A stretch of 37,743 nt of DNA. It comes from a virus. The DNA lies in IMG/VR virus record IMGVR_UViG_3300023229_000041, positions 1 to 37,743 of that record; one strand, 5' to 3'. Position numbers and translations under genes: made by a program. The notes under the pieces are model-generated. The model made no database searches, was not told where the DNA came from, and saw only the letters and a list, made by a program, of their open reading frames with translations. Of the stretch, positions 1-37,743 are shown piece by piece. The number at the start of each line of letters is the position of its first letter. Positions within the stretch are counted from its first letter, which is position 1.

Positions 1-123
1 ACTACTAGGTAGTTTACTGGGATTTCCTGCTCTTAATTTTAATGATCTTTCCTTAAACTTACTTGTTGTTGGAAAAACTCCAATACTTTTATAAAGTTTG
101 TCTAATCCTAATTTCTTACCCAT
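1..123 (-). CDS. Partial hypothetical protein downstream of portal
   Basis: The reading frame opens with ATG at 123 and stays open to the left edge (41 codons, starting MGKKLGLDKLYKSIGVF), so the C-terminus lies outside the window. Its ATG overlaps the last codons and stop of the portal gene in the string ATGGGTAA (8-nt overlap), the same tight coupling used elsewhere in this genome. The visible peptide is basic (many Lys/Arg) with no recognisable domain. From its place after the portal it could be the start of a scaffold-like or minor virion gene. That is inference from position only. Confidence 0.6.
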   Translation of the reverse strand, partial: MGKKLGLDKLYKSIGVFPTTSKFKERSLKLRAGNPSKLPSS

Positions 124-2452
124 TTTTTTTCTCCTGTTTCTTTTGATTTAATTCCATTTTTTCACGTGCAACTTCCAGTCTTGCATCTGACTGGTCATCG
201 TTTTGTTCTAATTTCATTTTATCAAAGTCCAATCTGTCTTCAAATTGGTCTTCTTGGTTTTCTATCTTGATTGTACCCTCTTGAGACCTACGTTGTAAAT
301 CCATAGCTCTTAAATCAAGCTCTCTTTGTTTCAACATTACAATTGGGTCTTGTTTAGCTCCATCTGCTTGCATTTCTGCTTGAGCTAACTCAGAAGTTAT
401 CTGTGCTACACGTTTAGCTATCTCTGAATTAAGCATATTTTGGAATGCTTGAGGGTTTTCTTGTGATAACTGTATCATTTGAGGATTTTGCTGCATCATT
501 TGTTGAACTTCAGCACTTGCTTTTAAAGATACGTGCTGAGAAATATGTCCTTGTAGATTTGCGTATACAGTAGGGTTAATTTGAACCATTCTAGTTCTCA
601 TAAACGCTGAATGGGCTGCTATGTGTGCATCATGATCTTGTTCTGGGAAAGCTACAAGACTTTTCATCTGCATTGCTTTCATATTTTCCATTGCAGGATC
701 TTCTGGGATAGGTTTTACCTCTGGTTTTAATAATTGAGGTATTTCTTTTGTTCCTAAAGCTTCATAAACACGTCTATAAGCTTCGTGTAAGTTATGAAGT
801 TGAGGATTTGACTGTGCTATTTGTAATTGTGTCTGTGCTAACGTCACTCTTTGTGACATTGAGAAAATATTTGGATCTGCAACAGGTAAAATATCTACTC
901 TCTCATCAAAATCTAATAATTTTATAACTCTTTCTGCTCCATAAACTGAATAAGGATACTCAGGAGGTAAATATTCTGAAATTACATTAGCTAATAACTT
1001 AAATTCTTGCTTCATTGCATAGTAACAACGTTTATGAATAGCACTAATTACTCTTGAACCTCTTTCTAAAAGAGCAATTGTAGTTCCAACAGGTGCTTGT
1101 GAATTCATATCAGCAGTTGGGTTATCTGCAATAGATGCAAATCTTCTTCCTGCATCTACACAAAAACCTAAAAGGTTAAATAAAATAGCTGAGGGTTCTT
1201 TAAAAGGTAGTAACTGAAACTGGTCTCTAATATTTCCGCCAGGTGCATCTACGTCTCTGAACTCTCCTGGTTGAATAGGTTGGTCATCATCTCTAATTCT
1301 CATTCCTCTAGATTTAAATCCAGCAGGTAAGTTAGATAACGTTCCAGCATCTAATAACTGTCTTAAAGCAGTAGTTGCTGTTCGTGACAGGCCACCGATC
1401 ATGTGAATTAAACCAAAACCATAAAAACCTAATCCTGGTAAAAATTTAAAGTGTGCAAAATATTCTTTTCTTGTGAATTTAGAATCATCTTTATTGTAAT
1501 TTCTATATATAGATAAAACTTGTCTTGTAGATTCTTCTATTGTTACAATGTATGGAATTTTAATTCCTAAAGAATCCTCACCTTCTGAAATATAATCAGA
1601 TAAATCTAAATCAACATGCATCTCTAAAACATTGTAGATATAGTCGTTAGTTTCAACAGGTTTAATCCCTTCTAGTTCATTGTATTTATCTTGAATTTTG
1701 TCTTCTTTCTTTTGAGGTTTCATTAAGTCTACTTCCATGTAGAATCCTGAAGCCATCTTTTTAAGTAAGTCGTTTTCTGATTGTTTTAAAACGTGAGTAA
1801 TTCTTGGAGCATCTTTTAGATCAGTTGCGTAATAAGGTACTACTAAATCTTCTGCTGGAACAAACTTTGATACTGCTCTTTCTAAAAGAGAATCATAATA
1901 AATTTTTTTAAATGCAGATCCTGCTAAAGGTAAATAAAATAATAACTGATCAAACTCTGGAGTGTACTCTTCCATCTTCTCCATGATTTGATAGTTCATG
2001 AAATCTTTTACTCTTTGAGATTGTGCTTCAACTTCTTCGTTTTGTAATCCAACAATTTTAGTTTTTACTGGACCATCAGAAGGTAAGAGTTCTTTATAAG
2101 CTTGTGATTGGAATTGTGTTACGGCTTCCGATAACAAAGGGTGAGTAACATTACTTGCTCCTTTGAAAGGTTGTGTAGTAGATTTGTATTTAAATCCTAA
2201 AAGATCTAAACCATTTCTATAAGTGTCTTCCCAATCTTTTCTAGATTCTTTATCAGAATCATATTCAGAAATTAAATCAGACGCTAACTGTTGTAAAGCT
2301 TTGTCATCAATTGTTTCTGCAACGTTTGCAAAAAAATCTTCTGCTTCGGTTTCTTCAGCTACTTCTTCTTCACCATCTTCAGGTAACGAAACAACTGCCT
2401 CTTCCTCAATATCAATTTCTTCATCAATTGGATTATCGGTCTCAATAGCCAT
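116..2452 (-). CDS. Portal (head-tail connector) protein
   Basis: A 778-residue protein with the style of large portal proteins of marine podoviruses. The portal forms the twelve-subunit ring at the head vertex through which terminase pumps DNA. Visible parts are a strongly acidic N-terminus (residues about 9-40), a conserved-looking core with the blocks ASNVTHPLLSEAV and QAYKELLPSDGPVKT followed by FMNYQI and EEYTPEFDQLLFYLPLAGS, and a long Gln/Lys/Glu-rich, probably coiled-coil C-terminus (about 640-778). The length is close to P22-type portals and longer than T7 gp8. The gene starts 6 nt after the stop of the small gene upstream and lies in the TerL-to-portal order expected for a packaging module. 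The family call rests on sequence pattern and position; no catalytic motif exists to confirm it. Confidence 0.8.
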   Translation of the reverse strand: MAIETDNPIDEEIDIEEEAVVSLPEDGEEEVAEETEAEDFFANVAETIDDKALQQLASDLISEYDSDKESRKDWEDTYRNGLDLLGFKYKSTTQPFKGASNVTHPLLSEAVTQFQSQAYKELLPSDGPVKTKIVGLQNEEVEAQSQRVKDFMNYQIMEKMEEYTPEFDQLLFYLPLAGSAFKKIYYDSLLERAVSKFVPAEDLVVPYYATDLKDAPRITHVLKQSENDLLKKMASGFYMEVDLMKPQKKEDKIQDKYNELEGIKPVETNDYIYNVLEMHVDLDLSDYISEGEDSLGIKIPYIVTIEESTRQVLSIYRNYNKDDSKFTRKEYFAHFKFLPGLGFYGFGLIHMIGGLSRTATTALRQLLDAGTLSNLPAGFKSRGMRIRDDDQPIQPGEFRDVDAPGGNIRDQFQLLPFKEPSAILFNLLGFCVDAGRRFASIADNPTADMNSQAPVGTTIALLERGSRVISAIHKRCYYAMKQEFKLLANVISEYLPPEYPYSVYGAERVIKLLDFDERVDILPVADPNIFSMSQRVTLAQTQLQIAQSNPQLHNLHEAYRRVYEALGTKEIPQLLKPEVKPIPEDPAMENMKAMQMKSLVAFPEQDHDAHIAAHSAFMRTRMVQINPTVYANLQGHISQHVSLKASAEVQQMMQQNPQMIQLSQENPQAFQNMLNSEIAKRVAQITSELAQAEMQADGAKQDPIVMLKQRELDLRAMDLQRRSQEGTIKIENQEDQFEDRLDFDKMKLEQNDDQSDARLEVAREKMELNQKKQEKKNG

Positions 2453-2458
2453 AAATTA

Positions 2459-2803
2459 TTATGTTATTTTAGTTGGCTTGTTTCTTCCTAACTTACAAGA
2501 TGCTTTTACGTAAGTACCTTTGTTAGCTTTGATCATTTTACCGTATTTAGCTCCGTCCATAGCTCCTAAGCCAAAACCATTACTTCCTAGTACTTTACTT
2601 GCTAACGTTCCGCCTTTACTAGATGTTGCATTTCTTCCTGGACCCATATTTAAAATCTTTTCTAAAATGCTTTTTTTCTTTTCTCCAGCGATGTTTCTCA
2701 TGTTTGGTCTCATTAAAGCAGAGCCTGTTCCCGCTCCTGCCATTTTAGAACCAAGCATACCAATAACACCGGCTGCAAGTGCTCTTTTCATATTCTTCTT
2801 CAT
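2459..2803 (-). CDS. Small basic virion-associated protein, hypothetical
   Basis: A 114-residue basic protein. Residues 8-30 are small and hydrophobic (Ala/Gly/Met-rich, could associate with membrane), the middle is Lys/Gly-rich, and the end reads GTYVKASCKLGRNKPTKIT. Short basic proteins with a similar Lys-rich tail occur beside portal genes in many marine phages, but no function is known to me. It lies between the large ejection-type gene and the portal, with 6 nt to the portal start. The ATG at 2803 has a purine-rich stretch (TAGGAGATAACA) upstream as ribosome-binding site. The context suggests a minor virion component; this is inference. Confidence 0.65.
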   Translation of the reverse strand: MKKNMKRALAAGVIGMLGSKMAGAGTGSALMRPNMRNIAGEKKKSILEKILNMGPGRNATSSKGGTLASKVLGSNGFGLGAMDGAKYGKMIKANKGTYVKASCKLGRNKPTKIT

Positions 2804-2856
2804 TGTTATCTCCTATAGGTTTATCGCCACATTGTAAAGCAAATTTACTTAAAAAT

Positions 2857-5115
2857 CTATAATAGTGGTTTAAATATATTAGTATTGTCTACAAAACCAC
2901 CTGCGTTCATATAAGCTTTCATAGGCAACAAAAATTTCTTTAATACTTGGTCATCTGCAATTAAAGTAGGAACTGTTTCATATAATCTAGGTTCGTCTGG
3001 ACCCATTTCAATTACTCTTAGTTTACCTCTGTCTCCTGAAGATATTTTTAATAATTCTTCTGCTTCATCTAAAGTATTTGAAGCTCCTATATGCTCTTGA
3101 AACACATAGTTATCTCCGTCTTTATAAGTATAAGTAGCTCTACCGTCTTTAATGTTTTTTAAATACTCAGAATTATCTCTAGTGCTTATTTCTTCTACAA
3201 CTTTAAATCTTTTATTAGGATTAGATTTAGGCATAGGAAACATTTCAAATTTAGCTCCATATTGATTAGCAATTTTTTTAAAAGGAGCTACCATAGTTGC
3301 AAGAGAACTTGTTTTTCTAATCTCACCACTAGCAGTTCTCATAATAGTAGTTCCATCCATTAATCCATAATTAATCTCATCTCCTATCATACTACCACCA
3401 GGCATTTTAATTCCTTTATTCATTGATGAAGGTATTATAGATACAGCGTTAATGTTTCTTTCTGCCATTGTTCTAAGTAAGTTCTTAGCTACATAATCTG
3501 GCCAAGATCTAGATAAAGGAGCGGCTGTAGTTTGTTCGATAGTTCCTCTTTGTAATAACTTACCTGCAGCAGATTTTTCTATTTGAGAAATCCTGTAATT
3601 CACATTAGCTAATTCTTGTTGCTGTTTTCTAGTCAATCCTGCAATCCCTCTACCAATTTCTCTAAAAGGAGCAGCCTTCTCCATTAACTCATCTCTTTGT
3701 TTTTTAAGAATCTTAACTGAAGTTTCTGTGTTGAAAGGATTAATTCTATTTTTAAAATAATTTTCTCTACTACTTTTATTAGCTGAAAATTGTTCCGAGT
3801 GAATATCTGTTTGAGCCTCACTTACTCTTAAATGTCTTTTGTTACCTCCAAGTTTAGGATTAGGTAAATCATCGTATCTAATAAAACCAATTTCATTATC
3901 TATGAAATGAGGATTTCCGCCACCCGTTGCAAATTTTCCTCCGTCAACATTAGGTAATCTTTTGCCATAATAAATTACGTCTTCAGTATAATTTTCTCCA
4001 CCTCTTAAAGCATACCCTGTTTGATTTTTATAAGTTGGGTAAAAATTATTTTTACCTACTTTATCTCTTCTAAATTTTAAACCGTTTGGAAGATCTACTT
4101 TTTTACTATACTGATTATAGTCTCCTGTAGTTCTATTTAACTTAACTAATATATTTGCGAACGCAGCAGGGTCTGATGCTTCTCCTGCTAGATCTCTTAA
4201 ATCATTTTGTAATATTCTTATAGCGTCTGCATCCATAGGATTCATTTGATTATCTGCTGTTCTAGCTAGCCCTCTTAAATTATTTAAAATAGATTGAGTT
4301 GTGCCGGTGTCCTGTAGCCCTTGTTTAATTGCTACATTTTTAAAATTATTAGTAAGTTCTAAAACTTCTTCTGTCGGGTTTCCTCTAACTCCTAACCTTA
4401 ATGTTTTTAAATCATTGATTGGAGAATTTTTTACCATGTCTAATAAAGTATCTCTGTCTACGGGTAGTTTCTCATCCATTGCGATTTTTAAGAATCCTGA
4501 TTCAGGTTTACCGTCTTTATTTAATTTTATCATATTAAGTTCATCTAACTCGTCAGCGGTTACTCTACGAGAGACACCGGTCAACGGACCAGAGTTAACT
4601 TTAAGTTGTGGGTTGTTTGCTTTTCCTAACCACTTAATCCATTGTTCTGCCGGAGCAGAATCAAATTGTGCTTCTTTAATTCTATCAAAAGTTGCTGAAC
4701 CCACAATTGGATTAGTGTCACCATAACCTTTTCCTTGTGTGAAAGGAATGTTTTGTACTTCACCAAATTTAGAACGAGAGGACATTGGTACTAAAGCTTT
4801 AGAAGGACTTAAAATTAATTCTTGTGATTGGCCGGTGGCCGTTAAACTGTCGCCAGCTGAATCTGATACTGTTTTGTTTGGAGTGTAAGTAACATTACTA
4901 CTTGGCTTTGGAGACTTAAAAAAGTTTCTAGCACCTGGAATTCTTTTTGCAATTAAAGCGGTACCTAGTGCAGTAGCACCCAGTGCTGCTATTCCGCCAA
5001 CGGCCGAAGGCCGTTTATCATCTACAACAATAGAAGTATCCTCCTTAGTCAATGGAGTAGAACCTTTTCTTATTTGTTCAAGAAAGGTATTTGTATTTAG
5101 AAATTGTTCGGCCAC
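2857..5115 (-). CDS. Large putative ejected/polyvalent virion protein
   Basis: A 752-residue protein that starts with GTG at 5115, overlapping the upstream stop in TAGTG, with AAGGAG just upstream. Residues 38-56 form a hydrophobic Ala/Gly segment. Residues about 155-195 (AEQWIKWL, then RRVTADELDEL) and 370-440 (GYALRGGENYTED, HFIDNEIGFIRYDDLP, HLRVSEAQTDIHS) resemble the pattern of large phage polyvalent proteins, in which a conserved block ending E(I/A)Q(S/T)D is followed by a PL..W.....K.(L/M) block; here that reads AAPLSRSWPDYVAKNLLRTM. A C-terminal YMNAGGFVDN matches a Gly-Gly motif in other structural proteins of this window. Such proteins are thought to be carried in the virion and delivered to the cell. 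The assignment is by pattern only. Confidence 0.5.
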   Translation of the reverse strand: MAEQFLNTNTFLEQIRKGSTPLTKEDTSIVVDDKRPSAVGGIAALGATALGTALIAKRIPGARNFFKSPKPSSNVTYTPNKTVSDSAGDSLTATGQSQELILSPSKALVPMSSRSKFGEVQNIPFTQGKGYGDTNPIVGSATFDRIKEAQFDSAPAEQWIKWLGKANNPQLKVNSGPLTGVSRRVTADELDELNMIKLNKDGKPESGFLKIAMDEKLPVDRDTLLDMVKNSPINDLKTLRLGVRGNPTEEVLELTNNFKNVAIKQGLQDTGTTQSILNNLRGLARTADNQMNPMDADAIRILQNDLRDLAGEASDPAAFANILVKLNRTTGDYNQYSKKVDLPNGLKFRRDKVGKNNFYPTYKNQTGYALRGGENYTEDVIYYGKRLPNVDGGKFATGGGNPHFIDNEIGFIRYDDLPNPKLGGNKRHLRVSEAQTDIHSEQFSANKSSRENYFKNRINPFNTETSVKILKKQRDELMEKAAPFREIGRGIAGLTRKQQQELANVNYRISQIEKSAAGKLLQRGTIEQTTAAPLSRSWPDYVAKNLLRTMAERNINAVSIIPSSMNKGIKMPGGSMIGDEINYGLMDGTTIMRTASGEIRKTSSLATMVAPFKKIANQYGAKFEMFPMPKSNPNKRFKVVEEISTRDNSEYLKNIKDGRATYTYKDGDNYVFQEHIGASNTLDEAEELLKISSGDRGKLRVIEMGPDEPRLYETVPTLIADDQVLKKFLLPMKAYMNAGGFVDNTNIFKPLL
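4301..4320 (+). repeat. Dispersed GC-rich repeat, copy in ejection-type gene
   Basis: GTGCCGGTGTCCTGTAGCCC here matches 19 of 20 bases of the copy at 17990-18009 inside the helicase gene. Both encode GLQ(D/A)TGT on the minus strand although the proteins are unrelated. Confidence 0.7.
4830..4843 (+). repeat. Dispersed GC-rich repeat GGCCGGTGGCCGTT
   Basis: The 14-base word is identical to 15686-15699 in the DNA polymerase gene. Here it is read on the minus strand as T-A-T-G-Q; in the polymerase it is read in another frame as N-G-H-R-P. Confidence 0.7.
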
Positions 5116-5366
5116 TAAAAGACTCCTTTAAACCCTGTACCTTTAATAGCAATACCTACTCCTTGTACCACTGCTTCGCCACCATGATTAAATTTAGGTG
5201 TAACACCTTCCTCTTGAGACATCTCACTTAGAGTTCTACTTTTTGCTTTTTCTTTTCCTTCTTTTTCTGTCTTAGAATGTAGTTGAGTTTCTTTTGAATC
5301 TTTATATTTTTTATACTTCTTCATAGCTTTTTCACCAAAGTATGAAACGTCTACTGAATCTTTCAT
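5115..5366 (-). CDS. Small Lys-rich hypothetical protein
   Basis: An 83-residue protein with a very Lys/Glu-rich first half (KAMKKYKKYKDSKE, then KEGKEKAKSR) and a hydrophobic, Gly-rich end (FNHGGEAVVQGVGIAIKGTGFKGVF region, about residues 59-83). It sits between TerL (9-nt gap) and the large polyvalent-type gene (stop and start overlap), so it belongs to the packaging/virion operon. The FNHGG block is one of several aromatic-x-x-Gly-Gly blocks in this genome's structural proteins. No function is known. ATG at 5366 is preceded by TAGGAGATTATT, a good ribosome-binding site. Confidence 0.65.
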   Translation of the reverse strand: MKDSVDVSYFGEKAMKKYKKYKDSKETQLHSKTEKEGKEKAKSRTLSEMSQEEGVTPKFNHGGEAVVQGVGIAIKGTGFKGVF

Positions 5367-5375
5367 AATAATCTC

Positions 5376-6842
5376 CTAATAATATTTATAGTCTCTTTCA
5401 ATTTTCATACCTTCTGGTTCATCCATATAGGTTGATATAAAGTTACCTTGTCGATATCTTAACACAGCTTGTGTGGTACTGTCGACATAGTCGTCATGTT
5501 GAGCAAAAGGAAAAGCTGCACATTCCTCTATTACTTCTTCGGCAAAATGAGCTCCATCTGGATAAAACACCATTCCTGATTCAAATACAGGAGAAGCAGC
5601 ATTAACTCTAGCATGCTTATCTTTACCTTTTGTAGGTATGAAATCAATTACTGGAATACCAGCACGCCTTAATTCTTGTATTAGAGATTGTCCACTAGCC
5701 TTAGCTTCCACAATAACTGACTCTGGTTCCCAATATTTATAAGCTTCAAAAGCAACAGCTTTAAGTTCTGGAAAATCCCAACGACCTTTTTCAGCATCAA
5801 GTAAAATTAAACAACTATCTTCTGGAGTAGGTTCAAATATTCCCCATGTAGTAATAGCACTGTAGTCGGCAGATTCTTTTTTAGAAAATGCAGTATCATA
5901 ACTTTGGATAACATGTTTTAAAGCAGGGACTTTTCCTTTCCAGGGGACCCAATAATCTCTTTTAATGATGGCACCTTCTTCAGCAACTGGGTCCTGCATA
6001 TATTGTGCGTTCCAGTTTCTAGGTGTAATAGATGCTTTAACACCTTCTAATTCTTCTAATGACCAATACTCAGGCCATACAGGATTCCCACTATCTAGGA
6101 TTGCAGGAAATTCTATAAGTTTCCATTTATCAGCTTTAGGTTCACTTTGTGCTTTGACGAGCCTTCCTGTTAAATCATCTTGAGCCCAACGAGTCATTAC
6201 TAACAATATGGAACCACCTGGTTGTAAACGCTGTCTGGGTCCTGATGAATACCAATCGTACGCTCTTTCCATAGCAGAGTCAGATAAAGAATCTTGCTCT
6301 GTATGTGGATCATCTATAATAAGCAAATCGGCCCCTCGACCTGTGATAGATCCGCCAACACCCGCTGCAAAGTACTCACCGCCATGGTTAGTCTCCCACC
6401 TGCCTTTTGCTTTACTGTCTTCTCGAAGTTTAACATCTCCAAAAATTTCTTTATACTCCTGGCTATCAATTAAGTTTCTAACTTTGGAACCAAATCTACC
6501 AGCTAGTTCAGCGTTGTGTGAAACTTGCATAATTTTTTTCTTAGGGTACTTCCCTATAAACCAAGCCGGATATAAAAAAGATGCAAATTCAGATTTTGTA
6601 TGACGGGGTGGCATATTCACAATGAGCCTTCCTTGTTTTCCCCCTGCAATTTTAGTTAACTCATGAGCAATATGTTGATGGTGGCCCCACTTTTTTGGGT
6701 CCTTTTCTTTTCTACAAATAAAATCTGGCCAAACTGCTTGAGCAAAATATAAAAAATTATCTTGACATAACTTAATATGTTGAATGTAGGCTTGTTCTAC
6801 ACGATCTCTTAATTGATCATTTGTTAGTGTATCGAGACTCAT
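5376..6842 (-). CDS. terL: Terminase large subunit (ATPase-nuclease)
   Basis: The packaging motor: it cuts concatemeric DNA and drives it through the portal using ATP. From the chosen start (488 residues, MSLDTLTND) the landmarks are an unusual Walker A-like PPRHTKS (about 78-84), Walker B LLIIDDPH (173-180), a coupling segment MTRWAQDD (216-223), then the RNase H-fold nuclease with D316 in SYDTAF, E379 in VIVEAK and the acidic cluster HDDYVDS (449-455). This is the terminase_6-type layout and a normal length. The frame is open for another 56 codons up to 7010, but that stretch (PPFPTSIEVPNPHK and so on) looks non-coding and contains a hairpin, so the internal ATG is preferred; the ribosome-binding site there is weak. 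Downstream genes follow in the order ejection protein, then portal. Confidence 0.95.
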   Translation of the reverse strand: MSLDTLTNDQLRDRVEQAYIQHIKLCQDNFLYFAQAVWPDFICRKEKDPKKWGHHQHIAHELTKIAGGKQGRLIVNMPPRHTKSEFASFLYPAWFIGKYPKKKIMQVSHNAELAGRFGSKVRNLIDSQEYKEIFGDVKLREDSKAKGRWETNHGGEYFAAGVGGSITGRGADLLIIDDPHTEQDSLSDSAMERAYDWYSSGPRQRLQPGGSILLVMTRWAQDDLTGRLVKAQSEPKADKWKLIEFPAILDSGNPVWPEYWSLEELEGVKASITPRNWNAQYMQDPVAEEGAIIKRDYWVPWKGKVPALKHVIQSYDTAFSKKESADYSAITTWGIFEPTPEDSCLILLDAEKGRWDFPELKAVAFEAYKYWEPESVIVEAKASGQSLIQELRRAGIPVIDFIPTKGKDKHARVNAASPVFESGMVFYPDGAHFAEEVIEECAAFPFAQHDDYVDSTTQAVLRYRQGNFISTYMDEPEGMKIERDYKYY

Positions 6843-7010
6843 AAGTAATTGATAGTTTATACATGTGTATTCCTGATTGTAAAGGCAAGCGTCAGGTACC
6901 ATAATACGCCAAATAAGAGGGGTGGGGGTAAGCCTGTACAGGTAAGAGTTTTTGTGGGGGTTTGGTACCTCTATTGAGGTGGGGAATGGTGGCGACCTAG
7001 TCGCCACCAT
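6843..7010 (-). other. G-rich, hairpin-rich leader of terL
   Basis: A 168-base stretch upstream of the preferred terL start. On the plus strand it has G-runs (GGGGTGGGGG near 6919, GGGGG near 6956, GGGG near 6980), the palindrome CCTGTACAGG near 6933, two GGTACC sites, and a perfect 11-bp hairpin (ATGGTGGCGAC at 6986-6996, loop CTA, partner at 7000-7010). No U-run follows on either strand, so it is not a simple terminator. Candidate roles are a packaging recognition/cut site or an RNA element controlling terL. Confidence 0.45.
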
Positions 7011-7020
7011 GAGAGAGTTG

Positions 7021-7314
7021 TTAGTCGTTTCTAGGTGGTTGGTTGCCCATAAGTAAGTTCATTACATCACCCATTTTAGAGAATATTCTCTCTCTAAAAT
7101 CATCAACTAATGGGTTGCCATTGTTAAGCAATATAAATTCCTCAACTGCACTTTCCATGAACTTATAAAGTATTTCATAGTTAAGCGACTTGAACTTGTC
7201 ATCACTCATCAACGATTGGATTTTACTATTATCAATGTCGTTGCCTAAATGTTTATCAAGCATAGTTGAAAACAATTTAGATGGTAAGTTATTATTGTCA
7301 TTGTTATTTGGCAT
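7021..7314 (-). CDS. Hypothetical protein upstream of terL
   Basis: A 97-residue, Asn/Asp-rich, mostly helical-looking protein with no family I recognise. It begins inside the end of the previous gene (11-nt overlap, TAATGCCAAATAA), so the two are translationally coupled. It stops just before the structured leader of terL. Length and position beside TerL would fit a packaging accessory, but a separate TerS candidate exists at 11.1-11.6 kb, so no packaging role is claimed. Confidence 0.6.
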   Translation of the reverse strand: MPNNNDNNNLPSKLFSTMLDKHLGNDIDNSKIQSLMSDDKFKSLNYEILYKFMESAVEEFILLNNGNPLVDDFRERIFSKMGDVMNLLMGNQPPRND

Positions 7315-7681
7315 TAGTATTTCCTTTCTTTATTTTTTCTAATGTATCATTGAAAGGCTTGAACTCAAGCGTTTCTATTTGTTTATAAAAGCCATTAACC
7401 AACAACTGCAATTTATAATCGCCACTGTTTTTAACGTGTTCAATAAATGACTTACTATCAAATCTTCTTTGAGTTCGTTCAATCTTTTGAATGTAAGAAC
7501 TGTTATCAATGATGTAGACGTTTTGTTTAAGTCTATCAAAGATACCTTTCACAACTTCTTTAGTATCTGCTTTTAAAGTTTGATACTTGTTAAGTAAGTA
7601 AGCTTGATTGATGTATGCTTTAAGCACTCTAACATCTGCCTTGCTCACTGCGTTAGCTTTTGTTTTTTTTGCGTTTTGCAT
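7304..7681 (-). CDS. Hypothetical helical protein
   Basis: A 125-residue basic protein, predicted helical, with a central RTQRRFDSKSFIEHVKNSGDYKL block. A Arg-Phe-Asp-x-Lys-x-Phe pattern occurs in small hypothetical proteins of many phages, but no function is known to me. ATG at 7681 is preceded by AATAAGGAAATAAAA. The 60-90 bases upstream contain overlapping TTATCTTATC/GATAAGATAA palindromes, so this gene and the next probably form the first genes of a locally controlled transcript that reads into terL. Confidence 0.6.
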   Translation of the reverse strand: MQNAKKTKANAVSKADVRVLKAYINQAYLLNKYQTLKADTKEVVKGIFDRLKQNVYIIDNSSYIQKIERTQRRFDSKSFIEHVKNSGDYKLQLLVNGFYKQIETLEFKPFNDTLEKIKKGNTNAK

Positions 7682-7710
7682 TTTTATTTCCTTATTGTTT
7701 TATTAATTTA

Positions 7711-7745
7711 TAAGATAATAATTTATCTTATCTGGATAAGATAAA
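7711..7745. promoter_or_regulatory. Tandem palindromic operator-like sites
   Basis: Two overlapping inverted repeats lie upstream of the 7304-7681 gene. TAAGATAA (7711-7718) pairs with TTATCTTA (7723-7730), and TTTATCTTATC (7722-7732) pairs perfectly with GATAAGATAAA (7735-7745) around a 2-base centre. CTTATC/GATAAG also occurs in the promoter regions near 8917, 9731 and 14582-14611, which suggests one regulator with several targets. Confidence 0.5.
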
Positions 7746-7812
7746 GATTTTTACAAAGATTGATACAAAAAAATAAACTTTATTTTAATTTAATTTAGAT
7801 GTGCTTGTGAAT

Positions 7813-7842
7813 AACCCTCACTGATTTTTAGTGAGGGTTTTT
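7813..7842 (+). terminator. Rho-independent terminator, plus strand
   Basis: AACCCTCACT (7813-7822) pairs perfectly with AGTGAGGGTT (7830-7839) around a 7-base loop and runs into TTTTT then ATATTT on the plus strand. The minus strand has no matching U-run. No convincing plus-strand gene lies upstream, so it ends either a short plus-strand transcript or antisense RNA from the terL side. Confidence 0.65.
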
Positions 7843-7860
7843 ATATTTAAGAAGTTTTAG

Positions 7861-7895
7861 TGCTGGGCACTGGTGCTGGGCACTGGTGCTGGGGG
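7861..7895 (+). repeat. 13-bp tandem repeat TGCTGGGCACTGG
   Basis: Two perfect 13-bp units (7861-7873, 7874-7886) and a partial third unit. The 12-mer GCTGGGCACTGG recurs inverted as CCAGTGCCCAGC at 9902-9913, so inverted copies bracket the AACGAGG-rich region. Confidence 0.75.
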
Positions 7896-7942
7896 TTAGT
7901 CTAATACAACAAACGAGGCTACAACGAGGATTACAACGAGGA

Positions 7943-8194
7943 TCAGCATTGTTCCTCCTGCTTTTTGTTGGGTTCTTTTAGATGTCCTATCTCATGCAAG
8001 TAGTCATACGAGGTATTCATAGTGCTTGTGAAATGTCTAGTCCTATGTTCTGATGGTGTGTCCTCATCTGCGTGCATACACATCTCTGCGAGCAATCGCT
8101 TCAGCTTGTGATTTTGTTTCTTTATGTTCTCATGTTCAATCGCCTTGTTGCTTGATTGTACTTCTTCTATTAGTCTATCTGTTTGGTCTGTCAT
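7943..8194 (-). CDS. Small hypothetical coiled-coil protein
   Basis: An 83-residue, charged protein with a likely coiled coil at residues 5-40 (EEVQSSNKAIEHENIKKQNH) and a His/Glu-rich end. No family is recognised. The start is well supported by AAAAGGAGATAAC directly before ATG. The stop codon abuts an AACGAGGA copy (7935-7942), a placement shared with other genes of this region. It stands alone, separated from its neighbours by repeat-rich DNA. Confidence 0.55.
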   Translation of the reverse strand: MTDQTDRLIEEVQSSNKAIEHENIKKQNHKLKRLLAEMCMHADEDTPSEHRTRHFTSTMNTSYDYLHEIGHLKEPNKKQEEQC

Positions 8195-8350
8195 GTTATC
8201 TCCTTTTCCTTTTGTGTATCACACTCCTCTTGGTCTAGCAATAAAAAATTTAGAATAATGTGCGAAAGCAAAATCGCCAGGTGCCAGTCCCTAAAGGAAG
8301 AAGTAGTTTACTAACCGAACGCATAGCAAACGAGGAACGAGGTATAGAGA

Positions 8351-8479
8351 TGTGTGAACCCAACAGGAGCTACTCAAAAGATTCACACACCGAACGTGTT
8401 AAGCCGTTCCCTAATTTCTGGCACGCCAGCGCCAGCCGTTAAGGAATAGCCGTTGGCTATGCGTAAAGCATAGCCAACG
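8351..8479. other. Structured non-coding stretch with two hairpins
   Basis: The interval 8195-8491 has no convincing gene. It holds TGTGTGAA (8351-8358) pairing with TTCACACA (8382-8389), a GCCGTT word three times (near 8403, 8435, 8449), and a perfect 12-bp stem CGTTGGCTATGC (8451-8462) with GCATAGCCAACG (8468-8479) around a 5-base loop. No U-run follows on either strand. The last stem lies just beyond the stop of the 8492-8884 gene and may protect or end that mRNA. Confidence 0.45.
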
Positions 8480-8491
8480 AGAAACGAGGAT

Positions 8492-8884
8492 TTACCACCA
8501 ACAAGTATAATAAACGCACTCGCCTTTTTCTACTACTTTTCTAGCCTTCTCGACAAAGCCTAAATCGTAAGCCTTCTGCTCTTTCTTTTCCTCGTCATCA
8601 TAGTCATAACTATCTTCGCCGAAAAAGAACCCACATGTTTCAGGCAAGAGTTCGCCCTCTATAGCTTGCTCGAGTTCGTCAATCATACCTTCGTTGAGCC
8701 AAAGTCTTTCACAATTAAACTCTTTGTCCCCATAAGGATTTTGTTCAACAAACTTATTTTGAAACCAACCATGTAATCGGTTGTGCTTTCTCCAATAAGC
8801 CAACTCCTCTCTGTTGTCGTCTTTTATTTCTTTTTTATCTTCAACAACATTCTTGGTCTTGTAGGCATACATGTCTAAACCCAT
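8492..8884 (-). CDS. Conserved phage protein, MGLDMYA family, unknown function
   Basis: A 130-residue acidic protein beginning MGLDMYAYKTK, with AYWRKHNRLHGWFQNKF (about 28-44), LPETCGFFFGEDSYD (about 80-94) and ending VYYTCWW. Proteins with this start and a Trp-rich helical core are common in phages of many hosts; I know of no demonstrated function. The frame opens 2 codons earlier (ATG at 8890), but that ATG touches the GGAG, whereas 8884 has AAAGGAG with normal spacing and gives the family's usual N-terminus. It has its own promoter candidate (8915-8942) and ends one base from an AACGAGGA copy. Confidence 0.75.
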   Translation of the reverse strand: MGLDMYAYKTKNVVEDKKEIKDDNREELAYWRKHNRLHGWFQNKFVEQNPYGDKEFNCERLWLNEGMIDELEQAIEGELLPETCGFFFGEDSYDYDDEEKKEQKAYDLGFVEKARKVVEKGECVYYTCWW

Positions 8885-8914
8885 GTTCATCTCCTTTGTT
8901 AGTTAATATCCTTA

Positions 8915-8942
8915 TGCTTATCATAGATGGGATACATGTCAA
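8915..8942 (-). promoter_or_regulatory. Promoter for the 8492-8884 gene
   Basis: On the minus strand, TTGACA (8942-8937) is followed after 16 bases by TAAGCA (8920-8915). The -10 area includes GATAAG (complement of 8917-8922), the same word as in other promoters of this window. The gene's ribosome-binding site follows 20 bases later. Confidence 0.5.
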
Positions 8943-8988
8943 ACATTATTTTCACCATATTTTCCACCAATATCTCACCTGCTCTGAC

Positions 8989-9014
8989 GCCCCAGCTCCC
9001 CAGTCCCCAGCTCC
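8989..9014. repeat. Degenerate CCCCAGCTCC repeat, G-quadruplex candidate
   Basis: CCCCAGCTCC, CCCAGT and CCCCAGCTCC follow one another inside the non-coding gap 8891-9106. The minus-strand transcript would carry three GGGG runs spaced by 3-4 bases plus a nearby GG, so a small G-quadruplex is possible. The words resemble the CCAGTGCCCAGC family at 7862 and 9902. The rest of the gap holds AACGAGG copies at 9051 and 9058 and no gene that I can see. Confidence 0.5.
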
Positions 9015-9106
9015 TGTAGTACCCATCACCAGCAGTGCCACGGAGATCCAAACGAGGAACGAGGTCGCCTCTGGATAAAGTATTGAAAAGAACACGAGGA
9101 ATGCAA

Positions 9107-9469
9107 TTAGGAACAAGCTTCTACCTCTTTATCGAAAGCAGCCAGCTTCTCTTCCCGTGCTGAATCATCTAATTCCTGAGCCAGTACTTCAACGGCAAAC
9201 CAAACGAGGTCGTTCTTCAGTATCGTCAACGAGGAAGGGTCTTTGCAAATGTTGTAGAGCTGCAGGCCATTCTTGATCCCAGCTGCATCCGCGGTGTCTG
9301 TTAGGACCTGCCAAATCTCATCCTCATGATCATCATAAAACGAGGACGTCTCGTTGTAATAGATCAGGCCCCCGATGCCACCGGCGCAGCCGTGTTTCGC
9401 AATGTCTGAGATTAGAAAACTTTCTTCCTTCTCTCCTTCAGTTAACCATTCTTTAATTGTGCTAGTCAT
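9107..9469 (-). CDS. Conserved small phage protein, unknown function
   Basis: A 120-residue acidic protein (MTSTIKEWLTEGEKEESFL...) with an SDIAKHGCAGGIGGLIYY block (about 22-39), then DEIWQVLTDTADAAG and VWFAVEVLAQEL. The His-Gly-Cys-x-Gly-Gly block followed by acidic helices looks like a small phage family seen elsewhere, of unknown function. Its start overlaps the preceding small gene in ATGACTAG, and GGAGGTGAAAG is a strong ribosome-binding site. Three AACGAGG copies lie inside the coding region (9203, 9228, 9339; read as part of DLVW, PSSL and SSF), which is unusual for a conserved gene. Confidence 0.65.
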   Translation of the reverse strand: MTSTIKEWLTEGEKEESFLISDIAKHGCAGGIGGLIYYNETSSFYDDHEDEIWQVLTDTADAAGIKNGLQLYNICKDPSSLTILKNDLVWFAVEVLAQELDDSAREEKLAAFDKEVEACS

Positions 9470-9638
9470 CTTTCACCTCCGACTCTTTCCATGTGTTACC
9501 GTTGGCGATGCATGGTGTGCCCTTGGCACCTGTCAGTGCGTATACTTTGTCTTCTTTAGGTTTGTCCTCTTCTACTTTAATATATTCTGTTCCGTAGTAT
9601 TCGTTCATCTGTTGTATTAGTTTTTTACTTATAGTCAT
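9462..9638 (-). CDS. 58-residue hypothetical protein
   Basis: A 58-codon frame starting MTISKKLIQQMNEYYGTEYI and ending NTWKESEVKDD. GAAAGGAAAAT precedes the ATG. Its stop overlaps the start of the 9107-9469 gene by 8 bases, and its own start follows the stop of the 23-codon frame by a ribosome-binding-site length, so three small genes form an operon behind the promoter at 9723-9755. No domain is recognisable; a Gly-x-Pro-Cys pair (TGAKGTPCIANG) is the only distinctive stretch. Confidence 0.6.
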   Translation of the reverse strand: MTISKKLIQQMNEYYGTEYIKVEEDKPKEDKVYALTGAKGTPCIANGNTWKESEVKDD

Positions 9639-9647
9639 ATTTTCCTT

Positions 9648-9719
9648 TCAAAAGTAAATCACACCTGTCGCTAATAGTAAGCCGACATACGCTGTGATAA
9701 ATATTAATATATGTGTCAT
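9648..9719 (-). CDS. 23-residue membrane peptide
   Basis: A short frame (MTHILIFITAYVGLLLATGVIYF) that is one continuous hydrophobic segment, the length of a single membrane span. It ends with TGA directly before the ribosome-binding site of the next gene. It begins very close to the promoter's -10 element and has no Shine-Dalgarno, so it would be translated from a near-leaderless mRNA or not at all. The regular spacing favours a real micro-gene, possibly a membrane regulator; function unknown. Confidence 0.4.
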   Translation of the reverse strand: MTHILIFITAYVGLLLATGVIYF

Positions 9720-9722
9720 CCC

Positions 9723-9755
9723 ATTATAGATAAGATGTCTTGGTCTAGATGTCAA
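9723..9755 (-). promoter_or_regulatory. Sigma70-type promoter for the three-gene operon
   Basis: The minus strand reads TTGACA (9755-9750), 17 bases, TATCTA (9732-9727), with an overlapping TATAAT at 9728-9723. CTTATC lies at the -10, matching the GATAAG/CTTATC boxes at 7711-7745 and 14582-14611. Confidence 0.65.
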
Positions 9756-10060
9756 GCTTTTATTTTTTTTATTTTGAGCTGGATAAAACAGGATCCTGAG
9801 CTGCTGGTTCCAGATGGTAATGGATCGGTGAGGAGTGGTGCCTCACAAACGAGGAACGAGGAATTGGTAATCCTCACAGGACACAGGTTCTTCTGTGGAC
9901 GCCAGTGCCCAGCTCAGGATGCCCAGCTGCAGGGGGCTCAGGAGATATAACTCAAACGAGGATTAGAAACGAGGAATGGAAAACGAGGATTTAAACCCCT
10001 GTGCCAGCAGATGAAGACTGGCCAGGAGCGAAAGGAAATATGTATGCGAACACACAAATT
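9756..10060 (-). ncRNA. Candidate leftward non-coding RNA with UCCUCGUU repeats
   Basis: This 305-base interval has no reading frame with a credible start on the minus strand but lies directly behind a near-consensus promoter (10067-10095). The predicted transcript carries five UCCUCGUU elements (complements of 9848, 9855, 9955, 9968, 9982). It also carries a long-range 11-bp pair: ATCCTGAGCTG (9793-9803) matches the complement of CAGCTCAGGAT (9910-9920), with a competing 8-base copy at 9936-9943. Bases 9901-9950 are 31/50 G+C in an otherwise AT-rich genome. The 3' end is not clear. UCCUC resembles the anti-Shine-Dalgarno of 16S rRNA, so pairing with GAGGA/GGAGG leaders is one possible activity. 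It could instead be only an untranslated leader or a repeat-filled spacer. Confidence 0.35.
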
Positions 10061-10066
10061 TCTTTA

Positions 10067-10095
10067 GTATTAAACGAGGATCCGACTTATGTCAA
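10067..10095 (-). promoter_or_regulatory. Strong promoter with an AACGAGGA copy in its spacer
   Basis: The minus strand reads TTGACA (10095-10090), exactly 17 bases, TAATAC (10072-10067). The -35 overlaps the stop codon of the VRR-NUC gene. The AACGAGGA copy at 10073-10080 fills the part of the spacer next to the -10, where a bound factor would affect RNA polymerase. It points into the gene-free interval 10060-9756. Confidence 0.6.
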
Positions 10096-10505
10096 GAGTT
10101 ATTTACCAGCAGGTTCCTCAGGAGCTGCCAGCTCTCACCAGGCACCGGGTCGGTGAGAGTTAATAATAAAACGAGGGAACGAGAAAACGAGGATGCGGAC
10201 GAGGGATCCACCTCACCGGCCACTCTGTAAAGTTTCAAAGCTCTGTGCGAGAGGGCCTGATGCAGCACGAAAACGACACCTCCATGTCTTTGGTATTCAT
10301 AACACCATGCCATTTGGAACTTAGACAGGATAGGAAACTTGTCCTCTGTAGACTTCATTTCTATCCAAAAAGAATGACCATTACCACACCCATGAATGTC
10401 AGGTATACCTTGAATAGTATCGCTTTCTATCCTTGTAAAATGTATCTTTTTTATATGTTTTTTTATTCGTTGAAACAACAACGACTCACGTTTTTTTAAT
10501 GCCAT
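10092..10505 (-). CDS. VRR-NUC domain endonuclease
   Basis: A 137-residue protein. Residues 1-95 match the phage stand-alone VRR-NUC fold (PD-(D/E)XK superfamily): E7 in KRESLL, G33-x-P-D36 (QGIPDIHG), E49-x-K51 (FWIEMKS) and Q64 (SKFQMAW). Enzymes of this family cut DNA, often branched or flap structures; the target here is unknown. Residues 96-137 form an atypical tail (Ser/Leu-rich) encoded by DNA holding three AACGAGG-type copies and a CACCGGCCAC word, so the original C-terminus may have been replaced or extended by repeat DNA. The start follows the 56-codon gene by 4 bases. The stop overlaps the -35 of a promoter. Confidence 0.75.
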   Translation of the reverse strand: MALKKRESLLFQRIKKHIKKIHFTRIESDTIQGIPDIHGCGNGHSFWIEMKSTEDKFPILSKFQMAWCYEYQRHGGVVFVLHQALSHRALKLYRVAGEVDPSSASSFSRSLVLLLTLTDPVPGESWQLLRNLLVNNS

Positions 10506-10509
10506 TTAT

Positions 10510-10680
10510 TCAAGACAAGGTACACCCCATAAAGACTCCTTCATAGACTAAATATTCTCTTAAAACTTTACACATTTCAAACAAATCCTTACCCCATTGT
10601 TCTACTGGTATACCCACTAACATCTCCTTTGTTACAGGTATTATATGATACAAATCGTTTAAATATATAATTATACTCAT
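10510..10680 (-). CDS. 56-residue hypothetical protein
   Basis: A 56-codon frame starting MSIIIYLNDLYHIIPVTKEM, with IPVEQWGKDLFEMCKVLREYL in the middle and a Cys-containing end. Its ATG overlaps the stop of the previous gene (TAATG), and 4 bases separate it from the VRR-NUC start. That packing is the main evidence that it is real, since no family is recognised. It is predicted to be an amphipathic helical protein. Confidence 0.6.
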   Translation of the reverse strand: MSIIIYLNDLYHIIPVTKEMLVGIPVEQWGKDLFEMCKVLREYLVYEGVFMGCTLS

Positions 10681-11009
10681 TAATGAAGTTGTTTTATAGA
10701 TTGAATAACACTTGTAGGAATTAAAGTTGTATTACCAATATCTTCGAAAGTATCCTTGTCCTTAGTCTTAATGTAGTCAGTGAAAATTCTAGTCACACCT
10801 TTTTGTTGAGACACAAGATAACCTTTAGAAACACATGTAGGCAACTTTTCAAGTTTTAATAATTTAGTGTTGGACCAGCCGGCATCCCCTTCAATATCAA
10901 GCCAAGCTATTTCTACAAAAGGATAATCTTCAATCTTGTTGCCAAGTTTTTTAAGATTTAATGGAAAAGTTTTTTTATATATTTTGTTACTTATTTTCTT
11001 CTTCTTCAT
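10680..11009 (-). CDS. Conserved phage protein with W-x-D-GW pattern
   Basis: A 109-residue protein with a basic N-terminus (MKKKKISNKIYKK) and the pattern VEIAWLDIEGDAGWSN (about 32-47), then CVSKGYLVSQQKGVTRIFTDY and LIPTSVIQSI at the end. Small proteins with a Trp-x-Asp...Gly-Trp core, a Gly-Tyr-Leu strand and an Ile-Pro-x-x-x-Ile end are widespread in phages and have no known function. The start overlaps the end of the 10987-11193 frame by 23 bases. It is in the leftward run from terS. Confidence 0.65.
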   Translation of the reverse strand: MKKKKISNKIYKKTFPLNLKKLGNKIEDYPFVEIAWLDIEGDAGWSNTKLLKLEKLPTCVSKGYLVSQQKGVTRIFTDYIKTKDKDTFEDIGNTTLIPTSVIQSIKQLH

Positions 11010-11193
11010 TTGTAGTTACCTCCACGTTACCTATTTTAGACTTCATTGTTTTCAAATGAGAGTTATGAACTTCGTTAAACACAGTAAAGAAATCATTACT
11101 CGCTAGTAATTTCTTCTGGCGTAACGTCAATGATGTTTTTGGCTTCTCCAATTTTGGCTTCAAGTTCGGATAACCTTTTCTCAAGTTGTTCAC
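10987..11193 (-). CDS. Hypothetical protein overlapping terS, start uncertain
   Basis: A frame of up to 68 codons (MNNLRKGYPNLKPKLEKPK...), ending TTNEEEENK. Using the first ATG it overlaps the terS 3' end by 98 bases, longer than other overlaps here. An internal GTG (codon 38) or ATG (codon 50) would leave only 31 or 19 residues. It fills the gap between terS and the next gene and its 3' end overlaps that gene's start, so some product is likely. No domain is recognised. Confidence 0.4.
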   Translation of the reverse strand: MNNLRKGYPNLKPKLEKPKTSLTLRQKKLLASNDFFTVFNEVHNSHLKTMKSKIGNVEVTTNEEEENK

Positions 11194-11596
11194 GGTTCAT
11201 TCCCTCTAATGTATTGTTAGTAATTTCTTTCTTATCAATATACATTCCAGCCAATTGCCCAGATCTATATTCAGCATTAATTGCTGCCGCAAATTGGTTT
11301 TTCTTTTCTGCACCATCGCCATACTTTTCTAATCGCTTAAACGATCTTAATGGGTTGGCATATTTATTTCTTTCAATAGCTATTTTCTTTTCCATGTATC
11401 TAACGACATGAGGGTTTAAATTAGGATTAGTTATCTTAGATGCAATAGTGCTTGGATCTTTAGCAACATAGCCTGCTTGTCTCGCAGCTTCAGTTTTAGA
11501 TATGTTACCAAAATTAGCCACATAAATGTCCACAAACTTTCTTTGTTTTGCAGTCAAATCATGCATTGTTTTCAAAACGTTTTTCTTAGCAGCCAT
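11096..11596 (-). CDS. terS: Terminase small subunit
   Basis: A 166-residue protein that should recognise phage DNA and recruit TerL. The N-terminal LTAKQRKFVDIYVANFGNIS followed by KTEAARQAGY (about residues 14-43) is the classic helix-turn-helix signature of this family. Residues 50-110 (HVVRYMEKKI, NQFAAAINAEYRSGQLAGMY) match the oligomerisation core, and the Glu-rich end (REQLEKRLSELEAKIGEAK) is a probable coiled coil. TTGAGGATTGAATA precedes ATG at 11596. It is separated from terL by about 4.1 kb of accessory genes and repeats, whereas the two are usually adjacent. The call is made from the sequence pattern alone. Confidence 0.85.
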   Translation of the reverse strand: MAAKKNVLKTMHDLTAKQRKFVDIYVANFGNISKTEAARQAGYVAKDPSTIASKITNPNLNPHVVRYMEKKIAIERNKYANPLRSFKRLEKYGDGAEKKNQFAAAINAEYRSGQLAGMYIDKKEITNNTLEGMNREQLEKRLSELEAKIGEAKNIIDVTPEEITSE

Positions 11597-11970
11597 TATT
11601 CAATCCTCAATAAGATATTTTTAACTCAATTAAGACAATACAAACATTTAGCACCTTTGTCCACAAGGACACTTCTGTGTCACAGATGTCAGAGAATGTC
11701 AGAGAAAAAAAGGTGTTGTGACACGCTATTAGTGTTGTATATCAATGTAAATAGACTAAAAAGAGGGTTGTGTCACAGATGTCAGACTTTTTCTAGGGGT
11801 ACTAAGGGGGTAAAGGGTATAAATATCTTATATAGAAGTGTTAAATGCATAAAATGGCGTAAAATTGCCGTTTGTCCGGTGGCCGGTGTCAATATACATT
11901 AGAACGATTCTAATTAGAATATTTTCTTTTAAACTTTCTGTATGTAAATTTATAGAACTGTCTTTCCGCA
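11597..11970. promoter_or_regulatory. Gene-free control region with direct and inverted repeats
   Basis: The 374-base gap upstream of terS has no credible gene. TGTGTCACAGATGTCAGA occurs at 11676-11693 and again at 11769-11786 (perfect 18-bp direct repeat). Between them TGTGACAC (11717-11724) is the inverse of the GTGTCACA core, so the core occurs three times. TGTCAGAGAA is itself doubled near 11687. The gap also holds a G-rich tract (AGGGGTACTAAGGGGGTAAAGGG near 11796) and a GC-rich CCGGTGGCCGGTGTC copy (11876-11890). A regulator-binding region for terS expression is likely; no clean -35/-10 pair is seen. Confidence 0.5.
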
Positions 11971-12405
11971 CTACCCAAAGGGGCACTCAAATATAGCTTT
12001 CCGAAGCGCTTCAATGTTTCTAAAATGCTGCTTGCGTTGTTCTTTAGTTGTAGCTTTTCTAAGTTTTTCATATTCTTTCGTATACTTTATATTCAAATGT
12101 TGTCTCTGTGTAAACTTAATTCTACCATCTTCTAACGCATTTAAATATCGGAGTCTTACATATTTAGGCTCAAGCTCGGCTTGGTTGCATACAAATTTAA
12201 AGTCATCAGAATTATTACAAAACCAGTCATGGGCTTCGCCTTTTAACACACTCTCGGTCCTGTTCTGGTTAGTGATTAGGACGTCTTCTAGAGCCATAGA
12301 GATGACTCCTCTCCAAATTCTAATCTCTGGGTCCAATGACTTCTCCACCAATTTTTCTGCGATTTTTAGACCCATAATTTTTAGGATCTCTATAGATATG
12401 TTCAT
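11971..12405 (-). CDS. Conserved phage hypothetical protein
   Basis: A 144-residue basic protein with IWRGVISMALEDVL (about 29-42), EAHDWFCNNSDDFKFVCNQAELEPKYVRLR (58-87) and a Lys/Arg-rich helical C-terminus. The block 'A-x-x-W/F-x-x-S-x-D-F-x-x-V/I-C-x-x-A-x-L-x-P-x-x-V/I-R' recurs in small phage proteins encoded near replication or packaging genes; its role is unknown. ATG at 12405 has GGAG at a usable distance. TTGACA-18-TAATAC ends directly before this ATG, so that promoter-like pair is either coincidental or implies a start further in (ATG at 12375). Confidence 0.6.
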   Translation of the reverse strand: MNISIEILKIMGLKIAEKLVEKSLDPEIRIWRGVISMALEDVLITNQNRTESVLKGEAHDWFCNNSDDFKFVCNQAELEPKYVRLRYLNALEDGRIKFTQRQHLNIKYTKEYEKLRKATTKEQRKQHFRNIEALRKAIFECPFG

Positions 12406-12454
12406 GTATTAGCTCCATAAACATACCTTTGTCAAATATTGTGATTAATGTCAA

Positions 12455-12484
12455 GGGGTGGTTTTAGTCTCCCTACACCACCCC
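12455..12484 (-). other. GC-rich intergenic hairpin
   Basis: GGGGTGGT (12455-12462) pairs with ACCACCCC (12477-12484) around a 14-base loop, just after the stop of the 12491-12745 gene. There is no U-run on either side, so it is an mRNA-stabilising or weak terminating hairpin at best. Confidence 0.4.
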
Positions 12485-12490
12485 AGTGTC

Positions 12491-12745
12491 TCAAGACAGT
12501 TTAGGTTTTAACCTAATAACGTTTCCTTGTAAAGATTTGACTACTTTTTTACGATATTTTTTTTTAACATTTATACATAAATTCACAAATTCAAAACCAT
12601 CATCAGACAACTCAAACGTGTGACCTACGAACAGCATAGACATAACAGATGTAACTTTAGCATATTCTCTAGGATTTAACTTATCACTCAACAATTCAAG
12701 AGCAGATATTAAATTTGCCTGATCTATTTTACCTTTTTTTGGCAT
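12491..12745 (-). CDS. Hypothetical protein
   Basis: An 84-residue protein (MPKKGKIDQANLISALELL...) with a helical first half, a VMSMLFVGHTFELSDDGFEF centre and a very basic end (KKKYRKKVVKSLQGNVIRLKPKLS). A TTG lies one codon upstream, but the ATG at 12745 has CAAGGAGAAGTTG before it and is preferred. It overlaps the zinc-finger gene by 17 bases. No family is recognised. Confidence 0.55.
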   Translation of the reverse strand: MPKKGKIDQANLISALELLSDKLNPREYAKVTSVMSMLFVGHTFELSDDGFEFVNLCINVKKKYRKKVVKSLQGNVIRLKPKLS

Positions 12746-12881
12746 CAACTTCTCCTTGATTATTACAAGGTTTACAATCAGTAATCAATTCAACATTACC
12801 TTCTTCAAACAGATGCTTTTGATATCCGTTCCCCTTGCAGTCTTCGCATATCTTTAACTTTTTTTGCTCTTTCTCTGACAT
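12729..12881 (-). CDS. 50-residue DnaJ-type zinc-finger protein
   Basis: A 50-codon frame, MSEKEQKKLKICEDCKGNGY..., with two paired Cys motifs: C12-x-x-C15-x-G-x-G (CEDCKGNG) and C36-x-x-C39 (CKPCNNQG). This spacing is that of a DnaJ-like zinc finger; single-finger phage proteins of this kind occur beside many replication genes and probably bind protein or nucleic acid. AAGGAG stands 5 bases before the ATG. It overlaps the previous gene by 77 bases and the next by 17, yet both Cys pairs and the ribosome-binding site support it strongly. Confidence 0.7.
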   Translation of the reverse strand: MSEKEQKKLKICEDCKGNGYQKHLFEEGNVELITDCKPCNNQGEVDAKKR

Positions 12882-13146
12882 ATCTACTCCTTACATAGGT
12901 TAATAATTTTTTTGCCATTTCGTATTGCCCAAATCTACTATAAGTGGGTTTCCAACTAGACCTAATTTTTGCTCTTTCAAAACAAAATTTATTTCTTTCT
13001 TCAGATGCTTTTTGTCTTTTCTCTAATCCTAAATATATTTTTCCAATTGGATTATATAAATCCCATAGTTCAACGGCAACTGAGCTAACATCTAACCATC
13101 TACAAAATCTTTTAAGATTATTTATTTTTAAAAACTTTTTTTTCAT
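12805..13146 (-). CDS. Basic hypothetical protein
   Basis: A 113-residue, very Arg/Lys-rich protein with RFCRWLDVSSVAVELWDLYNPIGKIYLGLEKRQ (about 13-46) and SRFGQYEMAKKLLTYVRSRYVRER (about 71-94). Its start overlaps the GIY-YIG gene stop by 4 bases (ATGA), so it is translationally coupled to it. Its last 77 bases overlap the zinc-finger gene in another frame. No family is recognised; a nucleic-acid-binding role would fit the charge but is only a guess. Confidence 0.55.
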   Translation of the reverse strand: MKKKFLKINNLKRFCRWLDVSSVAVELWDLYNPIGKIYLGLEKRQKASEERNKFCFERAKIRSSWKPTYSRFGQYEMAKKLLTYVRSRYVRERAKKVKDMRRLQGERISKASV

Positions 13147-13664
13147 AGTCCTGTAGCTAAATATCTCCTTCGTCTTAATACATTTTTATATTTTATATAA
13201 TTAGTTCTTTGTTTTAAAACTTGTTCATTTAAATACCTGTGCCAACTAAATTGTTCTTTAAAAAAACCTTCATAAACTTGTATAAAACCTTTTATCTCTT
13301 TGCAAGTTAAATCATACGGAGCCGATTGTGAGTTATAGTTTAGTTCTGGGTTAAATTTTTTAATGTAACGTTTTTCATAATGTTGTCTAATTCTTTTGTC
13401 CTCATTTAAAACTGTCATAATTCTAAATCCAGAAAACACAGGGCCAATTCCTTTTTGCTGATAACCCATCTTAAATTTTCTAGCTTTTTTATAATGTTTA
13501 AAATAATGATCACAAATTCTAATTATTGGATAATTACTTTCTCCAATATAAATTAATTTATTCTCATCATTAAACAAAAAGTATATACCAGGTTTACTTA
13601 GTTCAACTAAATCTACCTGGCTTACACCTCCAAATGGAATGATTTTATTTTTGTTTATGTCCAT
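13143..13664 (-). CDS. GIY-YIG endonuclease
   Basis: A 173-residue protein with the GIY-YIG nuclease fold: G26-I-Y (PGIYFLF), Y39-I-G (LIYIGES), an Arg at 49 (IIRICDHY) and a downstream Glu in RQHYEKRYIKKFNPELN that fits the metal-binding residue. The C-terminal 60 residues (Arg/Lys-rich, ending LRRRRYLATGL) could bind DNA. Free-standing phage enzymes of this type are often homing endonucleases, but repair-type roles are also known. Its start overlaps the previous gene by 20 bases at a junction (AATGGACATAAA) repeated one gene upstream. It sits in a run of small genes in an otherwise syntenic-looking region, as homing genes often do. Confidence 0.8.
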   Translation of the reverse strand: MDINKNKIIPFGGVSQVDLVELSKPGIYFLFNDENKLIYIGESNYPIIRICDHYFKHYKKARKFKMGYQQKGIGPVFSGFRIMTVLNEDKRIRQHYEKRYIKKFNPELNYNSQSAPYDLTCKEIKGFIQVYEGFFKEQFSWHRYLNEQVLKQRTNYIKYKNVLRRRRYLATGL

Positions 13665-13863
13665 TCTTTTTCATCTTGCCAATTAATTTAGCCATATACT
13701 TTTCTTCTGAGATACCTTTTTTATCTGCTTGAAAAGATATGTAATCATTAACCAACTTAGAAATCATTCTAGCTGGGTTCCTTTCTTTTTCATTACACAA
13801 AGCAGTTAAATTTTTGTGCGTTTTTATTGTAACTGCGACCGACTTCCACTTATTTATGTCCAT
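13645..13863 (-). CDS. Ribbon-helix-helix-like DNA-binding protein
   Basis: A 72-residue basic protein. WKSVAVTIKTHKNLTALCNEKERNPARMISKLVNDYI (about 6-42) follows the strand-helix-helix pattern of Arc/CopG-type regulators: a short beta strand with alternating residues, a helix ending in an Asn-Pro turn, and a second hydrophobic helix. Such proteins bind operators as dimers, and the palindromes at 7711-7745 and 14582-14611 are possible targets. Function is inferred from pattern. It overlaps genes on both sides (20 and 14 bases). Confidence 0.5.
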   Translation of the reverse strand: MDINKWKSVAVTIKTHKNLTALCNEKERNPARMISKLVNDYISFQADKKGISEEKYMAKLIGKMKKNGHKQK

Positions 13864-14020
13864 TTTGTTCTTCCTTAAATTGTTTTGGGGTTGTTGCTTT
13901 AGTTTTATATATTTCGTGCACTAAATAAAAATAAGGATTGTTGTCGTTAGAGCTCCAACCTTTTTTTTTAGATAATTTGTTAATTGCTTTTATCTTTCTT
14001 GTTTTCCAATCCATTACCAT
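13850..14020 (-). CDS. 56-residue basic hypothetical protein
   Basis: From ATG at 14020 the product is MVMDWKTRKIKAINKLSKKKGW..., ending KEEQNGHK. TTAGGAG with a 7-base spacer supports this start, although the frame is open for 15 more codons. The start overlaps the stop of the tiny membrane gene upstream by 7 bases. The sequence is Lys-rich with one aromatic patch (NPYFYLVHEIYKT). No family is recognised. Confidence 0.55.
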   Translation of the reverse strand: MVMDWKTRKIKAINKLSKKKGWSSNDNNPYFYLVHEIYKTKATTPKQFKEEQNGHK

Positions 14021-14127
14021 AAATAAACTCCTAAAGTTAAGATAAGAATTATTTGAACTCCACATAAAACACTAATAACTATTTTTCTGTGATGTTTACG
14101 ATGTATTGGTCTGCCAAATATTATCAT
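14014..14127 (-). CDS. 37-residue membrane protein with basic head
   Basis: MIIFGRPIHRKHHRKIVIS followed by a hydrophobic stretch of about 20 residues ending GVYLW. A positively charged N-terminus and one membrane span predict insertion with the N-terminus inside. TTAGGAGTACAATT precedes the ATG, which overlaps the stop of the preceding tiny gene (ATGA). Two adjacent micro-proteins of this kind could act together in the membrane, but no function is known. Confidence 0.55.
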   Translation of the reverse strand: MIIFGRPIHRKHHRKIVISVLCGVQIILILTLGVYLW

Positions 14128-14231
14128 AATTGTACTCCTAAAAAAAATGCAACTATTGCAGCTACACATGCTAAAAAGAATTTAGGAAAAAATAATATAA
14201 ATACCAATCCTATTGCTAAATTAAATCCCAT
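14124..14231 (-). CDS. 35-residue hydrophobic membrane peptide
   Basis: MGFNLAIGLVFILFFPKFF followed by LACVAAIVAFFLGVQL: two short hydrophobic stretches split by Pro-Lys, a hairpin-like membrane peptide. Its ATG shares a base with the stop of the 14231-14506 gene (TAATG). The tight coupling on both sides makes it likely to be translated. Holin-like or regulatory roles are possible but unproven. Confidence 0.5.
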   Translation of the reverse strand: MGFNLAIGLVFILFFPKFFLACVAAIVAFFLGVQL

Positions 14232-14506
14232 TATTGATACTCCCTTAATTTAGTGTGTTCTTCTAAAGCATCTTCACGTGATGCTAATTCATCTATAATT
14301 AAAAATTCAGACGCACTCCAATTAATAGGGTATGTAAAATTATTATCTGAACCCATTTTAATTTTCATTAATCTATCTCTTGATGCCATCCATTCATCAT
14401 CACCAGGATTTAACGCATCCCCCCTAATATTTTTTTGATGTATTTTAGATAACACATTATCTACTTCTTTTATAAAAGTTATAAAAGCTTGGCTTGCTAT
14501 TTTCAT
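14231..14506 (-). CDS. First gene of a leftward operon, hypothetical
   Basis: A 91-residue protein (MKIASQAFITFIKEVDNVLSK...), with IRGDALNPGDDEWMASRDRLMKIKMGSDN and an acidic helical end. The frame opens at 14578, but the promoter's -10 is too close to that ATG for a leader. ATG at 14506 has AAAAAGGAAAATAAA before it, so it is preferred and leaves an untranslated leader of about 70 bases. No family is recognised. Its promoter (14588-14615) carries the CTTATC/GATAAG boxes. Confidence 0.55.
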   Translation of the reverse strand: MKIASQAFITFIKEVDNVLSKIHQKNIRGDALNPGDDEWMASRDRLMKIKMGSDNNFTYPINWSASEFLIIDELASREDALEEHTKLREYQ

Positions 14507-14587
14507 TTTATTTTCCTTTTTAGTTGTTAATTGTTTTATCAATTTATGATAGTCGTTTATGTCTTTTTTTGTCATCATTGTCTTATC

Positions 14588-14615
14588 TATATAATGTAAT
14601 GATAAGATAAGTCAA
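14588..14615 (-). promoter_or_regulatory. Leftward promoter with GATAAG operator boxes
   Basis: The minus strand has TTGACT (14615-14610), 16 bases, TATATA (14593-14588), followed by GATAAG. CTTATCTTATC fills the area between the boxes. It shares both ends (TTGACTTAT and TTATATAG) and total length of 29 with the promoter at 22150-22127, which suggests a common phage promoter class. Confidence 0.65.
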
Positions 14616-14669
14616 CAATTAATGTTTAATAACAACAATTTAGTGCCTCTCTTGACATTCGCCAAATAC

Positions 14670-14698
14670 TTGATTTTTTAGCTAAAATCAGCTAAGAT
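14670..14698 (+). promoter_or_regulatory. Rightward promoter of the small plus-strand island
   Basis: TTGATT (14670-14675), 17 bases, TAAGAT (14693-14698). Only 6 bases separate the -10 from the ATG at 14705, so the first mRNA would be leaderless or nearly so. Confidence 0.55.
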
Positions 14699-14704
14699 AC
14701 TCTT

Positions 14705-14968
14705 ATGAAACTTTATCGTATCCAAGCAAACTATAAAAATGCTTTTTTGGATCACACGGTGGAAGCCGCAGACGATAAAGCTGCTTTAGAATCTTTTAGT
14801 GCGAGTTATGATTCAGGGCAGTTAACCGAAAAAGAGGGTCCAGGATTTCATAATCCAGATCTTTTTTTTCTAACCTTTGAGGAGGTCAAAAGAGATGTTA
14901 CAAAAGTTAATCTCGGAAAAACTTCAGTTGGAATCCAAGTGGGCAACCCAAGCGTTAGCACAGGGTAG
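14705..14968 (+). CDS. Hypothetical protein, first of plus-strand island
   Basis: An 87-residue protein starting MKLYRIQANYKNAFLDHTVEA, a beta-strand-like opening followed by ADDKAALESFSASYDS and a Lys/Asp-rich strand. The pattern resembles small single-domain phage proteins with a strand-helix-strand core, but no family is named. There is no Shine-Dalgarno; the start lies where transcription should begin. The last 74 bases overlap the next gene. Confidence 0.55.
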   Translation: MKLYRIQANYKNAFLDHTVEAADDKAALESFSASYDSGQLTEKEGPGFHNPDLFFLTFEEVKRDVTKVNLGKTSVGIQVGNPSVSTG

Positions 14969-15080
14969 AGTGACTACTGACATGAAGTGGATCGACATAA
15001 AAATTAAAAACCTAAGAACTGCAATCAACGATCAAAGTGTTGAAGATGCAAAAAAAGGTTTATTAGATATAGCTAGTTAA
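14895..15080 (+). CDS. 61-residue coiled-coil-like hypothetical protein
   Basis: From ATG at 14895 the product is MLQKLISEKLQLESKWATQALAQGRVTTDMKWIDIKIKNLRTAINDQ..., almost entirely helical with heptad-like Leu/Ile spacing. GAGGAGGTC placed ten bases before the ATG is one of the strongest ribosome-binding sites in the window and decides this start over a rare-looking codon 18 bases earlier. It is encoded in another frame across the end of the previous gene. Function unknown. Confidence 0.6.
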   Translation: MLQKLISEKLQLESKWATQALAQGRVTTDMKWIDIKIKNLRTAINDQSVEDAKKGLLDIAS

Positions 15081-15128
15081 CAAAACACTAGCATTTTAAA
15101 AGTTTTCGTTATATTCTCTAGGCCATCT

Positions 15129-15341
15129 ATGTCTCAAAAAAAAATCAAAGGTGTAAAACTTAATTTTACAATAAAAGAAATTAGACAATTAGAAGTTATT
15201 ATTTCTAACGTTATTTTTATTAAAGGAGGTTTTAAAAAAATCTCTAAATTTGAAAAGGACTTTTGGCATACTCTAAAAGATATTTGTAATGATGCAGATG
15301 GTATTGTTGAATTAGATTCTTTAAAAAAGAAACTACATTAA
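15129..15341 (+). CDS. Small basic hypothetical protein
   Basis: A 70-residue Lys-rich protein (MSQKKIKGVKLNFTIKEIRQLEVIISNVIF...) with a helical second half ending LDSLKKKLH. The ribosome-binding site is weak (TAGG). It ends tail-to-tail with the zinc-ribbon gene, overlapping by 4 bases, and no terminator separates the converging transcripts. No family is recognised. Confidence 0.5.
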   Translation: MSQKKIKGVKLNFTIKEIRQLEVIISNVIFIKGGFKKISKFEKDFWHTLKDICNDADGIVELDSLKKKLH

Positions 15342-15526
15342 TATTTTATAGGACCACCCATTGGAACATCTGAAAGTTTAAACCAACTAATTTTTCCATT
15401 AACATGTTGTTTTACTTTTTCTAAACATACATCACAAACAAAAACATCTTTTCTTCTTGTTGGAATAAATACAGCGGGTTCTAAGCATTCAGGGCATTTA
15501 CCTACAGCCATATCTCTTACAGCCAT
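15338..15526 (-). CDS. Small zinc-ribbon protein
   Basis: A 62-residue protein with two Cys pairs, C-P-E-C (about 12-15) and C-D-V-C (about 31-34), separated by 15 residues containing IPTRRKDVFV. This is a typical zinc ribbon. It directly follows DNA polymerase, its ATG sharing one base with the polymerase stop (TAATG), with GGAGA upstream. A replication-accessory or transcription-related role would be expected from context, but none is shown. Confidence 0.65.
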   Translation of the reverse strand: MAVRDMAVGKCPECLEPAVFIPTRRKDVFVCDVCLEKVKQHVNGKISWFKLSDVPMGGPIKY

Positions 15527-17400
15527 TAAGTTGCTTCTCCCCAGTTGTCTCCAATTGCAATATCGACTTTACTTGGAACTTTCATTGGTACATCATCTAA
15601 ACAATGCTCCATTTGATTTTTAATATTATCTTCATCTTCTTTTCCATTTATATTAAAACATAGTTCATCATGTATTTGTAGAAGTGGCCGGTGGCCGTTG
15701 TTATAGCAATCTAACATCGCTTGTTTAGTCTGATCTGCTGCTGATCCTTGTATTAGTCTATTTAGAGCCTTGTATGTCATTGCTCTTTTAATAGATCCTC
15801 TTTCATATTTAGATTCAGCTTCTTCTCTAGTCATGGACTTGTGTATTCCAAACGTTTTAGGTTCCCACCTATCAAATCTACAGTGTCTGCCTTTAATAGT
15901 TACCACACTACCTTTCTTATCTGCTGTAGTCATACAACGATTAGATAACATTTTAACAAAAGGTACTTTTAAATTATAAGCTTCTAAAATAGCTTTAGCA
16001 GCATCAAGCTCTATTCCTAATTGCTGTGCAAGTTTAGCTTTTCCCATACCATAAAACATACCTAAATTAATCGTTTTTGCTTGAGATCTGGGTATATCAG
16101 CCATTTCTGCTACAACTTGGTGAAAGTCTGCATTGTCGTCCTCATAGGCCTTTATTAGGTCATAGGAGCCCTCAAAACCGCTATCAACGCTTGCTGCGTA
16201 GTGAACTACCAATCTAGGCTCTTGTTGGCTGTAATCAAAGCTACCCCATTTTTTACCCTCATCAGGTAAAAATAAAGCTCTGATTTGTTTACCAAATTCC
16301 TTGTTTCTAGCAGGTATCTGTTGAAGATTAGGATTACTCATTGAAAGTCTTCCTGTAGCAGTTCCACCACTGTCTGATTTTAATTGGTTTATTTCTGCAT
16401 GTATTCTTCCATTGTGTTCGTATCTTAAAATAGAGTCAATAAAAGTAGAGTGAAACTTATTCATCTCTCTAGTCTCTCTTACTAATTTAGCTATTGGGTG
16501 AGGACAGTTATGTAACCAGTTAGTAGTAAAAGAAGGAGCTTTAGTCTTTGCAGTTCTTTCATAAGGAACCTTTAGAATATCAAAAGCTTTAGCTACACTT
16601 GCTGCAGCCCATATCTCTACATCTTGTCCTGTTAATTTTTTAATTTCTAATAATCTTTTATTCTCTTCTTTGACAAAAGATTTTTTTAAACCATCTGCTT
16701 TACTTAAATCTACTCTAATACCATGCTCTCGCATTTCTATTAAAATAGGTTGTAGGCTAGTTTCAAGATCAAAAATATTAGATAAATTTTGTTGTTGTAT
16801 TTCTATTTTAAATCTATTCCAAAGTTTTAAAGTTAGTTCAGCATCTTGCTCTGCATAAGGACCCACATAACCTGCAGGTAATCTCCACATATCTGCTTTA
16901 GGATCTATACCCCATTCTTCTGCTTTCTCTCTTAACTGTGCTTCTGATTTAACTTCACCTAAATAATCAAAAGACAAAGCATTTAATGAATAACTAAATC
17001 TGTCTTCATTAATTAATGCACCTGCAATCATAGTATCTATAATTTTACCTTTTGGTTTTATACCAAGGGATCTAGTCCAACCAATATCATAAGAAGCATT
17101 GTGACAAACCTTATCTACATTGTTTTCCATTAGTTCTTTATACCAACGAAGTGTAATATTTTTATCCATGTTACCACCAGCTTCATGACCTATTGGAAAG
17201 TAACCTTTATAACCATCTGCAGCTACAGCTATCCCTACTACTTCACCATCTTTGGTTGCCCATCCTGGTCCTTTAGTTTTAATATTTGGATCTCTGGTTT
17301 CTAAGTCAACTGCAATAATAGATCTGTCAGATAGATCTGGGTAACTCTCCGGAGCTTTCCAATCTGATTCTGTTTGATTAAATACAAGTTCTGTTGTCAT
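15526..17400 (-). CDS. polA: Family A DNA polymerase (3'-5' exonuclease + polymerase)
   Basis: Replicates the phage genome. The 624-residue protein has a proofreading domain with VDLET (D32, E34), NASYDIG (101-107) and YAEQDAELT (182-190), then the polymerase domain: motif A FDYSQQEPR (388-396, catalytic D389), motif B RSQAKTINLGMFYG (438-451) and motif C QIHDEL (575-580, catalytic D578). In motif B, R438-x3-K442-x3-L446 aligns Leu with E. coli Pol I F762 (T7 Y526), while Y450 is kept. Leu at this site is a known variant in marine viral polymerases and affects nucleotide selection and speed. No thioredoxin-binding loop is obvious. It overlaps DUF3310 upstream (ATGA). A GGCCGGTGGCCGTT repeat lies in the gene at 15686. 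Confidence 0.97.
   Translation of the reverse strand: MTTELVFNQTESDWKAPESYPDLSDRSIIAVDLETRDPNIKTKGPGWATKDGEVVGIAVAADGYKGYFPIGHEAGGNMDKNITLRWYKELMENNVDKVCHNASYDIGWTRSLGIKPKGKIIDTMIAGALINEDRFSYSLNALSFDYLGEVKSEAQLREKAEEWGIDPKADMWRLPAGYVGPYAEQDAELTLKLWNRFKIEIQQQNLSNIFDLETSLQPILIEMREHGIRVDLSKADGLKKSFVKEENKRLLEIKKLTGQDVEIWAAASVAKAFDILKVPYERTAKTKAPSFTTNWLHNCPHPIAKLVRETREMNKFHSTFIDSILRYEHNGRIHAEINQLKSDSGGTATGRLSMSNPNLQQIPARNKEFGKQIRALFLPDEGKKWGSFDYSQQEPRLVVHYAASVDSGFEGSYDLIKAYEDDNADFHQVVAEMADIPRSQAKTINLGMFYGMGKAKLAQQLGIELDAAKAILEAYNLKVPFVKMLSNRCMTTADKKGSVVTIKGRHCRFDRWEPKTFGIHKSMTREEAESKYERGSIKRAMTYKALNRLIQGSAADQTKQAMLDCYNNGHRPLLQIHDELCFNINGKEDEDNIKNQMEHCLDDVPMKVPSKVDIAIGDNWGEAT
15686..15699 (+). repeat. 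Dispersed GC-rich repeat in polA
   Basis: Same 14 bases as 4830-4843. It encodes N-G-H-R-P, a few residues before motif C, in a frame different from the other copies. Confidence 0.7.
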
Positions 17401-17648
17401 TTTTTAACCTTTGTGTCTTTTAGTTTTAATTTTTCTAATTCACAATAATGAATTATTTTATCTAGATCTTGAATTGCAGTTCCTTTAAACAAGTACCTAC
17501 AAACATATTTCACAACACAACCTTGAAAAAAAGAAAGATTATTTTTAGAAATAAACTCATAAGGTTGAATAGGAAATTTTTTATAATGGGATCCACCAAT
17601 TTGTCTATCTTGTGGAAAACTATCTTTAAACATATCTTTATCACTCAT
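17397..17648 (-). CDS. DUF3310 protein
   Basis: An 83-residue protein with the DUF3310 hallmarks: GGSHYKKFPIQPYEFI (about 18-33), then FFQGCVVKYVCRYLFKG (about 40-56) and DLDKIIHYCELEKL. The family is widespread in phages next to DNA polymerase and nucleotide-metabolism genes; its activity is not established, though it is sometimes labelled nucleotide-kinase-like. It overlaps the helicase stop by 8 bases and the polymerase start by 4, so all three are co-translated. Confidence 0.8.
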   Translation of the reverse strand: MSDKDMFKDSFPQDRQIGGSHYKKFPIQPYEFISKNNLSFFQGCVVKYVCRYLFKGTAIQDLDKIIHYCELEKLKLKDTKVKK

Positions 17649-19245
17649 TTATAACCGTCCTTCTGAAATAAGATGCAATACGCCCCAAAGGAAAAAAATA
17701 TGGATGATTAGTAGAGAGGATATGAAGGGATTTCTTACTCCTCGTAACACCAGTATACCAAACACGCGCCTCGGCCATTTTGTCCTTCCCATTCTTAGAT
17801 GCGAAATTAGATGGCCAATTAGTTTTTTCATATAGTACTACGTTATCTGCTTCTCCTCCTTTTACGGAGTGTATTGTGTCTATGATTATTTTTGCTTTAT
17901 CATTAAACTGTGTCTTATTTTTTATCATAGTTTCAAAATAATCCAAGTCTCTTGTTGTAAATTTTCTATTTAATACTTCCCACCAATTTGTGCCGGTGGC
18001 CTGTAGCCCACAATTACTTTTTAAAAATTCTATATCAAGGGGTTGGTTTGGGTGAATATCACTCCATGCCTTGTTATCAATCTTTCTCCATCCTTTTTTA
18101 ATCTCGTTTATGAACTCATATAGAACTCCCACCTGTTCTTTTGTAATGGAATCACCATTAATTAAAGAAAACCAGTATTCAATAGCATTCCATTTATTCA
18201 TATTAAAAGACTTATTACCTCTCATATCCTGAAAATACAAACCTTTTTGCCTAGCATGTTCCTTTAATTCCTCTACATTGTCTCCTACTCTGCCTAAAAC
18301 AAACCAAGATCCTCCTATACTTTCAAAAGGTATTTCATTAAATCTATTATAAGTCTCAATATAGCCTTCACCTTTTTTAACAGGAGTAAAATCTTTTTCT
18401 TGTCTTTCAGTTATAAATTTAAGTATTTCCTTAGAAAAATTAAGAATCACTTCGTTTAATCTATAAGACTTATTTAATATAAATATCTTCCCTGGAAAGT
18501 CTAAAAAACATCTAACCTTAGCACCATTCCATTCATAAATGGCTTGATCATCATCTCCAGCTAGATAAACTCTCTTTGATGTAGCTGCAACTTTATTTAC
18601 AAACTCCCATTGTAATGGAGTTAAGTCTTGAGCTTCATCAACTATAAATACTTTGTATTCAGGTGGATCTATTTCTTTCACATATTTTTCTACCATGTCT
18701 GTGAAATCCATTTTATTATCTTTTTTAAATTTAATATAATTTCTAACAATATCTGTAAATTGATTTAGTCTTACTTTTTTAATAGGTTCCGCTTTATATA
18801 CTTCTATTGGATCTGCTAACATGTTTCTGGATTTATCATAGACTCTTAATGACCAGTTATTAAATACTTTACTGTTTGCATCATCTTCAGAAAAATTAGC
18901 TGATATAGTTCCCCAATCTGTATGAAACTTTAACATATCTACTCTAGGATCTAATACAGGAGTAGAAAACTGTTTCTTACAAAAAGAATGAATAGTTCTA
19001 AAATTACCAAAGTCTTCTTCTTTGTATTGTGTAAACTTAGCAAGGACTCTTGTTACTGCTTCGTTAATTGCTTTGTTAGTAAAAGATACATATACCATTT
19101 CATGAGGTAGGATTCCTAACCTTAAATGTTTTTCAATTAATTTTATTAGCCTAGTGGTTTTTCCAGTGCCTGGAGGACCAAATATCTTAAAAGTTTTATT
19201 GGCTATCTGGGTCAAATGGAGCTGCCTGTTGTGTGAATTTAACAT
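17641..19245 (-). CDS. SF1 (UvrD/PcrA-like) DNA helicase
   Basis: A 534-residue ATP-driven 3'-5' type helicase. Motif I is GPPGTGKT (23-30), Ia-like VSFTNKA (53-59), motif II VDEAQD (202-207), motif III GDDDQAIYEWNGA (230-242), motif IV-like KSYRLNE, motif V IHSVKGGEADNVV and motif VI VTRSKKSL. It is shorter than cellular UvrD (about 720), as usual in phages. The first ATG overlaps the primase gene by 50 bases; a TTG at codon 11 would shorten this, so the start is uncertain. With the primase and polymerase it probably makes the replication fork machinery, since no DnaB-like helicase is present. A GC-rich repeat at 17990 encodes GLQATGT. Confidence 0.9.
   Translation of the reverse strand: MLNSHNRQLHLTQIANKTFKIFGPPGTGKTTRLIKLIEKHLRLGILPHEMVYVSFTNKAINEAVTRVLAKFTQYKEEDFGNFRTIHSFCKKQFSTPVLDPRVDMLKFHTDWGTISANFSEDDANSKVFNNWSLRVYDKSRNMLADPIEVYKAEPIKKVRLNQFTDIVRNYIKFKKDNKMDFTDMVEKYVKEIDPPEYKVFIVDEAQDLTPLQWEFVNKVAATSKRVYLAGDDDQAIYEWNGAKVRCFLDFPGKIFILNKSYRLNEVILNFSKEILKFITERQEKDFTPVKKGEGYIETYNRFNEIPFESIGGSWFVLGRVGDNVEELKEHARQKGLYFQDMRGNKSFNMNKWNAIEYWFSLINGDSITKEQVGVLYEFINEIKKGWRKIDNKAWSDIHPNQPLDIEFLKSNCGLQATGTNWWEVLNRKFTTRDLDYFETMIKNKTQFNDKAKIIIDTIHSVKGGEADNVVLYEKTNWPSNFASKNGKDKMAEARVWYTGVTRSKKSLHILSTNHPYFFPLGRIASYFRRTVINE
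17990..18009 (+). repeat. Dispersed GC-rich repeat in helicase gene
   Basis: GTGCCGGTGGCCTGTAGCCC, differing at one base from 4301-4320. It lies in a region of the helicase gene that is otherwise AT-rich. Confidence 0.7.
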
Positions 19246-20743
19246 TTCTTTCTTTTATGTTTTCTTGTTTAGGCTTAGGTATTTTCCATAGTCTCCCTTT
19301 GTAGTCACTGTGAGATCTTATGTACTCTGCACCATTATCAATAAGAAGTTCTTTTACTTCAGAAGGTTTCATATTATTTCCATCCTTCTTTAAAAACTTT
19401 TTAAATACTTCTGCTCTAAAAAATAGATGTCCATCATCTTCAAAAATATAATCAGTTTGTGTTTGTGTTATATGATCTGCAAGTTGGCTATCATCAATAA
19501 AGTTTCTAAACAGATACTCAAACTCATCTTTGTCATCATCTGTAAAGTCATATCCTTCTACTTCAGTTTGCATAGATTTAAGGAAAGTTAACCACATATT
19601 AAATCCTTCCTTCTCCATTGTTTTCCACACAATATCTGCATCAAACAATTCTGTTTTTAATAACTGTTGCTGACATAATTGTTGACCTGTTAATCTAATA
19701 GGTTTTTTATCTATTGTTAAAATATATTTAGGTGGCTTAGTGCTTATCTTTTGAAAACTATCTATTGAAAAACTATAGTTATGTTTACCTATACCTAACT
19801 TTCTTTTTACACATGCAGCTTGATCACAAAACTTTTTAGCAATAGGAGTATTGCATCTATAGTTATAAGTCTTTTCACTACTTAAACTTTTAATTACAGT
19901 TGCTTTTAATTCTTTAGCAGGTATCGCATTGTCTTTCCAATTCTTGTTTACTTCACTTAACCCATCTTCCCATGCACCGTCTTTACCATGTTTTTTTAAC
20001 ATAAGAACTCCTACATTAAACAAAGCATCGTTTCTGCCTTCTCCAGGTTCTACTGTATTTTTAATAAAACTTTGAACACATGGTGGATAATCATTAAACT
20101 GTTGGTCTTCATCATGTAATTCTTCTATTTTAATTTTATAAAAGTCTTCTGGTTTAACTAAATAAGGGGTTACTGCTTTCTCCAAATCTTCTATTGCAAT
20201 TGATTGGCCTTTATCATCTATTGCATGTCTAGTTGTAAATTTAGCATTTTGATAAGGCAAGTTTAACCAGTTACCAATTGTACCTAACTCAACATTTATA
20301 GTTCTTTGTTTTGGAAATATTTCACAATCAGCTAAACCTAAACGACTTGCAAGTTGTGTTAACTTATCAATCATATCAGTTGCAGGAATTACTCCATCAA
20401 TATGTAAAAATATATGTAATCCACCAGATTTAGATCTGTATGGAAACAAAGGTAATTTTAAATCTCTAATTTTTTTAATTGCAATAAGTGGATTAAATCC
20501 GTCATACTCATCTACATCTATACAACCCCACTTACATTGGTTGTCTTTCATAATAGGAACAATTCCTAAACTTAATTGTCCATTTAAATGTTGTCTAAAT
20601 AATTCTATGGTTACGTCACCTTTTTTAGTTAAGGCACGACCTTCAGCTTTACCATCTTCCCTATGAGCTCCGTTGAGCTCATAGGTTCCGTAGGCAGATG
20701 TTAAGCCCCCAAAAAGTTTACTAAAAAAATTTAGTGAACTCAT
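19196..20743 (-). CDS. AEP-type (archaeo-eukaryotic) primase
   Basis: A 515-residue protein. The catalytic core has CIDVDEYD (74-81; D76 and D78 bind metal), SKSGGLHIFLH (104-114; H110 contacts nucleotide) and NVELGTIGNWLNLPY (150-164), matching the phage/TOTE-like branch of AEP primases. A helical segment follows, then a Cys cluster (C297, C306, C311 in CNTPIAKKFCDQAACVKRKLGIG region) typical of the zinc-binding part. Residues 330-515 are helical and unassigned; there is no fused helicase domain, so unwinding must come from the adjacent SF1 helicase. The start shares one base with the stop of the upstream gene (TAATG). Confidence 0.85.
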   Translation of the reverse strand: MSSLNFFSKLFGGLTSAYGTYELNGAHREDGKAEGRALTKKGDVTIELFRQHLNGQLSLGIVPIMKDNQCKWGCIDVDEYDGFNPLIAIKKIRDLKLPLFPYRSKSGGLHIFLHIDGVIPATDMIDKLTQLASRLGLADCEIFPKQRTINVELGTIGNWLNLPYQNAKFTTRHAIDDKGQSIAIEDLEKAVTPYLVKPEDFYKIKIEELHDEDQQFNDYPPCVQSFIKNTVEPGEGRNDALFNVGVLMLKKHGKDGAWEDGLSEVNKNWKDNAIPAKELKATVIKSLSSEKTYNYRCNTPIAKKFCDQAACVKRKLGIGKHNYSFSIDSFQKISTKPPKYILTIDKKPIRLTGQQLCQQQLLKTELFDADIVWKTMEKEGFNMWLTFLKSMQTEVEGYDFTDDDKDEFEYLFRNFIDDSQLADHITQTQTDYIFEDDGHLFFRAEVFKKFLKKDGNNMKPSEVKELLIDNGAEYIRSHSDYKGRLWKIPKPKQENIKERNVKFTQQAAPFDPDSQ

Positions 20744-21540
20744 TAAAAGGGAGCTTTCGTACCTGTTTGTTCTTGCTGATCCTCGGACAGATTGACCTTG
20801 GCATTACCTTTTTTACAAGATTCATAGAAAGCCATAGCACTATCCATTAAACCTTGATTAGGTATATCTTTGACATGATCTACTTCCCAACCATACCAAG
20901 AACCTAAACTGTTCTTTTCTACCACAGTTCTCAATTTATATATTTGAGACCATGTGGGCGGTTGAAACATACCACTTTTACCCTTTCTTCTTTGGGATAG
21001 CATCATAGAATTCCACTTCTTGGATTTCTTTGCTTGCGTGGCTTTCATGACAATAACTGCAGTTTCAGCAGGTTGATCATTGTCTCCTACTAACATAACA
21101 TAGTGGTAATGAGTCGGTTCAATATAATTGCCATTAGCAAGTCTATCTTTACGATCATCGCCTCTTGATGTTTTAGTCATTATATCCGAATCAGCAGGAT
21201 ATGAGTTAACAGGTGCAACAGAATTCTGTGTACCTCTGTCTGCCCATTCCACATATTCGAATTTAAAGAAACAAGGAACAACTTCAAATCCTTCAGACCC
21301 ATTATAGAGTTTGTTTAGAACTGAGTTAATTACTTGTCCAGGTCTTGCCTCACTAATAAATTTAGCCTCACCTTGTGTTACGTATGGTGAGTTATTAGTA
21401 AGTATTTTTAAGAACGGAAGTGATACATCTTTTGATGTAATGTTTTCCGATCCTGCACCAGCAAACTGTTCCATGTTTACAGCCATAGGTGCATCAGCAG
21501 TAGTTTTGACAGCTACTTCTGTGTTTTCTTGTGTCTTCAT
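20743..21540 (-). CDS. Conserved replication-module protein, possible ssDNA-binding protein
   Basis: A 265-residue protein with FAGAGSENITSKDVSLPFLKILTNNSPYV (about 25-53), aromatic-rich strands (VPCFFKFEYVEW), and YVMLVGDNDQPAETAVIVMKATQ (about 146-168). The family is common in phages beside primase and recombination nucleases. The C-terminus is acidic/polar and ends KAPF; a final aromatic after an acidic tail is typical of ssDNA-binding proteins such as SSB and T7 gp2.5. That suggests, but does not prove, an SSB role. AGAGGTAACA precedes the start. Confidence 0.55.
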   Translation of the reverse strand: MKTQENTEVAVKTTADAPMAVNMEQFAGAGSENITSKDVSLPFLKILTNNSPYVTQGEAKFISEARPGQVINSVLNKLYNGSEGFEVVPCFFKFEYVEWADRGTQNSVAPVNSYPADSDIMTKTSRGDDRKDRLANGNYIEPTHYHYVMLVGDNDQPAETAVIVMKATQAKKSKKWNSMMLSQRRKGKSGMFQPPTWSQIYKLRTVVEKNSLGSWYGWEVDHVKDIPNQGLMDSAMAFYESCKKGNAKVNLSEDQQEQTGTKAPF

Positions 21541-21557
21541 TTGTTACCTCTTAGGTT

Positions 21558-22100
21558 TTATTTGTTAGTTTTTATTTTAGTTCGGTTGGCAATATACAAT
21601 CCAAACGTTTCCGATGGAAGTGTTTTATTCTTCTCAATTTGCTCTTTTACAAATCCTCGAAGAGTTTGCCAATGAACGTCTTGTTTTTGGTCTACGACAA
21701 GACCTTTAGCTTCTAACTCAGATTTTAAATTTACTGCGTTAGAATCTTCCCCCTTACCAAACGATACTGATACATTATTTTTTATCAGATCCCCATGGTC
21801 GTTCTCACGCAACCATTGAAAAGCTTCCGCTTTTCTATCTTCAGAGATTTTCGCATAGTAGTAAGGTGAAACTTCAACAGATGTACCGTTATCTAATTTA
21901 ATAGAAGACACTCCTGCTTGTTGCATAAGTGTTGGTATCACCTCTTCCGATAAACGTCTAGCTTCTTCTTCAGCCTCTTTAAGAGACTTCTCAAGAGTTT
22001 CAACTTTTTGATTCTGGGAAGTAAGCTTGTTACAAGCTTCAGATATTTCTTTGACTTCATCAGTTTTTATATTTATCGTTGTTAGTTGTTCTAGGTTCAT
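21558..22100 (-). CDS. Conserved phage protein with N-terminal coiled coil
   Basis: A 180-residue acidic protein. Residues 15-60 form a strong coiled coil (KLTSQNQKVETLEKSLKEAEEEARRLSEEV). A compact domain follows with RKAEAFQWLRENDHGDLIKNNVSVSFGKGE (about 88-117) and VHWQTLRGFVKEQIEKNK. This two-part layout recurs in phage replication/recombination modules; the function is unknown to me. AAAGGAGGTCATATTT before the ATG is a near-perfect ribosome-binding site. It is the first gene of the leftward replication operon, driven by the promoter at 22150-22127. Confidence 0.7.
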   Translation of the reverse strand: MNLEQLTTINIKTDEVKEISEACNKLTSQNQKVETLEKSLKEAEEEARRLSEEVIPTLMQQAGVSSIKLDNGTSVEVSPYYYAKISEDRKAEAFQWLRENDHGDLIKNNVSVSFGKGEDSNAVNLKSELEAKGLVVDQKQDVHWQTLRGFVKEQIEKNKTLPSETFGLYIANRTKIKTNK

Positions 22101-22122
22101 AAATATGACCTCCTTTATTATG

Positions 22123-22155
22123 TTGACTATATAAACATTACAGATTATAAGTCAA
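22123..22155. promoter_or_regulatory. Overlapping face-to-face promoters
   Basis: The plus strand reads TTGACT (22123-22128), 17 bases, TATAAG (22146-22151). The minus strand reads TTGACT (22155-22150), 16 bases, TATATA (22133-22128). Each -35 overlaps the other's -10 area, so one RNA polymerase excludes the other. The site feeds the SNF2 gene rightward and the replication operon leftward. Confidence 0.7.
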
Positions 22156-22160
22156 GCATT

Positions 22161-23594
22161 ATGTTGAACTTGTTTAACTTTAAAACACAACCATATGAAC
22201 ACCAAAAAACGTGCCTTGAAAAATCCTGGGATAAGGACACTTATGCGTTTTTCATGGAAATGGGTACAGGAAAAACTAAAGTCGCAATTGATAATATAGG
22301 ACTTTTAAGAATCAACAGAAACATTACTGGAGTTTTAATACTAGCACCTAAATCAGTTTACACTGTATGGGCGTTTGATGAGATTAAAAAACACATGTCT
22401 CCTGACATAGAATACGAAATATATTCTTGGAACATTACTAAACCAAAAGAATTAGCAAAATCATATGATACTCATGGAAAATTAAAAATCTTTTGTATGA
22501 ATATTGAAGCTTTATCTACCTCAAGAGGTCTTAAAGGTGCTACAGAATTTTTATATAATCACAAAAACAATTTATCTATTGTAGATGAATCGACTACTAT
22601 AAAAAACCATAAAGCAATTAGAACTAAAAACGTTCTTAAATTAGGAGACTATTCTAAATACAGAAGAATATTAACTGGTTCTCCTGTAACTAAATCACCA
22701 TTAGATCTTTACACACAATGTAATTTTTTAGATCAAAAACATTTAGGGTTTTCTTCTTACTACACATTTAGAAATAGATATTGTATTACACATAGGCTTG
22801 ATCTAGGCAATGGTAAGTACACAGAAATACCTGTTAAATATGTTCACATAAAAGAATTAGAAGAGAAACTATCTCAATTTTCTTACAGAGTAACTAAAGA
22901 TGAATGTCTTGATCTTCCTCCTAAACAATATGCTAAACGATATATTGAAATGAATGATGACCAAAAGAAATTTTATGAACAGTTAAGAATAGCTGCTATT
23001 GCAATTATAGAAGATGAAACGGTTTCGTATAACAATAAGTTAACTGAAATAATTAGACTTCACCAAGTATGCAATGGTTTTGTTAAAACAAATGATGGTG
23101 ATTTAAAAGAATTTAAAAATCCTAAACTACATGCTTTATCGGATATAATAGAAGAATCTGAAGGAAAGATTATTATTTGGGCAAACTATATTTACAACAT
23201 TGAATCTATTATAAAATTTTTAAAAGAAAAATATGGAGTTAAATCTGTTGTAGCTAACTACGGTGCAATTGATTCAGTTACCAGAACTAAAGCCATGAGA
23301 AGATTTCAAGAAGATGATGAGTGTAGATTTTTTGTAGGCAATCCTACTACAGGAGGTTTTGGTTTAACTTTAACAGCAGCCACTAATGTTATTTATTTCT
23401 CTAATAGTTTTAACTATGAAGTTAGAAGACAATCAGAAGACAGAGCACATAGAAGCGGACAAACTAAAACTGTTTTATACACAGACCTTATTTGTAAAGA
23501 TACTTTAGATGAAAGAATTTTAGTTTCATTAAAAAACAAAAATAAATTAGCGACTGAAACTTTAGGTGATGACTTTAAAGATTGGTTAAAATAA
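22161..23594 (+). CDS. SNF2-type (SF2) helicase/translocase
   Basis: A 477-residue ATP-driven DNA translocase, the only large plus-strand gene. Motif I is FMEMGTGKTK (31-40), motif Ia LILAPKSV (59-66), motif II IVDESTTIKN (140-149, DEST variant of DEAH), motif III-like ILTGSPVTKSP, motif V NPTTGGFGLTLTAA and motif VI RRQSEDRAHRSGQ. Phage proteins of this type are found in many marine and temperate phages and are thought to remodel protein-DNA complexes or support recombination. It ends immediately against the stop of the converging nuclease gene (23594/23595) with no terminator between them. Confidence 0.93.
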   Translation: MLNLFNFKTQPYEHQKTCLEKSWDKDTYAFFMEMGTGKTKVAIDNIGLLRINRNITGVLILAPKSVYTVWAFDEIKKHMSPDIEYEIYSWNITKPKELAKSYDTHGKLKIFCMNIEALSTSRGLKGATEFLYNHKNNLSIVDESTTIKNHKAIRTKNVLKLGDYSKYRRILTGSPVTKSPLDLYTQCNFLDQKHLGFSSYYTFRNRYCITHRLDLGNGKYTEIPVKYVHIKELEEKLSQFSYRVTKDECLDLPPKQYAKRYIEMNDDQKKFYEQLRIAAIAIIEDETVSYNNKLTEIIRLHQVCNGFVKTNDGDLKEFKNPKLHALSDIIEESEGKIIIWANYIYNIESIIKFLKEKYGVKSVVANYGAIDSVTRTKAMRRFQEDDECRFFVGNPTTGGFGLTLTAATNVIYFSNSFNYEVRRQSEDRAHRSGQTKTVLYTDLICKDTLDERILVSLKNKNKLATETLGDDFKDWLK

Positions 23595-24326
23595 TTATTT
23601 TATAGTTTCTAAATATTTGTCAAATCGTTCCCACCATTTTTCCTGGTAGTCTTTTAACTCTTGACCTTCTAAAGTAAATTCTTGATAGTTAAAATCTCTT
23701 GAACACATACATATCTTAACTTGATCTATCTTTCCGTACATGCTTTCATGGGCTAAACTATAGGCTCCTAACTGAACAAAATAATCTTGAACAGCACTCC
23801 ACTCTCTTCTTTTTGGTTTATTAGTTTGTTTCCAATCAAAGATAGTTACTTTATCATCTATAACTCCAATACAATCTGTTGCTCCTGCAAATTTTTCTGG
23901 GTAAGCTAAACTAATTTCGTTTCCCCAAACTTGAGTTAGTCCTCCAATATTTTTAAGAATAGTGTGAGCCATTTTTCTAGCTCTGTTTCCTTTTTCAGAA
24001 ATATTTAAATAACCTTCTCCTTCTAAATATTTTTCAATAACTAAGTGCATTTCAGTTCCCATAGCAGAAGCTTCATTTTTTATTCTTTCCGCTCCGTCTT
24101 CTCCGACACGCTGTCGCCATTTTTCCAAAGCTTCAATAGATTCTTTATCTTTTGTTGCTCCAAGTATAGTAGTTACAGATGGTAATTTAGTTCCATCTAC
24201 AGAATACATACGTTTACCTGTTTTAGGATCTTTAGCTCTCGAATATTTTTTGTAAGGAAATTTTTTTATTAATTCTAGTTCAGTTAATGTAAATGAATTG
24301 TCTTCTATGTTTTCTATAAATATCAT
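23595..24326 (-). CDS. PD-(D/E)XK exonuclease (Cas4/RecB-like)
   Basis: A 243-residue nuclease. Landmarks are SVTTIL (50-55), GTEMH with H94, E137 (GNEISL), GATDCIG (D151), FDWKQTNK (D164-x-K166) and QLGAYS (Q185, Y189): the RecB-family nuclease core with the Q-x-x-x-Y motif. No Cys cluster for an Fe-S centre is seen, unlike true Cas4. Such phage enzymes resect DNA ends for recombination. It lies just upstream of the SNF2 gene's tail and downstream of the holin-like gene. Confidence 0.88.
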   Translation of the reverse strand: MIFIENIEDNSFTLTELELIKKFPYKKYSRAKDPKTGKRMYSVDGTKLPSVTTILGATKDKESIEALEKWRQRVGEDGAERIKNEASAMGTEMHLVIEKYLEGEGYLNISEKGNRARKMAHTILKNIGGLTQVWGNEISLAYPEKFAGATDCIGVIDDKVTIFDWKQTNKPKRREWSAVQDYFVQLGAYSLAHESMYGKIDQVKICMCSRDFNYQEFTLEGQELKDYQEKWWERFDKYLETIK

Positions 24327-24338
24327 TCGATATTACTA

Positions 24339-24515
24339 CTACATATGGTTAGAAAGTACAGCTAAAAGTATAGCTCCTAAACCCCCTATAATAAACTTCT
24401 CTAGTCTATTAATACGAGTTTCTATTTTTTCAATTTTTTCGAATGTTTGTTTTTGCATTAATCTGCAGATCTTTTCATGGTATTCAATTTTATCTAATGC
24501 AGATCTTTTAGGCAT
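24339..24515 (-). CDS. Holin-like small membrane protein (XhlA-like layout)
   Basis: A 58-residue protein starting MPKRSALDKIEYHEKICRLM. An N-terminal charged coiled coil (about 8-40, KIEKIETRINRLEK) leads into one hydrophobic span (FIIGGLGAILLAVLS, about 41-56). This order, coiled coil then C-terminal span, is that of haemolysin XhlA-type phage lysis proteins. It begins inside the end of the gp16-like gene (ATGCCTAA, 8-nt overlap). No endolysin is visible in the window. The lysis role is inferred from layout and position only. Confidence 0.55.
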   Translation of the reverse strand: MPKRSALDKIEYHEKICRLMQKQTFEKIEKIETRINRLEKFIIGGLGAILLAVLSNHM

Positions 24516-27500
24516 TTAATACATCCTCTACTTGTTCATATATATCGTCTATAAATTCTTTTCCAACAAAACCACCTTTGTTAAGTTGCATAGGTTGTTG
24601 TGTGTTATTAGCTACTGCTTGACCTAAGTTATCTCTAGGAAATAAAGAAGCAAAAGTCTGGGCATTGTTTTGTCCGGTGGCCTGTGGCATTTGACCAGTA
24701 TTCATTGCTTGTTGTGGTTGTGTATTTTGTGGGGGAACCATTGCTTGAGGTTCAGTTGCCTGTAACATAGGATTTGAGTTAGCTATCTGATCAAAGTTAT
24801 CCTCACTCTTAGCCATTAAATTAGCTCCTTGCAGGAATTCTTCTCCAGCCATTGCTGAACTTTGAGTTAAGTTTTTAGCTGTTTCAAACTCAGGATAAAT
24901 CCTGTCTCTAGTAAACTTAGGCATTGTACCAAAATCAAATTTATTAGATAAAGGAATGTTAGGATCTAGGCTTTGTATTTTCTGTCTAATCTCTTGAAAA
25001 TCTATTTTGTTAGGATCTACTCTAAAATCATCACCTTCTGCTTCCATTAAACTATTTATAAATCTTGCAAACGTTCTAGATGCTCTAGGAACTAACTGTG
25101 GAGATAATTTATATACATTAGGATCATCAGACATAAATCTCATGTATTTATTCATTTCCATAAAGTTTTCTGCAACTTTAGGGTTAGTTAAAAGAGTACC
25201 AAAAATTCTAGCTCCTAAAATTAATTTAAACGTACTACCAAAACCAAAAGCAGCTGAAGTTGCTCCAGCTAATATTCCACCAGAAGAACCTGCTCTTAAT
25301 GTTATTGATCTTTGTACGAATTTAGAAGGGTCCGTAAAATCAACTGAATCTAAAGATCGTTTAATAGCAACAATGTCTTTTACTCTTTGCAATGCTTTTT
25401 CTCCCGCAACTCCTCCTCCAAATATTTCTCTAATTTTATCTTGTCCTTGAGCTTGATCTAGACCTATATTTTTTACAAACTTATCAATATCTATTTCTCC
25501 AAAATCATGATTTCTAATCATACCATCATTTAAATTAGCCATTCCTTGACCTTCAGTAAAAACTCTACCATCTATTTCTGTAACATCAAAAGTTTCATTT
25601 GTTTTTGTTTTAGCTCTTATTCTTTGTTCTGTAATATCATCTAACTGAAATAATCTTTTAGTCTTAAAACCTTTTTTAGAAGCTTGAGCTGCAATTGCTT
25701 GAGCAGACAATCCTTGGTGGTCTCTTAGAGGAAATTGCATAGAATTATTCCATGAATCCCAGAACCAAGTTCTTACATAACGATCATACATTTCTTGAGA
25801 TTCTTTACTGTTAGGTATTTTAACAGTTCTTTTTACCTTACCCGCTTCATCTAAAATATCGTAACTTGAACGTGTTACTCCTAATACTTGTTTTAATTGT
25901 TTAACAGCATCAGGACTATCAGATGCTAAAATTCTTCTAATTACTTTATCAAAAATTTCGTCAGGATATATAGTTGCCGGGCCTACCATTTCAATTCCTT
26001 TATCAGCAAACAACTTACTATCCATTGCTCTTAATTGTTTAGCTACTTTATTAGTATTAAAAGGTCTTAAAACCATTGAATAAAAACTGTTAGCTTCTTT
26101 CAATCTGTTAAAACCTAAATTTGCAGTTCTTATATTTTTATCTATAAAATCTTCAGCAGCTTGTGGACCTTCTTTTCCTAGAATGTCTGCATATTCATCT
26201 TTAAATATTTCGTTTTTTAAATTACTTCTAACCGTAGCATCATTCATACTATTTAAATCTTTTTCAAGAGCATTTCTAATAACTAATATTTGAGGTTTAA
26301 CATTATTAAATTTTGTATTTGTATAAGCTGCTGTCTGCATTCTTGATAAACCAGACCAGTCACTCATTCTAATGTGTCCTTTATTTCTAGTGATTTCGTT
26401 TAAGTATCTTACATATTGAACTAAAGTATCATCAGTAGGTAATAAATCTCTTCCAGGACCTGTGTTATCAAATAGGTCATAGTATTGTGTAGGATATTCT
26501 GTTTTTATTTGTTCAATTAATCTTTCTGTTTCTTGTTTAACTGTTTTAGTGGGTATAAATTTAGGGTTACCTATTTCTTCCCAATACTTTCTAACTTCTC
26601 CATATTCTGTGCTAATTGTATCTAAAACTTTACCCCATTCTTTTTTTATTTCATTTGCTCCAGCATAATTCATAATACTTATATTGCTTCCTGGTGCTAA
26701 ATTTAAATTATCTGCTGCTTCTAAAAAAGCTTCTTGAGATAATTTTTTATTTGTATCTTTATTAAATTTAACTAAAGGACCTGATACCAAAGGATATACC
26801 CCAATAGTACTAAAGAACTTTTTAAAAAAGTTTTGAAAAGCATTGTTTCCTGGAATTAAAGTTGCAACATTTGGTTTTAGTCCTACTCTTTCATAAGACC
26901 TTGCTATTTCTTTAGATTGCTCTGAATTTAATCCTAATTGATTTTTTACTCCCGATTTTACTGCAAATTTAACTACAGGTAATAAAGACAAAGCTCCACC
27001 AGCCCAAAGCATATCATTGTTAGCTTCACTTAATGCATTAAATAAAGTTCTTTCAGCAAAAGGTAATTTTCTAATATCGTTATCTGTAAGGTTAGCCATG
27101 TCTGCAGAAGTTGCTGCTACAAAATCAGAACCTAAATTTCCCATATCATATAAAATAGAACCTGCTCCAGCTCCTGTAGCACCTGCAAGCAAAGAAGTAG
27201 CTTCTGTTGCTAATTGAGGAGTAGTACCAAACTTTCTTGCTTTTTGAAAAAAGTCAATTGTGTTATCTACCATACCCGCTAAATTACCTAACATTCTTAT
27301 AGGAATACCTGCAGGGCCTCTTACGTTAGGTAGTTTTTTTAAAGAATTTTTTAATACACTAAATCTTTTATTGTACATATCACTCATGTTTCCAAAACGA
27401 GTGTCTACTCCATATCTATCTTTAAATCCCTGTTGAACAAAAGCATCCATAAGTGCGTCTTTGTTTTTAAAATAAGGAACCATAGACGCTCCAGCAGCTC

Positions 27501-27750
27501 CATAGAATACAAGATCTCCTCTTTCCATTCCAGTAGCAGTTTTCATGCCTTCTAATCTTTTTTGTTTTACACCAGCAACGCTTTCTGCACCTAAATTAAT
27601 TAATCTAGAGTAGTCCTCTGCTCCTTCATATCCTTTAAGCTCTCCTGTTTTAAAAGCTTGGTCTAATGCTTCCATTTGTTCTGGAGCAAGACTTCTGGTG
27701 TCAATTTTCTTTTGATCTATTGCTGATTGGAGTTCTTTTAATGAAGCCAT
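24508..27750 (-). CDS. Very large internal virion protein (T7 gp16-like position)
   Basis: A 1080-residue protein, the largest in the window. It has Ala/Gly-rich hydrophobic stretches at about 185-205 (SLLAGATGAGAGSILYD), 245-265 and 815-850 (GGILAGATSAAFGFG), long helical middle parts, and a Gln/Asn/Pro-rich tail (about 985-1060) ending LNKGGFVGKEFIDDIYEQ. It is the last of four genes that match T7 gp13-14-15-16 in order and size (152, 295, 750, 1080 residues). In T7 the last of these is ejected and crosses the cell envelope. No lytic transglycosylase motif is evident, unlike T7 gp16. The ribosome-binding site GGAGG lies in the last codons of the previous gene. A GC-rich repeat at 24672 encodes QATGQ. 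Confidence 0.6.
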   Translation of the reverse strand: MASLKELQSAIDQKKIDTRSLAPEQMEALDQAFKTGELKGYEGAEDYSRLINLGAESVAGVKQKRLEGMKTATGMERGDLVFYGAAGASMVPYFKNKDALMDAFVQQGFKDRYGVDTRFGNMSDMYNKRFSVLKNSLKKLPNVRGPAGIPIRMLGNLAGMVDNTIDFFQKARKFGTTPQLATEATSLLAGATGAGAGSILYDMGNLGSDFVAATSADMANLTDNDIRKLPFAERTLFNALSEANNDMLWAGGALSLLPVVKFAVKSGVKNQLGLNSEQSKEIARSYERVGLKPNVATLIPGNNAFQNFFKKFFSTIGVYPLVSGPLVKFNKDTNKKLSQEAFLEAADNLNLAPGSNISIMNYAGANEIKKEWGKVLDTISTEYGEVRKYWEEIGNPKFIPTKTVKQETERLIEQIKTEYPTQYYDLFDNTGPGRDLLPTDDTLVQYVRYLNEITRNKGHIRMSDWSGLSRMQTAAYTNTKFNNVKPQILVIRNALEKDLNSMNDATVRSNLKNEIFKDEYADILGKEGPQAAEDFIDKNIRTANLGFNRLKEANSFYSMVLRPFNTNKVAKQLRAMDSKLFADKGIEMVGPATIYPDEIFDKVIRRILASDSPDAVKQLKQVLGVTRSSYDILDEAGKVKRTVKIPNSKESQEMYDRYVRTWFWDSWNNSMQFPLRDHQGLSAQAIAAQASKKGFKTKRLFQLDDITEQRIRAKTKTNETFDVTEIDGRVFTEGQGMANLNDGMIRNHDFGEIDIDKFVKNIGLDQAQGQDKIREIFGGGVAGEKALQRVKDIVAIKRSLDSVDFTDPSKFVQRSITLRAGSSGGILAGATSAAFGFGSTFKLILGARIFGTLLTNPKVAENFMEMNKYMRFMSDDPNVYKLSPQLVPRASRTFARFINSLMEAEGDDFRVDPNKIDFQEIRQKIQSLDPNIPLSNKFDFGTMPKFTRDRIYPEFETAKNLTQSSAMAGEEFLQGANLMAKSEDNFDQIANSNPMLQATEPQAMVPPQNTQPQQAMNTGQMPQATGQNNAQTFASLFPRDNLGQAVANNTQQPMQLNKGGFVGKEFIDDIYEQVEDVLNA
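24671..24690 (+). repeat. Dispersed GC-rich repeat in gp16-like gene
   Basis: TGTCCGGTGGCCTGTGGCAT shares CCGGTGGCCTGT with the copy at 17990 and CCGGTGGC with those at 4830, 11876 and 15686. It encodes P-Q-A-T-G-Q in the low-complexity tail. Confidence 0.65.
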
Positions 27751-27752
27751 TT

Positions 27753-30005
27753 TTAACCTCCAGCGATTGGTATAGTATTTAATATATCTCTTCTAGAAAC
27801 TGTGTTTTCAACTTGTTGGCTTTGTTGATATTGTTTATTTTTTTGATCGTACTGCATTTTAACTCCAGGAATATCCATAAAGTTATTTATAATAAAGTCT
27901 TCATCACCACCATTTAATTTGTATTGATTTAAATAAGTTCCTGCTTTTTCACCAAACTCTTGTCTTAACTGTTCATAGTTTAATCTAATAGTTCTTGGTG
28001 AAGTAATGTACTTAATAATTTGAGTACGTTTAGCAGCGTTATCAATATCTTTTTGTGTTAATCTGTCTTCTGATTTGTTTGCGTTTGCTACAATGTATTT
28101 CATACGTTGCTCAATTAAAGCTAGTCTAGTGTATTTTCTTAAATCCTGCTCTGTAGGTCTATAGTTTTTAGCTACAATCCCAGCTTTCTTTAATTGTTTT
28201 TCAACTTCTTTAGCACCATTTTTTCTAGCATCTTCTAAATCTGAATTAAATCTTTTAGTCATGTTATCTGATTCTTTTGCAAAAATATTTACCCTGCCTC
28301 CACTTATGTCAAATCCTTCTCTTCCTGAAGTATTAGCCATTTCAGCTCTAATTTGATCATCAATAACTGAAGTGTCTCCTCCTACATTTCCACCTGCAAA
28401 GAAATCAAAAGTACCTAAAGTATCCTCAGCTAATAATCCTAAAGCAGCTTTAGTTCCACCTGATCCTGCATTTTGAATTACAAAGTCTACCATTTTTCCA
28501 CCTCTTCTATTGTCTTCTAGACCCATAAGAGCTTTGTTAAGTTTTTCATCATTTCTTTTCACATCAGTACCAGTGAAATCTGCTGCTACAAAACCTTGTG
28601 TTCCATCTGGGTTCATTGTTCTTTGATAAAATTTATTGTCTTTACCTAAAGATACTCTAACATTTCTAAAACCACCTGGAACTGAAGGATCATTTACTCT
28701 AACTGTTTTATCTCCAGTAGTTAACATTTCTGTTCCTTTAGCTTTTTCTTGTTTCATTTTTAAATAAGCTTGTGCTAACTTCATATCTGAATCTTGTTGT
28801 TTCATTTTTAAACCAATCATCATATCTGCAGTGGATCCTAAAGCTTGACCTGCTACATCAGCAAAACCTCTAAAACCAGGTTGTGTAGTTTTTCCTGATA
28901 ATAAAGTTGCAGCAGTTCTCATCATTAATAAATTATTTAAATTCTCAGGAGTATTCCCCGTCATTTGATTCATTTGATCTCTGAAATCTGCAAAACCTGT
29001 AGCTAATTCAGAAGTTTTAGAAGTTTCATTAGCTCCTGCCATATCTCTTTTTCTTTTGTTTATTAAATATTCTATTTCAGCAGGACTTTCATTTCCTGTA
29101 AGTACAGGAACTCCATCTGGGTTGGCCGGTGGCATGTCTCCTGCGTCTCCAGAAGGTTTGCCAATCATTTGTCTTAAAGTAGGTTCGTCTACATTAGACT
29201 CAATTGCTATTTGTTTGATTTGTTCATCTGTTGCAGTAGAAGCATCTTCAACTCCTAATTTTTTAGCAACTTCATTTACAGTGTTAGCCATTCCTAATTG
29301 TGCGTTTAATGTTTTTTCACCGTCAGTCATTGGATTTTCAATACCAATAGGATTGTTTTTAGATTCTTCTTCTAGCTTTCTATAATCAGCTAAATTTTCT
29401 GTAACTTTCTTTTTAGGATCTGGATTGTATTCTGGTTTATTGTAAATTAATCTGTCTTGTATATCTGCTTGATAATCTTCTATAGACATTGCTTCAGGTC
29501 TTTGTGCTTCAACTTCTTGTGGCGATATCATGTTTCCAGTAATACCAGTTCCTATAGATGCTAATGCTGTTTTTCCAGGGTTAGATACTATTTTTCTAGT
29601 AATGTCTTTCATTCTAGGGGCCATAAATTCCCCAGTTTCTTTTAATGCTGTTATTCCGGATCGTCTAGCACTTCCTGGCAAGAAAGCCATTCCAGGTACT
29701 GCGTAAGAAGCTCCAGATAAAAATTTACCTGTATCTCCTTCTTTAACACCTTCAGCCATTTCTCTAGAACCTACGCCAATACCATAACCTTCTAATCCTA
29801 CTACACCTGTTTGTACTGCAGGTTTAGCCATAAATTTAGAAACTTTAGGTGCTAGGTATCTATATGCAGGTGTGGCAGCGGTTCTAAGCATATTTCCAGC
29901 TGACATAATTCCGCCAACAAAAAATTTAGGAACAGCTTTACCATCTATTTTATTAAGCTCTTGAGCTTTTTTTCTAAACAGAGGTCTATTTAAGGTTTTA
30001 TCCAT
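27753..30005 (-). CDS. Large internal virion protein (T7 gp15-like position)
   Basis: A 750-residue protein, close to T7 gp15 (747). It starts MDKTLNRPLFRKKAQELNKID, with KFFVGGIMSAGN (about 28-39) resembling the Gly-Gly blocks of other structural proteins here. Helical, Ala/Gly/Met-rich stretches (about 45-190) precede an acidic region (195-300) and a long polar, Lys/Gln-rich C-terminus. No enzyme motif is seen. Being between gp14-like and gp16-like genes, it probably forms part of the ejected core or trans-envelope tube. The role is inferred from order and size, as I see no direct similarity to T7 gp15. A GC-rich copy at 29123 encodes M-P-P-A-N. Confidence 0.55.
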   Translation of the reverse strand: MDKTLNRPLFRKKAQELNKIDGKAVPKFFVGGIMSAGNMLRTAATPAYRYLAPKVSKFMAKPAVQTGVVGLEGYGIGVGSREMAEGVKEGDTGKFLSGASYAVPGMAFLPGSARRSGITALKETGEFMAPRMKDITRKIVSNPGKTALASIGTGITGNMISPQEVEAQRPEAMSIEDYQADIQDRLIYNKPEYNPDPKKKVTENLADYRKLEEESKNNPIGIENPMTDGEKTLNAQLGMANTVNEVAKKLGVEDASTATDEQIKQIAIESNVDEPTLRQMIGKPSGDAGDMPPANPDGVPVLTGNESPAEIEYLINKRKRDMAGANETSKTSELATGFADFRDQMNQMTGNTPENLNNLLMMRTAATLLSGKTTQPGFRGFADVAGQALGSTADMMIGLKMKQQDSDMKLAQAYLKMKQEKAKGTEMLTTGDKTVRVNDPSVPGGFRNVRVSLGKDNKFYQRTMNPDGTQGFVAADFTGTDVKRNDEKLNKALMGLEDNRRGGKMVDFVIQNAGSGGTKAALGLLAEDTLGTFDFFAGGNVGGDTSVIDDQIRAEMANTSGREGFDISGGRVNIFAKESDNMTKRFNSDLEDARKNGAKEVEKQLKKAGIVAKNYRPTEQDLRKYTRLALIEQRMKYIVANANKSEDRLTQKDIDNAAKRTQIIKYITSPRTIRLNYEQLRQEFGEKAGTYLNQYKLNGGDEDFIINNFMDIPGVKMQYDQKNKQYQQSQQVENTVSRRDILNTIPIAGG

Positions 30006-30014
30006 TAAATTTCC

Positions 30015-30902
30015 TTATCTTACTTGGCCGGTTGCGCCCGCTGTAGGGTTTCTATTTAACATTGAATAAGTTGCATATGCACCAAGTCCTGCTCCAGCAG
30101 CTTGTGCTAAACCGCTTCCCCCAGATTGAGGAGTAGTAGTTTGTGTTAATGCAGAAGTACTTGTAGGACCTGCAGCGTAAATGTTTTTAGTAAACTCTGC
30201 TCTTTGATAAGGTTCGTAAGCTCTTTGTAATTCAGTTTGTCTAGTAGCATCAAGAGCTTGTTGACCAAGTTGTCTTTGTAATCCACCCGCAGCCATTAAT
30301 TGATTGATATCTGCTTGACCCATAGCTTGTTGCTGACTACCTAATGCACCCAATTGACCTGCACCTTGTATTCCTAATTGTTGTTGACCTGCAGCTAGTT
30401 GACCTGCTTGTTGAAATCCTGTTGCTAGAGATTGACCTTGTTGTCCAAGGATACGGTTTTGTAATTCCGCTTGTTGAACACCTTCACGTCCTCCACCAAA
30501 TGCACCTTGATTAACTGCTTGTGCGGATAATTGATTTTGCATCATTTGTCCTTGTCTTCCAATTTCATCTGTGACATATGATTGATAAGGATTTAAAAAT
30601 TGATTTATATTTGGTCCTGCTAAAGCATTATTAACTGCAGTTATACCAAGTCCAGTTGTAGGAGCACCAAGTCCAGTAACACCTGACGCTGTAATACCTT
30701 GATTTTCTAATCCTGTTAAACCTTGTGCTTGAACTGCAGGAATATTAATAGGAGTTTTTGCAAGCGATGCTGCAGTATCCATTAATCCTAATTTTCTTTC
30801 CTCAATTCCAGGTGCTTCCCTTATGTATTGTGTAGTTGTAGCTGGTACACTACTACCACCACCTCCTCCTCCAGAGGATCCTCCGCCGCCAAATATACTC
30901 AT
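30015..30902 (-). CDS. Gln/Gly/Ala-rich internal core protein (gp14-like)
   Basis: A 295-residue, low-complexity protein: a Gly/Ser run (4-18), then NPYQSYVTDEIGRQGQMMQNQLS (about 107-129) and GAFGGGREGVQQAELQNR (about 135-152), followed by Gln/Gly/Ala helices with heptad-like spacing. The NPY...V....I.RQ..........GAFGGxRxG pattern is a hallmark of podovirus internal core or DNA-ejection proteins. AAAGGAG precedes the start, which shares a base with the stop of the GNAT-like gene. The last codons carry a GGCCGGTTGC repeat encoding ATGQVR. Confidence 0.7.
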   Translation of the reverse strand: MSIFGGGGSSGGGGGGSSVPATTTQYIREAPGIEERKLGLMDTAASLAKTPINIPAVQAQGLTGLENQGITASGVTGLGAPTTGLGITAVNNALAGPNINQFLNPYQSYVTDEIGRQGQMMQNQLSAQAVNQGAFGGGREGVQQAELQNRILGQQGQSLATGFQQAGQLAAGQQQLGIQGAGQLGALGSQQQAMGQADINQLMAAGGLQRQLGQQALDATRQTELQRAYEPYQRAEFTKNIYAAGPTSTSALTQTTTPQSGGSGLAQAAGAGLGAYATYSMLNRNPTAGATGQVR

Positions 30903-31360
30903 TAGTTTAACTCCTTTTGAAATTCACAGTGTTTCATTTTCCAATCAAAATTTTTCATAATCTTTCTGTACCCCGGTCTCATTAAAGCTGTAATTCTTTT
31001 ACAGTTGTTTATTTTAGCAAATTCTTCAGCTGCTTTAATTAACTTAGGGAACCATAAAGGCATTTTCTTACCTGTACAGATAAGACCCTGAAGCTCTTTA
31101 AAATTTGGATTGTCAAAAAACCTTGTAGTACAACAACCAAATACTTTGCTTTCTCCGTCTTCGTCTTTTCCAAACATAATCCACAAATGCATTACGTTTT
31201 TCTTTAACAATTCTTTTACATGCTTTGGTTCAGCGTATTGACCGCTATACTTTAAAGCTTCTGCAACAAAAAACTCAACTAAAGGCCAAAAAGTTTCTAC
31301 TTCTGAAGGCTTTATAAATAAACATTCTATTTCAGCTTTAGTTATCTTTTCTGCTTGCAT
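30902..31360 (-). CDS. GNAT-like protein (T7 gp13-like position)
   Basis: A 152-residue protein with the strand-helix order of a GNAT acyltransferase-like fold: FWPLVEFFVAEALKYSG, HLWIMFGKDEDGESKVFGCCTTRFF (about 53-77), then MPLWFPKLIKAAEEFAKINNCKRITALMRPGYRKI (about 99-133). T7 gp13, encoded before gp14, also has an acetyltransferase-like fold and is needed for virion assembly. A classical acetyl-CoA loop (R-x-x-G-x-G/A) is not evident, so it may be structural rather than catalytic. It overlaps the preceding gene by 23 bases. Confidence 0.55.
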   Translation of the reverse strand: MQAEKITKAEIECLFIKPSEVETFWPLVEFFVAEALKYSGQYAEPKHVKELLKKNVMHLWIMFGKDEDGESKVFGCCTTRFFDNPNFKELQGLICTGKKMPLWFPKLIKAAEEFAKINNCKRITALMRPGYRKIMKNFDWKMKHCEFQKELN

Positions 31361-32330
31361 CTAGTATATCCATAATTCTTTTAAAACGTTTTTGTTGTTC
31401 ATAAAAAAACTCAGCACCTTTTTTTCTTTGGTCTTCTTTACTGTTTAAATCTGCTCCAGCAATAATACCTGCTCCTCTAACTGCGGCGGATCTTGATACA
31501 AATTCACCATCAGCTAATTGAGCTAACATAGTGTCTTCATTTTCATCACCCATTCCAGCACCATCTTTAACAAAACCACCTGCTCTAGTATAATTGTTTA
31601 AATCATCTTCACTGTGGCTATGTTTAGAAGGCAACATTTGTCCAAGGCCTCCTTCATTAAATTTTGCAATACTTGCTAATCCACCAGTATTAAAATTAAC
31701 TGATTTAAAATTCTGTGTTGGTTCACTTCCTAAAATATCTTCAACTGTTTGATAAGTTTCTGCATCTTCTAAAGGTGTGTCTTCACCTGTCTCGTAATTT
31801 CTTGTCATAAATCCTGTAGGAGTTCCTGGAGCTCCTGACTTAGCATACTTACTGTAAGCTTGATTTGGAATAGGAGCTAAGTAAGATCTTGGTCCGTCAT
31901 CTCCACCCATACCTCCTAAAAGAGATGTAAGTGCAAAACCTGTTCCTATTTTTCCAGCAGTTGTTTTTGGCATTAGTTTAGACAAGAAACCTCCTCCACC
32001 TTCATTACCAACTAAACCTTGCATAGTTCCTGGATCACCTCCTAAAGCAGGAGTAGCTGCTTGACCACCACCTAGTTGTGGAAATAAAGATCCTAGTCCT
32101 TGCATAACACCTGTGTTAGCAAACTGTCCTTTTATCCCTTGACCTGCTAAAGCATTGGCACCACCCATGCCTCCTGCAGCACCAAATGATTGAAAACCTC
32201 CAAGACCTGCCATACCTGCAGCTTGACCTAAACTACCTGCAAATATACCATCTCTTAAAGCTCTGTTTGTGGACTTACCTCTAAGTTTTTGTACACCGAA
32301 TGTTACTGCTGCTATAGTGAATGGATCCAT
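31338..32330 (-). CDS. Gly-rich structural protein
   Basis: A 330-residue protein. The first half is Gly/Ala/Leu-rich low complexity. The second half has FNTGGLASIAKFNEGGLGQM (about 211-230), TRAGGFVKDG, and AQLADGEFVSRSAAVRGAG (about 268-286). A 'D/S-G-E-F-V...A.....G' block near the C-terminus is characteristic of marine phage tail-region structural proteins, and repeated aromatic-x-(E/T)-GG blocks are seen in others of this window. It precedes the gp13-like gene, so a tail or core component is likely. The exact role is unknown. Confidence 0.6.
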   Translation of the reverse strand: MDPFTIAAVTFGVQKLRGKSTNRALRDGIFAGSLGQAAGMAGLGGFQSFGAAGGMGGANALAGQGIKGQFANTGVMQGLGSLFPQLGGGQAATPALGGDPGTMQGLVGNEGGGGFLSKLMPKTTAGKIGTGFALTSLLGGMGGDDGPRSYLAPIPNQAYSKYAKSGAPGTPTGFMTRNYETGEDTPLEDAETYQTVEDILGSEPTQNFKSVNFNTGGLASIAKFNEGGLGQMLPSKHSHSEDDLNNYTRAGGFVKDGAGMGDENEDTMLAQLADGEFVSRSAAVRGAGIIAGADLNSKEDQRKKGAEFFYEQQKRFKRIMDILDASRKDN

Positions 32331-32365
32331 AATAATTTTTTATTGTTATGTACAATATTAGCATT

Positions 32366-33253
32366 TTACTTACGCTTTATCAACTCGTCATAGAAACAAC
32401 CTTCATAGCTATGTTCTCCCACATGTACGATAGGATCCATAATATAGGCATAACATTTACCTCCTATATTCTTCCATAATTGACAAAAAGAAAAATCTTC
32501 ACCTAAATAGGTTTTTGTCACAGGATCATGAGTGCAGTCAAAAAAATTCCACATATTAGGTTTATCCACGTACTTTCCATTAATAACAGTTTTTTGGACA
32601 ATATTCTTATCTGGATAAGCCTTAATCATTTTATTAAACACAGATCTTTTAATTAGCATACATCCTGTTGGACTATGAGTTACTTCTATTACACCTTCTA
32701 CTATATTTATGTCATTAGCGTTTTCTAATTTCATCGGATAAGTATGCAAGGATTTTCTTATATCCTCTGCATTTTTTAATTCACCTTCTTTCATTTTGTT
32801 AAATGCTTTATCCCACATTAAAGTTTTAAGAGGATAAGGTATAGATATTAAATCTTTTTTTTTTTCAAGCATTGATATTATAGAATTTGCATGAAAATAT
32901 ATGTCTGAATCAACAAATAACATATGCGTACAATCTGATTCTAAAAATCCAGCTACACATAAATTTCTACCTTGTGTAACTAAAGAAGATTTCATTAGTT
33001 GAAAACTTACTTTAATACCTTTATGTAAACATACTTTTTGTAATTCTAATAACGCTTGAGTATAATGAATTGAACAATCACTGTGTACTGGTGTTGCAAC
33101 AAATAAAGATATAGGATCTTTTAATTTTAATTGTACTTCTCTGTCTGGTTTCCACATAGGAACAATTGCCTTTTCCCCAGGTTGAGAAGACACTTTTAAA
33201 TCTTTTAATGTTTGATAAGTATCTTCGTTTATATAAGTTTTACTTTTTTTCAT
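32366..33253 (-). CDS. Glycosyltransferase, GT-A fold
   Basis: A 295-residue enzyme that should transfer a sugar from an NDP-sugar. ISLFVATPVHSDCSIHY (about 48-64) is the nucleotide-binding strand and loop, HMLFVDSDIYF (about 110-120) has the metal-binding D-x-D, and YLGEDFSFCQLWKNIGGKCY (about 249-268) carries the acidic ED typical of the acceptor side. The acceptor is unknown: virion proteins or host surface sugar are both possible. It overlaps the next glycosyltransferase by 14 bases with GGAGCAATAA before the start, so the two are made together. Confidence 0.85.
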   Translation of the reverse strand: MKKSKTYINEDTYQTLKDLKVSSQPGEKAIVPMWKPDREVQLKLKDPISLFVATPVHSDCSIHYTQALLELQKVCLHKGIKVSFQLMKSSLVTQGRNLCVAGFLESDCTHMLFVDSDIYFHANSIISMLEKKKDLISIPYPLKTLMWDKAFNKMKEGELKNAEDIRKSLHTYPMKLENANDINIVEGVIEVTHSPTGCMLIKRSVFNKMIKAYPDKNIVQKTVINGKYVDKPNMWNFFDCTHDPVTKTYLGEDFSFCQLWKNIGGKCYAYIMDPIVHVGEHSYEGCFYDELIKRK

Positions 33254-34169
33254 TTATTGCTCCTTTTAAAAAACTTGTCCATTCCATTCCTTTTTTTTGC
33301 CAACTATAAAATCTTTTATAAAATTTTTGTTGTTCTTCTAAATGATCTTGTATAAAATTTTCATGTAAGTATCCTGCTGCAATTTCAATAGCTGCTGCTG
33401 TATCTTTAGCCATTGTTTCATAATTGCTAGTATAATTTACATATACAGGCCATTCTGCACATGTTTCATATAGAGCTCCAAAATTATTTGTTACCACATG
33501 AACTCCAGATGCTAAAGCTTCTAATGCTGATGCACATGAAGTTTCTTCAAACACACTTGGATAAACAAACATGTCATAATTAGGCATCTTCTTTCTAATA
33601 TACTCATTTGGTTTATAACCAATATAATTTACATTTGGTAATTTTTTAGCTTGTTCATACAAAGGTTTAAATTGATCGTCATTATTTTTTTTAAAGTTAT
33701 CGCCATAGACTTGCGTTGAGCTATAGACATCTAATATAATATTAGGATTTTTAATTTCTTGCATTGCACGTAATAAAACATTTAATCCTCTCCAAGGAGT
33801 ACAATGATGTATTAATTTTATAGGATCGCCTTTTTTATATATTTTTCTTTTAGGAAATTTATCTATACCATTTTTAATAACTACAGATCTTTCAGTTGGT
33901 ATATCAAAAAAATATCTAAATTTTTCATAATTCCAATGACTATTGAATACATACCAATCATATTCACTATGTCTTGATTTATCTGAAAAGAATGTTTTTA
34001 GGTTTGGTTGATCCCAAGAATTCTTTTGCCAAAGTATATTTATTTTATTAGGATCAATTGGAACCTTACCAGGAATAGAAGTACATATCTGTACTTGATC
34101 TAGTAGCTCTTTTGAAACATGCTTGTGAAGCATTTCCATTTGTAGCTCAGTGGCACCACGGGGTTGCAT
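33240..34169 (-). CDS. Glycosyltransferase, GT-B fold (GT4-like)
   Basis: A 309-residue enzyme. KLIHHCTPWRGLNVLLRAM (about 118-136) starts the nucleotide-sugar-binding half with its conserved G-L stretch, VNYIGYKPNEYIRKKM follows, and YPSVFEETSCASALEALASGVHVV (about 207-230) is the classic E-x7-E signature. The N-terminal acceptor half is short, as in phage versions (MQPRGATELQMEML). Placed inside the virion gene block with a GT-A enzyme, it may modify a structural protein, but no acceptor can be named. Confidence 0.87.
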   Translation of the reverse strand: MQPRGATELQMEMLHKHVSKELLDQVQICTSIPGKVPIDPNKINILWQKNSWDQPNLKTFFSDKSRHSEYDWYVFNSHWNYEKFRYFFDIPTERSVVIKNGIDKFPKRKIYKKGDPIKLIHHCTPWRGLNVLLRAMQEIKNPNIILDVYSSTQVYGDNFKKNNDDQFKPLYEQAKKLPNVNYIGYKPNEYIRKKMPNYDMFVYPSVFEETSCASALEALASGVHVVTNNFGALYETCAEWPVYVNYTSNYETMAKDTAAAIEIAAGYLHENFIQDHLEEQQKFYKRFYSWQKKGMEWTSFLKGAINEKK

Positions 34170-34366
34170 TATTTTTTAGTTAACGCTCCCATAGAAACCT
34201 TAGTAACTTTAATTTCAAGGTCTTGTCTAAAGTCATCCACAGTAGTGTCAGTGTTGGCATCAGCAACATCGTTATCAAAATCAGTTTTACTAGCATATAC
34301 TTTGCCTGTTCTTTTGTGTTTAATAATTTCTTTTGCTTCTGCGGGTATTTTAATTAAATCAGCCAT
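34169..34366 (-). CDS. 65-residue hypothetical protein
   Basis: MADLIKIPAEAKEIIKHKRTGKVYASKTDFDNDVADANTDTT... is a short protein with a basic N-terminal half containing a GKVYAS turn and an Asp-rich centre. Its stop shares a base with the start of the GT4-like gene (TAATG). Its position among small virion-type genes suggests a minor structural or assembly role. No family is named. Confidence 0.6.
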   Translation of the reverse strand: MADLIKIPAEAKEIIKHKRTGKVYASKTDFDNDVADANTDTTVDDFRQDLEIKVTKVSMGALTKK

Positions 34367-34397
34367 ATTTTTTTATACCTTTATTTACAGTTTTTGT

Positions 34398-34535
34398 CTA
34401 GCCTTTTCCTTGGCCTTTATAACGTTTTAGTCTTTTCTGTCTCTTCTCACTTTTAGATAAAGACTTCTTATGTTTTCGAGGACCTCTTTTTTTAGGCTTA
34501 TCTCTTTCGTGATAGTCTTTAAATTTTCTAGCCAT
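34398..34535 (-). CDS. 45-residue highly basic protein
   Basis: MARKFKDYHERDKPKKRGPR followed by KHKKSLSKSEKRQKRLKRYK and GQGKG: more than half of the residues are Lys or Arg. It overlaps the 34528-34863 gene by 8 bases (ATGGCTAG), so it is translationally coupled. Such a charge suggests binding to DNA or RNA, perhaps as a packaged basic peptide. Small KKRGPRKHKK-type proteins seem common in marine phages, but I cannot name a function. Confidence 0.65.
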   Translation of the reverse strand: MARKFKDYHERDKPKKRGPRKHKKSLSKSEKRQKRLKRYKGQGKG

Positions 34536-34863
34536 TTTCCTGTGACCTATCTATTAAGGCATAACTTACAGCACCTGTAATTTCGTTAGCTGTAGCTGCT
34601 TGCATTTCAAGGACATCACTTGCTTCTAAGTTTAGAGATTCTTTAATTAAATTGTCGGTAGACTTGTTTAAAGAAACATGTCCTATTTGAACACGGGAAG
34701 CTCCTGATTTTGTTATAAATAAATCTGTATCTACACCACTTGCAGTATCGTGAACTGCTTGTACATTTTTAACAATAATAGTTCCATCTGCAGGACAAGT
34801 TAAAACTGTCGTAATATTAGTCGTAGTTAAATCAAATGTTTCGCTTTTATATCTAATTGTCAT
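34528..34863 (-). CDS. Small beta-rich virion-type protein
   Basis: A 111-residue protein with alternating strand-like segments: TVLTCPADGTIIVKNVQAVHD (about 19-39), VDTDLFITKSGASRVQIGHVSL (about 44-65), and LEASDVLEMQAATANEITGAVSYALID (about 78-104). The beta-sandwich-like pattern and position next to the tail protein fit a small tail or head-decoration protein common in marine phages. No precise role is known. Start ATGA overlaps the stop of the preceding gene. Confidence 0.6.
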   Translation of the reverse strand: MTIRYKSETFDLTTTNITTVLTCPADGTIIVKNVQAVHDTASGVDTDLFITKSGASRVQIGHVSLNKSTDNLIKESLNLEASDVLEMQAATANEITGAVSYALIDRSQENG

Positions 34864-35024
34864 GACATAAAATAATTAAAGGTGTTTTGTTCATTTTTAA
34901 TTTCTTCTTGATAGGAAGTATTTAACTTATCTTTTAAAGTTTGTAAAGACTGAGCCACTTGTCTTTGATTTTCTTCAGTATACTGTGGTGTTGGTTCTGG
35001 TATTATTATATCTACTCTTGCCAT
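34860..35024 (-). CDS. 54-residue hypothetical protein
   Basis: MARVDIIIPEPTPQYTEENQ is followed by a helical, Gln-rich segment (RQVAQSLQTLKDKLNTSYQEEI). The ATG shares a base with the stop of the tail protein (TAATG) and its stop overlaps the next start by 4 bases. It looks like a small helical tail accessory or assembly factor; function unknown. Confidence 0.6.
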   Translation of the reverse strand: MARVDIIIPEPTPQYTEENQRQVAQSLQTLKDKLNTSYQEEIKNEQNTFNYFMS

Positions 35025-37165
35025 TATCTCATTCCATCAGGTTGAATATCTGCTCTAAAAGTACCATATCTCCAATTCTGATCAGTAGATGTATTAGCAA
35101 TTTTTACACTAGCAAATCTAGATCTTGCACGAGTGTCCACTTTATCTGTAGAGCTTGTTACAGTGAAAGGGCCGAGAGGCGACGATGTTGAAGCGTCATT
35201 TGGGTATCTTCTTAAATTAATAGTAATCTCTGCATTACCTGTAAGTAATTTAAAATCAGGTACAAATCTTCTCATACTCATAAAATTCTGACCTTCCCCT
35301 AAATCAAAATCTCCAGATTGTATAAATGCTTCAATAGCTGTTTTATTACCTACAGCATCCACTTCATTGTTGCCTACTTCGTGAGCGTAATAAGTTGAAG
35401 CTCCATTGATGTTGGTTATTCCTTGAATTGTAGGAAAAGTTGGTATCGCTGTTCCATTAAACTCTGTTGCGTATGGGTTAGAATATAAAGTTGAATCCTG
35501 CCAAGACGTTCTTGATAAAGATCCTGTTGTCCAAGTATTTTCTACATAGTTATAAGTCACAGTCCTATCAATAGCAGTTGATGTACTTTTAGGATAGAAC
35601 CAACTAACTTCGTCATACAAATGATTTAAACCTGCATAAATCTGTTCTCCATTATTATAGTTTAATCCTAAATTATCTCCTTTGTTTGTAAAGACAAAAT
35701 CTTCTACTAAACAAGGAACTGATTTAACCGTACCATCGTAAACAAAAAAACCACCTGCTTGACCCATCCACCATACTCTACCATTAGCATATTTAATTGC
35801 ATGCTGGCCAATCAATCCACAGTTGCTTCCAACTTGTCTTATTGAAAAAGTAAACGGAGGTCCAACAAACTGCATCACGTATGCAGAAGTATCCGTTACT
35901 ATTAAAATATAATCTTTAGCTTTTGCAGCTCCAACAATTGTAGTACCACTATCTAATCTAAAGGTACCTGCAGTATTAACTGAAGTAGGAGTATAATCAG
36001 ATAAGTTTTCTTGATCACTAAATCTAATAAACATCGGGTCTTTTGTTGAAGGAGATCCTATAGTTGTTTCGGTTCCTAATACAATTAGGTGTCTATCTCT
36101 TTCAGATACTATTGACATAATTGATGCTGTAGGTGCCCCTGATATTGTATTTGCTCTTGTTGTTAGAGCTAAAGGGTCTGCATGAATAGGGTCCCATTCA
36201 AAAGTTTGTCCATTTTTAGCTGTAGCTACTAATTTTTCTCCAAAATGATCTAAAGACCAAGAAGCAGGTTCTAAAGATACACTTGACGATAATGAAGCTG
36301 AACCCCAACCTGTAACAGCTTCCACAGAAGCACCACTAGAATGCGCTGATCTTGTGCCCCCAACATCTCTTGTAATTCCAGTTAAACTAGTCGTTGTTAT
36401 TCCTGTGTAAGAAATATATTCTGCTCCTATTAATACTGTGCCTGTTGTTGGAAATCCTGTTGTTGAGATAACAGTTATACTTGTTCCAGCACCACCCGTA
36501 CCTGCAGTGTCATCTAACAATGCACCATTTAATACTGTTACAATTCCAGAAGCTCCTCCCCACCCAGAGGTACCCCAACCAAAACCTGCAGATTGGTTTA
36601 ATGGACCAAAACGAATATAAGGATTAAGACTAGCTGATCCACTTGTAGCAACAGTAGTTGCTGCATTAGCTGCCATTGTAATTGTAAAAGTATCTGAGCT
36701 AGGAACACCTACAACTTCAAAACTATTTGTAGTAAAATCTGAACCAACATAACCAGCACCAACTGGTGGGGTTACTGAAGTAAAAGTAAAATAATCGCCT
36801 TCTGCTAATCCATGTGCTATTTTATTAACCGTGATTGTTGGTGAACCACTTACGGTAGTAAAAGTTGCTCCGGTAATTACCGCAGCTAATGGAGTAATAT
36901 CATAGAAAGAACCTTCATAATAAATAGCTAATACTTTATTAGTACCTAAAGCAACGTAACGTCTACCATCTAAATCTGCCCAAACAATTTGTTCTCTTAC
37001 AACTCCTGCTAAAGTGTTTGTTGTCAGCTGCTGCCAACCTCCTATTTTTTCAGGTAGTCCGTATCTAAATCTAACAAAATCGCCATCAGTCCATTGACCT
37101 TCTGCGCCTGTTTCTGTTACTTGTTTATTAAATCCTGGTGCTATTTGTACATTTGTTAAAGGCAT
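35024..37165 (-). CDS. Tail/nozzle-type structural protein
   Basis: A 713-residue protein starting MPLTNVQIAPGFNKQVTETG and continuing EGQWTDGDFVRFRYGLPEKIGGWQQL (about 23-48), a block shared by large tail proteins of marine podoviruses. Repeated WADLDGRRYVALGT-, SFEWDPIHADP- and KYANGRVWWMGQAGGFFVYD-type strands suggest a beta-propeller. In size and place it matches the T7 gp12 nozzle (794 residues), upstream of the gp13-16-like genes. A stretch (about 100-290) is Thr/Gly/Ser-rich and beta-strand-like, perhaps an inserted domain. The P22 gp10 'stabilisation' family is an alternative label for the same location. Confidence 0.7.
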   Translation of the reverse strand: MPLTNVQIAPGFNKQVTETGAEGQWTDGDFVRFRYGLPEKIGGWQQLTTNTLAGVVREQIVWADLDGRRYVALGTNKVLAIYYEGSFYDITPLAAVITGATFTTVSGSPTITVNKIAHGLAEGDYFTFTSVTPPVGAGYVGSDFTTNSFEVVGVPSSDTFTITMAANAATTVATSGSASLNPYIRFGPLNQSAGFGWGTSGWGGASGIVTVLNGALLDDTAGTGGAGTSITVISTTGFPTTGTVLIGAEYISYTGITTTSLTGITRDVGGTRSAHSSGASVEAVTGWGSASLSSSVSLEPASWSLDHFGEKLVATAKNGQTFEWDPIHADPLALTTRANTISGAPTASIMSIVSERDRHLIVLGTETTIGSPSTKDPMFIRFSDQENLSDYTPTSVNTAGTFRLDSGTTIVGAAKAKDYILIVTDTSAYVMQFVGPPFTFSIRQVGSNCGLIGQHAIKYANGRVWWMGQAGGFFVYDGTVKSVPCLVEDFVFTNKGDNLGLNYNNGEQIYAGLNHLYDEVSWFYPKSTSTAIDRTVTYNYVENTWTTGSLSRTSWQDSTLYSNPYATEFNGTAIPTFPTIQGITNINGASTYYAHEVGNNEVDAVGNKTAIEAFIQSGDFDLGEGQNFMSMRRFVPDFKLLTGNAEITINLRRYPNDASTSSPLGPFTVTSSTDKVDTRARSRFASVKIANTSTDQNWRYGTFRADIQPDGMR

Positions 37166-37207
37166 AATCTTATTTTACAACAAAAGTTAGTAGTAGTATA
37201 GAACTTG

Positions 37208-37743
37208 CTATTTTACAAATGCAGGTAGGCCTAACATAGGTCTTCCATCGAATTTGTTTTTCTCAGCAAATGGGCCATTTACATGATTATAATGTAAAAA
37301 TACTTGACCGCATATGTTACCTTCAAAAGGCTCTCGCCAATGTTCAAGTTCACAACCACTATATACTAGCATATCACCTACTTCAAGCAAGACCTTAGTG
37401 CCTGCAGGAGCGTCTGGTTTAACTAAATTTTGTTTTTCATTGACTACATTATTAGCACCTGTTCCATCAATGAATATAGGCCATGGCTCACCACCCAAGT
37501 TTATTGTTGTCGATATCTCACAGCTTGGTCTGTCTTTGTGTCTATGTAAAGTATCTCCGTTCTTATAAATTCTTGCGTATGAATAAGTAGGGATTAAATC
37601 TAATCCTGTCTCAGAAGCCATGACTGGTAATACTTTCATTAATAAAGTCTCCATTACAGGATCTGCATAATGAGAGTAAGTATTGGGGATCTGTGCATCT
37701 GTCCATGTACCAAACATACCATTGTCATAGGTTATGTTATTTT
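37208..37743 (-). CDS. 2OG-Fe(II) oxygenase, 5' end cut by the window edge
   Basis: At least 178 residues are visible. The core has PTYSYARIYKNGDTLHRHKD (H-x-D iron site in HKD), RPSCEISTTINLGG, and a distal ELEHWREPF with the second His, then CGQVFLHYNHVNG. This is the phage 2-oxoglutarate/Fe(II) dioxygenase pattern; the substrate is unknown, with protein hydroxylation most often suggested. An ATG exists at 37717, but the frame stays open and coding-like upstream (NNITYDNG) to the edge, and family members are usually longer, so the N-terminus is probably missing. The gene precedes the nozzle-type gene by 42 bases. Confidence 0.8.
   Translation of the reverse strand, partial: NNITYDNGMFGTWTDAQIPNTYSHYADPVMETLLMKVLPVMASETGLDLIPTYSYARIYKNGDTLHRHKDRPSCEISTTINLGGEPWPIFIDGTGANNVVNEKQNLVKPDAPAGTKVLLEVGDMLVYSGCELEHWREPFEGNICGQVFLHYNHVNGPFAEKNKFDGRPMLGLPAFVK

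Follow-up and report, generated by a model that had tools for sequence, protein, structure and literature searches.

What is the role of a dense, one-way field of short DNA words lying between the two terminase genes of a marine phage? The field occurs in a 37,743-bp stretch of viral DNA (positions 1 to 37,743 of IMG/VR record IMGVR_UViG_3300023229_000041), which was analysed whole and is called the window here. A first-pass annotation had described nineteen plus-strand copies of AACGAGG, fourteen of them in one longer form, and had seen no comparable cluster elsewhere. An exact recount agreed, with 19 copies on the plus strand, none on the minus strand, and none outside 7912–10192; 14 of the 19 have the form AACGAGGA. 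The shorter word ACGAGG is found 22 times on the plus strand of the array region and nowhere else on that strand. Across 100 dinucleotide shuffles counted on both strands, copies of AACGAGG averaged 1.47 and peaked at 7, and no shuffle reached 19. It forms the strongest 7-mer cluster of the window (log10 P ~ -48).

Other details of the first-pass description also held. Pfam supports both terminase assignments. The three reported doublets consist of head-to-tail 7-mers, and the base said to be shared within each is common to both copies if they are read as 8-mers. Copies occur in gaps (14 of 19) and in genes, with three in a DUF7222 gene and two in the 3' end of a nuclease gene. GC content is 0.44 in the array region versus 0.34 in the window, and spacing is irregular. 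A CRISPR array or classic tandem repeat is ruled out, as the words are 7 bp long and irregularly spaced, with no regular 20–40 bp repeats or spacers. The array strand is antisense to the leftward genes, and the word in the sense of terL is CCTCGTT. The terS–terL interval holds small accessory genes, such as the DUF7222 gene, with GC-rich gaps between them. Sigma70-like promoters were also spotted by eye between these genes. Coordinates are collected in Table 1.

Table 1. Word array, inverted repeats, and neighbouring genes in the window.
Feature	Position	Strand	Remarks
terL	5376..7010	-	Terminase_6C (Pfam)
97-aa acidic helical protein	7021..7314	-	no family assigned
125-aa basic protein	7304..7681	-	long helix, beta hairpin, helix; operon partner
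Whole array	7912..10192	+	19 AACGAGG and degenerate ACGAG(G/A) copies, one strand only
Word cluster 1	7912..7941	+	7912, 7923, 7935; directly past stop codon of ORF 7943-8194
Word doublet	8329..8342	+	8329, 8336
Inverted repeat GTGTGAA/TTCACAC	8352..8388		conserved in L008
Inverted repeat TTCCCTAA/TTAAGGAA	8408..8446		kept in L008 via compensatory change
Inverted repeat CGTTGGCTATGC/GCATAGCCAACG	8451..8479		
Single word	8483..8489	+	beside 8451-8479 inverted repeat; directly past stop codon of ORF 8492-8890
Word doublet	9051..9064	+	9051, 9058
Three words in DUF7222 gene	9203..9345	+	9203, 9228, 9339; reading frames differ
Word doublet	9848..9861	+	9848, 9855
Word triplet	9955..9988	+	9955, 9968, 9982
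Single word	10073..10079	+	in spacer of leftward sigma70-like promoter (TTGACA/TAATAC, 10067-10095, minus)
VRR-NUC / Holliday-junction-resolvase-like PD-(D/E)XK nuclease	10092..10505	-	family matches
Inverted repeat CTCTCACC/GGTGAGAG	10132..10159		conserved in L008 and L256
Words in nuclease gene 3' end	10170..10192	+	10170, 10186 and degenerate copies; kept in ~10 relatives
terS	11096..11596	-	Terminase_2 PF03592

The window phage is a relative of HTVC023P-type pelagiphages. Its TerL shares 74% identity with the protein of Pelagibacter phage HTVC023P and 57–58% with those of 023Pt_psg01 and HTVC027P. Relatives were taken from viral contigs, 80 by terL and 80 by terS. Comparison across the terS–terL interval, which had been proposed for alignment at first pass, revealed that near relatives keep the words and that further clades carry other one-way words. 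Intervals with TerS at least ~80% identical all share the CCTCGTT-type word in terL sense, including a TTTCTCG variant in one locus (L037). More distant intervals of the same group (group 1) have TCTCGTT with TCCCGTT, CTCGTTC, CCCACGCC, CGCCTCG, CCACGTT, or TTCCCGT. All group-1 words match a consensus, fitted by eye, of YYNCGYY in terL sense (RRCGNRR on the other strand), a pattern that looks like drift around a CG core. Phages of a second group (group 2; 023Pt_psg01/HTVC027P-like), in which terS is inverted, carry GCTCGCT, CGCTTG, or CCCACCC (AGCGAGC, CAAGCG, or GGGTGGG on the strand opposite to terL sense). A remote cyanophage, Planktothrix phage Pag-Yong1 (TerL 43% identical), has TGTCATACA upstream of terL, with the opposite-strand consensus TGTATGACA. 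Ten copies of GTCATAC lie there with no reverse copies in the cluster; no other one-way 7-mer cluster in its 65-kb genome ranks higher, and the cluster falls between terL and a 171-aa gene, a candidate terS with no family. Four more distant cultured phages, Pam1, XM1, CRP-901, and DSL-LC04, have no comparable terL-linked one-way cluster.

In every array-bearing locus (~45 in group 1 and about a dozen clear ones in group 2) the array lies between terS and terL. Two near-complete group-1 genomes confine their words to this interval: in one (G017) the strand ratio is 22:3, with the three off-strand copies scattered, and in the other (G001) it is 10:0, with all words inside 2.4 kb. Interval GC is 0.36–0.42 in array-bearing loci versus 0.29–0.33 in array-less ones. 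Comparison across these loci indicates that most related phages keep a one-way field in the terS–terL place, with a different word in each lineage. Scans for the same array elsewhere gave no support for satellites or hosts that carry it. Among the matches listed, a pattern scan of viral contigs returned relatives of the window phage and matches without terL, many of the latter at intervals divisible by three, the pattern of coding repeats, and a scan of a genome collection for the word returned matches scattered over many phyla with no SAR11 record.

The words are under purifying selection. Between the window and locus L008, 17 of 19 words are intact versus 43% of background 7-mers, and identity is 0.96 at word sites versus 0.84. 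A second comparison, with L256, is weaker and in the same direction (13 of 19 words intact versus 52% of background, with two words in gaps). These results bear on the possibility that the array is largely neutral, low-complexity DNA that arose by local duplication in an accessory-gene island. Such duplication would suit a tandem period that is specific to lineage: word-to-word spacing is mostly 6–8 bp in the CCTCGTT clade, 6 with CCCACG and CTCGTTC, 5 with CGCCTCG, and 4 in group 2, and periods of 4, 5, 6, 7, and 14 are seen among lineages. It would also suit the near-identical virus L007, which has an additional word-bearing segment of ~82 bp, indicating that such segments are gained and lost. 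However, the words outlast their surroundings in L008 and L256, are one-way in all lineages, are retained in coding sequence, and recur in remote phages, which makes neutrality the least credible reading, with hardly any probability left to it. The earlier suggestion of a fast-evolving module is borne out in part, by lineage-specific replacement of the word, its confinement to the interval, and its conservation among near relatives.

Word direction follows terL in all groups, including group 2 with its inverted terS. The group-2 interval is partly transcribed in the opposite direction, yet GCTCGCT, CGCTTG, and CCCACCC still read in terL sense. Antisense zones, defined by an ORF rule, make up 22.1 of 61.6 kb in 14 group-2 loci and contain 88 forward and 5 reverse words; these words were picked for forward enrichment over the whole interval, and the informative part is that they do not flip in antisense zones. 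Orientation is therefore tied to terL and not to terS or to local genes. The inverted repeats among the words are also conserved. In stems of at least 7 bp, compared over intervals of related pairs, 87 double changes retain Watson-Crick pairing and 27 do not (two of the 27 give G.T), counts in which shared ancestry overstates the number of independent events. Single stem changes to G.T number 61 on the terL-sense strand and 58 on the other. The pattern speaks for constraint at the level of inverted repeats in DNA; nothing in it indicates an RNA strand. Direction, together with strand-neutral inverted repeats, argues for recognition of the DNA, or of the terL strand as a single strand, and against a local mRNA motif; words and inverted repeats alike point to such reading.

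The same evidence weighs on an RNA-level element, in which words in a long terL-sense transcript would be bound by an oligomeric single-strand-binding protein or would act as a sponge. Tandem spacing of 6–8 nt with slack resembles single-strand binding, and group-1 words lie on the mRNA-sense strand, often past stop codons. TRAP-type RNA arrays likewise use short triplet-like words with a flexible spacing of 1–3 nt on one strand, a likeness that serves as a lead only, given the DNA-level evidence here and that no such protein was found. Against an RNA element, group-2 words stay in terL sense in and between antisense genes (stretches that a long terL-sense transcript may still cross), stem changes have no G.U strand preference, and Rfam gave no match up to E=1 in 7000–12000. 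The RNA motif put forward at first pass is thus disfavoured, and we consider an RNA role decidedly improbable. Compensation in the stems is real, and an RNA structure specific to the terL-sense strand was rejected as strand preference is absent.

Candidate readers of the word were compared by relating word-profile similarity to protein identity in 30 group-1 loci, using partial correlations conditioned on the other genes and permutations that ignore phylogeny. The nuclease correlated best (r 0.55, partial 0.34, permutation p 0.0005), followed by the 97-aa protein (r 0.52, partial 0.21, p 0.0085), the 125-aa protein (r 0.44, partial 0.12), TerL (r 0.34, partial -0.14), and TerS (r 0.32, partial -0.06, with the N-terminal part no better). 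Values in group 2 were 0.35 for the nuclease, a weak lead, 0.06 for TerL, and -0.15 for TerS. TerS as the reader is unsupported in both groups by this indirect test. The 97-aa gene is present in 43 of 45 array-bearing and 0 of 34 array-less group-1 intervals, the array-less loci representing few clades. It is missing from group 2, which has arrays, and so cannot be a general word reader; it was rejected as the array partner. Its AlphaFold model (pLDDT 67) gave no match in a fold search. The 125-aa gene occurs in array-less relatives too, and its confident helical/beta model had only HU/IHF-like, non-significant matches. The primase was excluded as a simple word determinant by a single locus, L152, which has a CCTCGTT-type word like that of the window and a primase 28% identical to the window's and 77–79% identical to that of phages with CCCACGC.

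These comparisons leave the nuclease as the best apparent correlate of the word, with physical linkage a full alternative, since the nuclease and 97-aa genes flank the array. The nuclease might cut or nick the words, or cruciforms formed by the inverted repeats, for concatemer opening or recombination-dependent replication. Its gene sits at the array edge, in the same orientation as the array in all 24 group-2 loci where it was found, and it has Holliday-junction-resolvase-like family matches. Its VRR_NUC Pfam score, however, is below the curated cut-off, it is retained in 33 of 34 array-less intervals, and resolvases usually have weak sequence preference; a nuclease target field is accordingly an improbable account of the array. 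A word read by the host, either Chi-like or a site for a host DNA-binding protein, would change with a host switch, so that no phage protein would track it, and TerS, TerL, and the primase indeed do not. The word is also short and specific to both strand and lineage, with one strand rich in G. The words are clustered, though, and not genome-wide, and the scattered genome matches described above, among those listed, include no SAR11 record, so a host-read word is very improbable.

Arrays are missing from two clades. One is HTVC023P-like, and its 27 rows in the terS tree are nested among clades that bear arrays; the other is the L138 clade, in which terS is inverted. Each retains both terminase genes, and four of the five records searched from these clades yielded the primase. 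A genome-wide scan of HTVC023P for a substitute cluster found only GGTGGTG-type words in structural genes, in glycine-rich-looking coding sequence, and a relocated array was rejected on this basis. The array is therefore replaceable or accessory. Loss of the array with flanking genes kept and no replacement word had been named at first pass as evidence against the element; its occurrence in the HTVC023P clade lowers the indispensability of the array, not its reality.

These sequence comparisons give good support for reading the array as a polarity-locked, DNA-level iteron field anchored at the terminase junction. We propose tentatively, and with somewhat less than even confidence, that it nucleates packaging initiation as a diffuse, pac-like region. 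We put packaging first because the array keeps its place and direction relative to terL in three phage groups, in which local genes, terS orientation, and the primase vary. We infer that a phage nucleoprotein complex would assemble on the many short words among the conserved inverted repeats, beside the terminase genes, and that packaging would start from this locus. Multivalent binding would mark phage concatemers and set the direction of packaging, and packaging would stay specific through turnover of the word among lineages. The words might be read or cut by the adjacent VRR-NUC-like nuclease and not by TerS alone. The records of 023Pt_psg01 and Pag-Yong1 are given as circular, which is compatible with headful packaging and may just reflect assembly.

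The closest known counterparts are pac and cosB sites, such as the lambda cosB R sites, SPP1 pac, and P22 pac. These are found at the terminase genes or beside them, as the array is in every locus that bears one, and are short and asymmetric, setting the start and direction of packaging; TerS reads them, and each spans tens to a few hundred bp and holds no more than a few motifs. SPP1 pac has multiple contact points (PMC9611059). In contrast, the array has 10–20 words over 2–4 kb (19 in 2.3 kb in the window), runs into genes, and is untracked by TerS in the indirect test. Relatives that share the terminase do not all have it: the HTVC023P-like and L138-type clades lack it, and core packaging there needs no array. 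The repeat period, which varies with lineage, unlike a fixed protein lattice, also speaks against packaging. Confidence is held down by the array-less clades and by a TerS that does not follow the word.

The main rival, a replication origin, ranks second; it is an unlikely reading that deserves to be taken seriously. An initiator would bind the words as iterons, or an AEP-type primase would start at them in a strand-specific way, at a site between the replication and structural gene blocks. Iteron origins have many short direct repeats in one orientation (19:0 here) with inverted repeats and promoters, as in the array. Replication genes of the phage are those for an AEP-TOTE primase, a UvrD-like helicase, and PolA. 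In phage NrS-1, PrimPol initiates DNA synthesis at one particular template word of 8 nt, TTTGGTTA (PMC8718748), which is similarly short and strand-specific and belongs to an AEP-primase phage. However, word and primase identity come apart among relatives, as in L152; no Rep/initiator family was found among the window genes scanned; the field spreads over kilobases and into genes; and array-less HTVC023P still has the primase, helicase, and PolA. A protein-binding or iteron-type array, one of the roles suggested at first pass, fits the conservation, one-way replacement words, and confinement; origin and recombination hot-spot are candidate functions.

Packaging initiation remains our preferred reading, and the array may belong to a class of phage cis-element that has so far gone undescribed. 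Such an element would be a polarity-locked field of 10–20 short words at the terminase junction, with a word rewritten by lineage, a fixed place and direction, and a reader that is neither TerS nor the primase. This is a possibility to which we give clearly less than even weight. No description of such arrays was found in the literature searched. Stoperators of mycobacteriophage L5 (PMC9283540, PMC6550527) are likewise numerous asymmetric sites close to gene ends that point one way and drift between lineages. They are spread over the genome and read by an immunity repressor. The array differs in being confined to terS–terL and in keeping its direction whichever way the group-2 genes run; no repressor was identified for it, and it shows neither genome-wide spread nor an orientation that follows transcription.

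How terminases find phage DNA is still unsettled. DNA binding by TerS is unclear and controversial, and binding to pac is weak in vitro (reviewed in PMC9611059). Phages with the same gene order and different one-way words form a natural series for swapping words or readers, and some of these swaps are feasible because HTVC023P- and HTVC027P-type phages are in culture. If the array is an origin, the place where replication begins would be known for a marine phage group of great abundance. The array has the look of a DNA landing area that changes fast and from which packaging or replication starts.

A gene for a 97-aa protein beside the AACGAGG array was found in 43 of 45 array-bearing and 0 of 34 array-less group-1 (window-like) terS-terL intervals, and is absent from group 2 (023Pt_psg01/HTVC027P-like loci, with terS inverted). 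The array end is adjoined by a short direct repeat, GTGCTGGGCACTG. A near-identical virus has an additional ~82-bp segment with a TCTCGTT doublet (L007:163-290) that is missing from the window. Around the spacer and -10 element, putative early-type promoters in the interval and in relatives have a conserved sequence in common, TTGACATNTATCCCATNAGGTCTTATCTATA, which may be an operator.

Features of the window
Feature	Position	Remark
97-aa acidic helical protein	7021-7314	matches no known family
Direct repeat	7855-7900	
Putative early-type promoters	9720-9760	
AEP-TOTE primase gene	19196-20743	

One-way words also occur in more distant phages. Planktothrix phage Pag-Yong1 has 10 TGTCATACA-type iterons upstream of terL (L582:10067-10755), and GAGAGAG words precede successive replication-block genes in Roseobacter phage CRP-901 (L586:8054-10318).

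The primase is 71-82% identical among near relatives. Because its identity drops to ~30-38% in other clades while their TerL remains 72-75% identical, sequence comparison suggests that the replication module has been replaced.
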